Shown: one piece after another, positions 1 through 54,097 of the stretch | Position numbering within the stretch: position 1 is the first letter of the stretch | How the letters are laid out: each line of letters starts with the position of its first letter | DNA from: a virus | Reading direction: 5' to 3' (one strand) | IMG/VR virus record: IMGVR_UViG_3300021197_000450 | Span: 1 to 54,097 of that record | Length of the DNA stretch: 54,097 bases | Notes under the pieces: generated by a model | The model's database searches: none | The model's input: only the letters and a program-made list of their open reading frames with translations | Told to the model about the DNA's origin: nothing | Program-made: the position numbers and the translations under genes

Positions 1-1415
1 TGTTGTAAAAGAGTATAGTTTTTCTTTTTGTCTACATGCATGTCATCAGCTATATCATATAATGTAGTATGCTTGCCGTTCTCCGATTTTCTTAATCCTC
101 TACCAATACTTTGTAAGACCTTTACTTGCGACTTTGATGGCGAAGCAAAGATAATATTATGTAGATTTTTAATGTTAACACCTGTTGAAAAAGTGCCTAG
201 AGAGGCAACGATAATAGCATTCTTCTCTTTTTCAACGATCTTTCTAATCTCTTCTCTGGCTTCACCATCAACTTCACCAGAGACGTAAAATACTTTTCTA
301 TTCTCATCTACTTTATTTTTGATCAAATCAAAAAGTATTTTACCATGCTTATCAACATACTGAAATAGTACTAGAGTGTTACCGTCCTGCTGCACTGCCA
401 AGTTTTTAATTAGACGATTGCGTTTAACATTGCCTACAATATAGTCCATTTCATAGTGGTAATCTTTACTATTTATAATGTCCTTACACACCTCTCTTGG
501 ATATCGCAGTCTCAGTATGTTAATTTTTAGCTCTGCAAGTGTGTCTTGATCCATAAGATTTCGAGTAGTAGTTACTTTATACACTCTACCAAATAGTCCT
601 TCTAGCACAAGCTTGTGACACTGTGTGCCGTCTAACGTACCTGTAGTGCCTATTCTATACTCCGCTTCTCTTGATTTATTCATCAATCCTGTAAGAGATT
701 TTGCTTTGAATGTGTGTACTTCATCGCCAAAGATGCAGCCAAATTGTTCAAACCATGTGCCAGGAAGTTTATAGATTGATTGCCATGTTGAAATGAATAC
801 TCTCTGTGAAATATTATTTTTAGGCATACCAGAATAGATTCTGTGACAAACTTCTGATGCTTCTAGTCCATACTGCTCAAAGTCAGAGAACATCTGTTGC
901 ACAAGACCAGTTGTTGGCACGACAATCAGAATTCTATTATCATAATGCTCAAGATACCACATCATCAAAATATAGATAATTAGAGACTTGCCAGAACCTG
1001 TAGGAGAAAGTAGAATAGCTCTCTTGCTGTGTAGTGCTTGAATTACAGCATCAAATTGATACCGTCTAACTTCAAACGGTAGTCTTAGCTTACCAATAAA
1101 CTCATAGACTTCTTTAGGGTTCACATCTTCTGCTTGTCCTGGATTTCCATAAACATCATCTGTGTCAATGTCTAGCTTGTAGTTTCTAGGCCCAACAAAA
1201 TCTTGTAAGTATTCCCATAGACCAACAGGTAGTTCGTTGTTACGAACATTAAACAGACGTGTTTTACCATCCCACTTACCACTCTTATAAGCAGGCATGT
1301 ATTTGTAGCCAGGAGTTTCGAATGAAAAATAATCATTCAACTCACTGGCTACATGAGGTTCACATTGAAGTTGTAGTGCAGAATAGTTTTTTTGCTTAAC
1401 TACTAAGTCTGGCAT
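1..1415 (-). CDS. uvsW: UvsW-type DNA/RNA helicase (partial, C-terminus beyond left edge)
   Basis: This is a superfamily 2 helicase of the T4 UvsW family. UvsW unwinds branched DNA and R-loops and moves phage replication from origin-dependent to recombination-dependent initiation. The visible 471 codons start at ATG 1415, which overlaps the previous stop as TAATG, and stay open to base 1. T4 UvsW has about 500 residues, so only a short tail is missing. The N-terminal region (GYKYMPAYKSGKWDGKTRLF, about residues 35-60) matches the UvsW N-terminal domain. Walker A is PTGSGKS with Lys143, motif II is GDEVH at 230-234, and motif VI is QSIGRGLR from Gln435. It is the last visible gene of an operon with uvsY and a phosphoribosyltransferase gene. 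The identification rests on recall of the T4 sequence and on these motifs. Confidence 0.93.
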   Translation of the reverse strand, partial: MPDLVVKQKNYSALQLQCEPHVASELNDYFSFETPGYKYMPAYKSGKWDGKTRLFNVRNNELPVGLWEYLQDFVGPRNYKLDIDTDDVYGNPGQAEDVNPKEVYEFIGKLRLPFEVRRYQFDAVIQALHSKRAILLSPTGSGKSLIIYILMMWYLEHYDNRILIVVPTTGLVQQMFSDFEQYGLEASEVCHRIYSGMPKNNISQRVFISTWQSIYKLPGTWFEQFGCIFGDEVHTFKAKSLTGLMNKSREAEYRIGTTGTLDGTQCHKLVLEGLFGRVYKVTTTRNLMDQDTLAELKINILRLRYPREVCKDIINSKDYHYEMDYIVGNVKRNRLIKNLAVQQDGNTLVLFQYVDKHGKILFDLIKNKVDENRKVFYVSGEVDGEAREEIRKIVEKEKNAIIVASLGTFSTGVNIKNLHNIIFASPSKSQVKVLQSIGRGLRKSENGKHTTLYDIADDMHVDKKKNYTLLQ

Positions 1416-1801
1416 TATGCAGTCTTAGAGGGCATTTGAAACAATGCATTGATATGTCTCTTATCAATTTTATTACGAGCAAAGACTGTCCAACAGATAA
1501 TATTATCATCTGGATAATGTTCTTCAATAAAATCTCTAAAGCTAGTGCCTGTAGTATATACATCATCTACAATAAGAACAGGATCATCAGAATTACCTGT
1601 AGCAGATTCATTGAGGATATCACCAAGACGTTTACCGCCTCGAGGAATACCAACTGCTTTACGAAAAGGTCTTTTTTCATGCTCTAAAATCATTTTTGCA
1701 AGACAGCGCCAGTCACTCACATATAGAGCGTCCATCTCAATCTTCCATCCTAATTTTAGACCAGCATGAGAAGTAAACTCCTCATCAACAAACATAGCCA
1801 T
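1415..1801 (-). CDS. Phosphoribosyltransferase-fold protein
   Basis: The 128-residue product carries the type I phosphoribosyltransferase signature: the PRPP-binding loop VLIVDDVYTTGTSF at about residues 75-88 (acidic pair Asp79-Asp80) and an upstream loop AVGIPRGGKRLGDIL around 49-63. Members of this fold transfer phosphoribose from PRPP to a base, but some are regulators, and the substrate cannot be read here. I place the start at ATG 1801 because a GGAGG ribosome-binding site lies five bases upstream and the uvsY stop is directly before it. An in-frame ATG 33 bases upstream would lie inside uvsY. The gene is sandwiched between uvsY and uvsW, an unusual place for a nucleotide enzyme, and it overlaps uvsW as TAATG. 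It might salvage bases or have a structural or regulatory role in recombination. Confidence 0.8.
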   Translation of the reverse strand: MAMFVDEEFTSHAGLKLGWKIEMDALYVSDWRCLAKMILEHEKRPFRKAVGIPRGGKRLGDILNESATGNSDDPVLIVDDVYTTGTSFRDFIEEHYPDDNIICWTVFARNKIDKRHINALFQMPSKTA

Positions 1802-1802
1802 A

Positions 1803-2252
1803 TTAGCCTCCGGCTTCAAAACGTCTCCAATCAATCATATTCTTAATTGTAGAATGACGCCATTTTAAGTTATTAATAATTTCATCTAATGTATCTAGCA
1901 CAGTCTTAAAATACTGAATTCGTTCTTCAGACTTCTGAATATCTGTGTCTGCATCATAATAATAATTCATCTCACCTTTTAGGACTTTTATCCCTTTGAA
2001 AGGATCAAACTCCCAACCTTTTTCTTTGATATCTTGCTCAGTCATTTTGCCGTTGTAATAAAGCCACTTTGCTTTCAGAAGAATTTTTTGTTCATTCTCT
2101 GTTGCTACAAGTTTAACTTTTGTGAGTGATCGTAGTTCAAGATATTTGGCATGGAGAGAGGGCGTCTGTCTAGATGCTTCATCTAAATTAAATTCGCTAA
2201 TCTCACAGTCGTCTTGCCACATCTTTAGAATGCTATTCAAATCAAGTTTCAT
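1803..2252 (-). CDS. uvsY: UvsY recombination mediator
   Basis: UvsY is the recombination mediator that loads the UvsX recombinase on gp32-coated single-stranded DNA. The product (149 residues from ATG 2252; T4 has 137) shares the helical Lys-rich character of T4 UvsY, a KAKWLYYNGKMT segment resembling T4 KARLDYYSGRG, and the C-terminus RRFEAGG resembling T4 RAFEAGK. Two ATGs are possible, at 2258 and 2252. The AAGG motif at 2264-2261 is only two bases from the first and eight from the second, so 2252 is preferred. A sigma70-like promoter sits just upstream and would serve uvsY, the phosphoribosyltransferase gene and uvsW. Neither UvsX nor gp59 is in this window. Confidence 0.9.
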   Translation of the reverse strand: MKLDLNSILKMWQDDCEISEFNLDEASRQTPSLHAKYLELRSLTKVKLVATENEQKILLKAKWLYYNGKMTEQDIKEKGWEFDPFKGIKVLKGEMNYYYDADTDIQKSEERIQYFKTVLDTLDEIINNLKWRHSTIKNMIDWRRFEAGG

Positions 2253-2283
2253 TATCATATCCTTGCAGGGTTATACTGCATTT

Positions 2284-2311
2284 ATTATAGCATATTAGCC
2301 TTTAAATTCAA
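2284..2311 (-). promoter_or_regulatory. Sigma70-like promoter for the uvsY operon
   Basis: On the minus strand TTGAAT (2311-2306), a 16-base spacer ending in TGC, and a perfect TATAAT (2289-2284) form an extended -10 promoter. It overlaps the 3' end of the tail-tube-like gene. The -10 ends 31 bases before ATG 2252. Unlike the structural operons, this one has no TATAAATA late motif, which suggests early or middle expression by host sigma70. Confidence 0.65.
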
Positions 2312-2807
2312 AGCCTGTAAATGCAAAGCTAACATTAAAAGTCAAGTATTCAACACTAGATGCAATAGAAGTAAGTTCTAGTCCACTCAGAGAAGTTGGT
2401 GTACAGCCCTTATAGAGTACTCTCTTTGTCTGATTACTATGACTAGTTAAAATAGAAACAGAAATGTCTGCTTGACTAGGCGGTCTTGAAGCACTTCTAC
2501 TCGATCTTGGGCCTTCATTAACATGTTCTTCATTGACTAATCTCTCAAGCCATGCATAGATTTCTGTATATGACTTGATATCTTCATCAAGAATAAAAGA
2601 GATAGAAAGCTCAGAATATGAAATCGTATCACCAGGTAATGCTATGTTATCAATTCCTTTAAATGGCATAGCTGGCGCACCAAGATTTGTGTCTGGGTGA
2701 TTGACTGATTGTGCAAAGAATTCCAAGTTAGGATAATTCTCTCTGTCAATAACGACTTTAAATCCAGTTGGCTGTAGGTAGTTCTGATTTTTTGTCAGTG
2801 TAGCCAT
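2295..2807 (-). CDS. Tail-tube-fold (gp19-family) structural protein, downstream of gp23
   Basis: The 170-residue product opens with MATLTKNQNYLQPTGFKVVI and has the alternating strand pattern and length of the T4 gp19/gp54 tail-tube family (gp19 Pfam family). Segments such as PGDTISYSELSISFILDEDI and the C-terminal strand VEYLTFNVSFAFTGFEF fit the tube beta-barrel. It is distinct from the main tube gene at 8148-8675 and from a third member at 46181-46687. Its role may be a minor tube, baseplate-tube or capsid-associated protein; sequence alone does not decide. It has its own late promoter and a GGAG ribosome-binding site seven bases before ATG 2807. The Arg-Ser-rich stretch near residues 100-112 (GPRSSRSASRPPS) looks like a flexible loop. 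Confidence 0.7.
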   Translation of the reverse strand: MATLTKNQNYLQPTGFKVVIDRENYPNLEFFAQSVNHPDTNLGAPAMPFKGIDNIALPGDTISYSELSISFILDEDIKSYTEIYAWLERLVNEEHVNEGPRSSRSASRPPSQADISVSILTSHSNQTKRVLYKGCTPTSLSGLELTSIASSVEYLTFNVSFAFTGFEFKG

Positions 2808-2814
2808 TTATTTA

Positions 2815-2850
2815 CTCCAAAAAGAAAGGGTAGACCTTTCGATCTACCCT
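2815..2850 (-). terminator. Rho-independent terminator after gp23
   Basis: On the minus strand AGGGTAGATC and GGTCTACCCT pair around a GAAA tetraloop (2850-2827), with one G-U wobble. The stem is followed by TTCTTTTT (2826-2819). It ends the transcript of the capsid operon. The late promoter of the next gene lies against its upstream arm. Confidence 0.88.
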
Positions 2851-2852
2851 AG

Positions 2853-2860
2853 TATTTATA
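2853..2860 (-). promoter_or_regulatory. T4-type late promoter (TATAAATA) for the tube-like gene
   Basis: A perfect minus-strand TATAAATA occurs between gp23 and the next gene. T4 late transcription starts about six bases downstream, here near 2847-2846, which is inside the first arm of the gp23 terminator hairpin. The new transcript would therefore lack part of the stem. Confidence 0.7.
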
Positions 2861-2887
2861 CTACAATTATTATTGTTTTAATTAGAC

Positions 2888-4225
2888 TTAGCTAAGGATG
2901 TTAGCAACTCTAAAGATTCTGTAGTATTGGTTAGTCTTAACAGCAGCCAGACCGTTAGAAGGTGTGGAACCAACGAATGGGTTGGAAGCCATGCCGTAAC
3001 GTGTCTTAAAGCCGATCTTTGGCTGGAAGTCATTCTCGCCAACCGCACGAACCATGGTAAGTGGCACGTATGGACAGTAGAATACACCAGCGTCGTATGC
3101 GTTAGAACCTTTGTAACCAACAGTAGCATAGTCTGTAGTTGCATATGGATCAATGTATACTTTCATCTTGCCGTTCAGAACACCAGCAAACGTGTTGCCT
3201 GTGTCGTCTACCTGCAAGTTTGCAGAGATAGCAGGAGAGTAGTCAAGCATACCAGCAGCAGCAAGAGCAGATGCTACATCAGACGAACAGATGAGGAAGT
3301 TACCACGACCACGGCGAGTCTCTTTAGCAATCGTGTTAGCATCTTTCTCAATCTGGAAGATCAAGCCTTTGAACTTCTCTACAGACCAGCGACCATCAGC
3401 ATCAGTGTTCAGGTCAAAGTCAGCAGAAGGAGAACCAGCAGCGGTAAGAGCGCCACCAGACTTAGCTTGGGAGTTAATGGTACGAATAACTTCACGGTTA
3501 ATTTCTGCCAGAATTTCAGCGGACAGAATGTTAGCCAGCTCAGTTTCAGCGTCGAGACCATGAATAGCTTTCAGGTCTTGAGCCAGTTCCATTGTGTACT
3601 CAGCTTTGAGCGCACGAGTCGTAGCAGTTACTGTCTGCTTCTCAATCGTGAAACCCATCTCAGAGATTGCATTAGTAGAAGCGTCGCCAAGTGCTTCACC
3701 AACTGCGGCAGTCATACCACCTTTAGCAAGAGCAGTTACACGGGCGTCATCAGCAGAAGAGTCAGAGTCAAAGTTAGCTGCATCAAGACCAGCAGGACCA
3801 GCATTTTGGCTACCAGAGTCGCCAGAGAAGCCAGTAAGTGCTTCATCCTTCAGAGCTTCATCGCCAGAAGTAGCACCGCCACGAGTAGTCTTGTACTTAG
3901 ACTTCATCGCAAAGATGAGGCCAGTAGGACCAGTCATTGGCTGTACACCACATACATCGTAAGCCATCAGGTTAGGCATGGAACGACGAACAAGCGAAAT
4001 CAGTACAGGGTTAAATTGAGCAGCGTCACCAGTAACAGTACCAGCCTCGTTAATTGCGCCAAAGGAAGCTTGATTTGCTTCTTCACGCATAGCTACTTCT
4101 TGGTTTTCAAGAATTGCCGCAGTTACTTGCTTGCGGTAATGATCGGAAATAGGACCAGCGGTTTCTTCGTTAAGAACTGGTGCCCACTTATTTACGAGTC
4201 TATCGTAAGAGAGAGGAGCTTGCAT
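2888..4225 (-). CDS. 23: Major capsid protein gp23
   Basis: This is the T4-type major capsid protein. The N-terminus MQAPLSYDRLVNKWAPVLNE and the following GPISDHYRKQVTAAILENQE match the gp23 prohead form. Motifs such as RRSMPNLMAYDVCGVQPMTGPTG and the C-terminal YYRIFRVANIL are diagnostic for gp23. The length of 445 residues is shorter than T4 (521) and typical of marine T4-like phages. In the family, gp21 removes an N-terminal piece of about 65 residues during maturation. An AAGGTG ribosome-binding site lies about ten bases before the ATG. No gp24 vertex paralogue is seen in the window. Codon choice is strongly biased: antisense-stop codons (TTA, CTA, TCA) are nearly absent, as expected of a very highly expressed gene. 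Confidence 0.98.
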   Translation of the reverse strand: MQAPLSYDRLVNKWAPVLNEETAGPISDHYRKQVTAAILENQEVAMREEANQASFGAINEAGTVTGDAAQFNPVLISLVRRSMPNLMAYDVCGVQPMTGPTGLIFAMKSKYKTTRGGATSGDEALKDEALTGFSGDSGSQNAGPAGLDAANFDSDSSADDARVTALAKGGMTAAVGEALGDASTNAISEMGFTIEKQTVTATTRALKAEYTMELAQDLKAIHGLDAETELANILSAEILAEINREVIRTINSQAKSGGALTAAGSPSADFDLNTDADGRWSVEKFKGLIFQIEKDANTIAKETRRGRGNFLICSSDVASALAAAGMLDYSPAISANLQVDDTGNTFAGVLNGKMKVYIDPYATTDYATVGYKGSNAYDAGVFYCPYVPLTMVRAVGENDFQPKIGFKTRYGMASNPFVGSTPSNGLAAVKTNQYYRIFRVANILS

Positions 4226-4248
4226 TTTTTTAATACACCTTTATTTTA

Positions 4249-5355
4249 TTATTGTGGTTTGTGAGATTGCTTAAGTGCAGTAACATAAGCAGCCATTGCG
4301 CCAGAGATTTCCTGCTCTTCAGCAGACTCATCAACTTGCTCTACAGCTACAGTTACTTTCTTTTTGGTGAAGTAAGATTCTTTGATGGTAGCTACTTTCG
4401 AAGCGAAAGTTTCAGCATCTTCAAAATCAATATCTTCGGCTAGGGTTTTCAACTTCTCTACCTGTGTCTCAGCAAGATCACGGGAATGCTCACGAATGAT
4501 TGCATCACGCTTGAGTTCTTCCAGTTCACCAGACATATGGATAGAGGATTCTGTGGTTTCGTTGAGTTTTTCTTCAAGTTCACGAACTTGCTCAGAAAGA
4601 TCATCAACCAAGTCAACTTTAGATTCTGGAACATCAACATAAGCTTCGGTGAAGAGACTCTTAAGACCCTTCATGAAGTCTTCAGCAATCTCAGCACGGA
4701 GACCGTTCTCGATTGCCAACTTGTTTTCTTCCATGAATTTTTCGACAACATAGTTGAGGTAACCATCAATCTGCTCGACCATTTCCTCACGGGTGGTCTT
4801 CAGTTCTTCGTCAAATTCTTCTTGAAGTTCAGATTCAATTCTTGACACTTCTTCAGAAACCTTAGACTTTACAGCAGCTTCCATAATCACAGCAGCTTTG
4901 TCTTTGAATGTTTCAGAAAGAGTTGCTTCAGAATCTGCTAATGCATTCATGTCAGCAGTAACATCAATAGTCACAGCTTCTGCTTTTTCATGAATAGCAG
5001 GTGTAGCATCTTCTACATCTACAGCGTCAAAATCAGTATCTTCCATCATTTTACCGTAAGCTGCCATGAGGTCTTGCTTCTTCATAGCATTCATCTTACC
5101 GTACATTGCATTGATCATACCAGCTTTAGTTTTTGGCATTGGATCACCAGCAGTAGCAGCACCGCCTGGAACTTTAGCTTTAGATGGTGCAGATGCCTTA
5201 ATTTTGGCAGCGTCATCATCAGCAGCTTTTGCGCCATCGACCGCAGCGTCTGCGTTTGCTTCAGACACTTCTTCTGTCTCAGATACCTCGGAAGTTTCTT
5301 CCTCAATAACCTCTTCAACAGATTCAATGTCGTCTACCATTTCCTGTTCGGACAT
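4249..5355 (-). CDS. 22: Prohead core scaffold protein gp22
   Basis: The position between gp21 and gp23 and the composition identify the main prohead core (scaffold) protein. It is 368 residues, very acidic (the N-terminal 60 residues are mostly Glu, Asp, Ser and Ala) and largely alpha-helical coiled coil from about 150 to 310, with Lys/Glu heptad-like patterns. In T4 gp22 organises assembly of gp23 and is then degraded by gp21 to peptides. An AGGAGA ribosome-binding site precedes ATG 5355. It is longer than T4 gp22 (269 residues), mainly through the acidic Ala-rich N-terminal extension. Confidence 0.93.
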   Translation of the reverse strand: MSEQEMVDDIESVEEVIEEETSEVSETEEVSEANADAAVDGAKAADDDAAKIKASAPSKAKVPGGAATAGDPMPKTKAGMINAMYGKMNAMKKQDLMAAYGKMMEDTDFDAVDVEDATPAIHEKAEAVTIDVTADMNALADSEATLSETFKDKAAVIMEAAVKSKVSEEVSRIESELQEEFDEELKTTREEMVEQIDGYLNYVVEKFMEENKLAIENGLRAEIAEDFMKGLKSLFTEAYVDVPESKVDLVDDLSEQVRELEEKLNETTESSIHMSGELEELKRDAIIREHSRDLAETQVEKLKTLAEDIDFEDAETFASKVATIKESYFTKKKVTVAVEQVDESAEEQEISGAMAAYVTALKQSHKPQ

Positions 5356-5367
5356 GTTTATCTCCTA

Positions 5368-6018
5368 TTAAAGATTAATTTTAGAGAGGAAATTTTTAAA
5401 CTCCCGAATCTCAACCGCAGAGCGATCAGACTTAGAAGCATTATTAATTTCAGTCTCAATTCTTTCAAGTTCTTGGGCTTCTAAAACACCGTTATTCCAA
5501 ATCCACTCTACACCTTCCATAATCCCATTAACGAAAGCTGATGGTGCAGATGGGTCTTGTACGATGTCCACAGTATTGAGAATAAAGTCTTTACCGACCA
5601 TATTCACTCCACCTTTTTGCTCAAGAGTTCCCATACCACGAGTTGAAACACCTAGCTTAACTCCACCATCTAAGAGACCTTTAACAATCTGTCCATTAGG
5701 TGTGTCAAGAATAAGTGCCTTTCCCATCACATCATTACCGTTCCAATTAAGTTCGGTGATGCGGTGAGATACTTTATCTAAGTTAATGATAGGGCCTGCT
5801 GGGTGATTCAATTCACCTACCGCACGTTGGGTTTGCACCTGCTCCTTGTCATACTTAGAAACTGCTTGCTCCAAGATTGCTCTTGGATAAATTCTACCAT
5901 TTCGGTTCTTTTGTTCAGCTTGGGCAAAGATACCTTCAATTACATAGTTCTTACCGCCGCCTTCTTTAGCTTCGATAATATACTCAACATTTTCTACATG
6001 CTCTGTAATCAGTTTCAT
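5368..6018 (-). CDS. 21: Prohead maturation protease gp21
   Basis: This is the serine protease that cleaves the prohead core and gp23. The 216-residue product contains the family blocks NRNGRIYPRAILE (39-51), GELNHP with the likely catalytic His72, and GVSTRGMG with the likely nucleophile Ser125. The later IVQDPSAPSAFVNGIMEG segment is also typical. Length is equal to T4 gp21 (212). The start overlaps the previous stop as ATGA with AAGGTGG upstream. It lies in the conserved 67-68-21-22-23 order, so all prohead assembly components come from one late transcript. Confidence 0.97.
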   Translation of the reverse strand: MKLITEHVENVEYIIEAKEGGGKNYVIEGIFAQAEQKNRNGRIYPRAILEQAVSKYDKEQVQTQRAVGELNHPAGPIINLDKVSHRITELNWNGNDVMGKALILDTPNGQIVKGLLDGGVKLGVSTRGMGTLEQKGGVNMVGKDFILNTVDIVQDPSAPSAFVNGIMEGVEWIWNNGVLEAQELERIETEINNASKSDRSAVEIREFKNFLSKINL

Positions 6019-6293
6019 TTAAAAATTCCACCTTGTCCAGTTCTTTTGCCGCCTAACTTAGAAGAGCTTGCTCCACCGAGTCCGCCCTTACTCATCATTT
6101 GACCAAAATTTCGGGCAGACTTCATAGCCTCCCGTTGATTGTCTTCAGTATCAACAGTCTGATTATCATACATGATATGGAAAGTATCACCTTTCTTTGT
6201 AATCATGACTTCACCACCCTTAGTATCTAAGACCTTAACAATCTTATGGCCTTTAGGTGCAATGTTGAGACTAAATTCTTTAAACGTTTTCAT
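6015..6293 (-). CDS. Prohead core protein gp68-position protein
   Basis: A 92-residue product starting MKTFKEFSLNIAPKGHKIVK sits exactly where T4 has gene 68, between 67 and 21. I prefer ATG 6293 over an in-frame ATG at 6338: the longer form would overlap gp67 much further and begins with a Lys/Gln/Ser-rich run. The C-terminal third (MMSKGGLGGASSSKLGGKR) is Gly/Ser/Lys-rich and probably disordered. Function as a minor core protein is inferred from position; I do not see clear similarity to T4 gp68. It overlaps gp67 by 14 bases and gp21 by 4, consistent with translational coupling. Confidence 0.65.
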   Translation of the reverse strand: MKTFKEFSLNIAPKGHKIVKVLDTKGGEVMITKKGDTFHIMYDNQTVDTEDNQREAMKSARNFGQMMSKGGLGGASSSKLGGKRTGQGGIFK

Positions 6294-6483
6294 CTTCGAC
6301 TTCTGTTTCCGTTTCGATTGTAGGTTCTTCAACAGCATTATTAAAAATCTGTGAGGCTACAGTGGCCTTTTCACCTTCAATTCGATCAGATAATTTTGCA
6401 TTAACAAGTTCACTAAATTGTTTTTCAGCTTCAATAAAGTTTTTAGTAGCTACATTATTTAGAAAATCAGCGATTTCAGTCAT
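6280..6483 (-). CDS. 67: Prohead core protein gp67
   Basis: This 67-residue acidic helical protein (start MTEIADFLNNVATKNFIEAE) has the size, charge (C-terminal EPTIETETEVEDENV) and position of T4 gp67, a small prohead core component needed for correct capsid length and shape. The family signature of a short helical N-terminus followed by an acidic tail cleaved by gp21 fits. It is the first gene after a perfect late promoter and so heads the 67-68-21-22-23 operon. Confidence 0.8.
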   Translation of the reverse strand: MTEIADFLNNVATKNFIEAEKQFSELVNAKLSDRIEGEKATVASQIFNNAVEEPTIETETEVEDENV

Positions 6484-6513
6484 TTACTTACCTCAATTGA
6501 AATTATGTAATAA

Positions 6514-6521
6514 TATTTATA
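6514..6521 (-). promoter_or_regulatory. T4-type late promoter for the prohead/capsid operon
   Basis: A perfect minus-strand TATAAATA occurs 30 bases before the gp67 ATG, in the AT-rich 58-base gap after gp20. It would drive 67-68-21-22-23 up to the terminator at 2815-2850. Confidence 0.8.
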
Positions 6522-6541
6522 ATAATTAAAAATTAAACGAT

Positions 6542-8086
6542 TTATTCTTCTTCTTCTTCTGGTTCTGCAATCTCACCAGATTTTTTCTCATCAGCAATAT
6601 CTTTGTCCATTTGCTTAATATCATCATCTGTTAACATAAGAACATTTTTCTGAACCCAAGACTTAGAGTAGAACATACCAACATATGACTCCATATTTTG
6701 AAGTGTGCCAATACGTTCTCTTAACATTTCGGTTTCTTTTAATTCTGCAAAATAGTTGTCTGTGATAAAGTCAATTAGAATACTTCTTTTCCAATTTTCC
6801 CAATCATCTTCTGTGATGATACCTTTCAACAGAAGCTGTTTCTTGAGAATGTTCATAAACAGTTCAGAGAATCTTTTGCGTAATCTAGAAATAAATTTAT
6901 GAAACTTAAATTCATCTCTTGTGATTTCAGATGATCTACCTAAGATGCCACCTTGTTCTTCTGGATTAATACGACCAATTGGAACATTAAGTGCTTTGAA
7001 TACTTTCTTTTGAAAATAAATAATATCATCAATCTCACCAAGATTTTGCCCACCTGGTAATGTCGAAATCTCTGTACCTCTACCGCCTTCACGTCTTGGA
7101 AGCCAGAAGTCTTCAAGCATAGACATATGCTTTTGATCGTTTTTCATCTCACCTGTGTTTGCATCATATACAAGCTTATTGCGATAGCGAGCCATAATGT
7201 CTTTAAGATATTGCTCGGCTTTACCTCTAGGTAAGTTACCTACATCAATATAGAAGATACGGCGTTCAGGCGCTCTTGCAAGACGGTAGATAACTAATGC
7301 ATCTTCCATCATGCGTAATTGATTGATAGGCTTAATTGCCTTATGTAGATAAGAGATTACTTTTTTACGCTGTGAGTCTAAAAGTCCACTTGTAACATAA
7401 CTAATAGAATCTGTAGAAATCTTAACAGCATTGTTTGAAATGCTATTTCCAGAAGACCGTGTTAAGTTACTGCCGGCAGCATCATCGCTGTAAATGTAAT
7501 ATTCATCTACTTTCTTAACAACGTTTGCGCCTGTTGCAGTGTCTCTTTCTTTTTTGACTTCTTTGACTTTACGAATTTTAGTAGAGTCTACAGGTCTAAT
7601 TTCTTGAATACCTTCTTGTGGTCTTTTTGGATCAACCACCAAGTGATGGTAAATTCTACCATCAACATAGTATCTACGGAAAATATCATGCCCGTAGTTC
7701 TGAAAATCTAACATATTTGAAATATTGTCAAATTCTTCTTTGATTTGTTTTTTGATAGAGTCTGATGTTTCCACATTGTCAAGACCAATCTGAATAATTT
7801 CATCTTCACCAGAAATTACTTCATTTACAATATCTTCAATTGCAGCGTCTACTTCTGGATGAGTTGCTAAGTCTCTATACTTTTTAATTAAGTCTTTGTC
7901 GTCTTTTGCTTTTTCGCCGCTAAGATCAACAAAGGAACCATAATAACTACCAGATGCAGTGACATATCCTGCGCCATCATCATCTAGTGGCGGCACAATA
8001 GAGGGCAATTGCTCTTTTTCTTTTTGTCTATTAGCTCTTTTGATTTCGAAGCCGAAAACTTTTAAGCTATTTGCATCTTCTGCCAA
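6542..8086 (-). CDS. 20: Portal protein gp20
   Basis: This is the portal vertex protein, the dodecameric channel that nucleates the prohead, docks terminase and later joins the neck. The 514-residue product (T4: 524) contains gp20 blocks HPEVDAAIEDIVNEVI (about 77-92), DGRIYHHLVVDP, RLARAPERRIFYIDVGNLPR and IGRINPEEQGG. The C-terminal 15 residues are an acidic tail (EKKSGEIAEPEEEEE). The best start is a TTG at 8086 with GGAG seven bases upstream, because no ATG or GTG gives a comparable N-terminus. The preceding gap has a terminator and a probable late promoter. Confidence 0.97.
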   Translation of the reverse strand: MAEDANSLKVFGFEIKRANRQKEKEQLPSIVPPLDDDGAGYVTASGSYYGSFVDLSGEKAKDDKDLIKKYRDLATHPEVDAAIEDIVNEVISGEDEIIQIGLDNVETSDSIKKQIKEEFDNISNMLDFQNYGHDIFRRYYVDGRIYHHLVVDPKRPQEGIQEIRPVDSTKIRKVKEVKKERDTATGANVVKKVDEYYIYSDDAAGSNLTRSSGNSISNNAVKISTDSISYVTSGLLDSQRKKVISYLHKAIKPINQLRMMEDALVIYRLARAPERRIFYIDVGNLPRGKAEQYLKDIMARYRNKLVYDANTGEMKNDQKHMSMLEDFWLPRREGGRGTEISTLPGGQNLGEIDDIIYFQKKVFKALNVPIGRINPEEQGGILGRSSEITRDEFKFHKFISRLRKRFSELFMNILKKQLLLKGIITEDDWENWKRSILIDFITDNYFAELKETEMLRERIGTLQNMESYVGMFYSKSWVQKNVLMLTDDDIKQMDKDIADEKKSGEIAEPEEEEE

Positions 8087-8100
8087 AATTTATCTCCAAA

Positions 8101-8130
8101 TAAAAGTAATAGGGGAGAGATTGTCTCCCC
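8101..8130 (-). terminator. Rho-independent terminator after gp19
   Basis: On the minus strand GGGGAGA (8130-8124) pairs with TCTCCCC (8118-8112) around a five-base loop. It is followed by an AT-rich stretch, TATTACTTTTATTT. It closes the gp18-gp19 transcript. Confidence 0.78.
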
Positions 8131-8132
8131 CC

Positions 8133-8140
8133 TATTTATT
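8133..8140 (-). promoter_or_regulatory. Probable T4-type late promoter for gp20
   Basis: Minus-strand AATAAATA, one mismatch from TATAAATA, lies directly against the upstream arm of the gp19 terminator, 46 bases before the TTG start of gp20. The arrangement copies that at 2815-2860. Confidence 0.5.
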
Positions 8141-8147
8141 CACTTCC

Positions 8148-8675
8148 TTAAGAAGTAGTACCAGATTCCCAGTACTGAACTTGGAACGTAACAGTAAATT
8201 CTTCGATTGTGTTAGTTGCATCGTAAGATACATCAATCGGAGAAACGTTTGTTGGGAACGTACCACGGAAGTTATATGTCTTAAGTGTGTCACCATTCTT
8301 ATCTAGCTGATCAATAATTAAGTCAGCTTGATAGTCTGTTGGATTAACAAGACCTTCGTTTGTAGTGTGACCATTGATACCATTCATCCAACGTTCCATA
8401 GCATTACGGACGTTAAAATCAGTATCGTTAATTACTGTGATATCCCATGTATCAAATGTTCTATCACCAGCAATCTTCAGTTCACGACCTCTGAACGGAA
8501 CAACAATCTCTGACATAATAGAGCCAGGAAGTTGTCCTGCTTTACACATGAATGATGTAAGTTCTACATCACCGCCTGCGTATCCTGGAAAGTTAACAGT
8601 AGCCTTGAATAAATTAGCTCTAGCACCGCCACCTTTCAGTTTTGCTTTGAAGTCATCGACTCCTAAAATAGCCAT
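8148..8675 (-). CDS. 19: Tail tube protein gp19
   Basis: This is the main tail tube subunit, placed directly after the sheath gene as in T4. The 175-residue product (T4: 163) has the gp19 features: KATVNFPGYAGGDVELTSFMCKAGQLPG at 23-50, VVPFRGRELKIAGDRTFDTWDITVINDTDF, and a C-terminal FRGTFPTNVSPIDVSYDATN block followed by the strand EFTVTFQVQYWE. The tube stacks inside the sheath and connects the gp48 cap to the neck. Transcription is most likely from the gp18 late promoter, with a terminator just downstream. Confidence 0.97.
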   Translation of the reverse strand: MAILGVDDFKAKLKGGGARANLFKATVNFPGYAGGDVELTSFMCKAGQLPGSIMSEIVVPFRGRELKIAGDRTFDTWDITVINDTDFNVRNAMERWMNGINGHTTNEGLVNPTDYQADLIIDQLDKNGDTLKTYNFRGTFPTNVSPIDVSYDATNTIEEFTVTFQVQYWESGTTS

Positions 8676-8698
8676 CTTTTATCTCCTAGTTAAGCGGG

Positions 8699-10495
8699 TT
8701 AGAATTGTTGACCAACTACTTCATCAAAGTCTACGCCAGTTCTAACAGCAACAAAATTCAGAGTAATGAAGTTGATAGAACGTGCAGGCTTAATGAAGAT
8801 AGTAGCAATGAATTCGTTGCGGTCAATAATCTCAGGTGTATTGTTTGTTTCATCACAAACTACTCTGAAATCGGTAATACCACGGCGACCTTTTACTTCT
8901 CTCAAGAACGGCTCCACAAGGTTAGTAAATTCTGCTCTTGTAAATTCATCGTTGAATTCAAAGAGTACAGACTTTGCTGCTCTTGCGATTGCTCTTTCAA
9001 GAGTAAGGAACAAGCGACGAACGTTAATACGATCAAACGCAGAAGGTCTACGAAGCATGGTCTTATCACCAAACAGTGTAATACCTGCACCTGGAATGTT
9101 CGCAATTGGGTTTACGTTTGCTCTGTAAAGTCTATCTCTATCTGCTTTCACAGGAGAATGTGCAATATCAATAGCCCCAAAATACTGACCTCTTCTCAGA
9201 CCAGCAGGTGAGAACCAAGGAGCAGTCTGTTGATCGGACTGTGCCATCAGACCAGCAGTCGAAGAGTTTGCTGGAATATCAATAAACTGATCGTTGTACT
9301 TATCAAAAACTTTGATGAAGTTGTTATCAAGGAAAAGATAAGAACTAGATGGAAGTAGATTTGCAAAAGTAATTGTATCATCTACAGGAGTAGTTGTGTT
9401 AATTACAGAAGATTTTGGTGGGGATGCAACTACAACACAGTCTTTACGAGTCGTAGCAGCAATGCTGTTAAGATCAGTAATAATTGTGTCTGCTGTAGTA
9501 TTAGCGCCAGTACTAGTAGTCACTGGCGGCGCAATCAAGAAGTCTACCTGATATGCATCTACATCTTCGATAAGATCAAAGCTACTAGCATACTCAGAAG
9601 TAGTAAGAGCACCAGAGTTTGCGCCATTTACAAGGCTGATAGTCTTAACGCCTTGTGCAGTTGCAATCAACTTATAATCATCTCCAGAATCTGCTGCGTC
9701 TGTGCCTGCGCCTGCTACTCTATAGTCAGAGTCAATGTTAGCAGCGTCTACAAGCCAAACATAACCAGATTGGTTGTTAAGAACATCAGCAATGTAATTT
9801 GTTGAGCCATCTGCGTTCTTTGCGTTTCTGGCTAACGAAAGATATGGGAATGTTTCAAGCACTCCGCCTTTGGTGCCCGTAAACTGGCCGTCTTGATCAA
9901 CAACAGCAACATGTACTTCATCACCTACACCAGTTTTACCAGCAAGGTATGAAGAAGTGCCAGGAGCTTGATCAAACTGATTTCTCAGTGACCATGTAGT
10001 AAATGCGGAGTCACCTACATCAAATCCACACATTTGAATTTGAATCGAATTACCAAGTGCGCCTGGATATTTTGCGACAAAGCTATGGCCATCAGAATCT
10101 AAAGCGCTAAGAAGATTGTTGAAATCAGTTTCATTCTTAACAAGTCGTGTGCCTCTAGTAGAAGCGACACTAACACCAGACGAAACTCCACCTGTCTTGT
10201 CAGAATCGTAAGAGTTGAATGCAGCGCTCGTTACAGCACGAATGTTCAGAAGCTGATTAGAATACTTTGAGAAGTGTGAAGCAGTATGAAAATCAACTGC
10301 GTTAGTTGTGTCAGGCGTAGCAAATTTAGAAACAAGGGTTGCTTCATTGTCTACAGACGTGGGTACATTGACTGGACCCCAACGATAGTTACCAACAAAT
10401 ACACCAGTTGTGGTGCCAACGTTTGGTACAATGCCAGTGAGATCAATCTCACGAACAACTACGGCTGGAGACAGCGAAGGCGTGAAAAAAGCCAT
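8699..10495 (-). CDS. 18: Tail sheath protein gp18
   Basis: This is the contractile sheath subunit. The 598-residue product begins with the typical MAFFTPSLSPAVVVREIDLT, followed by GVFVGNYRWGPVN (about 32-44). The C-terminal block RRPSAFDRINVRRLFLTLER with RAEFTNLVEPFLREVKGRRG and ARSINFITLNFVAVRTG is the conserved sheath core that forms the inter-subunit strand mesh. It is shorter than T4 gp18 (659) in the variable middle domains, which are Asp/Ser/Thr-rich here. GAGGA lies about seven bases before ATG 10495, and a late promoter lies in the gap upstream. Confidence 0.98.
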   Translation of the reverse strand: MAFFTPSLSPAVVVREIDLTGIVPNVGTTTGVFVGNYRWGPVNVPTSVDNEATLVSKFATPDTTNAVDFHTASHFSKYSNQLLNIRAVTSAAFNSYDSDKTGGVSSGVSVASTRGTRLVKNETDFNNLLSALDSDGHSFVAKYPGALGNSIQIQMCGFDVGDSAFTTWSLRNQFDQAPGTSSYLAGKTGVGDEVHVAVVDQDGQFTGTKGGVLETFPYLSLARNAKNADGSTNYIADVLNNQSGYVWLVDAANIDSDYRVAGAGTDAADSGDDYKLIATAQGVKTISLVNGANSGALTTSEYASSFDLIEDVDAYQVDFLIAPPVTTSTGANTTADTIITDLNSIAATTRKDCVVVASPPKSSVINTTTPVDDTITFANLLPSSSYLFLDNNFIKVFDKYNDQFIDIPANSSTAGLMAQSDQQTAPWFSPAGLRRGQYFGAIDIAHSPVKADRDRLYRANVNPIANIPGAGITLFGDKTMLRRPSAFDRINVRRLFLTLERAIARAAKSVLFEFNDEFTRAEFTNLVEPFLREVKGRRGITDFRVVCDETNNTPEIIDRNEFIATIFIKPARSINFITLNFVAVRTGVDFDEVVGQQF

Positions 10496-10565
10496 GAGTC
10501 TTCCTCTTTTTCGTTTGAATTAATTATAAGGGTTGCATAATAAGATTTATTTCAAACAGTACTAA

Positions 10566-10573
10566 TATTTATA
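10566..10573 (-). promoter_or_regulatory. T4-type late promoter for gp18-gp19
   Basis: A perfect minus-strand TATAAATA lies in the 91-base gap between gp17 and gp18, 70 bases before the gp18 ATG. The leader also contains a 7-bp inverted repeat (GTTTGAA/TTCAAAC) with a long loop. Confidence 0.75.
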
Positions 10574-10586
10574 AAATAAACAATTT

Positions 10587-12176
10587 TTAGAACATACCTG
10601 TTCTAGTTTCAAACCAAACGTCACCACCATTCACTTCTCTTTTCTCATTTTCAATGCCATCATCAATAAATCCAACTGGAGTTATCTCTTCTTCAATAGC
10701 CTTTATCTTTTCATCATAAAGCATTTGTCTGATACTTAAATCGGACTGATTAATAAATGATTCTGTTCCGACATACCATGCAAACATAACCAAGTTCATA
10801 ACTAAGTCATCATGATTTCCACTTGATGCTTCAAAAGAATTGCCTTTAGCTTCAAAAGTAGAACACTCGGATATTGTATCAATATCTAATAACTCTAATT
10901 TATTTTCTTCAATCAAGTCTTTAAGATTAGAACATCCAATTTGCTTGATCTTTCTGTTCATTGTAACGCCAATTGCATTAGCTTTAATCATTGACTCTAC
11001 ATGTACATTCTCATATTCAATATCATAGTAAAGACCATTCGCCACTACAGAGCCTGCATCATTTGATTCTACAATGACATATGCATCGTTATAGGTCTTT
11101 GCCCATTTATGAATAACACTTGGAAACAAAATTGGAGAAACTAAGTTGTTCTTATAGATAGCAACTTGCTTAAATGGTGTCTGTGTGATATCAATGACAT
11201 TGAATGTAGAATAGTCTTGCCCTCTACCTTTAGCTACATCTACTGTCATAATATAATCATGACCTGACTTTGGCTGCTCATATATTCTAACATCACCTTT
11301 ATCTTCTAAAGGCATAGATGCTTTCATATTCAACAAAGCATCCGCAGCAATCAGTGTATTACCTGTTCCAAAAAAGGTGTTTCCAAACTCTTGTTGGAAC
11401 TGTAATTCTGAAGTGTTTGAGATTGTTTGCTGTTTCCATTCATCGTCTCTGCCAGGCACATCCCACCAGTCAACTCTAAATGATTTAAATTCATTTGTCT
11501 CTTGTACAGCACCTTCATAGATTTTATGAAAAGTATTACCAATGCCGTTAGCTGTAGAAGTAATAATAACTCTTGATGTTTTACCAGATGAGATAACAGG
11601 ATATGTTGAAGTGTAAAACTGTGCTGCATTTTCTACAAACGCAAACTCATCTAGAAACAGTAGATTAACAGACAAACCACGAATAGATGATCCTGATGTT
11701 GCTGCTGCAATAATTCTTGAATTGTTACTAAACTCTAGCGAGCCTTTGTTAAGTGCTTTTGTGCCAGGTTGTAGAAAGAAAGGTACGTTCTCTAGAGCAA
11801 GTGTAATTCTAGCAAGCATCTCTCTTGCAGTAGCGCCTTTGTTTGCTAGAACAGCAATAGTCTGATCCGCATGAAACAGTGCATACCAAAGAATGTACAT
11901 ACATGAGCTAATAGACTTACCAGACTGTCTACACGCTAGTACGATAGAAAATCTACTACTTTCAAAGTGTTCAAACATCTTCTTCTGATAGGGGTACATT
12001 TCAAACGGCACCAGTCCTCTATCAAGATTAATTACTTTACCATATTTTTCAGCAAAGTAAACAGGGTCTTTCATACACTTTTGATATTCTTTGATATCTT
12101 TTTTAGTCCAGGCTTGCTGTACACCGTCTTTCTTGACTTGTGCATTGCCTAGATAAGTTTCTTTTTCGAAATTCAT
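10587..12176 (-). CDS. 17: Terminase large subunit gp17
   Basis: This is the DNA-packaging motor ATPase and nuclease. In the 529-residue product (T4: 610) the ATPase has Walker A CRQSGKS at about 82-88, Walker B LLFLDEFAF with Asp176-Glu177, and coupling motif TSTANG near 206-211. The C-terminal RNase H-fold nuclease starts at MTVDVAKGRGQDYSTF (about 315), whose first Asp is a metal ligand. A second acidic site is VIVESNDAG, and SGNHDDLVMNLVMF supplies the last. It follows gp16 and a small membrane protein gene, with four bases of overlap with the latter, so all three are likely co-transcribed from the late promoter at 12783. Confidence 0.98.
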   Translation of the reverse strand: MNFEKETYLGNAQVKKDGVQQAWTKKDIKEYQKCMKDPVYFAEKYGKVINLDRGLVPFEMYPYQKKMFEHFESSRFSIVLACRQSGKSISSCMYILWYALFHADQTIAVLANKGATAREMLARITLALENVPFFLQPGTKALNKGSLEFSNNSRIIAAATSGSSIRGLSVNLLFLDEFAFVENAAQFYTSTYPVISSGKTSRVIITSTANGIGNTFHKIYEGAVQETNEFKSFRVDWWDVPGRDDEWKQQTISNTSELQFQQEFGNTFFGTGNTLIAADALLNMKASMPLEDKGDVRIYEQPKSGHDYIMTVDVAKGRGQDYSTFNVIDITQTPFKQVAIYKNNLVSPILFPSVIHKWAKTYNDAYVIVESNDAGSVVANGLYYDIEYENVHVESMIKANAIGVTMNRKIKQIGCSNLKDLIEENKLELLDIDTISECSTFEAKGNSFEASSGNHDDLVMNLVMFAWYVGTESFINQSDLSIRQMLYDEKIKAIEEEITPVGFIDDGIENEKREVNGGDVWFETRTGMF

Positions 12177-12412
12177 TTAATAAATCTTTTGGCAAATTTG
12201 TGTAGTGCATAGAACCAAACACCATTAATCAAAGGTTCTACAATAGCATCTACTGCTGCTAACTCCATTGCTGCACCTGTAATAAGCCAATTACAGATAG
12301 TTGCAATAAAAATATGTCCAATTGTGTAAATTACTGCTAGTAGAATACTTGATTCACCTATCAGTTTTTTTAAGAGTTTAAATATACCTCTAGTCAGTTC
12401 CGTCAGTATCAT
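12173..12412 (-). CDS. Small membrane protein, DUF2061-like, between terminase subunits
   Basis: The 79-residue product has two hydrophobic segments, about 20-46 (SSILLAVIYTIGHIFIATIC and following) and 53-70. The ITG...E...Y...HK pattern recalls the DUF2061 family of short two-helix membrane proteins that also occurs in other phages. Function is unknown. The start is ATG 12412, because GGAGGT lies eight bases before it; a TTG six bases upstream would be too close. It overlaps the end of gp16 by 23 bases and gp17 by 4, so it is translated with terminase although it is not a known packaging factor. Confidence 0.72.
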   Translation of the reverse strand: MILTELTRGIFKLLKKLIGESSILLAVIYTIGHIFIATICNWLITGAAMELAAVDAIVEPLINGVWFYALHKFAKRFIK

Positions 12413-12737
12413 GTTCAATTACCTCCATATCGCCCGACAACATCTTTTGTAAATCTGCTGTTGAGCCCACAAATACATTATTTTGAGTTAGCTGTTTCTT
12501 CTCTTCTTTCTTTGTGCCATTTAAGTCTACTTTTTTCTTCTGTAAGTCCATAAGCCTATCAGTAACTTCAGACTGCTGTTTGATCATGCTGGAAAGAACT
12601 TCAAATGCTCTTGGATGCTCAGACTCTCTTGCGACCTCCATCATCAGATCGAGTCCTTCTCTGCCTTTATCAAGCAGCTCATAATATGTTGATCTTGAAT
12701 ACTCAAAATCATCTTTAGCATCATTTTCTTCAATCAT
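12390..12737 (-). CDS. 16: Terminase small subunit gp16
   Basis: This is the small terminase subunit, which recognises DNA and regulates gp17. The 115-residue product (T4: 164) is helical, with the central block YELLDKGREGLDLMMEVARE and HPRAFEVLSSMIKQQSEVTD forming the coiled-coil oligomerisation core of gp16. A Lys-rich segment (DLQKKKVDLNGTKKEEKK) and an acidic tail follow. Position directly upstream of gp17 supports the call. It is the first gene after a perfect late promoter. Confidence 0.88.
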   Translation of the reverse strand: MIEENDAKDDFEYSRSTYYELLDKGREGLDLMMEVARESEHPRAFEVLSSMIKQQSEVTDRLMDLQKKKVDLNGTKKEEKKQLTQNNVFVGSTADLQKMLSGDMEVIEHDTDGTD

Positions 12738-12782
12738 TAGTATTCCAGTAAAATTAAACCAAAAGTATCTATTGCTTTTATG

Positions 12783-12790
12783 TATTTATA
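12783..12790 (-). promoter_or_regulatory. T4-type late promoter for the terminase operon
   Basis: A perfect minus-strand TATAAATA lies 45 bases before the gp16 ATG, in the 64-base gap after the asparagine-synthetase-like gene. No convincing terminator is seen for the gene upstream. Confidence 0.78.
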
Positions 12791-12801
12791 ATATGCAATT
12801 T

Positions 12802-13647
12802 TTAAATACCAAAAGATACCTTTTGACCATAATGCACAGGAAAATCAAGTGCTTCCATGTATTTTGTAAATGGTGACTTATTTGCTTTCTTAATTACTCG
12901 CTCATCTAAAGAGAAATACTCTTTCCATACGCTATAGTCAGATAACGGAAATCTATGTTCAATACCTCTACTTGCATATAGATCAATTGTGTCAGCAAAA
13001 AACTCAGCAAGTAACTCATCATCGCCTGTTACATAAAGCTCATCAGCACCTAAGCCACTGATCACAACATTATCTGAAATGAAATTAACAATAAAGTCAT
13101 GGCCACTGCCTTCTGTAAATCCATCAAGTATTGTGCCATTGACAAGCTTTGTTCGCTTCTCAAGCACATCTTCATTTTCAATAGATCGTAAAGAAAGAGC
13201 ATTAAACTTTAAGTTTTGTTTTAGCGCAGATGCTGCTATTACGCCAGAGTCGTGTCCGCAACTCATTGTGATAGTCGGACTATCAATACATCTCAGTGCA
13301 ACAGCATCATCAATTGCTTGAAAGAAATCATCGAAGCTGGACTTTCTTTCAAAACCCTGAGGAGGAATATAATATTTTTTAGTTGTATTCCAGTTTTGTT
13401 TACAGTATACTATTTCATTATTTTCAATAACGATAGTCGAGTTTCTAGGTAATTGCCTAGGAGATTGACTGCCTGCAAAATCTGTTATGTAAATAGTTTT
13501 ATTATCTTCAGTAATTTTAACTAGATAATCACCTCTGAGATATCTATAACTATCTAGTCTTTCAGCTTTCCATATCTCAAGAACGTCTACCGGACAAAAA
13601 CCTTTAACTACAATATTCAAGCCGTCATCATTATATAAGTGTTGCAT
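12802..13647 (-). CDS. Asparagine-synthetase-like ATP-pyrophosphatase protein
   Basis: The C-terminal half resembles the synthetase domain of class II asparagine synthetases, which activate aspartate with ATP. SCGHDS at residues 129-134 stands at the PP-loop (usual form SGGLDS), and VVISGLGADELY (about 194-205) corresponds to the GDGGDELF block. The tail HRFPLSDYSVWKEYF resembles the R.PFLD region. The N-terminal about 95 residues are where a glutaminase domain would be, but there is no Cys at position 2 and they are too short, so ammonia-dependent or non-canonical chemistry is likely. The length of 281 is half that of AsnB (about 550). It is placed between gp15 and gp16 in the structural cluster, where T4 has no such gene. 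It may instead modify a peptide or glycan. Confidence 0.8.
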   Translation of the reverse strand: MQHLYNDDGLNIVVKGFCPVDVLEIWKAERLDSYRYLRGDYLVKITEDNKTIYITDFAGSQSPRQLPRNSTIVIENNEIVYCKQNWNTTKKYYIPPQGFERKSSFDDFFQAIDDAVALRCIDSPTITMSCGHDSGVIAASALKQNLKFNALSLRSIENEDVLEKRTKLVNGTILDGFTEGSGHDFIVNFISDNVVISGLGADELYVTGDDELLAEFFADTIDLYASRGIEHRFPLSDYSVWKEYFSLDERVIKKANKSPFTKYMEALDFPVHYGQKVSFGI

Positions 13648-13651
13648 TTTT

Positions 13652-14440
13652 TTAGATGCTATCGCCTAACCCTGGATATAAGAAAGTTGTTGTAGTGTTG
13701 AAGTCACTGTCTGCAATGATATTTAATGAAGTCGGATTTGGCACAACAGTAATACGCTCAAAGTGATCAATGAGAGTAGCAGTATCAGAGTCCTTAAGAT
13801 CAACAATAGCCTTGCGAATGATCTTGCTATCTGAAATAGGACCAAAGAACTGTGTTTTAATCTCAAAATCTAGAGTGTAAATAATAGTTCTTCTATTCTC
13901 TAGCTGCCCCTCATAGTCATCACTAAAAGACAATCCAATCAGAGAGATTGGCACATCTTCTGTGATATCATTATAATCAGCAAACGGCTTCATTGTAATT
14001 GTGTATGAAGGATTAAAGAAAGGAATAATCTGTTCTAAAATCTGTACAGCATCTTCATTTGCTTTTGCTAAAATATTCAACTGAAAGTTAATAATATATG
14101 GTACCGCAGTAAAGAATTTAGTTCTTACACCGTTATTAGTTGAGACTAGTCTTGAGAAGTTATTTGTTTTTGGTAGCTGCCTGCTTGGATCAAAGTAAAG
14201 AGCAGACATTTCAAACGACATTCTAGGTAACTTAATAGCTAATTTTTCATCAGATAAGTTTTCAGTTTCACGAATACGCTCTAAAAACTTTTGCTTTGGT
14301 GCATAGCTTAAAGGAACTTTCAGTTGACTAATAGTTGCGCCTGAGCTATTCTTTCTCATAACATATATGTTGTTAAACAGTGTGCCAAAAACAGCAACGC
14401 ATTTACGAATCTTTTCGTGATAGAAATGTTGATTTAACAT
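13652..14440 (-). CDS. 15: Tail sheath stabiliser / neck protein gp15
   Basis: This is the tail terminator that caps the sheath and tube and joins the tail to the head. The 262-residue product (T4: 272) begins MLNQHFYHEKIRKCVAVFGTLFNNIYV, the diagnostic gp15 N-terminus. It continues with LKVPLSYAPKQKFLER and AIKLPRMSFEM, also conserved. Order gp13-gp14-gp15 on the same strand is as in T4. One base separates it from gp14 upstream and four from the next gene downstream. Confidence 0.96.
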   Translation of the reverse strand: MLNQHFYHEKIRKCVAVFGTLFNNIYVMRKNSSGATISQLKVPLSYAPKQKFLERIRETENLSDEKLAIKLPRMSFEMSALYFDPSRQLPKTNNFSRLVSTNNGVRTKFFTAVPYIINFQLNILAKANEDAVQILEQIIPFFNPSYTITMKPFADYNDITEDVPISLIGLSFSDDYEGQLENRRTIIYTLDFEIKTQFFGPISDSKIIRKAIVDLKDSDTATLIDHFERITVVPNPTSLNIIADSDFNTTTTFLYPGLGDSI

Positions 14441-14441
14441 C

Positions 14442-15314
14442 TTATGTCACCTCACCAAATGGGTTGCTTTCACTGAAGTCAATAATGGTATCACCTGTCG
14501 TTTCAAATGCAGCATTCTGACTAAAGGATTGTTGCAGTTCTTCGTTGATAGCAGAGATTGTCTTTGTGATGTTGCTAGTTGTAGAAGTGATAGATGTGCC
14601 TGCGCTAAACGTTCTGAACTTACCATCAGTAGAGCCGATATGTGCAACTTGTAGAATATTAGTAGACGCATCCCAATTCACAATCTCACCTACAAGCTTA
14701 GGACCATTTGCGCTATCAACAAGATATTGAATATTTTCACCAAGCTGGAGCGCATCAGAATCAGATGCAGTAAGTGTTAATTTAATAACGTTACCTAGTG
14801 CCTCAACTTCATCAACAGACTCATTGCCTGTATCAAAGTCTTCATCATTGTACTCAAACAATTCAATGTCAAGTCTATATGTAGGAAGGTTAGATAACTG
14901 ATAGAAAGGTGTGTCATCTACAACTCTCATAATTTCAAAGATTTGATCCGACAAACCAAGATATATCAAATCACCTTCGTTTGGTCTATTGTTCGTGACA
15001 TGTGCGCCCACAACAGCATCCCATCTGCGCCGTGCAACATGCATTGTTGCTCTGTCACGAATTTCTACACCAAACTTGCTGAACAGGTCTTGATCACCCT
15101 CAAAGCCGTCTGTATTTTCAAGATACATCTCAATTGTGTGTGCATTGTCAAATCTAGAAACAGCATCTTCACCAAAAATCTCATCTTCATTGACAAGAGT
15201 TCTTGGTAAATATTCAACATCTTGACCATAAATCTTTAGAGACTCAATAATGATATCTTCATAAAGATTTTGTTCAGACCTTACTGCTTGTGATATATAT
15301 GGATTTCTAGCCAT
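14442..15314 (-). CDS. 14: Neck protein gp14
   Basis: This is a neck protein that with gp13 closes the packaged head and forms the tail-attachment site. The 290-residue product starts MARNPYISQAVRSEQNLYED, and the block VEYLPRTLVNEDEIFGEDAVSRFDN (about 35-60) is characteristic of gp14. RRRWDAVVG and NRPNEGDLIYLGLSDQIFEI are also conserved. The C-terminal third is variable and Ser/Thr/Asp-rich. It lies between gp13 and gp15 with gaps of 1-3 bases. Confidence 0.95.
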   Translation of the reverse strand: MARNPYISQAVRSEQNLYEDIIIESLKIYGQDVEYLPRTLVNEDEIFGEDAVSRFDNAHTIEMYLENTDGFEGDQDLFSKFGVEIRDRATMHVARRRWDAVVGAHVTNNRPNEGDLIYLGLSDQIFEIMRVVDDTPFYQLSNLPTYRLDIELFEYNDEDFDTGNESVDEVEALGNVIKLTLTASDSDALQLGENIQYLVDSANGPKLVGEIVNWDASTNILQVAHIGSTDGKFRTFSAGTSITSTTSNITKTISAINEELQQSFSQNAAFETTGDTIIDFSESNPFGEVT

Positions 15315-15317
15315 GTC

Positions 15318-16073
15318 TTATCCTAAAAAGAAGTCAACAGGCATTTCATGAGTAAGTCTGACTTGTTCTCTTAATCTTTCGATTTCTTGAGTTGCATCAT
15401 CATACAATTGTCTGCCGTTCATTGTTACTCCGCCTGGTAGAACCATACCATCAAATTTAATCAAGTTGGCTCCCCATTGTTGCTTAATCAGTTGTGTCAA
15501 ATACTCTTTTAAGAAAATATCATTATATACGTCCGTGTGTGTTTGTGGATCAATTGCTTGATAGACTTCAAAGACAATATATGTACCTGCTTCGATTTTC
15601 TGATTATTGAAATCGCCATGAATATAAATTCTATTTTGATTTCTGCTAAAAGTAATCTGAGGATGACCGTTCAATTTCATATCAAGCAAAGAAACGTATT
15701 GTCGCATTTGCTCATAGTAAGCCAAGTCGCCAATAAACGTATTTAAGTCATAAAGTTCATTAAGAGACAGTTGATATTTTAAATCAAAGAAGTTCGATGA
15801 TGTTGTTCCTGAAGAGTTGACAGGAAAAAGTCTCTGTACAAAAAAGACATTATCGTTTACCGTAATGTATTTGTTAGTTACATCAGTAGCAGTGACAAGA
15901 TGCTTCACATAAGTTCTAAACAATCCATCAGAGTTATACTCCCGATAGAACTGAATAGCTTCATCTACACGATCTTCTACTTGATTCGTTTCTACGTTAA
16001 TTTCAATTACAGGATCACCAAGCTTTCTCTTGCAATAGTCAATCAGTCCCTGTCTAGTAGATGGATTAGCCAT
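15318..16073 (-). CDS. 13: Neck protein gp13
   Basis: This is the head-completion neck protein that binds the portal after packaging. In the 251-residue product the start MANPSTRQGLIDYCKRKLGD and the following PVIEINV...QVEDRVDEAIQFY block are typical gp13. KYDGMVLPGG-type text (LIKFDGMVLPGGVTMNG) and IYHDA-like ending QLYDDATQEIERLREQ also fit. T4 gp13 is 309 residues. It is followed immediately by gp14 and gp15 and preceded by two fibre genes. Confidence 0.95.
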   Translation of the reverse strand: MANPSTRQGLIDYCKRKLGDPVIEINVETNQVEDRVDEAIQFYREYNSDGLFRTYVKHLVTATDVTNKYITVNDNVFFVQRLFPVNSSGTTSSNFFDLKYQLSLNELYDLNTFIGDLAYYEQMRQYVSLLDMKLNGHPQITFSRNQNRIYIHGDFNNQKIEAGTYIVFEVYQAIDPQTHTDVYNDIFLKEYLTQLIKQQWGANLIKFDGMVLPGGVTMNGRQLYDDATQEIERLREQVRLTHEMPVDFFLG

Positions 16074-16083
16074 TCAATAGTCC

Positions 16084-18336
16084 TTATGTGTTCAGTGTTG
16101 TGCCAGCAGAGTCTAATATATCTATACGATAGTAAGCGCCATGTTGCCCGTCTAGTCTATCAGCATTAAGATTAGTCACAACAGTTGTAGAAGCTACTGT
16201 AAATGGTGATGTGCCAGTTGTTTTAGCAAAAGCTACTGTTGCGGCATTGTTAAATGTCAGTGTACCACTTGTGTAGGCATCAGTCGCATCGCTTCTTAAG
16301 AAAGCGCCAATTGCTTGGCCACCAAGAGTTGCTGCATTAATATCCGCTACAGTCTTAATATAATCAGAATCTGCTACAGTCTTAATGTAATCAGAATCTG
16401 CTCTGAGTTGTACATATGCAGAATCTACATGAGCAGTAACATCAGCATCGGTATAACCTGCTGCAACTGTAATTGTTTTAGTTGCACCAGTTCCAGATGC
16501 TGTTATATTTGGACCTACAAAATTCAGTGTAGTGGCGGCAGTAGATAATGCACCACCTTCTTCTTGCACAATAAGAGATGCTGCACCAGAAATAACACCT
16601 GTTGCAGAGTCATATGTAATATTTGATCCTGCTGTAATAGCGGCTCTAGCTAACGGTCTAACATATGCAGAGTCTACTAATGCTGTAGTATCAGAGTCTC
16701 CGATAGCAGTAGTATAGACTTTGTATATACCATCTTCAAGCTGACTTCTAAGACCTGCTGTAGAGAATGTTTCGCCAGCATTTGTTGCAATGTTTGTGAG
16801 AGTTACACCTGTACCACCAGCAGTTGTAAATTTATCAGTATTGATACCACCATCTTTGACAGCAAGACCACCAGAAACTCTTTCAATGGTAGAACCGTCT
16901 ACTTTTGCTTGTAGTTCATTAGAAGAGAATTCAAGTCCTGGTGTGCCAGATAAATCAACAGCAAGAGTGTTGCCAGTCTTACTAATACCTTGTCCAGCCG
17001 TAATCTGACCAGCACCAGAGAACTGCACAAAGTGAACTGCACTATCACCAACAATATTTACATTATCTTTCTGTGAGAAGCCGTTACCACCGTTGATAGT
17101 ACCCTCTTGTACGAATACAAATTCACCACCGTTAAACTCGCTGCCGGAGTCCATATCCGTAGTTCTAGTGATACCCTTTGCAGAGTCCCAGCTATAGATA
17201 CCGTTAAATGGTAAATTAGCACCGGTTTCATCTTTGACAATAATTCTATTACCGGCGCTTAATGTAAATCCATCAATAGAGTCAAGACCTGTTGTGGCTG
17301 TAATTAAAATCTTTGCGCCAAATCCTAAAGCGCCACTATCATATGTAATTGCTGTAATATCATTTGTACTTGTGAGAGCGGCAGTTGTTGCTACTTTTGC
17401 AGGGTCTCTAATTGCAAGACCTTGAGCTACTCCGTCAACGTATGATTTAGTTGCAGCATCTTTATCAGAGGTTGGTGCACCAACATCTCTAATTCTTCTA
17501 TTAACAGCAGAAATGCCAGTTGGCTGAGAAAGAATTAAATAATCTGAATCTGCTGTATTATGAATTACAAAGCGAATGCCACCATCAGTAGCATGTGCGT
17601 GAGAATGAATAGTTAATCCTGTACTAGGATCACCAGCAAACTTTGCAACTTCTTCACCATTTGCAGAGTCAAAAACAGCAAACTCGTTAGTAACTGTTAC
17701 GTTAGCAAATGTTGCACTGTCTGTAGCATCAAGACCAATTACGCCACCACTATAACTAATACCTTCTGCTGCACTAAATAGCCCAGTGACAAAGCCAGAA
17801 TCTACAGCAATTGTTTGATCAACACCTTCACCTGCTGCACTAAGAGATTTAATACCAAGTCCAGCAGTTGCGGATTGTACATAGTTGCCAGATGTATTGG
17901 TGGTTAAAGCAATAGTTGGAATTCTTGCAAGTGCGAACGTACCTGCAACAACATCTGCTGTTTGTAAGCCTGGAATTCTTGCAGAGTCGAATATACCATT
18001 ACTAATGTCTGATGTTGAAAGTGCAGGCAGTCTAGCAGAATCGAACGTACCGGAAGTGATTTTCGATGTTGCTAAATTAGGAATTCTAGCATCAACAAAT
18101 GTTCCTGCAACAACATCTGCTGTTTGTAAGCCTGGAATTCTTGCAGAGTCAATAGTACCTGTCAAACTAGCCGCAGGCAAACTACCACTAAAAGAAGCGC
18201 CAGTAATACTGCCAGTTGCAATAATACTACCAGTTGCACTAATATCACCTGTTACATCAACATCAGAATCAGATTGTATGCCTCCCTGTGCGGTAAGACC
18301 ATTTTTTACAATAAAATTCTTATTATCTGCTGCCAT
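16084..18336 (-). CDS. Modular fibre-like virion protein, 750 residues
   Basis: The N-terminus (MAADNKNFIVKNGLTAQGGI followed by DVTGDI/ATGSI repeats) is the attachment module found on tail-fibre-like proteins of marine T4-like phages. The body carries short repeats such as DSARIPGLQTADVVAGTF (about 60-150), then ADSDYIKTV repeats, and ends with the module LDGQHGAYYRIDILDSAG, which resembles the family TLDG..S..F cap. Ser, Thr, Asp and Gly dominate and there is no enzymatic motif. It is likely a trimeric beta-structured fibre or adhesin that contacts the host surface. It shares near-identical segments with the next gene upstream. GGGGGAA lies about ten bases before the ATG. Confidence 0.72.
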   Translation of the reverse strand: MAADNKNFIVKNGLTAQGGIQSDSDVDVTGDISATGSIIATGSITGASFSGSLPAASLTGTIDSARIPGLQTADVVAGTFVDARIPNLATSKITSGTFDSARLPALSTSDISNGIFDSARIPGLQTADVVAGTFALARIPTIALTTNTSGNYVQSATAGLGIKSLSAAGEGVDQTIAVDSGFVTGLFSAAEGISYSGGVIGLDATDSATFANVTVTNEFAVFDSANGEEVAKFAGDPSTGLTIHSHAHATDGGIRFVIHNTADSDYLILSQPTGISAVNRRIRDVGAPTSDKDAATKSYVDGVAQGLAIRDPAKVATTAALTSTNDITAITYDSGALGFGAKILITATTGLDSIDGFTLSAGNRIIVKDETGANLPFNGIYSWDSAKGITRTTDMDSGSEFNGGEFVFVQEGTINGGNGFSQKDNVNIVGDSAVHFVQFSGAGQITAGQGISKTGNTLAVDLSGTPGLEFSSNELQAKVDGSTIERVSGGLAVKDGGINTDKFTTAGGTGVTLTNIATNAGETFSTAGLRSQLEDGIYKVYTTAIGDSDTTALVDSAYVRPLARAAITAGSNITYDSATGVISGAASLIVQEEGGALSTAATTLNFVGPNITASGTGATKTITVAAGYTDADVTAHVDSAYVQLRADSDYIKTVADSDYIKTVADINAATLGGQAIGAFLRSDATDAYTSGTLTFNNAATVAFAKTTGTSPFTVASTTVVTNLNADRLDGQHGAYYRIDILDSAGTTLNT
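16595..16641. repeat. 47-base segment repeated exactly at 20700-20746
   Basis: This stretch inside the 750-residue fibre gene is identical base for base to 20700-20746 in the 1060-residue fibre gene. It encodes part of the module ITAGSNITYDSATGV. A third, diverged copy begins near 20250 and a fourth near 20975. Such shared DNA allows recombination between the two fibre genes. Confidence 0.85.
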
Positions 18337-18361
18337 GGTTCACTTTCCCCCGATAGCTCAT

Positions 18362-21300
18362 TTAACCGTCTCCACCAATAACTGTCTTAGCAGTCTGCAC
18401 TCTAACTGTACCGTCTCTGCCTGATCTTCTGGTGAATTTTAAATTAATGTTGGTAGCATCTGCATCTACGTCAAACGTACCAAACTCACTATCGCCTGTA
18501 AATAATGTGGAAAATTCTGTATATGCGGTGTTTAAGCCACTATCTAAAGTAGCTACAACTTTAGTATATGAAGTTTCACCTTTTGTTGTTGTTCCATTAA
18601 CATCTTTCATATGAATAGAATATTCAATTGAACATGGCACACCTAAGTGAGGAGCGACCTTTACTGTAGTCTGGCCGGCTCCCGCATTCTGTGCAGTAGG
18701 CTTATGATATACCACATCAAAGATATCAATATGAGTAGTCTGAATAGAGTCTGCATCAAGAAACCCAGTAATATTAAGACCGGTATTTGTTGTAATTGCT
18801 CTCTGTACATTATCATAGTAAAGTGCTACAGCGCCATTTTCAGATGCAGTAATTAAATTCTCAGTACCTGCCTGATTATGTAATCTAAGACCAGCGGTGT
18901 TCACTTTGAAAAATGTAGTGCCAACAGTGTTGATTTCTAAGTTGCCAGAAACTTCTGAGATACTATGATCAGAGTCTGTACCAAACTTAATTGCAATACC
19001 ATCATTCATCACAAGAGAGCCAGCAGTTTTCTGATCTTTTGTATTTGATCTTAAAAACTCTGTGCTGTTAAGATTATCTAATGTATCTGCATCAATGCCT
19101 GTTACAGTTTTAATATAAGCGGAATCGGCTTTGCCAGCAGCAGTAATAAAGTTAAAATCAACAATAGAATTAATTTGACCTAATACAAGATTAGAGTCAT
19201 GAGTATCAGCCGCTGCAATTCTAGCATCTGCAATAATAATAGCTTGAGAGGAATCAATAAAGTCAGTATAAAGTGCAGGAATTGATGGGTCGTTAATGAA
19301 ATTATTATAGTTCAGATAGTATGAAGAGTCATTACCACCAAGAGTATCCGCATCTAAAGTTCCAGTTAAAGAATTAATAAATGCGATAGTTACTGCTGAA
19401 TCAATCTGTCCTTTTACAGCAGCACTATCATGAGTGTCTAATGCATTAATGAAAGATTGATTGACTGCTGAATCAATCTGTCCTTGAACTGATGCAGAGT
19501 CATGAGTGTCTAATGCATTAATGAAAGATTGATTGACTGCTGAATCAATTTGACCTTGAACAGCAGCACTATCATGAGTGTCATCTGCGGTGGTTAACAG
19601 TCTGTCAGTATTATAATGTGGCGCTTTATTAAATACCCATTTGTCGCCAGTTGAAGCATATTGTAAGGTAGCAGAAGCACCATTGATTGTAATTCCAGCG
19701 CCGTCTGCTTGAGAAGCGTTGGTTGCAGAGTCTGCTAACACGATATTTTTATCAGAGATACTTACAGTAGTGGAATTAATAATTGTTTGTGTACCATCAA
19801 CTTGTAAGTCGCCAAGAATTACAACTTTACCTGTGCTGTCTCCGATACCAGCAGGATCAATCGTAAAGACTGCTGGTCCACCAATGTATCCACCAACAGT
19901 CAGGTTACTATCTACGTTTAGGTCTTTAGAGAATGTTGCGTTATTGGCAAACTTGGTATTAATTTGACCAGATACAGCCACACTGTCATGAGTATCACTA
20001 GCTGTAGTTAGAACTGCATTTCCACCAACTGTTAAGCTAGTTGTAATTTGTAATGCAGCAGGAAGTCCAATAGTTGCCACACCACCAGATGCTGCAACCT
20101 CTACTTCATTAGCTGTTCCAACAATATCATTATTGATTGATGAATCAATTTGACCTTGAACTGCCACACTGTCATGAGTGTCTAATGCATTTAAGTTACT
20201 GTCTATTTGACCTTGAACAGCAGCAGAGTCATGAGTATCACCTATAACAGCAGCAATAACACCTGTTGCAGAGTCATATGTGATGTTAGAGCCTGCTGTT
20301 ATTGCTGCTCTAGCAAATGGTCTGATAGCTGCTGAGTCTACTGTAGGAATAGTAGGTGTGCCAGTTAAATTGGCATAAGGTATGCTTGTTACAGTTTTAA
20401 TTGCGGCAGAGTCTGCGCCAGTGTATGTAAATACTCCACTTACGTTGTTGTAAGCAAAAGAGCCAAATCCACCTGCATCAGTTGCGCTAAGATCAGAAAG
20501 AGCAATACCTGAGCCACCGCCGGATGTAGCATCTACAGCCGCTACAAATTTAGCACCATCCCATTTAAGAATGTTATTTGTAGAGATACCTGAAAGATCG
20601 ACGTTTGAGAGAGCGCCAATACTAGAAACACCAATTCTAGAGTCTGCAATCGAAACAACTGTTGCACTATCTGTTCCACCAGAAGCTGTGCTTGCAATTA
20701 CACCTGTTGCAGAGTCATATGTAATATTTGATCCTGCTGTAATAGCTGCTCTAGCAAATGGTTGAATTGTAGCAGAATCAACTGTAGGAATTGTAGGTTT
20801 GTTAGTAAAGTTATTGTAATTAAGGTAATACGCAGAATCATTACCACCAAGAGTATCAGCGTCTAATGTCCCACTTAAAGAATTAATAAACGCAATAGTT
20901 ACTGCTGAATCAATCTGTCCTTGAACAGATGTAGAATCTGCACCACCTGCTCCACCACCAGTCGAAGAAATCACACCTGTAGCGGAATCGTATGTGATGT
21001 TAGAGCCTGCTGTTATTGCTGCTCTAGCCAAAGGTAGAATAGTCGCAGAGTCTACTGTAGGAATAGTAGGTTTATTAGTAAAGTTATTGTAATTTAAATG
21101 ATATGCGCTATTCTGTCCACCAAGAGTATCGGCGTCTATCGTCAAAGCGTTGATAAATGATGCATTTACTGCTGAATCAATCTGTCCTTTTACAGCAGCA
21201 GAGTCATGAGTATCCGCAGCAGCAATTAGTGTGTTAACAGCAGCAGAGTCTACACCACCTGCTCCGCCACCAGAGCCTGTGATAGTAATAGTGCTACCTG

Positions 21301-21544
21301 CTGTACCAACAGAAACTGTGCCTGCTCCAGCAATTGTGATTGCGCCATTCAGCGAGTTAACCGTACTTACACCGCTAGTAATAGACGCTAAAGATACAAA
21401 GTTAAACTTTTGGCTAGCAGAATCATACTTGAGGTAACCGTTAGTTCCACTCAATCCAGAATCATTAACATCACTAAAGCCTGTAAGCTTTGTGATATTT
21501 GGGATACCAGAGAGTATCTTTTTTACTATAATCCTTCTTGCCAT
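18362..21544 (-). CDS. Large repeat-rich fibre protein, 1060 residues
   Basis: The product starts MARRIIVKKILSGIPNITKL and then consists of repeated modules. One type is a 24-residue unit with THDSA.V.GQIDSAV and FINAL. The other is a longer unit containing DADTLGGNDSAYYLNYNNF, KPTIPTVDSAT and ITAGSNITYDSATGV. Near residues 830-930 the block TLDNLNSTEFLRSNTKD, MNDGIAIKFGTDSDHSIS and NTAGLRLHNQAGTEN is the conserved fibre segment known from marine T4-like phages. It is probably a long trimeric tail or whisker fibre. There is no chaperone or protease domain. Modules are shared at DNA level with the downstream fibre gene, so copy number may vary among relatives. Confidence 0.75.
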   Translation of the reverse strand: MARRIIVKKILSGIPNITKLTGFSDVNDSGLSGTNGYLKYDSASQKFNFVSLASITSGVSTVNSLNGAITIAGAGTVSVGTAGSTITITGSGGGAGGVDSAAVNTLIAAADTHDSAAVKGQIDSAVNASFINALTIDADTLGGQNSAYHLNYNNFTNKPTIPTVDSATILPLARAAITAGSNITYDSATGVISSTGGGAGGADSTSVQGQIDSAVTIAFINSLSGTLDADTLGGNDSAYYLNYNNFTNKPTIPTVDSATIQPFARAAITAGSNITYDSATGVIASTASGGTDSATVVSIADSRIGVSSIGALSNVDLSGISTNNILKWDGAKFVAAVDATSGGGSGIALSDLSATDAGGFGSFAYNNVSGVFTYTGADSAAIKTVTSIPYANLTGTPTIPTVDSAAIRPFARAAITAGSNITYDSATGVIAAVIGDTHDSAAVQGQIDSNLNALDTHDSVAVQGQIDSSINNDIVGTANEVEVAASGGVATIGLPAALQITTSLTVGGNAVLTTASDTHDSVAVSGQINTKFANNATFSKDLNVDSNLTVGGYIGGPAVFTIDPAGIGDSTGKVVILGDLQVDGTQTIINSTTVSISDKNIVLADSATNASQADGAGITINGASATLQYASTGDKWVFNKAPHYNTDRLLTTADDTHDSAAVQGQIDSAVNQSFINALDTHDSASVQGQIDSAVNQSFINALDTHDSAAVKGQIDSAVTIAFINSLTGTLDADTLGGNDSSYYLNYNNFINDPSIPALYTDFIDSSQAIIIADARIAAADTHDSNLVLGQINSIVDFNFITAAGKADSAYIKTVTGIDADTLDNLNSTEFLRSNTKDQKTAGSLVMNDGIAIKFGTDSDHSISEVSGNLEINTVGTTFFKVNTAGLRLHNQAGTENLITASENGAVALYYDNVQRAITTNTGLNITGFLDADSIQTTHIDIFDVVYHKPTAQNAGAGQTTVKVAPHLGVPCSIEYSIHMKDVNGTTTKGETSYTKVVATLDSGLNTAYTEFSTLFTGDSEFGTFDVDADATNINLKFTRRSGRDGTVRVQTAKTVIGGDG
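19380..19585. repeat. 72-base tandem repeats in the large fibre gene
   Basis: Successive copies of a 72-base unit start at the sequence TCATGAGTGTC at 19428, 19500 and 19572. The first two copies are nearly identical. Each encodes 24 residues (DTHDSA.VQGQIDSAVNQS and FINAL). Related, more diverged units occur near 20140-20230, 20900-20930 and 21170-21215. Confidence 0.9.
20700..20746. repeat. Partner copy of the 47-base inter-gene repeat
   Basis: This copy is identical to 16595-16641. It lies in the 1060-residue fibre gene within the ITAGSNITYDSATGV module. Confidence 0.85.
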
Positions 21545-21557
21545 GCTTATTCCTTTA

Positions 21558-21911
21558 TTATGCCGAATCAGACAAAGTTACGCCGGGATTGATTTCTAAA
21601 ATACCTTCTAGAATTCTCTCTACGGTGTCATTTGCATTTTTAAGTTCTATATCATAAACATAGCGTCTTTGAGCATTATAAAGGCTTATAGAAGAATCTC
21701 CACTCACTGTAAGTTCAATTATGCCATTCGTTTTTGGAGTAGGCACTGAAATTTGAAAAGAATTTCCTGTCGCTTGACCATAAGAACTCTTATATTTAGC
21801 GAAGACTGAGAGATTAGTGAGGTCTTTTGCAGTCCTATCACTATCTACCACTTCAAGCTGAAAAATTGTATCTGTGCCTTGATCTACTGTAAGCACTGCA
21901 TATTCTGCCAT
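21558..21911 (-). CDS. Small virion-associated protein (beta-rich)
   Basis: A 117-residue product starts MAEYAVLTVDQGTDTIFQLE at ATG 21911. A TTG nine bases upstream is less likely. The pattern DQGTD...L...D..G...DLT....A.....Y is shared by small beta-sandwich proteins coded next to fibres in T4-like marine phages, possibly fibre- or baseplate-attachment subunits. This is pattern recognition rather than a firm family assignment. It is the first gene after a late promoter and precedes the two long fibre genes, which suggests it forms or assembles the fibre network. Confidence 0.55.
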   Translation of the reverse strand: MAEYAVLTVDQGTDTIFQLEVVDSDRTAKDLTNLSVFAKYKSSYGQATGNSFQISVPTPKTNGIIELTVSGDSSISLYNAQRRYVYDIELKNANDTVERILEGILEINPGVTLSDSA

Positions 21912-21947
21912 GATGAGCAAACTCTTTTGTTATTTTCGTTATAACAT

Positions 21948-21955
21948 TATTTATA
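21948..21955 (-). promoter_or_regulatory. T4-type late promoter for the fibre/neck operon
   Basis: A perfect minus-strand TATAAATA lies 36 bases before ATG 21911. It would drive the small virion protein, both fibres, gp13-14-15 and the asparagine-synthetase-like gene. A weak inverted repeat (CTCTTT/AAAGAG with inner GTTAT/ATAAC) spans the leader. Confidence 0.75.
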
Positions 21956-21960
21956 AAGAG

Positions 21961-22191
21961 TTATTTTCCATCATCCGTACTTCGATAAATTAAATCTTGT
22001 AACAAAGACTCTATTCTTTGATTAGAAGATTCAATACCATCAATTCGCTTTTCTAACTCATCAAGCTTATTTTTTTCATTTCGTTTAGCAAGTTTTCGAG
22101 CCTTTGCTTGCTCTAAGCCACTTGTATCTTTATTTATAATCGCCCCAGAATTGGCTCTAGCTAAATTAGGATGATCTTTAATTGGTTTCAT
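21961..22191 (-). CDS. Small coiled-coil protein of T4-like phages
   Basis: A 76-residue product starts MKPIKDHPNLARANSGAIIN. The N-terminus of the form MKPI.D.PNL.R...GAI.N is recurrent in small proteins of marine T4-like phages. Residues 28-70 form a charged coiled coil (KARKLAKRNEKNKLDELEKR and IESSNQRIESLLQDL). Function is unknown, possibly a minor virion or assembly protein. ATG 22191 is preferred because AGG lies seven bases upstream and the previous gene stops as ATGA at the same site. Confidence 0.6.
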   Translation of the reverse strand: MKPIKDHPNLARANSGAIINKDTSGLEQAKARKLAKRNEKNKLDELEKRIDGIESSNQRIESLLQDLIYRSTDDGK

Positions 22192-22901
22192 TTGTTGCCT
22201 GCCCAAGGATGATGTAAAATCACTGTAGAAGTGCCGTTAGTATGATCTTTGGCCTTATGGTATGAGTTTAGATAATTCCATCGAGCATCATTTTCAAAAA
22301 AGTCCCATCGTAAATATCTATAATTATCATATTCTTTTTCAGTCAACCACCAAAGAGAAAATTGATCCCACTTTTTAAATCTGATTGGGTATAAATCGGC
22401 ATCAGGCCACCACAGATTGTCTCTAATTTTTTTATCTAATTTGTACCAATCATTCATGAATTTTTTTGCAAGCGAATTGTACAAACAAACTCCCCCATGA
22501 ATTTTAAATTCGCCACCTGGAAAAACTCTGTTACTGCCACCTACGTTAGTATATGCATATTCACGATCTGCTGTTATTCTTGTCCATAACATATTATTCG
22601 AGCCAAGTTCATCAAAAACAAATTCAATGTCTTCATGCATAACTACACAATCGGCGTCTATGTATAAAGTATTCTCATAAGGAGTATTCGCCATCGCCCA
22701 TAGCTTACCTCTAACTTCATTTGGAGTATCTAAAACTACTCTATCAAAAAAGTTCTCATGTATAGAATCAAAAAGTTGATTTGTTGTAAAGAGTGTTATT
22801 CTAGCATCTGGAAAAAAAGCTAAAATGCTATTTGCACACGCAATGGCTCTATCATAAAAGTAAGAAGTTCTTGTAGCAACTATAATGAATCCATTATTCA
22901 T
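22188..22901 (-). CDS. Glycosyltransferase, GT8-like fold
   Basis: The 237-residue product has the shape of a GT-A glycosyltransferase. It has an N-terminal nucleotide-binding strand (FIIVATRTSYFYDRAIACANS) and the metal-binding DxD in LYIDADCVVM (Asp82, Asp84). A later GGVCLYNS segment and a C-terminal HHPWAG fit the GT8/glycogenin-like family, where a late His is a second metal ligand. Donor and acceptor are unknown. It is in a late gene run with a 2OG oxygenase and structural genes. It could glycosylate a virion protein, host surface sugar or lipid. It overlaps the oxygenase gene by 8 bases and the small coiled-coil gene by 4. Confidence 0.72.
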   Translation of the reverse strand: MNNGFIIVATRTSYFYDRAIACANSILAFFPDARITLFTTNQLFDSIHENFFDRVVLDTPNEVRGKLWAMANTPYENTLYIDADCVVMHEDIEFVFDELGSNNMLWTRITADREYAYTNVGGSNRVFPGGEFKIHGGVCLYNSLAKKFMNDWYKLDKKIRDNLWWPDADLYPIRFKKWDQFSLWWLTEKEYDNYRYLRWDFFENDARWNYLNSYHKAKDHTNGTSTVILHHPWAGNK

Positions 22902-23559
22902 TCTCTAAATCTTCTTTTAAGTCTTTCCAAATAGCTTCACCATCTTCAAATCTATATGCGCATGTGATTCTTCTACAGTTAGTAGAAGCGCTATGATAGA
23001 AAGTTCCTATCTCTTCACTATAGCTAGGAAAATAGCACATCTTTGCTGACCAGCCTTTTTTATCATGCACTTTTACTGTCTGATTATTTTCATCTCTATA
23101 AGCAAAATAACCATCACCAGTTTCTGACCAAGTGAACAGAACATTGTATCCCGGCGCATTAGCATTGTTATGCCAAGAGATGTATCCATTAGGTGGGTAA
23201 TATGTAAAGATACCTGCGTTTCTAGAACCTAAGAAGTACTGTATATCAATATTATACTGTAGAATTTTAGGTCTTACTTCATTCATGTAGTATGTATTTT
23301 TTTTGATTTTATCGTCTGTAACAGCATCAGACGATAGTAACTCAAGCATATTACCATCATCTGGATATCCAGAGTGATTTATTCCTAAAGAAATAATATC
23401 ATCACAAGTCTGTTCAGAAGTCGCTGTTAAAAAATTTTTATTATTAAACTTAATTTTACTATTGTCAATTAAATTATTTGTTTGTAATGCAATATTATCT
23501 AATACCTCTTTAACATACTCATTTTTTAAATCAACTAGATTCGCTATCTGCTTGTGCAT
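22894..23559 (-). CDS. 2-oxoglutarate/Fe(II)-dependent oxygenase family protein
   Basis: The 221-residue product has a C-terminal double-stranded beta-helix. GYISWHNNANAPGYNVLFTW contains the first metal His130, FYHSAS the distal His189, and NCRRITCAYRF the Arg (196 or 197) that would bind 2-oxoglutarate. The usual HxD is HNN here; in related phage proteins an H.N form seems common, so activity or use of a different ligand must be tested. Such phage oxygenases are thought to hydroxylate proteins, nucleotides or sugars, but no substrate is shown here. It overlaps the preceding gene by 29 bases and the glycosyltransferase gene by 8, so the three are translationally linked. Confidence 0.72.
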   Translation of the reverse strand: MHKQIANLVDLKNEYVKEVLDNIALQTNNLIDNSKIKFNNKNFLTATSEQTCDDIISLGINHSGYPDDGNMLELLSSDAVTDDKIKKNTYYMNEVRPKILQYNIDIQYFLGSRNAGIFTYYPPNGYISWHNNANAPGYNVLFTWSETGDGYFAYRDENNQTVKVHDKKGWSAKMCYFPSYSEEIGTFYHSASTNCRRITCAYRFEDGEAIWKDLKEDLENE

Positions 23560-24010
23560 TCTGTCTCTCTTCTGTCATTAATATAATAGCGTTCATAATA
23601 GCTTCTGTGCTACTTTTAGATCGTCTAATTGTAGCTTTTGCTTCTCTATTTTTAGATTCTGCAATTTCAGGAATGTTAAAGATTTCAATTTTTGTCTCAA
23701 AGACTTTTCGAATTTGTTCATATTCTCTTTGTTCTTTTTTCTGCCGTTCTTCTTCTCTGAGTCGTAGCTCTTGTTCGTCTTCATATCTTTGAGTTTCAGT
23801 ATCAATACGTTCAACAGGCCATTGGTCTAATATTTTCTCGAAAATGGGGGAGATTTCAGCAGTGTCGTTATCGCCTTTCTTAACAAACTTGTTGACAACT
23901 CCTTCAGCAGTGACTTTTCTACCATTCGCTGCAATATCTGTATATCTACAAGTAACAGCATTCTTGTATTTACTTGTCCATGTTACAATATCATAAACTC
24001 TTTTGCTCAT
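23531..24010 (-). CDS. Unrecognised protein with Glu/Arg-rich coiled coil
   Basis: A 159-residue product starts MSKRVYDIVTWTSKYKNAVT. The N-terminal about 55 residues look like a small beta domain. Residues 75-110 are a charged helix (ETQRYEDEQELRLREEERQK and KEQREYEQIRKVF) and the tail is Ser/Glu-rich. I know no family for it. ATG 24010 is favoured over ATG 24019, because GGAG lies eight bases before the former and only three before the latter. Its position between two virion-type genes suggests a structural or assembly role, inferred only. Confidence 0.6.
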   Translation of the reverse strand: MSKRVYDIVTWTSKYKNAVTCRYTDIAANGRKVTAEGVVNKFVKKGDNDTAEISPIFEKILDQWPVERIDTETQRYEDEQELRLREEERQKKEQREYEQIRKVFETKIEIFNIPEIAESKNREAKATIRRSKSSTEAIMNAIILMTEERQNAQADSESS

Positions 24011-24025
24011 ATCATTCACTCCATC

Positions 24026-25246
24026 TTAAGCAATTTTAACAAATAATTTAAACGTACCAATAGTATCTCTGTCTGCGGTGCCTGTACCAACAACAGCAGC
24101 GAAGGTTGTAGCTCTTGTACCAGAATAGTTTACTGTTCTTGTACCAGAATAGTTTACTGTTCTTGTACCAGAAAAGTTAGAAGGATATTGTCCGCCTCTA
24201 CTGAAGGTCCTAGAACCAGTACTTCTACCGAAGCTTCTAGGACCTAGAACTCTAGCGAAGTCTGTAGCGGGACCATCTGCTGTAACATCAGCAGTTCCAC
24301 GTCTCTGATCTAGCATACCACTACCAAGCTCTCTATAAGCAACACCAGGGCTAGTGTCAGAGATTACTAATTTTCCCACTCTATCATTTATTTGATTATC
24401 AGCAATTCTGGCACATAACGCAGAAGAAATAAGTCGAGCATAGTCTGAATCTGCTGCTGCTTTTAAATCTGTTAAAAGTCTACTACCATCAAGTCTACCA
24501 AACATAGGATTAACTTTTGCGCCAGTTAATATATCAGCAGCGGACCCAGAAGTAAGAGAAATTTTTTGATAAAAGTTTACAGTCAGATGATCTGAATCTG
24601 CTGCTGTGGTGCCGCTGTGCGCTCGATCCTCTACAATTGTATTTAAGATTTGCCATCTATCACTGTCTGGATAATGTTTACTATCTGTTGTATTATACAC
24701 ACCGTAAATAGCGGTTCTTGCGCTATCATCAAAGTGATATGTTCCTGGTAAATCATTCTCAAAGATTTTTACGATAAGGTCATCTAAAAGATCATTTGTA
24801 GAATCTGCACCTAGACCTGTCGTAAAACTTCTCATTTCAAGTGTAGTGTTTGTCAGTCCTATCTTAGGAACTAATGGTAACTGCCCTAAAAATCCTACCG
24901 AACTTTTGTCCAAGGCAACAGCAGAGCCTGCATCACCGAAAGATTCAGTGTTCTGCATTGCTAAGAACAAAGTTTCTGTGATCAATGTGGCAGCATCTAG
25001 ATCAGTATCATCAGCATCATTAAGATAGCTAGTGTCAATAACCCTGCCGATACTATCAGCATTTGTTGTGAATGAGGTGTTACTAAATTTAATATTACCT
25101 TCATCTGTCGAATCAAAAGTAGTTGCAAACTTTGCGCCGGACACAGATGCAACACGCATGAATTCCGCATCTGACATTTCCTTTAATCCAGAAAAGTTGC
25201 CTGATCCATCACTATCATGTTTTAGATATCTTCTTTTTAATCCCAC
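24026..25246 (-). CDS. Structural/fibre-associated protein with SGTRTVNY repeats
   Basis: The 406-residue product begins MGLKRRYLKHDSDGSGNFSG, similar in form to fibre-network proteins of marine T4-like phages. It is Asp/Ser-rich with many DSD motifs like the neighbouring fibres. Near the C-terminus three 8-residue units (YSGTRTVN and variants) are followed by ATTFAAVVGTGTADRDTIGT, possibly a beta-solenoid or tip. The start is GTG 25246 with AAGGA six bases upstream. No enzymatic motif is present. It is probably part of the fibre or baseplate periphery, next to the giant protein. Confidence 0.6.
   Translation of the reverse strand: MGLKRRYLKHDSDGSGNFSGLKEMSDAEFMRVASVSGAKFATTFDSTDEGNIKFSNTSFTTNADSIGRVIDTSYLNDADDTDLDAATLITETLFLAMQNTESFGDAGSAVALDKSSVGFLGQLPLVPKIGLTNTTLEMRSFTTGLGADSTNDLLDDLIVKIFENDLPGTYHFDDSARTAIYGVYNTTDSKHYPDSDRWQILNTIVEDRAHSGTTAADSDHLTVNFYQKISLTSGSAADILTGAKVNPMFGRLDGSRLLTDLKAAADSDYARLISSALCARIADNQINDRVGKLVISDTSPGVAYRELGSGMLDQRRGTADVTADGPATDFARVLGPRSFGRSTGSRTFSRGGQYPSNFSGTRTVNYSGTRTVNYSGTRATTFAAVVGTGTADRDTIGTFKLFVKIA
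24114..24176. repeat. 24-base tandem repeats, three copies
   Basis: The unit starting CTTGTACCAGAATAGTTTAC occurs at 24114 and 24138, and in part at 24162. The first two copies are exact. They encode the SGTRTVNY repeats. Confidence 0.9.
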
Positions 25247-25258
25247 GGTAAGTCCTTC

Positions 25259-28200
25259 TTATGTTCCTAGCGCAATTGCTCTCAAATCTCTAAATGTTGT
25301 AATCTTGGAGCTATTAGAACTTCTCATCACAATCTTCAACTGGAAAGTTGTGAATGGGGACAGTTCACCTCCTAAATTACCAATTGTGTATTCATAATCT
25401 CTAAAGATGTCTCTATTCTCATCCGTTTGGATAATAGTGTCTTGAGCAACTTTTACGAATGCGACTTCATCAATATTTATGTCACTACCTACTTCTGATG
25501 TTCTGAAGTAAAGATCAAAATTAGCGCCATCAGGTCGGTTAGCTGCAATGATAACTTTCAAGCCTACAGCAGGCTCATCAATCACAACAGGTGGAGTAAT
25601 ATGCTTTGACAAAGTAGAACCGTTTGTAGGATCAGTCTCATCAACAAAGTCGAATGGTGTGTTTAGAGGGAACACATTAGTCGCAGAGTCTTGGTTATCA
25701 ATAATGTTGTTTGAAGTCAACATTTGCGCATTATCCATAAAGATCACAGGGCTAATAAAGTTACTTGACGTAGCCATGTTTGCAGTAATCTTCACTGATT
25801 TTCTTGGTGTAGGATTAGTTGCTGCTAACAATGTAGTTGCAGAATCTTCATTCTGTCTATTAGCTACAACCTGTGGGAAATCAAACAGAACAGGATTATC
25901 AGATACAATATCAAAGTTGGAACTTAAAGCAAAAGTATTCTTTGATTTGTTGTTAGGTACAGCACCATTACTAGGTACAATCGAGCGGCCTTTTGCAAAT
26001 GAACCTTGCATTGTTAAATTAGCAGAGACTGCTGGCAAGAAAGATTCAATTAGAGGGAATGCTAAATCCATTTGAATGTTTTGTGATGCACTCAGATTAC
26101 TACCACCAGTCACTTGAGTAGATGTTGCAGCACTATCAGCAACAAATTTAAATCCTGTTCCATCAATTGCTGTTACATTTCTTTTGCCGAGAATACTACT
26201 ACCTTTAATACCAGCATATGAAGTGCTGGAATCGAGACCGTAGATATTAACATAATCGTCAATACCAAAGCCATGACCACGCTGTAGAATTGTGACTGTA
26301 GTTGATCCACTATCAGTAGAAATCGCATCACTATCAAGAATAGCATCAGGCAAATCAATGTTCTCAATAAGAGCAGCGCCAGAAGACACAAAGTTTGCTC
26401 TATGAATTCTGAACATCATGTCTCTAGTCTGATCAGGTGTCCATGTAATAGCATTCTGAGACATAAACAACGAACCAAGAGAAGGCTGCTGTCGAATTCG
26501 TCTATCAGTAGTACCAATAATAAAGTCACCTGCCTTAGCAACGTAAACATTATAGTCTACAGTATCCGCTTGTAAAATAAGTGCGAATGGTGTATTGCCA
26601 GGTAAGTAAACAGGCGCATCAAATTCAAACGTTGTTGGTGTTGCTCTAATAGTAGTCAAGTCGTCCAGATCACTTGGAATATTAATATCTGCTCTCTGCT
26701 TAACTACTTGTGAACCAATTACCATCTCGTCCTGAGCAGGCACGCCGTTTCTCAGAGGTCTTAATTCAAGACGTACTGGAATGTTCTCATCAGCACTACT
26801 AGCTGCTGGTCTAGTAGAGAAATACACATCAATTTTAGTGACAAATGCGCCTTCAGAATTCTGAATTTGGAAAGACTGAGCAAGAGGGTCACGAGGTCTA
26901 GGTGGCACAGCAACGACTACAGTACCTTCTCTCACTGTAGTACTGACAATCACTCTTCTAGTGCCTTGAGCGCTATACGTTGCAGCAGCAAAAGATGTAG
27001 AAGCAGCATCATCATTGACACTAACATCAATTAATTTTACTTCACGCTCACCAGCATCAAAAATAAACTCACTATTATTTGGCACTAAGAAAGAACCAAT
27101 AATTTCACCCTTATTATCCGTGTACAAATCGCTGCCTGTCAGAGGATGCGAAGTTGCCCTAGAATTAATAAATTGATCCCGACTTCTTCTTGAGAATCTA
27201 ACAAAGTCCGCTTCTTCTCTAGTATAGTTATTGCCAGATGGATTAGTCAGCAGAACGTTGTCAAAGAATAAGAAGTGTCTTGTGTTCGGCTTAAGTGCTT
27301 CACCTTTAAAGAAGACAAGTCTAGAACGAATATTAGGAAGAAGTGTTACTCTACCACCAGTCACAGTTGTTGTTTCGGTGAAATCGTCTAATCTACGAAC
27401 AACTCCTCGGCTTCTTCTAGAAGTGAAAGTAATCGACCTAATTCTAGTAATAGTTCTATTTACTCTACGAACTTCTCTCCATTCATCAATTTCAGGAGAC
27501 AGTCTCAGTTGACCAGTAAACGTAATTACTTCAAACGGATTAATATTTTCTGTTTCAGATGCAAGGTCTTGATTAATGTACACCTCAGAAGCAAAGTCAA
27601 GTGTGAGTAATTCACCAGAAAGCTTTGTGTTGACACTAGTAGCATCTACAGAGTCATATACCAGAGGCACGTTATTCTCTACAACATCTGGCAAGAGAAG
27701 TGTATTTTCTAAGTCCATTGATGCAGTGTATTGCTCATCATCAACATCTGAGAAAGCAAAATCGGAGAAGTTATCAGCAAAGAAGCCGTTCTTGAAGCGA
27801 TTATTGCCACTTGAATCAAGTACTTCGATAGTCGCAGTTTGCTGCTCAAGTAAGTTGAGCGTCACAACTTCTTCAAGATTGTCAATACGATTTACGATAC
27901 CTGAAATGTCTCGCATTGTAAATCGTCTGTTCTGAATAAATGTTTCAGTTAAATCATTTAAATCATCGGTATATGCATTTAACTGAAATTCTTTGAGCTT
28001 GAGAGTGCCGCTTGGAGTATTAGGTGTGAGTGTGTTATCAAGTGCAGCAACACCTTCAACATACTTGATTACTTTTTCTGGCGTCAACACCAGAATGTCA
28101 TTTCTACCTTTGTAGTATGTTACATCAGTAGCAATTGTATCAGTATTCTGAGGAAGTTCATTCATGTTAGAAGCTGAGTAAGAAGCACCATCAGATTCTT

Positions 28201-30280
28201 TATATGGTCTAAAGTCAAGTGTGTCTCTTAAGTCAACCAGTGTGCCATTTGCTTGTCTGTGCTTTGGTATATTTTGATAACCGATATCAGTTGCATTGTA
28301 AGAGTTTACAGCAAATAAATCACCAGCGCCATGAGCAAAATGTTCATATGCAACTGTCATTGATGCAGTCTTTGCAGGTGCAGTCACGCCTTTTCTCAGA
28401 ATAAGTCTACCGTTATAATAGAAGTTATCTCGCTGACCATTATCAACAGTAAATCTATTATCAAAAGGCACACTTGTAGCAGAGTCGATAACACTTGTCA
28501 ATTTGAAAATGTCTGGGTTACTTAGTTTTACAAATGTGAAACCTGCGCCATCCGATTCAATTAAAAGACCTGTCTCTGTGACAACAGTTCTAGTCTTTGG
28601 TCGAACTGTAACTGCACTACTTGTTTTATCAACCAGTGCAAGCACTTCAATAACGTCTACTTTACCTCTTCCTGTAGTGACGGCTGCTCCAGATGCTGAT
28701 GCATTAGGAAGAATTTGATCGCCGCCTGCACTATCAAGACCAACAATCCAGCTTGTCTGATTTGAGAATGACTCATCAGTGCCAAGTCCAGATAGGGTAA
28801 GTACTCCACTGCTGTTTGTTGATCCAGTAAATCGTCTTTGTACTGTAATTGTAAGATCGTCTACAAGAGAAGGTCGTGTCTTACCAAGATCAAAGAAGAG
28901 ATTATTATTAACAGCCTCTTTGATTACTGCAACACCATTTTCTGTGATTAAATTAAAAAACTCTGTTGTACTTTTACCAATACTTCTTGCTGCACTAAAC
29001 TTTTGTCCAGAAGCAATCTGAATATCAAAGAGATACAATCTGTAATTGGCACCATCTTTTGCTACAGACCGCACTCTTGCTGTGCCAATAGTAGTTGAAC
29101 CAAAAGTCACAGCAGATTTAAGTGTGACCTCTGAAAAACTCTGAATATCTGGAACAAACCCGAATCCAGTAGGTGCAGTAACTTTAACATAGTTGCCATA
29201 GTTTGCAGCAACAGTTTCTTCAACCACTTCTGTAGTTCTTGGCTTGTTAACAGTGATGTTTGTAGGACCAGTAATAGAAGTTCTGTAACCATCAATATAT
29301 GCAACACCAGGCTGTACACTAAGGTTCAGTACGCTATCAGAGTCTCCGACTTTCATCTTAGACGTGTAGCCTTGAACTACATAATCACCAGACTCTTCTT
29401 TTGTTCTAACAGCAAGTTCGCTACCAATTTTATTATATTCAGTCTCATCAACTTCTTCCATTAAGATGCCATCTACTAATCTATTGATGGGGAAGAAATT
29501 ATCATCAGTAGCAAGTGTGGACTCAATAGCAAGAGTTAGAGTAATTCTATATCTATCTGCACCAGGAGCAGTTAAGTTTGCAATACCATTATTTTGGTTA
29601 TCATAGAGCGCATTTGTATCAGATGTTGTAACTACATCTTCTACAATTTTCATACCGATAACTTCAGTAGGTACACCAGAGTACTTACTAACAAAGACTG
29701 TTTGGGGAGTTACAGATACAAAATGCCCGTTTGTAAAGTATGATCCTCCATTAACTGTTGCTCTTGAGCCAACGCCAATAGCAGGATTTGCTCCTGTATT
29801 TGTTACTTGTACTTGAATAGCATCAGAAGATGTAGTTCTCTGTACACTTTCACCTGGTGTAAATCTTACAGCAGATGTTACTGTACCACTAGATGTGGAT
29901 GAGTTAATATATTTAACATAGAATGTTGCAGGATCAGAAGAAGTTGCTGCTACAATCTGAAGAATTTTAGCCTGTACTGAGCTAGTTTGTCCTTGAATTA
30001 CATCACCAACAACAAAGGCAGAAGTGTTTGATGTTTCAAGCTTGACAAACTCATAGTTTCTATCGACAGTCAACCCACCCGGATTTACAACACTACCCTC
30101 TTTGAAGATGTGCCGCCCAAGTCTCTCTAACTCAGTCTGTGTAATTGTCTGAAGCTGAGTAAGCTCTCTTGCCTGCAATGCTTTACCAGAGTTGAAAAGA
30201 ATACGATGGTAATGATCGCTATCTTTAAAATCATCTCTATATGTTGTATTGAAGGTAGTAGTTGTAAACGAATTGGGCAT
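25259..30280 (-). CDS. Giant virion structural protein (1673 residues), DUF4815-type
   Basis: The N-terminus (MPNSFTTTTFNTTYRDDF, then HYHRILFNSGKALQARELTQ and IFKEGSVVNPGG) is the DUF4815 signature of large tail/baseplate proteins in marine and rhizobial myophages. No catalytic motif is visible. The central part has Arg-rich beta segments (RRVNRTITRIRSITFTSRRS, about 930-960) and the last third looks like a beta-sandwich region. By position after gp8 it occupies the place of T4 gp9-gp10-gp11, so it may be the peripheral baseplate/fibre-attachment component. This is inferred from position, not from similarity to gp10. At 5.0 kb it is the longest gene of the window. Confidence 0.7.
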   Translation of the reverse strand: MPNSFTTTTFNTTYRDDFKDSDHYHRILFNSGKALQARELTQLQTITQTELERLGRHIFKEGSVVNPGGLTVDRNYEFVKLETSNTSAFVVGDVIQGQTSSVQAKILQIVAATSSDPATFYVKYINSSTSSGTVTSAVRFTPGESVQRTTSSDAIQVQVTNTGANPAIGVGSRATVNGGSYFTNGHFVSVTPQTVFVSKYSGVPTEVIGMKIVEDVVTTSDTNALYDNQNNGIANLTAPGADRYRITLTLAIESTLATDDNFFPINRLVDGILMEEVDETEYNKIGSELAVRTKEESGDYVVQGYTSKMKVGDSDSVLNLSVQPGVAYIDGYRTSITGPTNITVNKPRTTEVVEETVAANYGNYVKVTAPTGFGFVPDIQSFSEVTLKSAVTFGSTTIGTARVRSVAKDGANYRLYLFDIQIASGQKFSAARSIGKSTTEFFNLITENGVAVIKEAVNNNLFFDLGKTRPSLVDDLTITVQRRFTGSTNSSGVLTLSGLGTDESFSNQTSWIVGLDSAGGDQILPNASASGAAVTTGRGKVDVIEVLALVDKTSSAVTVRPKTRTVVTETGLLIESDGAGFTFVKLSNPDIFKLTSVIDSATSVPFDNRFTVDNGQRDNFYYNGRLILRKGVTAPAKTASMTVAYEHFAHGAGDLFAVNSYNATDIGYQNIPKHRQANGTLVDLRDTLDFRPYKESDGASYSASNMNELPQNTDTIATDVTYYKGRNDILVLTPEKVIKYVEGVAALDNTLTPNTPSGTLKLKEFQLNAYTDDLNDLTETFIQNRRFTMRDISGIVNRIDNLEEVVTLNLLEQQTATIEVLDSSGNNRFKNGFFADNFSDFAFSDVDDEQYTASMDLENTLLLPDVVENNVPLVYDSVDATSVNTKLSGELLTLDFASEVYINQDLASETENINPFEVITFTGQLRLSPEIDEWREVRRVNRTITRIRSITFTSRRSRGVVRRLDDFTETTTVTGGRVTLLPNIRSRLVFFKGEALKPNTRHFLFFDNVLLTNPSGNNYTREEADFVRFSRRSRDQFINSRATSHPLTGSDLYTDNKGEIIGSFLVPNNSEFIFDAGEREVKLIDVSVNDDAASTSFAAATYSAQGTRRVIVSTTVREGTVVVAVPPRPRDPLAQSFQIQNSEGAFVTKIDVYFSTRPAASSADENIPVRLELRPLRNGVPAQDEMVIGSQVVKQRADINIPSDLDDLTTIRATPTTFEFDAPVYLPGNTPFALILQADTVDYNVYVAKAGDFIIGTTDRRIRQQPSLGSLFMSQNAITWTPDQTRDMMFRIHRANFVSSGAALIENIDLPDAILDSDAISTDSGSTTVTILQRGHGFGIDDYVNIYGLDSSTSYAGIKGSSILGKRNVTAIDGTGFKFVADSAATSTQVTGGSNLSASQNIQMDLAFPLIESFLPAVSANLTMQGSFAKGRSIVPSNGAVPNNKSKNTFALSSNFDIVSDNPVLFDFPQVVANRQNEDSATTLLAATNPTPRKSVKITANMATSSNFISPVIFMDNAQMLTSNNIIDNQDSATNVFPLNTPFDFVDETDPTNGSTLSKHITPPVVIDEPAVGLKVIIAANRPDGANFDLYFRTSEVGSDINIDEVAFVKVAQDTIIQTDENRDIFRDYEYTIGNLGGELSPFTTFQLKIVMRSSNSSKITTFRDLRAIALGT

Positions 30281-30294
30281 TCTTCTATGTTACC

Positions 30295-31638
30295 TTATAA
30301 TTGTACAATAAGTTTGATATCTTCAGTCTGAGCAACATCTCTAACAACAGGCGCTCTATTCTCTATATAGAGAATTTGATTATCAATGAGTTTGATCGTA
30401 CCATCAGAATCCGCATCAATTGTAGCAGTTCTACTAGCATTGTTAGCATCACTAATAGTTTCGCCTGCTTGAAATGGTTTAAACCCTGTGCTATCATTCT
30501 GATGGTAGTGAAATACTGATGCTCTATTATCATCAACAAATGCTTTAGCGCCACTAGTGCCTCCAACAATCAATGCATCTCTTGCATTATCACTATCAAA
30601 GTTTGAGATGCTAGATAGCGTTAGCTTTCTTAATGCTAAAGCAGCAGTATCTTTAAAGTCAGAATCTACAGTTTGATTTTTCTTTGGATTTTTAACTAAT
30701 CCAATTTGTCTGAAATCATTCTTTACAATAAATGCGCCACCTTGTAAGCCATTAGGCTTTGCATTAAACATCAAAGAAGTAGCATTTAAATCTTCTCTAG
30801 GATCATTGCCTAACCCTAAGACAGAGATGATAGGAGAGACTTCAGCACTACCAGCGCTAAGTGAAATTGATGCATATGTGTATCCTCTACCAAAAGGAAT
30901 ACCACCAGCAGAATCATCAAGCTCAACTTTAGAAATACCACCAGCAGCAGAGATAGTTGCAATTGCCTTAGCACTTACACCATCACCATTAATAGTGACT
31001 GTTGGTGCAGAAGTATATCCACTACCAGCTTTTGTTACTCTAAAGCCAACAATTTGACCAGAGTCCGCTGCTTGCTGAACATCTAATTGTGTTTGTAAAA
31101 TTGTACCAAGCCCAGCAGCAGAGTCTACTTTAGATACAGGAACAAAGTTAGCAGAAAGAAATTTGTTTGCATTATTAGCAGTAAGTGTCAGCAAGTACTT
31201 CCAGATGTAACCATCAGAAGTTGCTTTTGCCACTGTTGGTGTGCCAATAGTCTCCGGGTCAATAGTAGATGTTTGAGCAACACCATCATTACTTTTGCCC
31301 TGCTGCACACAAAGATAAATTCTATTATTTGCAGTAAATACATAGTAATTTGTGTTTGTTACATTAGTATCTGTATATGCATTATAGATTGTGCCTGAAG
31401 ACCAGTTATATCTGGCAGCGACAAAAGAAACATCAGTAGTTCTGATTACAGACTGTAAGTTTGCTCTAAAGTCCCGCTTCTCTTTTTCACTGTTTAGCAC
31501 AGTAGGAGCGGCATCAGTAGCATTCCACTGATCCGACTTTGCAATGCCAATGTAATAATAGTTAGCACTGTCTGCAACATCTGTAGTCACAGTGTCCAGA
31601 AGTTGTCTTTTAATGTCGTTTGTTACAATAGCAGTCAT
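30295..31638 (-). CDS. 8: Baseplate wedge protein gp8
   Basis: The C-terminus ILYIENRAPVVRDVAQTEDI aligns well with T4 gp8 (MIYMENRPPIIMAMDQTEEI) and ends at the same place. An internal block DGYIWKYLLTL matches T4 DGYVWEYLFEI. RIYLCVQQGK also corresponds to the T4 region with VYRCLDV. The product is 447 residues against 334 in T4, with extra Gly/Ser/Asp-rich sequence between about 190 and 370. gp8 forms a dimer in the wedge that links gp7 and gp10. Its place after gp6 and the gp7-position gene agrees with T4 order. Confidence 0.88.
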   Translation of the reverse strand: MTAIVTNDIKRQLLDTVTTDVADSANYYYIGIAKSDQWNATDAAPTVLNSEKEKRDFRANLQSVIRTTDVSFVAARYNWSSGTIYNAYTDTNVTNTNYYVFTANNRIYLCVQQGKSNDGVAQTSTIDPETIGTPTVAKATSDGYIWKYLLTLTANNANKFLSANFVPVSKVDSAAGLGTILQTQLDVQQAADSGQIVGFRVTKAGSGYTSAPTVTINGDGVSAKAIATISAAGGISKVELDDSAGGIPFGRGYTYASISLSAGSAEVSPIISVLGLGNDPREDLNATSLMFNAKPNGLQGGAFIVKNDFRQIGLVKNPKKNQTVDSDFKDTAALALRKLTLSSISNFDSDNARDALIVGGTSGAKAFVDDNRASVFHYHQNDSTGFKPFQAGETISDANNASRTATIDADSDGTIKLIDNQILYIENRAPVVRDVAQTEDIKLIVQL

Positions 31639-31650
31639 TTATTAAACCTT

Positions 31651-32685
31651 TTAAGCAAATACGAGATTAACATCGGAGTCTTTATCTACAAACCACTGAG
31701 AACCGACGCCATCCCAGATGCAAGTAACGATCATAGGAGTTTTAATTGTCATCTGACTAAAATCACCATTCAAAGTTGTTAATTTATTTGAATTAACTTC
31801 AATCGTAGTGTCGGTAGTTCTACGATTTACAATTCTTTTAACTTCTCCAGTTGTTGCACCGTTATGCAACTTATAACTTCTAACACTAGCTGTATTCAAC
31901 AAATAGAAGTTTGAGTTGGAGTCTAAAGCGGAATCAGAACCTGCTGTCAACACTTGAGCATTATAAACAAGCGTACCGTCTAATGTAACAGGTCCATTAT
32001 TTTTAGCAGAGATTGTTAATCCAACATTAGTATCTCCACCCTCAGAAGTGATTGTAGGATTATTACCTGTTGTAGCATTTGAAATTTTAACGTTGTTTAC
32101 TGGAGAGCCAGAAATATTGTCAAAGTTCAAAATTTCAAAGTTACCGGTAGCATCAAAAACATGAGTGTCAATTCTAGGATTGATTAACTTTAAAGCTGTA
32201 ATAGAGCTAAACGTATCACTGTCTAGTAACTTATGCCAAGCGCCTGCATGTGAGAATAACGCTCTGCCACTATCATGCACATGAGCAAACATACCGTGAT
32301 ATGTTGCTGCGCTAGGTAGGGCACCAAAGCCAGTAGCAGAGTCAAATACGTTAGCAAAGTAAATTTTAGAAGCAGCACCTGTAGAATCTACAAGATTTAC
32401 AATGTTATCATCACCGATTGTAACAACTTCACCGTTACTGTCACCAAGCTTGATTGTTACGTTAGTGCCCGGCTGAAGTCTAGTCAGTGTAGTTGTGTTA
32501 GTTGTCCCAGCGAAAATGACCTTAGCACTGTCGAAGGTAACACCAGCACCCAAAGTTCCACTATCTGTACCAAAAGCTTGATACAGTTCAACAAAGTTAT
32601 TGTTAATTTTAGTACCAGCACTTCGGAGCGTATCGCCAGTTCCGTCGTTAGCATTTGTGCCAGTAGAAATATTTTGTCTGGTCAT
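31651..32685 (-). CDS. Virion protein with fibre-type N-terminal module
   Basis: The 344-residue product begins MTRQNISTGTNANDGTGDTL followed by RSAGTKINNNFVELYQAFG. That module is frequent at the N-terminus of fibre and baseplate-associated proteins in T4-like marine phages. The rest is Thr/Gly/Asp-rich beta sequence and ends in a compact domain (WDGVGSQWFVDKDSDVNLVF). It lies between the gp7-position gene and gp8, with its own late promoter. It is likely a short fibre or decoration of the baseplate; no catalytic motif. Confidence 0.62.
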   Translation of the reverse strand: MTRQNISTGTNANDGTGDTLRSAGTKINNNFVELYQAFGTDSGTLGAGVTFDSAKVIFAGTTNTTTLTRLQPGTNVTIKLGDSNGEVVTIGDDNIVNLVDSTGAASKIYFANVFDSATGFGALPSAATYHGMFAHVHDSGRALFSHAGAWHKLLDSDTFSSITALKLINPRIDTHVFDATGNFEILNFDNISGSPVNNVKISNATTGNNPTITSEGGDTNVGLTISAKNNGPVTLDGTLVYNAQVLTAGSDSALDSNSNFYLLNTASVRSYKLHNGATTGEVKRIVNRRTTDTTIEVNSNKLTTLNGDFSQMTIKTPMIVTCIWDGVGSQWFVDKDSDVNLVFA

Positions 32686-32716
32686 TTTTTACCTTCTTGT
32701 AAAAGATAGTTAACTT

Positions 32717-32724
32717 TATTTATA
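32717..32724 (-). promoter_or_regulatory. T4-type late promoter within the baseplate block
   Basis: A perfect minus-strand TATAAATA in the 42-base gap lies 31 bases before ATG 32685. It would allow gp8, the giant protein and following genes to be expressed apart from the upstream baseplate genes. Confidence 0.72.
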
Positions 32725-32727
32725 CAG

Positions 32728-33663
32728 TTACGCAGAGTCTAATCCACTATCAGAATAAAACGCATAGATATCTTCATCCATAGTCTGTAGCGAGTTATCA
32801 GAGAACTTGTCGCTATCATTCGAAGAGAAGCGTGGAGAGTTGGTGTTGAGTACATCAACAATAGAAGTGTATTCGCCTTTCTGTGCAGAAGTAAGCTCAC
32901 CGATAGAATCTTGGTAGAATTGAATGCCACGATCAACATAGAATCTAGCAGATAGCGCACTGTCACGCCCGGTTGTTGTGCCAAATGCTCCTGTAGTTGC
33001 AACACCAAAGTCTTCTAATGTAACTTCTGTAGCAGCACTATCTTGAATAGAAAGTGGAGCGCTCATGATTGAGTTTGATGCTGTCTTTTCAAAGAGTGTT
33101 TCTGCAAATAGTGCAAATCCTGCTGGATGATTATACCTTTTATAAACATCACGCCATTGCGTAACACCAAGAGGAGACTTAATCTGAATAGAAAGAATTT
33201 GATAGAAGTTAGAATCTTGAATAAATCTCAAAGATTCAGCACCAATCAAACTTTCCCCAACATTAAAGATTTGTGTCTTTGGATAAAACTGTTCAGACTC
33301 TACACCATAAATGTATCTGAAAAAAGCAGGTACAGAAATCACAGTACCTTTAATTGGGTAAAAGTTAGGAATAAACTTTAGAGTAAGTCTTGGAAACTTA
33401 AAGAAGTCCGCACCAAGGCCATTCATACTCTCAAAGAACAAATAGTCTAGAAAGTCTTCAGAAGTACTTTCTGCATCTCTGATATAAAAAGCATCACTCA
33501 GATTATTACGACCTGCTGCAATCTCTAGATATTCATAGAACTTCTTGAGAAAAGTAACAAGAGTTGGGTACTGCTCTTGGAAATGCTCAGGAATAATTGT
33601 TTCAACCTGCGGCTGAACAAAGTTCGGGTCTCTTCTATTATAATCTGTTAATGTTGAAGCCAT
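32728..33663 (-). CDS. Baseplate protein in gp7 position
   Basis: The 311-residue product lies exactly between gp6 and gp8, where T4 has gp7 (1032 residues). It starts MASTLTDYNRRDPNFVQPQV, then EQYPTLVTFLKKFYEYLE, and a helical block (DAFYIRDAESTSEDFLDYLF) is typical of a protein conserved at this site in marine T4-like phages. Direct similarity to T4 gp7 cannot be confirmed by eye, and it is far shorter. It may be a reduced wedge scaffold. Start ATG 33663 overlaps the gp6 stop by one base. Residues 230-300 are Asp/Ser-rich. Confidence 0.6.
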   Translation of the reverse strand: MASTLTDYNRRDPNFVQPQVETIIPEHFQEQYPTLVTFLKKFYEYLEIAAGRNNLSDAFYIRDAESTSEDFLDYLFFESMNGLGADFFKFPRLTLKFIPNFYPIKGTVISVPAFFRYIYGVESEQFYPKTQIFNVGESLIGAESLRFIQDSNFYQILSIQIKSPLGVTQWRDVYKRYNHPAGFALFAETLFEKTASNSIMSAPLSIQDSAATEVTLEDFGVATTGAFGTTTGRDSALSARFYVDRGIQFYQDSIGELTSAQKGEYTSIVDVLNTNSPRFSSNDSDKFSDNSLQTMDEDIYAFYSDSGLDSA

Positions 33664-35534
33664 TAAACTACCGTGCTATTTGCAATATTCGTGTCTGGAA
33701 GTGCAGACACAGAGTTAGTATTAAGATTAATTACATTATTTCTTAAGGGCTTGATGCTTGAGTCATCAGCAGGAATTGCTCTAACTCTCAAGAAAGTATT
33801 ACCTGAAATAATAGAGCTAGGACTAAATCCAGTAAATGTTACTTTGCCTGTTGTAGTATCATAACTACCAATATCAGACACTACAATGTTTTCATCTGTG
33901 TCCAAAATTTGTAGCTTTGTGCTTGCATTTTCGCCAGTAACGTTTCTGATAAAACACGTCTTACCTTTAAAGCTAAAGTTATCAGTTGTGACAATAGCTG
34001 TTTCAGCATCTGGCGCAGATAATGGAGACAAGAACTGTAAAGTATAGTCAGCTTGAATAAACTTAACTGCAACTGCATCATATACAGGAGTAAATCTACT
34101 TTCCATAGAGACATTCACTCTTGAGGAAAGAATTGATGTGTCGCTTGCATCAATAAATGAACTCAGTCTAGACTTTCGGAAAATCTGGTTGAATTTACCA
34201 AGATTATTATCGAAGTACACTTTAATTCCATCTTGAATTTTAGTTTCTAATGCACGTTTACTCAGAGCTGTTACGCCAGCGTCATACTTTAGCTGCGTAG
34301 TTACATTTAAGTATGTGAATTCAGGAACAACAATCTCGGCGTCGATAGACGAAATAGAAAGGTTATCTGTAAGATCAGATGCAATTCTTTGCTCAATCAG
34401 CGTTTTTGTAGTAGCATCAATTTCAGACTCATAGATAATTGATATTAGAACTTTGCCAAACTTTGGAATAGGAACATTGTCTTCACCGCCCCAAGCATTA
34501 GCAGATTTAATACCAGGAATAGAATTTGAAATTACTGCAACATAATCAGTAGGCGTAACTAATCTACCCTGTGCAAGAAAGTTCAGAGGAGCATTCTGCC
34601 TAATACTTTCGGTAGACTCTTTTTCTGAACCAAGAGTTGCCTTTGAAATAGTAGTCACAGTGAGATTATAACTTGTTCCATTTACACTTACAGTTGATGC
34701 TGGTGTAAAGATAGATGCTCCATTTGCAGCAGGGCCATTTGATGAAAGATATCTTGCTTTGATAATGTTACCTGGCTTAGGCGCATCACCAGTTAAGGTG
34801 CCATCACCAAAGTTCAATTCATAGAACCCGTTGTATGTCTCAAGAGGAAGGTACAGTCGTGTATCTGCTGTAAATCCACCAGTCAACTGATTAATAGTTA
34901 GATATGCAGTACCTTCTGTGTCTGCGTTATCTTCAAAAACTCTGACCTTTAGTGTGCCAAGATCAAGCGTATCATCAGGGACAACATAAATCTGTCTTTC
35001 TTGAGAAGTCTCTACTAAAAATGTTTTTGTTCTTTCTGAGCCCTCACGAATGGGTACTGCTAACTGTCCGTTCTCATCACGGAAAGTATAGATGCCAACA
35101 CCAGCAGGATCAATTGCCGCAAAATAAATATCTTGCGTTCTGAATGTATATGTTGTACCATCGAGAGTTGTAGTAAACTCTGTGCCAGAAGGCAGAGTAA
35201 TAAATTCAGGCTTTACTGCCGCAGCAGAAAGATTAAGCGTTAGATTGATATATGCTACTGCTGCCGTTTTACTTCTTGGAATGTACGCAAAGTTAAGTGC
35301 AGCATTAACAAGAGATGATCGCAACTGTGCAGTCTGAAGAAAAGATTCATTAATAGCAAAGTTGCCAATCAAAGCATTCTGATGTGTGTTAAATGCCAGC
35401 ACATCTGCAATAGATGACAGACCAGAAGCCTCAAAGTCATAGTCCTCAAACTCTGACTGAGTTTTCATATACTCAAGAATTTTGCCTTTAATGTATTCAA
35501 AATCTAGTTGATTTGATGCGATTACTGTTGCCAT
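33663..35534 (-). CDS. 6: Baseplate wedge protein gp6
   Basis: This is a central wedge protein, the homologue of P2 gpJ-type proteins, that forms the inner ring around the hub. The 623-residue product (T4: 660) has the family N-terminus (LDFEYIKGKILEYMKTQSEF, ADVLAFNTHQNALIGNFAIN and ESFLQTAQLRSSLVNAALNF). In the middle, TPTDYVAVISNSIPGIKSAN with WGGEDNVPIPKFGKV is a strong gp6/J signature. It follows gp25, its direct structural partner. gp6 and gp25 with gp53 make the minimal wedge core. Confidence 0.95.
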   Translation of the reverse strand: MATVIASNQLDFEYIKGKILEYMKTQSEFEDYDFEASGLSSIADVLAFNTHQNALIGNFAINESFLQTAQLRSSLVNAALNFAYIPRSKTAAVAYINLTLNLSAAAVKPEFITLPSGTEFTTTLDGTTYTFRTQDIYFAAIDPAGVGIYTFRDENGQLAVPIREGSERTKTFLVETSQERQIYVVPDDTLDLGTLKVRVFEDNADTEGTAYLTINQLTGGFTADTRLYLPLETYNGFYELNFGDGTLTGDAPKPGNIIKARYLSSNGPAANGASIFTPASTVSVNGTSYNLTVTTISKATLGSEKESTESIRQNAPLNFLAQGRLVTPTDYVAVISNSIPGIKSANAWGGEDNVPIPKFGKVLISIIYESEIDATTKTLIEQRIASDLTDNLSISSIDAEIVVPEFTYLNVTTQLKYDAGVTALSKRALETKIQDGIKVYFDNNLGKFNQIFRKSRLSSFIDASDTSILSSRVNVSMESRFTPVYDAVAVKFIQADYTLQFLSPLSAPDAETAIVTTDNFSFKGKTCFIRNVTGENASTKLQILDTDENIVVSDIGSYDTTTGKVTFTGFSPSSIISGNTFLRVRAIPADDSSIKPLRNNVINLNTNSVSALPDTNIANSTVV

Positions 35535-35538
35535 ATTT

Positions 35539-35985
35539 TTATCTTAACCTTGAGAATGCTGTTTCTAATACAACTACTTCATCGGTGTTAACAATTTTAA
35601 ATTTTATGCTAACATTAATGGAGTTTTTATCAATTTCATCCAAAACTCTAACATCTAAAAGTCTGACCCTAGGCTCAAAGTTTTGAATTGCCAATCTAAT
35701 ATTAGTATCAATATCATCTATCACATCAGGTGTGACAGACTCAAATAGTAAAGCACGAATATTAGCACCAAAAAAATAGTTGAATGGCTTTTCGCCAAAA
35801 TTGGTTTGAATTAATGTCTTAACTGCTTGCTTCACAGCCGCAGCATCAGTCTTCTTGAAGATATCACCATTACTTTTCTTTGCAAAAGAAAGGTCGATGT
35901 CTGAATAATTAGTAGACCTAGTTCCAACTAGACTAATTTTATTCAGATTACCATCTTCAATTGATAGAGACTTAACTACAGCCAT
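35539..35985 (-). CDS. 25: Baseplate wedge protein gp25 (lysozyme-like fold)
   Basis: This is the wedge protein gp25, conserved in all contractile tails (GpW/gp25 family), which nucleates sheath polymerisation. The 148-residue product (T4: 132) has YSDIDLSFAKKSNGDI (about 26-41), AVKQAVKTLIQTNFGEKPFN and FEPRVRLLDVRVLDEIDKNS. The EPR motif (Glu-Pro-Arg in FEPRV) is the invariant family signature. AAGGA lies five bases or so before ATG 35985. It directly precedes gp6, the usual gp25-gp6 order of contractile systems. Confidence 0.95.
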   Translation of the reverse strand: MAVVKSLSIEDGNLNKISLVGTRSTNYSDIDLSFAKKSNGDIFKKTDAAAVKQAVKTLIQTNFGEKPFNYFFGANIRALLFESVTPDVIDDIDTNIRLAIQNFEPRVRLLDVRVLDEIDKNSINVSIKFKIVNTDEVVVLETAFSRLR

Positions 35986-35998
35986 TTGAAATCCTTAA

Positions 35999-36006
35999 TA
36001 TTTATA
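35999..36006 (-). promoter_or_regulatory. Possible late promoter before gp25 (weak case)
   Basis: A perfect minus-strand TATAAATA overlaps the stop of the upstream gene. Initiation about six bases downstream would remove most of the gp25 ribosome-binding site, so the match may be fortuitous. Confidence 0.3.
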
Positions 36007-36829
36007 CCGTAAACTCAGCAAGACCATCTCTCAAAGCGACATTATAATTATACTCGGTTCTTACATTTCTACGGAATGTTCCTTTATATTTATCATCAAC
36101 CTCAGGCATAGTTACAATAATTTGTGCAGTAAAGCCAACATTAGGGTCTACAGTATCAAAAGATAAAATTAATTCATCAAAAAGCATGTTGTCTTTCCAG
36201 TATGTAGCAACATTAAAAGCTGCCGCTGGATCGTTATTACCCTTTGAATCTTTTACTTCATATACAACAGCACGACCTTTTGTTTGTAAATCAAGAATAC
36301 CACCTGATTCTAGTGTTTGGTTTGTTTCAGCAGTAAACAACCCCTCAACAACATCTAGACTTGATTTTTTAAACTTGCCTCGGTTACTATTAAATCCATT
36401 AATCAGTAATGACTGTAAGTAAAAATATTTTGCCAGCTCTTTACGACCAGAAAGGGTTCTGGTATTATTTAATTGTCCATTTGTAAAAGCAGATAATTGA
36501 ATGCCTTTACCAAGCTTTGTGCCGTTTGTAATTGTTGTCTTATTTAAAGGATTATATTGACTTTCAGGCACAACTCTTTTATAGTTATAGTTTTCTTTAT
36601 AACGTAGCTTAGGTATGCTTAAGTTGCCATAGCGACTTGTGCCATACTTACCTACAGCCTCATTTCCTTGCAGTCTTTTTACTGCTGTTGGAGTAGACTG
36701 CATAAATCTAAAATTAAGCGCATTTTTAGCCAATGCTAATCCAATAAAGAAGCTATCAACTCTATTAGTAGAGTCTCGTAGCAATCTTCGCACTTCTGCT
36801 GTTGTGATGTTTTCGTTACGAATAATCAT
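36002..36829 (-). CDS. Unrecognised baseplate-region protein
   Basis: The 275-residue product starts MIIRNENITTAEVRRLLRDS. It is basic and Asn/Lys-rich in the middle (LRYKENYNYKRVVPESQYNP) with a C-terminal beta region (DNMLFDELILSFDTVDPNVG and AQIIVTMPEVDDKYKG). I do not know the family. It lies between the beta-helix gene and gp25 with overlapping or adjacent ends, so a structural role in hub or wedge is likely. No signal peptide or membrane segment is seen. Confidence 0.6.
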   Translation of the reverse strand: MIIRNENITTAEVRRLLRDSTNRVDSFFIGLALAKNALNFRFMQSTPTAVKRLQGNEAVGKYGTSRYGNLSIPKLRYKENYNYKRVVPESQYNPLNKTTITNGTKLGKGIQLSAFTNGQLNNTRTLSGRKELAKYFYLQSLLINGFNSNRGKFKKSSLDVVEGLFTAETNQTLESGGILDLQTKGRAVVYEVKDSKGNNDPAAAFNVATYWKDNMLFDELILSFDTVDPNVGFTAQIIVTMPEVDDKYKGTFRRNVRTEYNYNVALRDGLAEFTV

Positions 36830-38050
36830 TTACAGTCCCAATCCTAATGCAAGTCTTTCTCTAAGATCAATCGTTTGTTTAATCTTATCTCCTGGATCAA
36901 CATTAACTTGCATAATACCTTCTTCAGAGGCGGTAAGAGTTGTAGTTATACTTCCAGCAGTTGGTGCAGTATAATTAAAAAGTCCATCAATAGTTGTTTC
37001 TGTCGTAGTCACTGTACCTGCTGGACTTGTAACACTGGTATCAAACGCAGTTATATCATTAGCAGCTTTTAGTTGTGCTGCTGTAGAAATATCTCCTACA
37101 GAAGATATAGTGCTTGAAGTGCTTATTGCACCATCAACTGTTAAATTACCATCCACAAATAAGTTGCCTTCAAAAGATAAACCATAATAAAAGACTGCTG
37201 GACCGCCAATAGTTCCCCCACCTGCTGCGATATTAACAGTAGAACCAGTCATGTTAACAGTAGTTGATGAGATAGATGTTTTAGTCTGTGAAGAAATATG
37301 AGTATTAGCGCCAGATAGAAATTCTACATCGCCTTCTACCCAATTACTCTGCTTCTTGCTGACAAAATTGTTCTTGTTGCCCAAAACTATTTCGGTATCT
37401 GTTTCACTAACAACAGATGATTTGTTACCTACAACAGTCGTAGAGTGATCTTTTCTATAATCTTCAATCTTTTTCTTATGTACTATTTCTGTCTTGTTGC
37501 CAAAAACAGTTGTTTGCATATCACCTTTTACTTTAAGATGCATATCACCTTCAACTGTAAAATCAAGATCGCCTTTGTAGATTACTGTACCATTACCAGC
37601 GACAAACATCTCAAAGTTCTCACCAACTAATTGTACCATTTTACCAAATGAGTTTACAATCAACTCACCTTCATTCCACATTTCAACTGCGGTGCCAATG
37701 TAGTGATTAATTGTAACTCTTTCACCACCCTTTGTATCATCAACTTCACTTCTATGACGTTCTTCAATATTAGGGTTTGTTGACTCAGTTACCTTGTTAT
37801 GTGGATATTCAGGTTGTGCTTCAAGTGGAATTTCAAAGGGATTGCCTTGAGGCGGCACAATCTTAGGCTGCCATTCTCCTCTAGCATTGAAAGATACCGT
37901 AGGCTCTCCTTTATAAGCATCAACTACAAAATCTTTATCAGGGTCTTTGAACCCAATATCACCAGAGCTTGGCGCAGCCCCATCATTTCTTGATTGACTT
38001 TCGCCAGCAGTGCCCTCACCAGAGCGACCTGATACAGTATCTTCAGCCAT
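36830..38050 (-). CDS. Beta-helix spike protein (gp5 C-domain-like)
   Basis: The 406-residue product has from about 125 to 240 a run of short strands with Gly every eighth residue or so (FEMFVAGNGTVIYKGDLDFT, VEGDMHLKVKGDMQTTVFGN and TTVVGNKSSVVSETDTEIVL). This is the VxGxxxxx octad pattern of the trimeric needle of T4 gp5. The C-terminal part has a fibre-like segment (NLFVDGNLTVDGAISTSS) and a small cap. The N-terminal 100 residues are Gly/Pro-rich linker. In T4 this needle is fused to OB-fold and lysozyme; here it is a separate gene downstream of OB-fold, lysozyme-like and amidase genes. A PAAR tip gene was not found. Confidence 0.72.
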   Translation of the reverse strand: MAEDTVSGRSGEGTAGESQSRNDGAAPSSGDIGFKDPDKDFVVDAYKGEPTVSFNARGEWQPKIVPPQGNPFEIPLEAQPEYPHNKVTESTNPNIEERHRSEVDDTKGGERVTINHYIGTAVEMWNEGELIVNSFGKMVQLVGENFEMFVAGNGTVIYKGDLDFTVEGDMHLKVKGDMQTTVFGNKTEIVHKKKIEDYRKDHSTTVVGNKSSVVSETDTEIVLGNKNNFVSKKQSNWVEGDVEFLSGANTHISSQTKTSISSTTVNMTGSTVNIAAGGGTIGGPAVFYYGLSFEGNLFVDGNLTVDGAISTSSTISSVGDISTAAQLKAANDITAFDTSVTSPAGTVTTTETTIDGLFNYTAPTAGSITTTLTASEEGIMQVNVDPGDKIKQTIDLRERLALGLGL

Positions 38051-39273
38051 TAGTATTGCGCCTCAATTAATTCATCAATAGTCATAGACCCATCACGTCT
38101 TGTTTCTTCAAGAGTCTGTGTATTGAACTTGTTAAATTTTTTCTGAACATATTGAGGCACATCAAAGTGTGGATCAGAGCGTCTATTTTGATCAATGTTG
38201 TTATGTCCCCATGCTTGTCCACCTGGAATAACAGTATAGAATGCTCTCATAAACGTATCAAATGTATTGAATTGTTCCATAGAATATGATTTATGACTTC
38301 TGATGATACTATTGCCTTTTCTAGTGCCTAACAGACCACCAACAAATGCAATACCAATACTATTAGGATTATGTTCATTTAATGTATGTAACCCAATAGT
38401 TGAGATTGGTCTACAAACTTGCAAAGAGCCATCTCGTAAAATAATCAAGTGATATCCCACTTCAGAGAACTCTCTACCAATTACATCCCATGCATATAAC
38501 ACATCATAATTAACTTCCATATCTTTAGACGTGTCAGTAGCATGTACTACAACTTCTGTTAACTCTCTAGTAGAAGATCGAACATATGCTTCCATTTCTT
38601 CATATGTCTGTAAAAAAGTTCTCGGCGGCACGTTATCAAAGTCTACGATAGGCACAGAGGGGTTGCCGATTAGATTGGCAAATACTGCATTTACTGTTAC
38701 ATTTTTTTGAATGTTTACATCATTTGTAATATCTTCTAACAGTGAATCTGTTGTGCCAATTTTAGTGCGCATAGAATTAGACTTTGCAATGAGTGCAACA
38801 CCAGCGTCATTCACTAAATTCTTTGAAGATGACCCTAAAGGTAATCCTGTAGAATCTGCTAATGCTTCAGAAGCGACAAGTGAAGCTTCAAAAAGTGTTT
38901 TATTGTCTAGCACGCCATTGAATTGATTTCTAAAAGCAGCGCCTGCTGCATCAGGAGTAGCAGCAGTAACAGTCTTTGCTAAGAGAGCGCCATTAGTAGC
39001 AGATGTTAGAGAGCCAAACGTGCCTAGGTTATCAGAAAATACTGCAAGACCTGCGCTCTTATTATTACCATCTGGACTAATAGTTTCTGCAAAAGAGCCT
39101 ACAATATCAAGACCATTGATTGAACTATTAATAGTAGCTTTTTCAGAACTAGAAGTCAACTGTTTATATTGCAGAGCAGCAGCGCCAGCGGCTGTGCCAA
39201 CTTCTGTTAAGTCCTGCTCTAGTAGAGTCAAGTTGTCTACTAATTTTTTACTGATATCTGATATTGTCGTCAT
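38050..39273 (-). CDS. Tail-associated N-acetylmuramoyl-L-alanine amidase
   Basis: Residues about 215-390 resemble T7 lysozyme/amidase_2, a zinc amidase that cuts the bond between N-acetylmuramic acid and L-Ala. Key points are VVVHATDTSK (His244 as first zinc ligand), GYHLIILRDGSLQVCRPIS (compare T7 GYHFIIKRDGTVEAGRD), HNPNSIGIAFVGG, GH at 356-357, and DPHFDV with His369 at the third-ligand position. The N-terminal 210 residues are Ala/Ser/Thr-rich and helical, unlike a free endolysin, so the enzyme is probably bound to the hub. It sits between the lysozyme-like gene and the beta-helix gene and replaces the T4 lysozyme insert as a peptidoglycan cutter for DNA entry. Confidence 0.85.
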   Translation of the reverse strand: MTTISDISKKLVDNLTLLEQDLTEVGTAAGAAALQYKQLTSSSEKATINSSINGLDIVGSFAETISPDGNNKSAGLAVFSDNLGTFGSLTSATNGALLAKTVTAATPDAAGAAFRNQFNGVLDNKTLFEASLVASEALADSTGLPLGSSSKNLVNDAGVALIAKSNSMRTKIGTTDSLLEDITNDVNIQKNVTVNAVFANLIGNPSVPIVDFDNVPPRTFLQTYEEMEAYVRSSTRELTEVVVHATDTSKDMEVNYDVLYAWDVIGREFSEVGYHLIILRDGSLQVCRPISTIGLHTLNEHNPNSIGIAFVGGLLGTRKGNSIIRSHKSYSMEQFNTFDTFMRAFYTVIPGGQAWGHNNIDQNRRSDPHFDVPQYVQKKFNKFNTQTLEETRRDGSMTIDELIEAQY

Positions 39274-39677
39274 GCGTTACTCACAAAGATTGTGTATATT
39301 TCGTTTGCTAATCCAACTACAGTAAGTAATTGTGTGGCACTTAAAGTTTTTCCCAGATAATTTGTGTTAAATGTTTTTACCGCAGCATCTACAGTCTGTG
39401 AGTATTTTAACTCAGAAGCTTTGTAGTCTCTATTGCTAGGCAATTCTTCGAAAAAATATCTAATTTTACTATCTGGTAAACGGTAGTTAATTTTATTTTT
39501 TGTGCAAAAACCTAAGTATCTCTTTTGTCTTTCGCCTTTGAACGTAATCAAGTCTGCGCCAACACCTTCATAAGAAATAGTTGCTGCCATTGCAGCAGCA
39601 GCTTCAGCGCTGTATCCTGCTGAGATGCTGGCGTTAAATAATCTGTCAATGATGCTAGTGCCGAATATTGTTATCAT
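39270..39677 (-). CDS. Small tail-lysozyme-like protein
   Basis: The 135-residue product resembles the N-terminal part of phage tail lysozyme domains. A helix (ISAGYSAEAAAAMAATISYE) places a Glu (about residue 37) where the catalytic acid follows A..G....ES. Then FKGERQKRYLGFCTKNKI and KIRYFFEELPSNRDY correspond to the GRR..L..YAK and L.FLW.EL blocks. Gly-rich loops of active enzymes are missing (no GYGIAQW-type segment), so it may be catalytically reduced or structural. It lies between the gp5 OB-fold gene and the amidase gene. The C-terminal helix LLTVVGLANEIYTIFVSNA is hydrophobic. The assignment is tentative. Confidence 0.5.
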   Translation of the reverse strand: MITIFGTSIIDRLFNASISAGYSAEAAAAMAATISYEGVGADLITFKGERQKRYLGFCTKNKINYRLPDSKIRYFFEELPSNRDYKASELKYSQTVDAAVKTFNTNYLGKTLSATQLLTVVGLANEIYTIFVSNA

Positions 39678-39681
39678 TTAC

Positions 39682-40038
39682 TTACCTATGTGGAATTGGT
39701 ACAATGTTTTCACCGTCAGAAGATTCATACTTTGGCATAGAGCCAAATATAATTGGATTTTGAGACTGCTTACCATCCAGAAAAATTCCAAATACATATG
39801 CTCCTTTATTGATGCCATTTGCTGACCTGCCTGTGCCTGAGATACCACCTTCTGTTGCAGGTACTAGAACTGTAGCCCATGGTAAGTCTTCTATTGCAAT
39901 ATCATCAAGATAAGGACTATGCACACCAAAGCAGCGCACACGCACACGACCTAGCTGTTCAGGATCGTCATTATCCTCAACAACTCCAATAAACCATCGT
40001 GTTTCGTCGCCATAAAAGTCATTAGGGATTGTCTTCAT
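39682..40038 (-). CDS. 5: gp5 N-terminal OB-fold protein (split baseplate spike)
   Basis: The 118-residue product corresponds to the N-terminal OB-fold domain of T4 gp5: TRWFIGVVEDNDDPEQLGRV matches T4 NWFVGVVEDRMDPLKLGRV, followed by RVRCFGVHSPY, LPWATVLVPATEGGISGTGR and GAYVFGIFLDGKQSQNPIIF. The domain binds the gp27 trimer. The protein stops after this domain, so lysozyme and needle must come from other genes (39270, 38050, 36830). It directly follows gp27, with one base of overlap. Confidence 0.93.
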   Translation of the reverse strand: MKTIPNDFYGDETRWFIGVVEDNDDPEQLGRVRVRCFGVHSPYLDDIAIEDLPWATVLVPATEGGISGTGRSANGINKGAYVFGIFLDGKQSQNPIIFGSMPKYESSDGENIVPIPHR

Positions 40039-41384
40039 TAGTCTTCACCTGGATAGAACTGTTCAGAATTGATAGCTGTATCATTATCTATTTTAATTGC
40101 ACCTACAGTCACAGAATATTGAGCGTTCTTAAACATATGTCTAATATGACTCATTATGTATTTACCTGATCTTTTCTTATCTTTAATAAAGTCTGCGCTT
40201 GCATCAAAGTTGATAGGCAAGTCTTTAGGAATATATACTTCAATTTGATTTTTACCTAACAAGTCTTTACCAAAGAAGTTGTATCCAGGACACTGCATTG
40301 TAATAAAGCTCTTTACTGCAAAAGCTTTCAGTCCTCTACTTTTTGCTTTTAACTCATGCTTTGATACTTCGTCTTCTTCAAGGTATGAGAATATACCGTT
40401 TTCAAATAGTTTTTTAGTTGTTACTTGAGATGCATATCTACTTACACTTTCATGAAGTGCTGGAGACAGTTCGCCAGGAATAGATGTAGAATAATCATCT
40501 ACTCCATTGGGCTTAGGAAGCGGGCCTAGAGCGTCTGTGACTTTATATCTATATTCCTCTGCTTTATCTTCATACGTGTCCAACCAAAGATACTGAGCGC
40601 CATAACTCGCATCTTCAAACAACTGAATTGCATCTTGGTTTCGTTCCATGTTCATAGAAGCTACTCTATGACTAAGAGACTCAAATTTTTCTATTGAGTA
40701 TTCAGAGTTTGGTTCAATTTCTGCTGCGCTTGTGTACTTAAATGGTTTATTATTAAAGGGTCCTTGACCTAGTAATGTCGATAAGCTTGTTAAGTTTAAA
40801 TCATTATTGTATAGTGAACTATGTAAAAAGAATGGTGCGCCTGTACTAGTTGTACATCTATTTTTCATCAATGCAGCAACAGACATAGGATTCATTGTAA
40901 AAGGCACAATAAATCTCATATTAGATTGATCTGATCCTTCTGTGCTTGCGCCAACTCCAATAAATGCTAACGCTTGTTCTAAAATACTTTCAGGCTTACC
41001 TTCTAAAGTTTTTGAGAAAACAAACTTTTTATTTTTGTACATATGCACATCAATGAAACTAATCACATATGCTGAAGCGGAGTCATTTAACTTCTCTTGT
41101 TTTTGTACATTATTAATTGCAAACGTCTTGTTTATCTTTTCTGCACCAAAAAAGTCTGTGACTTTAATCTTTACAGTTTCTTGTCCTCTGAAGTTTGAGT
41201 GATTAAAGACGTTAGCAGAATCAATGATGAGTATTGATCCACTAATATAGGGGTCTTTAAGAGACTCAAAAAAGTTAAGCTCTACTGTAATATTACTAAC
41301 ATCAACAATTTTACCATCAGCATTTGTGATGATAATTTCATATTTGCCATAATCATAAGGTGTTGGCTGTGGAGGTCCTGCCAT
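40038..41384 (-). CDS. 27: Baseplate hub protein gp27
   Basis: This is the hub trimer that links spike and tube. The 448-residue product (T4: 391) has YEIIITNADGKIVDVSNITV, NFFESLKDPYISGSILIIDS and QETVKIKV in the N-terminal part, the tube-like fold of gp27. In the C-terminal part, AKSRGLKAFAVKSFITMQCPG resembles the second barrel with KSGKYIMSHIRHMF-type text (RSGKYIMSHIRHMFKNAQYS) near residue 420. It precedes the OB-fold gp5 gene, its direct partner. Start ATG 41384 overlaps the gp53 stop. Confidence 0.93.
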   Translation of the reverse strand: MAGPPQPTPYDYGKYEIIITNADGKIVDVSNITVELNFFESLKDPYISGSILIIDSANVFNHSNFRGQETVKIKVTDFFGAEKINKTFAINNVQKQEKLNDSASAYVISFIDVHMYKNKKFVFSKTLEGKPESILEQALAFIGVGASTEGSDQSNMRFIVPFTMNPMSVAALMKNRCTTSTGAPFFLHSSLYNNDLNLTSLSTLLGQGPFNNKPFKYTSAAEIEPNSEYSIEKFESLSHRVASMNMERNQDAIQLFEDASYGAQYLWLDTYEDKAEEYRYKVTDALGPLPKPNGVDDYSTSIPGELSPALHESVSRYASQVTTKKLFENGIFSYLEEDEVSKHELKAKSRGLKAFAVKSFITMQCPGYNFFGKDLLGKNQIEVYIPKDLPINFDASADFIKDKKRSGKYIMSHIRHMFKNAQYSVTVGAIKIDNDTAINSEQFYPGED

Positions 41385-43156
41385 TAGTAATAACCTCCTC
41401 CGCTGCTACTGCTAGAAGATGAAGCTGCACTAGCACTAGAAGATGTGACTGTTTGTCCTGCCACACTTGTAACTGATTGTGTAGTATTAGAGACAGTCGG
41501 ATTTGTCTGGCCAACTTGCGTCTGTGCTGCAACTGCGACTTCAGCCTCTGTCTTCTGCTCTAGCAGAGTACTTTGATATGCTGCGTCTAATTGTTTAGCT
41601 ACACTTGGCCTTAAGACTTTAATATTTTTTAACTCATCATTGCTTTTAACATATCTATCTAAGTAATTAACTTGTGTTAATGCTGATGGCACTAGATTAG
41701 ATAGGTTCTGTTGTGTATATAATTCTAACTGAGTTGTAATGTCAAGCCATGCATCACTTCTGCTGGAAGGCGCAGGTGATGTTGTTGTGAATGTGCCACT
41801 ATTGCCATATGTATTTTTGTAGACAGTTGTGCCAGAGATTGGATATTCAAAAGTCTGACCAAACTGTTCAGTGTCACCAATCACATTCAGAAGGTTATCA
41901 ATAAGAAAGAATGAATGGAACTTTACAGTAGCATTGCCGCTGCCATCTTTATCTGCTAATGCCCATGCTGTTGCAAGTTCACCGAAGATATGTCCTGTAT
42001 ATGTTGGGTCAGAAGTTGCAGATGCAATTTCAGAAGCCCAGATAGCAAATACAAATGCTGCTGTAGTTGATCCTGTATCTGCAAGTAGTAGTGAAAGCGC
42101 TGCGCCTAACCGTAAAATCTGGCCATCTAGTCTGTAATTACCTTTAGCAACATCAACAGCAACGTTTGTCAAGTCTAACTTTTTATTATAATCACCTGCT
42201 GCTGAAATTTCAACATCAGTAACAACTGCTGCTAATGTTGCATTATATACCGCAGTAGCGTCAGTCAAGTCCACTCCTGCATAGTTCAATGTAAAAGTAT
42301 AACTAGTTCTCTGTGCAAAAGGCGCATTTGGAGTGATATCTGCATAATTACCACTTGCATCTTCATAATGATGTGTCGCTAAGTATTCTAAAGAAGAAGT
42401 GTCAACTACAGCAGATACTTCAACATCATCTTCAATTGTAGAGATAACTTCGCCTGCTGTGAAAGTAACAGCATTCTGATATTCAAACACTTTTACTTTA
42501 AACACATATGTTTGAAATGCTCCTGTAAATCCAAAATCATATTTCAGATTTGAATAGTTAGTACCACCTTCAAGAATTTTATCAGCAGAAAGCGCTATTG
42601 CAGAGCCGCTGAGTGTTACGATCCAATTTAAAACATCTGTATATCTTTCGCCAGTAGTTTCTAATTCTAAAGTGACATGTCCATATGCATTAGCAGTTGC
42701 TGTTACAGTACGCTCAACAGCAACTCTACCGACTACTAACTGACCGTTATCTAAAAGTCTTCTAAGAATGATGCCTTTCTGACCAGAAGTTTTACCTTCG
42801 ATTGTGCTACCCACTTTCATTTTTGTGCCAAGATCAGTACGAGTCGTAACAATAGAATTAGGATAATCTTTTTTTGCTTGTGCTACAATATCTGAGTACG
42901 TTCTTGGCCAACCTCTTAACTTAACTTTATCATTAAGCAAAAAGAATGTCCAATGTAAGTCAGGTCTGCCATACAGCACTTGTGAGATTTGATCCGCTCT
43001 ATCACCATCTTTAACATTATAATACTCATAGAAAGCAGCGTCGTCTTTGACTTGATCGACTATATCAACATAAATGCCTAGATTTTGATATGCAGTAGCC
43101 GCTGGCTGTGTGCCAAATGTATAATTCGTTAAGGGAAAGTTAGTAAAGTAAGCCAT
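41384..43156 (-). CDS. 53: Baseplate wedge protein gp53, extended
   Basis: The N-terminal about 110 residues are gp53-like: FYEYYNVKDGDRADQISQVL, YGRPDLHWTFFLLNDKVK and LRGWPRTYSDI compare with T4 RPEELANAIYGNPQLYWVLL. T4 gp53 has 196 residues, this product 590. The extra 400 residues form beta-rich Ala/Thr/Val segments, a helix around 480-530 (LDRYVKSNDELKNIKVLRPS, then KQLDAAYQSTLLEQKTEAEV) similar to the end of T4 gp53, and a Ser/Gly tail ending SSSSSSSGGGYY. The family domain thus looks split by a large insertion. gp53 locks neighbouring wedges together. The tail may be a flexible anchor for fibres. Confidence 0.88.
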   Translation of the reverse strand: MAYFTNFPLTNYTFGTQPAATAYQNLGIYVDIVDQVKDDAAFYEYYNVKDGDRADQISQVLYGRPDLHWTFFLLNDKVKLRGWPRTYSDIVAQAKKDYPNSIVTTRTDLGTKMKVGSTIEGKTSGQKGIILRRLLDNGQLVVGRVAVERTVTATANAYGHVTLELETTGERYTDVLNWIVTLSGSAIALSADKILEGGTNYSNLKYDFGFTGAFQTYVFKVKVFEYQNAVTFTAGEVISTIEDDVEVSAVVDTSSLEYLATHHYEDASGNYADITPNAPFAQRTSYTFTLNYAGVDLTDATAVYNATLAAVVTDVEISAAGDYNKKLDLTNVAVDVAKGNYRLDGQILRLGAALSLLLADTGSTTAAFVFAIWASEIASATSDPTYTGHIFGELATAWALADKDGSGNATVKFHSFFLIDNLLNVIGDTEQFGQTFEYPISGTTVYKNTYGNSGTFTTTSPAPSSRSDAWLDITTQLELYTQQNLSNLVPSALTQVNYLDRYVKSNDELKNIKVLRPSVAKQLDAAYQSTLLEQKTEAEVAVAAQTQVGQTNPTVSNTTQSVTSVAGQTVTSSSASAASSSSSSSGGGYY

Positions 43157-43966
43157 TTAGAATCCTTCTTCGACCAACTGTCTGGTCAGTGTAGTTTCTT
43201 CTTGGAATGTTAAAGAGATGCCAATCTCAGTAAAATTACCATCTTTATGAAAGCTACCTGATCTTGGATTGTATTGTGTTTGTGCAGAAGTCAAGTAACA
43301 AGGCAACAATTTATTTGCAACATCTTTACCATCATAGGTAAATCTAATTTTAAATTTTGTTGGGAACTTGTATGCATCATCTACAATCTGCTCAGGATAC
43401 AAATTGGTTCTGAAGAATTGTACAATTTCTTTAGACACACTTGCTTCTTCAGGAGAAAGAGGCTGCATAATGAAGTTAAAAGAAAACTGTCTCAATGCAA
43501 CATCTTTAAAGATCGACCGTCTATGTGGGTTAGCGGTAATACCTGTACCTGCTGCTACTGCTGCTCCGCCAAATCTCTCTGCAAGCGCTGCTAAGTATGC
43601 TTTGCCTTCTGTGCCAAAGAAACCTGACTTTCTTTTATCAACTGTTGATGCGCCATCATTAATAATATTTTGTGCGCCTTTAACAATACCCCCTTCATAG
43701 ATAGATTTAGCACCGAATGCAATTCCACTACCAACTATGCCTAAATCAGTGTTCTCATATCCTACTTGATCAGCAATAGTAATGCCTTGAGGTAAGTAGA
43801 GATTGACCGATCCGCCGAGAGTTTGAGTTGTACTGACTCCTGCTCCAGCCTGCGCAGCGCTGAGGCTTCCCACTCCTGAACTAAAAGAAGAAGATGAGTT
43901 GATTGCTTGGAAGGAAACCCTTCCTTTGTATTTTTCGTCTGGTTCTATGGGAAAAGTTAATGCCAC
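43157..43966 (-). CDS. 48: Tail tube cap / baseplate protein gp48
   Basis: The 269-residue product (T4 gp48: 364) has a Ser/Ala-rich N-terminus and a conserved C-terminal half. HRRSIFKDVALRQFSFNFIM, PLSPEEASVSKEIVQFFRTN and DDAYKFPTKFKIRF match the tube-like domain of gp48/gp54 caps that start the tail tube on the hub. C-terminal FTEIGISLTFQEETTLTRQL also fits. The start is GTG 43966 with AGGT six bases upstream. It heads the baseplate block behind a late promoter that faces another for the opposite strand. Confidence 0.85.
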   Translation of the reverse strand: MALTFPIEPDEKYKGRVSFQAINSSSSFSSGVGSLSAAQAGAGVSTTQTLGGSVNLYLPQGITIADQVGYENTDLGIVGSGIAFGAKSIYEGGIVKGAQNIINDGASTVDKRKSGFFGTEGKAYLAALAERFGGAAVAAGTGITANPHRRSIFKDVALRQFSFNFIMQPLSPEEASVSKEIVQFFRTNLYPEQIVDDAYKFPTKFKIRFTYDGKDVANKLLPCYLTSAQTQYNPRSGSFHKDGNFTEIGISLTFQEETTLTRQLVEEGF

Positions 43967-43975
43967 TTAATTACC

Positions 43976-43983
43976 TATAAATA
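43976..43983 (+). promoter_or_regulatory. T4-type late promoter for the plus-strand block
   Basis: A perfect plus-strand TATAAATA, with expected start near 43990, would drive the 2OG oxygenase, gp4, sulfotransferase, gp26 and gp29 genes. It faces the minus-strand promoter at 43999-44006. Confidence 0.78.
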
Positions 43984-43998
43984 TGTTTACTTTTAAAT

Positions 43999-44006
43999 TA
44001 TTTATA
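43999..44006 (-). promoter_or_regulatory. T4-type late promoter for the baseplate block
   Basis: A perfect minus-strand TATAAATA, with expected start near 43992, lies 32 bases before the gp48 GTG. Only 15 bases separate it from the opposing plus-strand motif. Confidence 0.78.
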
Positions 44007-44022
44007 TGGGCAGGATATATGT

Positions 44023-44622
44023 ATGGATTTTGATTTAATTTATGAAATTAAAAGCAAAGGTGAGTTTTATCTTGAGCCATGGCCCCATGTAATTGTAAAC
44101 CAAGTTCTTGACCCGAAGATTGCAGATTTACTGGGCGAAAATTGGCCAGATGAAGGGGTAAGCGGCAGAGTTGGAAAAAAACTACAATTAACTAAAGAAT
44201 CTGCGCCTAATGAAGCGTGGAAAAATTTTTATGACACTATTATAACTAAACAAGGTCAAGACTTGAATCTATTTATGTGCGAAACTTTTAAAAATTTTTG
44301 TACGCCATTTGAATCTGAAACGCCTTTTGACGAAATTTCATTGCGGCTGAATGAAGAACCTGAAGAACGTATGATCAAAAATTGGCATGTGGACAATGCA
44401 AGAAAAAAGTTTACTGGAATTATGTATTTCGAAAATCCAGTCGGGCGCCTTGAACTTTCTAATTGTGAAACAACAAAAAGCATTGAACCTAAGCATAATA
44501 TGTATGTATTTTGGGCAGCATCAGAAGAAACAGTTCACAGATTTTTTGCTGGGCCTGGTACCAGAAAATCGCTTAGTTTATCAGCACATTATCCAAGAGC
44601 GAATCAATCACAGGAAACTTAA
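44023..44622 (+). CDS. 2-oxoglutarate/Fe(II)-dependent oxygenase
   Basis: The 199-residue product resembles prolyl-4-hydroxylase-type oxygenases. NWHVDNARKKFTGIMYFEN gives the HxD (His122, Asp124), VHRFFAGPGTRKSLSL gives the distal His172 and an Arg near 181 for 2-oxoglutarate. The N-terminal PWPHVIVNQVLDPKIADLLG (about 20-39) is the usual helix-strand entry of this group. Substrate unknown. It opens the plus-strand operon, with AGGA seven bases before ATG 44023, ahead of gp4, so it is expressed late with virion parts and could hydroxylate a virion protein. Confidence 0.82.
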   Translation: MDFDLIYEIKSKGEFYLEPWPHVIVNQVLDPKIADLLGENWPDEGVSGRVGKKLQLTKESAPNEAWKNFYDTIITKQGQDLNLFMCETFKNFCTPFESETPFDEISLRLNEEPEERMIKNWHVDNARKKFTGIMYFENPVGRLELSNCETTKSIEPKHNMYVFWAASEETVHRFFAGPGTRKSLSLSAHYPRANQSQET

Positions 44623-44625
44623 ATT

Positions 44626-45063
44626 ATGAAAACATATAAAGGAAAATATAAAGTAAAGAATCCTAAGAAATATGCCGGTGATCATACTAATGTTATTTAT
44701 CGGTCTATGTGGGAAAGGTTTGCTTTTAAGTGGTGCGAAAATAATACTGAAATTAAATCTTGGTGTTCAGAAGAAACTGTGATCCCATACATCAGTGCAA
44801 TCGACAATAAATATCATAGATACTTTGTTGATCTTAAAATCACAATGAAAGATGGTAGGACAATTCTGGTTGAAATTAAACCAGATAAACAAACAAAGCC
44901 TCCTACTACTAGAAAAAGAACAAAGAGACATATCTCAGAGTCTCTTGAGTATGTTCGTAATCAGTGTAAATGGAAAGCAGCATCTGAATACTGCAAAGAT
45001 AATGGCTACGAATTTCAGATTTGGACAGAGAACGAATTAAAAAAGATGGGAATGAAATTTTAG
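44626..45063 (+). CDS. 4: Head completion protein gp4
   Basis: This is gp4 (gp50/65 in older T4 naming), required to finish heads after packaging. The 145-residue product (T4: 150) has the family start KYKVKNPKKYAGDHTNVIYR, SMWERFAFKWCENN, and an endonuclease-like core (HRYFVDLKITMKDGRTILVE followed by IKP) with an acidic-residue pattern D...E.K. KWKAASEYCKDNGYEFQIWT is the conserved C-terminal block. It lies in the late plus-strand operon. Confidence 0.94.
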   Translation: MKTYKGKYKVKNPKKYAGDHTNVIYRSMWERFAFKWCENNTEIKSWCSEETVIPYISAIDNKYHRYFVDLKITMKDGRTILVEIKPDKQTKPPTTRKRTKRHISESLEYVRNQCKWKAASEYCKDNGYEFQIWTENELKKMGMKF

Positions 45064-45064
45064 T

Positions 45065-45592
45065 ATGACACTCAGGTTCTTTCATGCAGAAAATAGTGAT
45101 TTAACATATATTCGCACATCTAAATGTGCAGGCATGACGATGCAAAAAACATTTTTGGATATATTTAAATATGAGCGTGTCGTTGCTTATCCCGCAGATA
45201 TGGTATATGCTCAATCAAATTCAACTAAATTTGTTGTTGTGAGAAATCCATGGGATAGACTTGTTAGTCAATATGAGTATTGCAGAAAGCATTACAAAGA
45301 ATATTCGCTAATGTTTTTTGAAGAATGGTTCTTTTTATATGATAAAAGGTTTGTAGTTAACCTTGCAAATAAAACATGCTTAGAAATATCAAATTTTTAT
45401 TTAAAGTTTGAAGATTTGCAAAATGAAGTCAACACAAAACTGCCTAATGGCGAAAAGACAAAGCTATCTCATTTCAATGCATCAGATAGAGAATTCTCAA
45501 GCTATGAACAGTATTATACCTCACAAGAAATGGTTGATACAGTGGCACAACTAAATAAATATATAATCGAACAAATTGGATACGACTTTTAA
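45065..45592 (+). CDS. Sulfotransferase-family protein
   Basis: The 175-residue product carries both PAPS-binding motifs of the sulfotransferase fold: the 5'-phosphosulfate loop YIRTSKCAGMTMQKTF (15-30; usual form .R.PKTAGTS) and the 3'-phosphate block VVVRNPWDRLVSQYEY (57-72). It is shorter than typical Sulfotransfer_2 proteins (about 220 residues). It would move sulfate from PAPS to a sugar or peptide hydroxyl in the cytosol. It lies between gp4 and a virion gene with overlaps or gaps of one base, so it is made late with the particle. Targets could be a virion glycan or a host surface polysaccharide. The fold is clear, the substrate is not. Confidence 0.8.
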   Translation: MTLRFFHAENSDLTYIRTSKCAGMTMQKTFLDIFKYERVVAYPADMVYAQSNSTKFVVVRNPWDRLVSQYEYCRKHYKEYSLMFFEEWFFLYDKRFVVNLANKTCLEISNFYLKFEDLQNEVNTKLPNGEKTKLSHFNASDREFSSYEQYYTSQEMVDTVAQLNKYIIEQIGYDF

Positions 45593-46180
45593 ATGGCAAG
45601 TTTATTTCAGAAGCTAGAGCTAGAAGCATTTAGAGCAGGTATTACTCCTCGCTCAAAAGAATCTATGGCATGGTTTCGCCAGAAAGCTCAAAGACTTAGG
45701 CCCTCTAGACGGGACTTATTGCGAGACGAAGAACTAAAGCTTCGTAATCGTACCGCTGTTGGTAAAATGTATATGTACTTTTATGATCCAAAAACAAAAG
45801 ATACGCTGCCATACTATGACAGATTCCCTTTGACTGTCATTATAGGTCCAGCACCAAAAGGCTTTTATGGTCTGAACTTACACTACTTACCTCTAGACAT
45901 TAGAGCAAAATTTTTAGATGCTTTGTTAGACACACTAACTAATGAGCGCTATGATGACACAACAAAGTTTAGAATTTCATATGACATGCTACAACGTGCA
46001 TCTAAGCTAAGAGCATTCAAGCCTTGCTTAAAACGCTATCTTAGTAGTCATGTTCGTTCTAGATTTGCTATGGTACAGCCGCCAGAGTGGGAGATTGCTA
46101 CATTCTTACCAACTGCTGACTTTGAGAAAGCTAGTCTTACAACTGTTTACAAAGATTCACGCAGAAAGATGAGAAGATAA
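45593..46180 (+). CDS. Conserved T4-like phage protein of unknown function
   Basis: The 195-residue, very basic product begins MASLFQKLELEAFRAGITPR. The central block GKMYMYFYDPKTKDTLPYYD, RFPLTVIIGPAPKGFYGLNL, HYLPLDIRAKFLDALLD is one I associate with a conserved structural-module protein of marine T4-like phages. I cannot name its T4 counterpart. Its place next to gp4 would suit gp2 (DNA end protector) or a tail-completion protein, but no sequence evidence supports either. The C-terminus is Arg/Lys-rich (KDSRRKMRR), compatible with DNA or acidic-partner binding. Confidence 0.68.
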   Translation: MASLFQKLELEAFRAGITPRSKESMAWFRQKAQRLRPSRRDLLRDEELKLRNRTAVGKMYMYFYDPKTKDTLPYYDRFPLTVIIGPAPKGFYGLNLHYLPLDIRAKFLDALLDTLTNERYDDTTKFRISYDMLQRASKLRAFKPCLKRYLSSHVRSRFAMVQPPEWEIATFLPTADFEKASLTTVYKDSRRKMRR

Positions 46181-46687
46181 ATGGCAAGCATCGAAGACTT
46201 AAAAGGTAAGCTCTCACAAGGAGTATCCAGAGCAGATAGATACAAAGTTATTCTACCAGCAGAGTTTGGTGTTGATGGTGAAACAGTCAACACTCTTTGT
46301 CGTGCAACAAATATTCCAGGCCGTCAGATTGTAACAAATGAGCGTACAATCGGTATGATGTCACAAAAAATGCCATATGCGTTTTTATCTGAAGACGTTA
46401 ACTTGACCTTCTTGCTGACACAAGACTATTCAATGAGAACGTATTTTGAAAATTGGCAAAAAGCTATTATCGGCTTTGACACATATGAAGTCAACTATAA
46501 AAATGATTATGCAAAAGATGTAATTATTCAACAGTTAAATCATGGAGACAATTCTGTTGTTTATAGCTGTAAACTTATTCGTGCATTTCCTACTACAATG
46601 CAATCAATTGAACTTGGTGATGATGCGCAAAATCAATTAACACAACTTAGTGTACAACTCTCATACACAGTATGGGAACCTGCCTAA
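46181..46687 (+). CDS. Third tail-tube-fold protein (gp19/gp54-like)
   Basis: The 168-residue product has the form of the gp19 family: MASIEDLKGKLSQGVSRADR, LCRATNIPGRQIVTNERTIG, AFLSEDVNLTFLLTQDYSMR, and the C-terminal strand block LIRAFPTTMQSIELGD followed by LTQLSVQLSYTVWEP. It lies directly upstream of gp26, gp51-like and gp29, all hub factors, so it is a candidate for the baseplate tube initiator (gp54 role) although T4 gp54 is longer (320). Start ATG 46181 follows the preceding TAA directly. Confidence 0.78.
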   Translation: MASIEDLKGKLSQGVSRADRYKVILPAEFGVDGETVNTLCRATNIPGRQIVTNERTIGMMSQKMPYAFLSEDVNLTFLLTQDYSMRTYFENWQKAIIGFDTYEVNYKNDYAKDVIIQQLNHGDNSVVYSCKLIRAFPTTMQSIELGDDAQNQLTQLSVQLSYTVWEPA

Positions 46688-46705
46688 TAATGGAGAACTA
46701 ATATA

Positions 46706-47422
46706 ATGGCTTTACCTAAACTTAATGAGTCGATTAAATACACAACTAAAATTCCTTCTACTGGTGAAACAATCAAATACAGACCTTATCTTGTAAAAGA
46801 GGAAAAGGTGTTAATGATTGCTCTTGAGCAGGGTGATGAGCAGGGTTCTCTAGAAGCAATTGCAGATACTCTTGAAGCTTGTATTGAAGAGCCTATCACT
46901 ATTCGCAATCTACCTATCTTTGACATTGAATATTTGTTTACACAGATTAGATCAAAGTCTGTAGGTGAGACTACCAGAATTCAGACGAATTGTAAAGAGT
47001 GTAATACACCAAATGAGATTGCTGTAGATATTTCAAAGATTAATATTAAAGTACCAAAGTCGGCTAATTCAAAGTTAATTAAGCTGTCGAATGAATATAC
47101 TTTAGAAATGAAATATCCTACTTTAAAAGATATTGCACCAAAATTCAATAAATACAAAGAAGGTAATCAAACTGATCAGGCATTTGATATGATTGCTGCA
47201 TGTATTGATGCAGTACAAACAAAAGATGAGCGTATCTCTTTATCTGATGAAAGTCCAGAAGAGGTTACTGCATTTATTGAATCTTTCTCTACTGATCAGT
47301 TTATGAAAGTAAAAGATTTTATTGAGAAGATGCCACGTCTCAAGCATGACGTTGAGTTTCAATGTGGCAGTTGTGATCATGATAATAAATTAACTTTAGA
47401 AGGTACGGCTGATTTTTTTTAG
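46706..47422 (+). CDS. 26: Baseplate hub assembly protein gp26 (0-frame product)
   Basis: The 238-residue product is of the T4 gp26 family (T4_baseplate). The start is MALPKLNESIKYTTKIPSTG, followed by ETIKYRPYLVKEEKVLMIAL. Two CxxC pairs (Cys96/99 in CKECN and Cys220/223 in CGSCDHD) suggest a small zinc ribbon formed by distant parts. In T4 gp26 and gp51 act in assembling the gp27-gp5-gp29 hub. The gene ends with eight T residues directly before the TAG stop and an open -1 frame, so part of the ribosomes may make a longer form. GGAGA lies about nine bases before the ATG. The tape-measure gene follows. Confidence 0.92.
   Translation: MALPKLNESIKYTTKIPSTGETIKYRPYLVKEEKVLMIALEQGDEQGSLEAIADTLEACIEEPITIRNLPIFDIEYLFTQIRSKSVGETTRIQTNCKECNTPNEIAVDISKINIKVPKSANSKLIKLSNEYTLEMKYPTLKDIAPKFNKYKEGNQTDQAFDMIAACIDAVQTKDERISLSDESPEEVTAFIESFSTDQFMKVKDFIEKMPRLKHDVEFQCGSCDHDNKLTLEGTADFF
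47413..47419 (+). other. Slippery heptamer for -1 ribosomal frameshift
   Basis: The zero frame reads GAT TTT TTT TAG, so T-TTT-TTT fits X-XXY-YYZ directly before the gp26 stop (47420-47422). Slipping back one base gives TTA GTA TGT and continues for 61 sense codons to TAA at 47602-47604. Confidence 0.78.
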
Positions 47423-47604
47423 TATGTCTCTCTCATGATAACTTACAAAACCATTATCAAGTCAATTTTCAACTGATGCAACATCATCATTACTCACTAA
47501 CTGAAATTGACTTGATGATGCCTTGGGAGAGAGAAATTTATCTTGCTATGCTATTACAACACCTTGAAGAAGAAGCCGAAAGACAAAAACAGAGAGTAGG
47601 TTAA
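47419..47604 (+). CDS. -1 frame extension of gp26 (gp51-position product)
   Basis: After the slip the frame encodes 61 residues, LVCLSHDNLQNHYQVNFQL followed by 42 more from an internal ATG at 47476 (MQHHHYSLTEIDLMMPWERE, IYLAMLLQHLEEEAERQKQ). The total fused protein would be 299 residues. There is no ribosome-binding site before ATG 47476 and this ATG lies in the loop of a stable hairpin, so independent initiation looks poor. Position between gp26 and gp29 corresponds to gp51 in related phages. The helical, acidic/amphipathic end resembles the T part of lambda G/GT, which binds the tape measure. The extension overlaps gp26 by four bases and stops directly before ATG 47605 (TAAATG). Confidence 0.72.
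   Translation, partial: LVCLSHDNLQNHYQVNFQLMQHHHYSLTEIDLMMPWEREIYLAMLLQHLEEEAERQKQRVG
47452..47520 (+). promoter_or_regulatory. 17-bp RNA hairpin downstream of the frameshift site
   Basis: Bases 47452-47468 (ending CAAGTCAATTT) pair with 47504-47520 (starting AAATTGACTTG). This gives 17 bp with one G-U wobble and a loop of about 35 bases that holds ATG 47476. There is no T-run after it, so it is not a terminator. It starts 31 bases after the gp26 stop. Confidence 0.8.
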
Positions 47605-49317
47605 ATGGCAGCAGCTACACTTAATGACGTAACAAATTCATTATTAATGTTAAATACTGAGCAGGGTAATACGACAGAGGCTGTAAAGTCTCTGGTTAAG
47701 CGTATGCAGGCTATGCTTGACTTTGATAAGCGCAAAGCATTAGATGATGCTGAAGCTGCAAGAGAGGCTAAAAATCAAGCTAGAACACAATCCCAAAGAA
47801 CTTCTGCTCCATCTGTCAGCAGTCCATTTGGTATGGGTGATGCTCTAGTCGCAGGTGCTTTACTAACATTCGCCGCTCTAAATGATCAGATTAGAGGTGT
47901 TATTGATGGCGTACAGGACAATCTTCTAAGTTTTGTTAATGACGTACAGAAGATTATGTTCACTCTGAATCAAGGACTCATTAGACTTCAGAACTTCATT
48001 GATATTAACATCATTTCTAGAATTAGAATGTTAATTCTTGATTTTAGAACAAATCCAAAGCTCACTAATATTTCAACTGTCATAGAAGAATCTTTAGATG
48101 TTCTAAAAGGTATTATTGATAGAACCACTAAAACTATTACTAATACATTTAAAGTTATAGGTAATGCTTTTAGATTTGTTGGCAACGTACTTAGAGTGCC
48201 ACTTGCATTCATAACTAACGGTGTCAGTGAAGCTATTTTTGCAGTAGGAAAATTAAATCCTGTATTCAAATTCTTTAAAGGTATTGGTAGAATATTCAGC
48301 AGACTTTTCTTACCATTGACTATCTTCATTACTGCATGGGACACAATCAAAGGTGCAGTAGATGGTTTTAAAGAGGGTGGTATTATTGGTGGTATTGAAG
48401 GCGCTGTAACAGGCTTCTTTAACTCTTTAATTTTTGCGCCTCTCGATCTTCTGAAAGAAGCTGCGGCATGGGTATTAGAGCAGGTCGGTTTAACAGACAT
48501 AGCTAAAGCTCTTAAACAATTCTCTTTCCAAGAAACATTCGAAGATTTAGTCGGTGCTGTTTTCGGTACACTCACAGGTGCGGTAAATTGGATTAAAACA
48601 GTATTTACAGACCCAAAAGAAGCATTGAAACAGCTTTGGCAAGGTTTAGTAGGTGAAGGTGGTCTGATTGATATTATTTACGCACCATTAAACGCAGCAG
48701 TAAACTTCATTAGACGTATTTTTAATCTTGGTGATCCTGATCAACCATTTAGAATGGGCGCATTTATCGAAGGACTCATCACACAGACTGTTGATATCTT
48801 CGCACAAATCTTCAATAAATTTATGAATATGCTTCGATCTATTCCTGTTGTTAAAGACTTCTTTAAAACAGAAGAAGAAAAGGCTTTTGAAGAAAGAAAG
48901 GTTCGCCTTCAAGAAGAAATTCAAGAACAAGAACGTTTTTTGCGTATGCTTGAAAATGATGCAAAATCTGTTCAGACATTTATCAGAAGCGCAGGTGATC
49001 CTGAAGTATTGGGCATCAGAGGACTGGGAAAGACGCCTGAGCAAAAAGAAGCACTAAGAGCAGCAGCGAGACAGAGACTTCAAGCCCGTGAAGATGCATT
49101 AGTAACTCTTGGTTCTGACAGAAGACTTATTGAAATGGCAAGAACACAAACTGCACAGAGATTAGGATTAGCAGAGCAAAATTTATCTGCAATGCAGTCT
49201 ACAACCAGTAATACAGTTGTCGATAACTCTACTGTAGCACCAAACACTACAACGGTAAACAATCAAATGGCTGTACCTACACCAGCGGTAGAAACCGAAA
49301 GGTTTTCATTAGATTAA
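47605..49317 (+). CDS. 29: Baseplate hub / tape-measure protein gp29-like
   Basis: The 570-residue product (T4 gp29: 590) has the expected composition of a tape measure. It has an N-terminal helix with heptads (AVKSLVKRMQAMLDFDKRKA), a long helical region with hydrophobic stretches around 80-125 and 190-300 (FKEGGIIGGIEGAVTGFFNS), then a coiled coil (EEEKAFEERKVRLQEEIQEQ, about 425-450) and a disordered Thr/Asn-rich C-terminus. gp29 fixes tail length and occupies the tube interior. It follows directly on gp26 and its frameshift extension, its probable chaperones. AGG lies just before ATG 47605 and the gene is closed by a bidirectional terminator. Confidence 0.85.
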   Translation: MAAATLNDVTNSLLMLNTEQGNTTEAVKSLVKRMQAMLDFDKRKALDDAEAAREAKNQARTQSQRTSAPSVSSPFGMGDALVAGALLTFAALNDQIRGVIDGVQDNLLSFVNDVQKIMFTLNQGLIRLQNFIDINIISRIRMLILDFRTNPKLTNISTVIEESLDVLKGIIDRTTKTITNTFKVIGNAFRFVGNVLRVPLAFITNGVSEAIFAVGKLNPVFKFFKGIGRIFSRLFLPLTIFITAWDTIKGAVDGFKEGGIIGGIEGAVTGFFNSLIFAPLDLLKEAAAWVLEQVGLTDIAKALKQFSFQETFEDLVGAVFGTLTGAVNWIKTVFTDPKEALKQLWQGLVGEGGLIDIIYAPLNAAVNFIRRIFNLGDPDQPFRMGAFIEGLITQTVDIFAQIFNKFMNMLRSIPVVKDFFKTEEEKAFEERKVRLQEEIQEQERFLRMLENDAKSVQTFIRSAGDPEVLGIRGLGKTPEQKEALRAAARQRLQAREDALVTLGSDRRLIEMARTQTAQRLGLAEQNLSAMQSTTSNTVVDNSTVAPNTTTVNNQMAVPTPAVETERFSLD

Positions 49318-49322
49318 TAAAA

Positions 49323-49385
49323 AAAATGGCTCTCAGATAAAACAAAAATAAACACAAAATTTCAAAGGAAACTGAGAGCCATTTT
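49323..49385. terminator. Bidirectional terminator between gp29 and gp32
   Basis: AAAATGGCTCTCAG (49323-49336) and CTGAGAGCCATTTT (49372-49385) form a perfect 14-bp inverted repeat with a 35-base loop. T-rich arms follow the stem on both strands. It lies in the 73-base gap of two convergent genes. Confidence 0.85.
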
Positions 49386-49390
49386 ATCAT

Positions 49391-50293
49391 CTAGTCGTCT
49401 TCAGTTAGACGGCTGAAAATCTCATCAACATTAAGATCATCATCGTCATCAGAAGATGCACTAGACATTGGAGAAGGTGCTACAGTCTTAATAGGAGCCG
49501 CCTCAGCAGTCACTGAGAGGTCTTCTTGCTGTTGAGCAGTGAAAGTTTCACTTACGCCCAGAACAGCGTCTAGACGTGTCTTAAGCTCATCATAAGACTT
49601 ATAGTTAGCAGCATCAGTAAACTCAGACAATGGGTAAACTTTCTGATATGTCATTTCGAGCATATCATCATCACCCAATGCAGTAGGAGAAGCAAACTCA
49701 GAACGGTCATAGTTCCGATAGCCTTCTACTTGACGAATCTTGAGTTTAAAGTCTGCGCCTTCCCAAAGGTCAAAAGGATTTACAGGGTCTTCATCTTGAA
49801 ACTGTGGCTGCATAGAATCCATCAGCTTGTCAAAGATTTTCTTGCCATATTCATACAAGAATACTTTACCTTCGTTCTGAGGATTTTCTGGATCAGAGAC
49901 AACATAGATGTTAGAAACATAATGAAGACGACGTTTCTGTTTTCGAGCAGTCTCTTTATCTGCATCTACACCAGAGTTCCAAAGACGTGAGTTTACCTCA
50001 CCAACAGGGTCTTTTTGACCAATAGATGTTAGTGACTTTTCGATGTACCACATTCCAGTAGTATCACCCTTAAAGCCGTGGTCCCAGTAACGCACCCATG
50101 GCAACTCTTCACCTTCAGGAGCTGGCAAAAAGCGAATGACTGCATAGCCATTGCCTGCTTTATCTACTGATGGCTTCCATTTACGTTCATCTGGACCGTT
50201 ATTGTTTGCGGAAGACTCATTAAGCTTTGCAGATGCTGCAACCAGCTTATCAATAGATGAACCACGGGATTGTTTGAGATTCGAAAGTGACAT
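49391..50293 (-). CDS. 32: Single-stranded DNA-binding protein gp32
   Basis: gp32 is the replication and recombination ssDNA-binding protein. The 300-residue product (T4: 301) has the basic N-terminus needed for cooperativity (SLSNLKQSRGSSIDKLVAAS), an OB core with GYAVIRFLPAPEGEELPWVR, VSNIYVVSDPENPQNEGKVF and LYEYGKKIFDKLMDSMQPQF (compare T4 [20 protein letters not shown]), and an acidic C-terminal tail (SSDDDDDLNVDEIF). The T4 zinc module (CPVC) is replaced by KDPVGEVNS and the protein contains no cysteine at all, so no zinc is expected, as in other marine T4-like phages. A sigma70 promoter lies directly upstream. Confidence 0.97.
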   Translation of the reverse strand: MSLSNLKQSRGSSIDKLVAASAKLNESSANNNGPDERKWKPSVDKAGNGYAVIRFLPAPEGEELPWVRYWDHGFKGDTTGMWYIEKSLTSIGQKDPVGEVNSRLWNSGVDADKETARKQKRRLHYVSNIYVVSDPENPQNEGKVFLYEYGKKIFDKLMDSMQPQFQDEDPVNPFDLWEGADFKLKIRQVEGYRNYDRSEFASPTALGDDDMLEMTYQKVYPLSEFTDAANYKSYDELKTRLDAVLGVSETFTAQQQEDLSVTAEAAPIKTVAPSPMSSASSDDDDDLNVDEIFSRLTEDD

Positions 50294-50332
50294 ATTTGTA
50301 TTTTCCTTATATTACAGAGTATTAATTTTTGT

Positions 50333-50361
50333 ATTGTATTACAGTGTGTATAGTATGTCAA
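50333..50361 (-). promoter_or_regulatory. Sigma70 promoter for gp32
   Basis: On the minus strand a perfect TTGACA (50361-50356), a 17-base spacer and TACAAT (50338-50333) lie 39 bases before the gp32 ATG. The -35 overlaps the stop of the upstream gene. It gives gp32 its own strong early transcript. Confidence 0.8.
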
Positions 50362-50561
50362 TCATTTTTTTCAAAGGTGATTGAGCCTTCTTTTACCTCC
50401 ATAGGCTTTGGAGATTCTTTTTTATTGAACAGAGTCTTTAAATCTGGATAGACGGTAATAAAGCCATCCTGTTCAACATGTTCATATTCGTCAAAGAGTT
50501 CCAGTTGCTTCTCGCTCTGGACAGAAGCATTCTCCGATTGCGGGGAGTTCTGGTTGCTCAT
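50358..50561 (-). CDS. Small acidic protein overlapping the membrane-protein gene
   Basis: A 67-residue product starts MSNQNSPQSENASVQSEKQL and contains LFDEYEHVEQDGFITVYPDL. The start at ATG 50561 is chosen because a full AGGAGG lies about seven bases upstream, although this site is inside the upstream gene in another frame. The overlap is 71 bases, long for this genome. No family known. It could be a small early regulatory or gp32-linked protein, because it ends on the gp32 promoter. Confidence 0.6.
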   Translation of the reverse strand: MSNQNSPQSENASVQSEKQLELFDEYEHVEQDGFITVYPDLKTLFNKKESPKPMEVKEGSITFEKND

Positions 50562-50790
50562 CTGATACCTCCTCTGGTGTTTCTTCTCCAGTGCTGTCAT
50601 CAGCGGCTGTAAGTTCTCCGACATCTGTAGCATCTGATGGTAGTGGTTCTTCAAAGATTTCTGGTGCACTTACTGTTTCCTCTTCTTGTGAAAATCTGCC
50701 AAGCAAATCATCTTTGTAAACAAACGAACAGGCACCAATACCAAGAAATACAACCACAAATGGAATGTATAATCCAATTAATTTTAACAT
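50491..50790 (-). CDS. Small membrane or lipoprotein with acidic tail
   Basis: The product (99 residues from ATG 50790, or 106 from ATG 50811) starts with a hydrophobic segment MLKLIGLYIPFVVVFLGIGA followed by Cys, resembling a signal anchor or a lipobox (IGAC). It is followed by an acidic, Pro/Glu-rich tail (SQEEETVSAPEIFEEPLPSD) with two Cys near the end (CFCPE). GAGGA lies six bases before ATG 50790; ATG 50811 would instead overlap the gp33 stop as ATGA. I favour 50790. It may be an inner-membrane anchor or lipoprotein. Spanin function was considered but not supported. Confidence 0.62.
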   Translation of the reverse strand: MLKLIGLYIPFVVVFLGIGACSFVYKDDLLGRFSQEEETVSAPEIFEEPLPSDATDVGELTAADDSTGEETPEEVSDEQPELPAIGECFCPEREATGTL

Positions 50791-50807
50791 AAAGTTCCTC
50801 AGTGTTT

Positions 50808-51047
50808 TCATAATGGCAATTTATTTACCTTTTCTAGATAGTTAAGCTCTCTGGCTTCATATTCGATCTTATCTTTGATGCTCATATTTAGTAGAGAGTT
50901 AGTTTCATCAGGTTCGATTGAATTGCTCTTGCACACTTCTAAAACGGCATCCATATATGAATGATTCTTTTCGTGTACATACTGCTCAACTAAAACACAA
51001 AACTTTTCTTTTGTCAAGATTTTATCACTAATCATTTCACATCTCAT
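50808..51047 (-). CDS. 33: Late promoter coactivator gp33
   Basis: The 79-residue product resembles gp33 of marine T4-like phages: a helical protein with YMDAVLEVCKSNSIEPDETN, SLLNMSIKDKIEYEARELNY and C-terminal LEKVNKLPL. gp33 binds the host RNA polymerase flap and the sliding clamp gp45 and couples late transcription to replication. T4 also codes it near gp32, which supports the call. ATGs at 51047 and 51035 are both possible. Its presence fits the many TATAAATA motifs in the window; gp55 and gp45 are not here. Confidence 0.75.
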   Translation of the reverse strand: MRCEMISDKILTKEKFCVLVEQYVHEKNHSYMDAVLEVCKSNSIEPDETNSLLNMSIKDKIEYEARELNYLEKVNKLPL

Positions 51048-51876
51048 TCATTCTAATTAAATTCATATAGTCTTCTCTGGCATCACCTGTAACTGGCGAT
51101 CTACGATTACAAGTCTGACATGCAGGAAGACCTTTTCTTGAATTCTCACAGAAATGTTTTTTTCTGTAACCATTTAAATTCTCATTATAATTAATAAACT
51201 CTTCAATGTTTTCTTCAAAGATGTTACCTAGTATAAGAGGATTCCAGTCATCACAGCATAGATTATAATTACCATTCCAGTCAATATACATATTATACAC
51301 TAATTTAGCACATGCATTATCCTCAAATTCATCAAAAGTATTTTCGCCTAGAAATCCAGCACGATTTGTCATTCCCTCTTTGCTACCTGTAAGTCCCCTG
51401 CGAACACTCTTGCCTTTTGTAAATTGATCAAAATTTAATCCATAGTCAGGTTTTCTGATCAATCGAATATTAGAATATTCATTATACTTTTCAATAATGC
51501 GATTGGCTTCAGATTCATCAGGTGTGTATATATCATATGAAAAACGAACCCTAGCATCGTTAAAAAACTTTTTTAAGTCATCTATTTTCTTACCATTTGT
51601 CGTGACTTGCACTCGATAGTTGGGTTCATTTTCTAAAAAAATATCTAAAATTTCATCAAAGTTTTTTGTGAGCGTAGGTTCACCTCGCCCAGCAAAAATA
51701 ACTTTGCCTTTAAAATGTAAATTGTCTAGTTGGTTCTTAATTTCTCTGGCAGTGTCAAGTGACATATGTAGATTCTGATTAGGATAACCATGTGCCCTTG
51801 GGCAGAAACTGCACTGTAGATTGCACAATTCTGTTGGATTAATCTCTATGTACTTGACAAAGTTAAAGTAGTTCAT
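51037..51876 (-). CDS. Radical SAM protein with SPASM-like C-terminus
   Basis: The 279-residue product has the CxxxCxxC cluster motif in LCNLQCSFCPRA (Cys18, 22, 25) for a [4Fe-4S] cluster that cleaves S-adenosylmethionine. GRGEPTL stands for the SAM-binding GGEP motif, VTTNG follows. The C-terminal part (NLCCDDWNPLILGNIFEE, HFCENSRKGLPACQTCNRR) is rich in Cys like SPASM/twitch domains that bind auxiliary clusters. Such enzymes mature peptides or modify sugars. The start is ATG 51876, overlapping the stop of a Tyr-rich 62-residue protein as TAATG. A glycosyltransferase and GMP reductase gene lie in the same operon. No substrate can be assigned. Confidence 0.85.
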   Translation of the reverse strand: MNYFNFVKYIEINPTELCNLQCSFCPRAHGYPNQNLHMSLDTAREIKNQLDNLHFKGKVIFAGRGEPTLTKNFDEILDIFLENEPNYRVQVTTNGKKIDDLKKFFNDARVRFSYDIYTPDESEANRIIEKYNEYSNIRLIRKPDYGLNFDQFTKGKSVRRGLTGSKEGMTNRAGFLGENTFDEFEDNACAKLVYNMYIDWNGNYNLCCDDWNPLILGNIFEENIEEFINYNENLNGYRKKHFCENSRKGLPACQTCNRRSPVTGDAREDYMNLIRMNEM

Positions 51877-52064
51877 TAATACCAATCACTTGCTAATTTT
51901 CGATCATCAAGGTACTCGGAGTACCCGTCAAGATTACTTTTAATTTCATTCATATCATAATAGTTAATATACTCTTCATCATATGTAGCCTGTGATTCCA
52001 TTCGACAAAGTGCTTTAAACTGCTTTTTTTGCTTTGTGTTGTTCAGGCGTGCCTTCAAAGACAT
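51876..52064 (-). CDS. Small Tyr-rich protein upstream of radical SAM gene
   Basis: The 62-residue product starts MSLKARLNNTKQKKQFKALC (from ATG 52064; ATG 52076 gives four more residues). The N-terminal half is basic, the C-terminal half acidic with seven Tyr, ending KLASDWY. No known family. It overlaps the glycosyltransferase gene by about ten bases and the radical SAM gene by one. It might be an ordinary small phage protein, or a peptide substrate of the neighbouring enzyme; the latter is speculation. Confidence 0.6.
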   Translation of the reverse strand: MSLKARLNNTKQKKQFKALCRMESQATYDEEYINYYDMNEIKSNLDGYSEYLDDRKLASDWY

Positions 52065-52693
52065 ATTTTTTTCCATTCAAATGTTATAATATCGTGCTTA
52101 TGCCAATCTAATGGATTATCCGAGATTGTCAATGATTTTTCAAACTGTTTATACTCAATTATTTGATCAGGTATGTGTGTATAGTTTTTCTGCACTACAG
52201 CTTTGCCTGCTCGTAGTTCCATACCCGAGAAGACTTTCATTAGTTTATTCTCTAAATGAAAGTCTCCCCATCTTATACCATTAAATCTTTCATCATATCC
52301 ACCAACCATAAGAAAGTATTTTACAGGAATAGTGTATTGATTTTCAGCAATCTTTACATATTCATTTTCTTCATAGTCGATAGTTTCTTGGATACGTTCT
52401 AATGCAAAGGGCAAAAAGACGTGATCCAAATCTAAAAAAGTTGCCCATTCTGTTTTACACATTACAGCAGCTAAGTTTCTAGCTGCATGAGAGTTAAAGC
52501 CAACATCCTCTTTGAGTCGATACAGAGTTATATTCTCTGTATCAAACTCTTGTAACACATCTTTTGCTGGGTATTTTTGAGAAGCATCATCAACTACAAT
52601 TAAATTACTGAAGTAGTCTCTGTTGAAATTATTCTCAATAAAGATTTGTAAGTATCCTGGATTATCATAGTATGTTGTAATTAATGTGTTCAT
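52055..52693 (-). CDS. Glycosyltransferase family 2-like protein
   Basis: The 212-residue product has a GT-A fold of the GT2 kind. The N-terminal strand is NTLITTYYDNPGYLQIFIEN, LIVVDDAS holds the nucleotide-binding Asp pair, RNLAA follows, TFLDLDHVFL holds the metal-binding DxD-like motif (about 88-91), and GGYDERFNGIRWGDFHLENK is the acceptor-side GGyDE..g...ED block. Donor sugar and acceptor are unknown. It overlaps GMP reductase as ATGA and the small Tyr-rich gene by about ten bases. It is probably soluble, without transmembrane helix. Confidence 0.8.
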   Translation of the reverse strand: MNTLITTYYDNPGYLQIFIENNFNRDYFSNLIVVDDASQKYPAKDVLQEFDTENITLYRLKEDVGFNSHAARNLAAVMCKTEWATFLDLDHVFLPFALERIQETIDYEENEYVKIAENQYTIPVKYFLMVGGYDERFNGIRWGDFHLENKLMKVFSGMELRAGKAVVQKNYTHIPDQIIEYKQFEKSLTISDNPLDWHKHDIITFEWKKICL

Positions 52694-53895
52694 TCATTTC
52701 CAAAAACAGTGTTGACTTGATTATTAACTAGAACAAATTTAGCATTTCTTTGAATTTTAGTTAACTTTATTACATTGACATATGTACATGCCGATCTAAT
52801 ACCACCTAACAAATCATCAATAGTATTTTGAAGAGGGCCTTTATATTTTACTAAAACTTCTTTTCCTTCTGCCGCACGATAGTTTTTTAAACCACCGCTG
52901 TGCTTTTCATTTGCAGTTAAGGAAGACATGCCATAAAATTTTACAAACTTATTTTCATCAATAATAGGCACCCAGCCATTTCCTTCAGGATGCTGCATGA
53001 CTTCACTACTCTGCTCATATTTTGTGATAATCTCGCCTCCGCCCTCATCATGTCCAGCAAGCATACCTCCAAGCATAACAAAATCTGCACCAGCAACGAA
53101 AGCTTTTGCTACATCACCAGGATTAGTGCAGCCTCCATCAGCACATACATACATTCTTCGTTTGTTTGTCAATACTCGTTTGTTAATTTTTTCAGCTTCT
53201 TCGGCAACTTCTAAGATTGTAGACAGTTGAGGATAGCCAATTCCTGATTTTATTCTTGTTGTGCAAACACTACCAGGTCCAATTCCAACTTTGATACAGT
53301 TTGCACCTGCATAGAAAAGATCAGCGGCGATTCCTGAAGTTACAACATTTCCAACCATAATAAATGTTGAATCACCACACAAATCTCTGACTTGGCGCAC
53401 AAAATCAGTAACTCTTTTTAAATAACCATTTGGAGTATCAATACAAATTTTGTTAAATTTTTCTTTATGTTGTCGCACTCTTTCTAAGTCATCCGCAGAA
53501 ATGCCAACAGTCAAGAAATAGTTAGAAGCGTCTTCAATCTTATCCAATTTTTCATCAGAATATGATTTGTTAATTGCTGTCAACATATTATTCTTAGCCA
53601 TACGCTCGGCAACTTCAAGAGTGCCGACGCCATCCATGTTTGCTGCAATGATAGGTACACAAGTAAAAGAGTTTTCCGTGATGTCCTTACCGTAGGGTTT
53701 ACCTGTATTTTCGTCCACAAACTTCTCAAATGCGGTCGCTGTTGTAAAAGGAACTTCAAGTTTAACATTTTGTCTGGACAAAACGTCTGCTGCATTTCGC
53801 TTGTCTCTAAATTTCCCAGCCTCTTCTCCTTCAGACGGTACAATTAAAACATCAGAGAAGTCTAGCTTAATTTCATTAGAGAGAAATTTTTTCAT
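52690..53895 (-). CDS. guaC: GMP reductase
   Basis: The 401-residue product is of the IMP dehydrogenase/GMP reductase family. KVGIGPGSVCTTRIKSGIGY holds the catalytic Cys211, then CADGGCTNPGDVAKAF, ADFVMLGGMLAGHDEGGGEI and FYGMSS. The C-terminal LQNTIDDLLGGIRSACTYVN and VLVNNQVNTVFGN follow the E. coli GuaC end (ENTARDILGGLRSACTYVG, ENRIFNN), which separates it from IMP dehydrogenase. There is no CBS domain. GMP reductase converts GMP with NADPH to IMP and ammonia. The start is ATG 53895 after AAGGA. Compared with E. coli GuaC (347 residues) it has an insert around residues 55-75. It overlaps the upstream oxygenase-like gene by 20 bases. Confidence 0.92.
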   Translation of the reverse strand: MKKFLSNEIKLDFSDVLIVPSEGEEAGKFRDKRNAADVLSRQNVKLEVPFTTATAFEKFVDENTGKPYGKDITENSFTCVPIIAANMDGVGTLEVAERMAKNNMLTAINKSYSDEKLDKIEDASNYFLTVGISADDLERVRQHKEKFNKICIDTPNGYLKRVTDFVRQVRDLCGDSTFIMVGNVVTSGIAADLFYAGANCIKVGIGPGSVCTTRIKSGIGYPQLSTILEVAEEAEKINKRVLTNKRRMYVCADGGCTNPGDVAKAFVAGADFVMLGGMLAGHDEGGGEIITKYEQSSEVMQHPEGNGWVPIIDENKFVKFYGMSSLTANEKHSGGLKNYRAAEGKEVLVKYKGPLQNTIDDLLGGIRSACTYVNVIKLTKIQRNAKFVLVNNQVNTVFGNE

Positions 53896-54097
53896 TTTGA
53901 GGGTTCCTTTTTGTCGCATCAAATTCAAAAGTAATAGCATCATATTTAGACTCTTTGAAACAGCAATGTCTGTGATATAAATTATCCACAAAAATCAAAA
54001 GTTCATTTGGCTCAGGATAATATTCTATAATTTCTCCTGGTCGATTTTCTATTTGAATTAAATTTACTTTTGGGTCCGTTTTTAGATAATATATACC
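53876..54097 (-). CDS. C-terminal part of a 2OG oxygenase-like protein (start beyond right edge)
   Basis: The frame is open from the right edge to TAA at 53876-53878 and codes 73 residues. PNELLIFVDNLYHRHCCFKE followed by SKYDAITFEF looks like the end of a double-stranded beta-helix oxygenase: a turn 'P..N.LLIF', a distal metal His and a final strand with a basic residue. GIYYLKTDPKVNLIQIENRP upstream would be the preceding strands. The HxD motif would be beyond the edge, so the call is tentative. It overlaps GMP reductase by 20 bases in another frame. Confidence 0.6.
   Translation of the reverse strand, partial: GIYYLKTDPKVNLIQIENRPGEIIEYYPEPNELLIFVDNLYHRHCCFKESKYDAITFEFDATKRNPQNEKISL

Follow-up and report, generated by a model that had tools for sequence, protein, structure and literature searches.

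The question raised by this locus is whether gp26 of a T4-like virus, with a reading frame that ends on a run of T residues, is followed by a second gene, or is joined with an open -1 frame into one gene that yields a short and a long product. We addressed it in the window, i.e., the whole 54,097-nucleotide stretch of IMG/VR virus record IMGVR_UViG_3300021197_000450, where the gp26 open reading frame (46706-47422, + strand, 238 aa) ends with the codons GAT TTT TTT TAG. A previous reading of the letters alone (the sequence-only reading) had placed a slippery heptamer directly on this stop codon and, behind it, a -1 frame open for 61 codons up to a TAA that touches the start of gp29; the sequence confirms both. 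The answer that we reach is that, very probably, a programmed -1 frameshift makes the short and the long form of a T4-like tail assembly chaperone from one gene. The junction consists of the following features:

46693-46708, + strand: GGAG ribosome-binding-like site directly 5' of the gp26 ATG, together with this ATG (sequence read)
46706-47422, + strand: gp26, putative short form TAC-N (PF12322, E=1.6e-61; phrog_150 positions 5-232, E=4.7e-64; AlphaFold mean pLDDT 90.4)
47413-47419, + strand: slippery heptamer T TTT TTT (U UUU UUU) (sequence read; U UUU UUN in 254 of 256 loci)
47420-47422, + strand: zero-frame stop codon TAG of gp26, directly 3' of the heptamer (sequence read)
47419-47604, + strand: -1 frame extension (putative TAC-C, gp51-like), 61 codons and TAA (phrog_634, E=6.6e-27; pN/pS 0.26; helical model, pLDDT 84.6)
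46706-47604, + strand: predicted frameshift fusion TAC-NC (gp26-gp51), 238 + 61 = 299 aa (from layout, homology, conservation and selection)
47605-49317, + strand: tape-measure-like protein in the gp29 position, 570 aa (phrog_1272 and phrog_4200, 'tail length tape measure', E of 5e-8 and 1e-7)

By its profile matches, gp26 is a full-length member of the PF12322 T4_baseplate/phrog_150 family (208 bits for PF12322, with a cut-off of 24.5; residues 11-238 on positions 3-218 of the 219-position profile). With the last T of the heptamer re-read in the -1 frame, the extension is translated as LVCLSHDNLQNHYQVNFQLMQHHHYSLTEIDLMMPWEREIYLAMLLQHLEEEAERQKQRVG, 61 residues, up to the TAA at 47602-47604, which abuts the ATG at 47605 of the next gene. 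The tape-measure profile matches of that gene are weak but consistent, and the gp26/extension gene directly upstream of it is in the position of a tail assembly chaperone. The likeness to the lambda G/GT layout that was suggested from the letters alone gains support from the conservation, selection, RNA structure and T4 gp26/gp51 paralogy described below.

The surrounding region contains several other genes of note. A sulfotransferase-like gene (45065-45592; PF03567, E=5e-6) lies between a TnsA-like gene, which is probably the gp4 head completion gene, and the gene for gp2 (DNA end protector); a structural operon is an unusual place for an auxiliary gene. A gene for a radical SAM protein with a SPASM domain (51037-51885) is close to a glycosyltransferase gene, and a gene of the IMP dehydrogenase/GMP reductase family (52690-53991; PF00478, E=1e-57) is near the contig end.

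Using 240 IMG/VR loci gathered with three gp26 queries, and the phage records of an annotated collection, we compared the junction across 256 loci in total. An in-frame U UUU UUN heptamer is present at the 3' end of gp26, 0-9 codons before the zero-frame stop, in 254 of them (UUUUUUC in 163, UUUUUUU in 58, UUUUUUA in 31 and UUUUUUG in 2), and each of the 254 has a homologous -1 extension after the heptamer, 52-69 codons long where complete. Thus, an in-frame heptamer of the X XXY YYZ type is kept at the frame junction, as is characteristic of programmed -1 frameshifting. The same heptamer and extension are found in Pelagibacter phage Mosig, Melnitz, P-SSM2, the KVP40-like phi-pp2, Aeromonas Ah1, Sinorhizobium phiM12, Rhizobium RL2RES and Stenotrophomonas BUCT608. 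The codon ahead of the first TTT of the heptamer varies (Asp, Ser, Asn or Ala), but its last base is T throughout. Over 119 clusters at 85% identity, the synonymous choices alone have a summed chance of log10 ~-34, a value that is indicative and not a strict p-value because the clusters are related. Judged by the recurrence of both heptamer and extension in 254 of the 256 loci, the junction signal is far beyond chance, which is excluded as its source, and the slip signal is real and ancient. The canonical heptamer is absent only in two distant relatives, in both of which the extension is still in the -1 frame: in CBA120 (L251:2501-3307) gp26 ends GAG ATT TTC ATT TAA, and in Vibrio phage K413 (L253:2342-3082) it ends TCA CTT TTC AAG TAA. 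In these two, only a slip of one tRNA on TTTTC seems possible.

The alternative that survives best, although we consider it quite improbable, is that the extension constitutes a small separate gene (gp51), with translation by re-initiation or from a start of its own, in line with the separate gp51 ORFs annotated in public records (P-SSM2, S-PM2, Mosig and others). In the window, a TGA lies in the -1 frame immediately 5' of the T run, and therefore no initiation is possible upstream in that frame. The first ATG, GTG or TTG of the extension is the ATG at 47476, i.e., codon 20, which is inside the conserved domain, and no Shine-Dalgarno sequence before it was seen by eye; the previous statement that the extension has no ribosome-binding site of its own agrees with this. 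The same location of the first start is typical of most of the clade of the window. Of the 119 clusters, 57 have the first extension ATG at codon 20, and 65 contain no ATG, GTG or TTG either 5' of the slip in the -1 frame or within extension codons 1-10. At the loci without any start in extension codons 1-18, pN/pS is 0.26 for these codons, compared to 0.23 for the C-terminal region of gp26 and to 1.0 and 1.6 for the other two frames over the same codons. These values are indicative of purifying protein-coding selection on residues that can be reached only by a frame change, i.e., of a -1 frame under coding selection without its own start. In favour of the independent-gene explanation, P-SSM2-type cyanophages have an ATG at extension codon 4 in ~30 clusters; however, the slippery heptamer is retained there as well. 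As contrary evidence, the sequence-only reading had named relatives in which gp51 has a separate start and the slippery run is missing; none was found in this lineage.

The homology of the extension leads to T4. The extension matches phrog_634, annotated 'baseplate hub assembly catalyst' (gp51), and also the C-terminal part of phrog_150, the first 232 positions of which correspond to gp26. The presence of both within phrog_150 pointed to natural fusions, of which T4 supplies one. In T4, the genes for gp26 (208 aa) and gp51 (249 aa) are separate and divergently oriented, and PF12322 is matched by both proteins, whereas the phrog_634 C-terminus is found in T4 gp51 only. A marine-extension profile aligns to residues 208-244 of T4 gp51 (E=8.7e-5), compared to no match with T4 gp26 (E=0.48). 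Since both T4 proteins belong to PF12322 and only gp51 has the phrog_634 C-terminus, T4 gp51 is, on the evidence of these matches, a paralogue of gp26 to which the extension is fused in frame. The proposal that gp26 and gp51 form one chaperone system is supported by this paralogy. At the sequence level, the locus combines a short form with a long form that has an added C-terminal domain, which is the relationship of TAC-N to TAC-NC.

Structure prediction produced a confident model of gp26 (pLDDT 90.4) and modelled the extension as a helical unit (pLDDT 84.6). Foldseek returned no significant PDB match for the gp26 model; the top-probability rows were 3fgx (0.60) and the HK97 tail assembly chaperone 2ob9 (0.54, E=0.46), both with poor E-values, and the likeness to 2ob9 is suggestive only. 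Among the viral structure matches with E<=0.001 that carry names, most are gp26 or baseplate-hub proteins. Sequence searches found no solved relatives of gp26 or of the extension, and no NCBIfam family was found. The gp26 model (46706-47419) apparently contains twice a unit made up of strands, helices and a ribbon of two strands, an appearance that suggests a possible internal duplication.

Downstream of the slip site, three RNA features were identified in the window:

47427-47435, + strand: 5' arm of a long-range RNA stem, starting 7 nt after the heptamer, TCTCTCTCA (stem search, arm shuffle, covariation)
47524-47532, + strand: 3' arm of the long-range RNA stem, TGGGAGAGA, codons for PWERE (stem search, arm shuffle, covariation)
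47452-47520, + strand: inner hairpin of 18 bp (47452-47469 pairing with 47503-47520), predicted for this sequence (MFE fold)

The RNA of the window itself has an MFE of -35 kcal/mol for 47411-47560 (z=-4.3). For the 119 clusters, we compared the 126 nt downstream of the slip site to folding controls that keep the encoded protein. The downstream RNA was more stable than these controls in 118 of the 119 clusters, with a mean folding z of -2.56 for the extension versus -0.5 to -0.9 in four gp26 windows; the encoded protein alone does not account for the degree of structure in the RNA 3' of the slip site. RNAalifold found no single consensus structure over 66 aligned loci, and the long-range stem is therefore not universal; for the same reason, we relied on the stem test and on codon-preserving controls instead. 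In the clade of the window and in the Mosig clade, the stem forms between the LSH codons and the PWERE codons ~95 nt on and, in most loci, starts ~5-8 nt after the heptamer; most of the P-SSM2 clade lacks it. The 10-pair stem is 85.5% paired, compared to 81.5±0.5 in shuffled and 46-68% in slid controls; shuffling of the arms gave 582±3.7 versus 607 observed (0/2000); and the number of double-change cells is 34 versus 15.3±3.1 expected (0/500 shuffles), mostly between third codon positions of the two arms. Thus, the lineage of the window has a covarying stem and structure beyond coding expectation, as would be anticipated for a stimulatory element, without a single RNAalifold consensus. An alignment of 22 loci chosen by eye for pairing was circular and was left out of the evidence, and an MFE-based count of the first helix at 3-10 nt did not discriminate in all clades. 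Rfam contains no known RNA element for this region. The inner hairpin, predicted in this sequence, sits inside the long-range stem.

Upstream of the slip site, the window contains one further feature:

47399-47404, + strand: weak SD-like GAAGG in Glu-Gly codons (no stronger than synonymous expectation here)

The clades differ in this element. It is above synonymous expectation in the P-SSM2 clade (p=2e-7) and not in the clade of the window (p=0.12). In the P-SSM2 clade, the 3' end of a GGAGG-like element lies 8-10 nt ahead of the heptamer, and this element is strong in 20 of 41 clusters, compared to 0.7% of control windows. The SD-like element and the stem tend to be alternatives (Fisher p=0.03, uncorrected for relatedness). 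One reading of this distribution, which we regard as evenly balanced between right and wrong, is that marine T4-like phages keep the slip site and the long/short chaperone and exchange the stimulators between lineages, with an upstream SD-like element in P-SSM2-type cyanophages and a long-range stem between coding segments ~100 nt apart in pelagiphage-like lineages, while in T4 two separate genes replace the whole signal. Such phages would provide a natural series in which one recoding event has different stimulators or gives way to two separate genes.

A change of frame could also result from transcriptional slippage on the T run, which we judge slightly less likely still than an independent gene. 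The window has 8 consecutive T residues, and transcriptional slippage could contribute in part in this particular sequence. Nevertheless, the commonest heptamer, T TTT TTC (163 of 254 loci), has just six consecutive T residues, the heptamer invariably has the X XXY YYZ phase relative to the zero-frame codons, and both the upstream SD-like and the downstream RNA elements point to the ribosome. That a sequencing or assembly indel split one in-frame gene at an error-prone homopolymer is, from the comparison with relatives, so unlikely as to be negligible, as the same frame relation is found with four different heptamers in 254 loci, finished phage genomes included.

The programmed -1 frameshift, called probable in the sequence-only reading, is supported by conservation, selection and RNA structure alike. 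In the mechanism that we propose, the majority of ribosomes would terminate at the TAG at 47420 and yield gp26, the short form (TAC-N). A minority would slip back by one base on U UUU UUU (47413-47419), helped by the RNA stem 7 nt beyond the heptamer, and would read 61 further codons to produce the 299-aa gp26-gp51 fusion, the long form (TAC-NC). Both forms would act as chaperones on the tape-measure protein of the next gene, with the shared part as its coat and the C-terminal part as the recruiter of tube or baseplate components, a division of labour like that of lambda G/GT. The layout, heptamer, conservation, -1 selection, RNA signal and gp51 homology are read from sequence, and it is from these that we infer the slippage, its rate, the chaperone function and the partners.

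These results indicate that nearly all of the sampled ocean T4-like viruses have a frameshifted tail chaperone. In the public records that we inspected, the locus is annotated as two genes or the second frame is omitted, and none of them has the joined gp26-extension gene. T4 gp51 gains a concrete, testable role, that of a long-form chaperone.

Vladimirov, Gautam and Davidson (Virology 2022, 566:9-15, doi 10.1016/j.virol.2021.11.003) are said to have identified gp26/gp51 as the tail assembly chaperones of T4-like phages, and the abstract of this paper reportedly states that several T4-like groups appear to conserve frameshifting and that genes 26 and 51 are used in T4. The passages that cite it concern poly-T slippery sites in T4-like TAC-N genes (PMC12846349, the phage Adele paper) and T4-like phages in which the short form and the fused long form have separate genes (PMC10885494, PRFect); both agree with this abstract. 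On the strength of these citing passages, the view of the sequence-only reading that the feature was undescribed for T4-type gp26 is superseded, and the short/long frameshift arrangement is of a known kind, having already been proposed in 2022 for the T4-like phages. An earlier review considered G-T frameshifting conserved in long-tailed phages except T4 (Atkins review, PMC5009743), and T4 gp51 was listed in a 2010 review as essential and of unknown function (PMC3004832). We found no paper that pairs a frameshift with the cyanophage baseplate hub. Possible novelties are the lineage, the extent to which the signal is conserved and the stimulators that are specific to single lineages.

The dnaX-type -1 frameshift cassette consists of an SD-like stimulator, a heptamer and a downstream hairpin. 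The present loci have the same SD-like element 8-10 nt upstream (P-SSM2 clade), a heptamer and a stem after a 5-8 nt spacer; however, no clamp-loader gene is involved, and the stimulators differ between lineages. In lambda, the slip heptamer is G GGA AAG, whereas it is U UUU UUN here, in a contractile-tailed, T4-like phage, and the two systems are likened by layout. Lambda G/GT has the same short form and -1 frameshifted long form directly before the tape measure, and neither product is in the virion (PMC5009743). The TACs of Pakpunavirus/Vandenendeviridae and Andersonviridae likewise undergo a -1 frameshift at poly-T, from TAC-N into an unannotated downstream frame, but in different phage families and with a GTTTTT slip site (PMC12846349). 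The closest counterpart is the T4-like TAC pair of gp26 (TAC-N) and gp51 (TAC-NC), with the same family, the same short/long logic and, in the passage of PMC12846349 that treats it, a poly-T -1 slip site. T4 gp51 carries the same C-terminal domain, but T4 has two divergent genes where the virus studied here has one gene with a slip.
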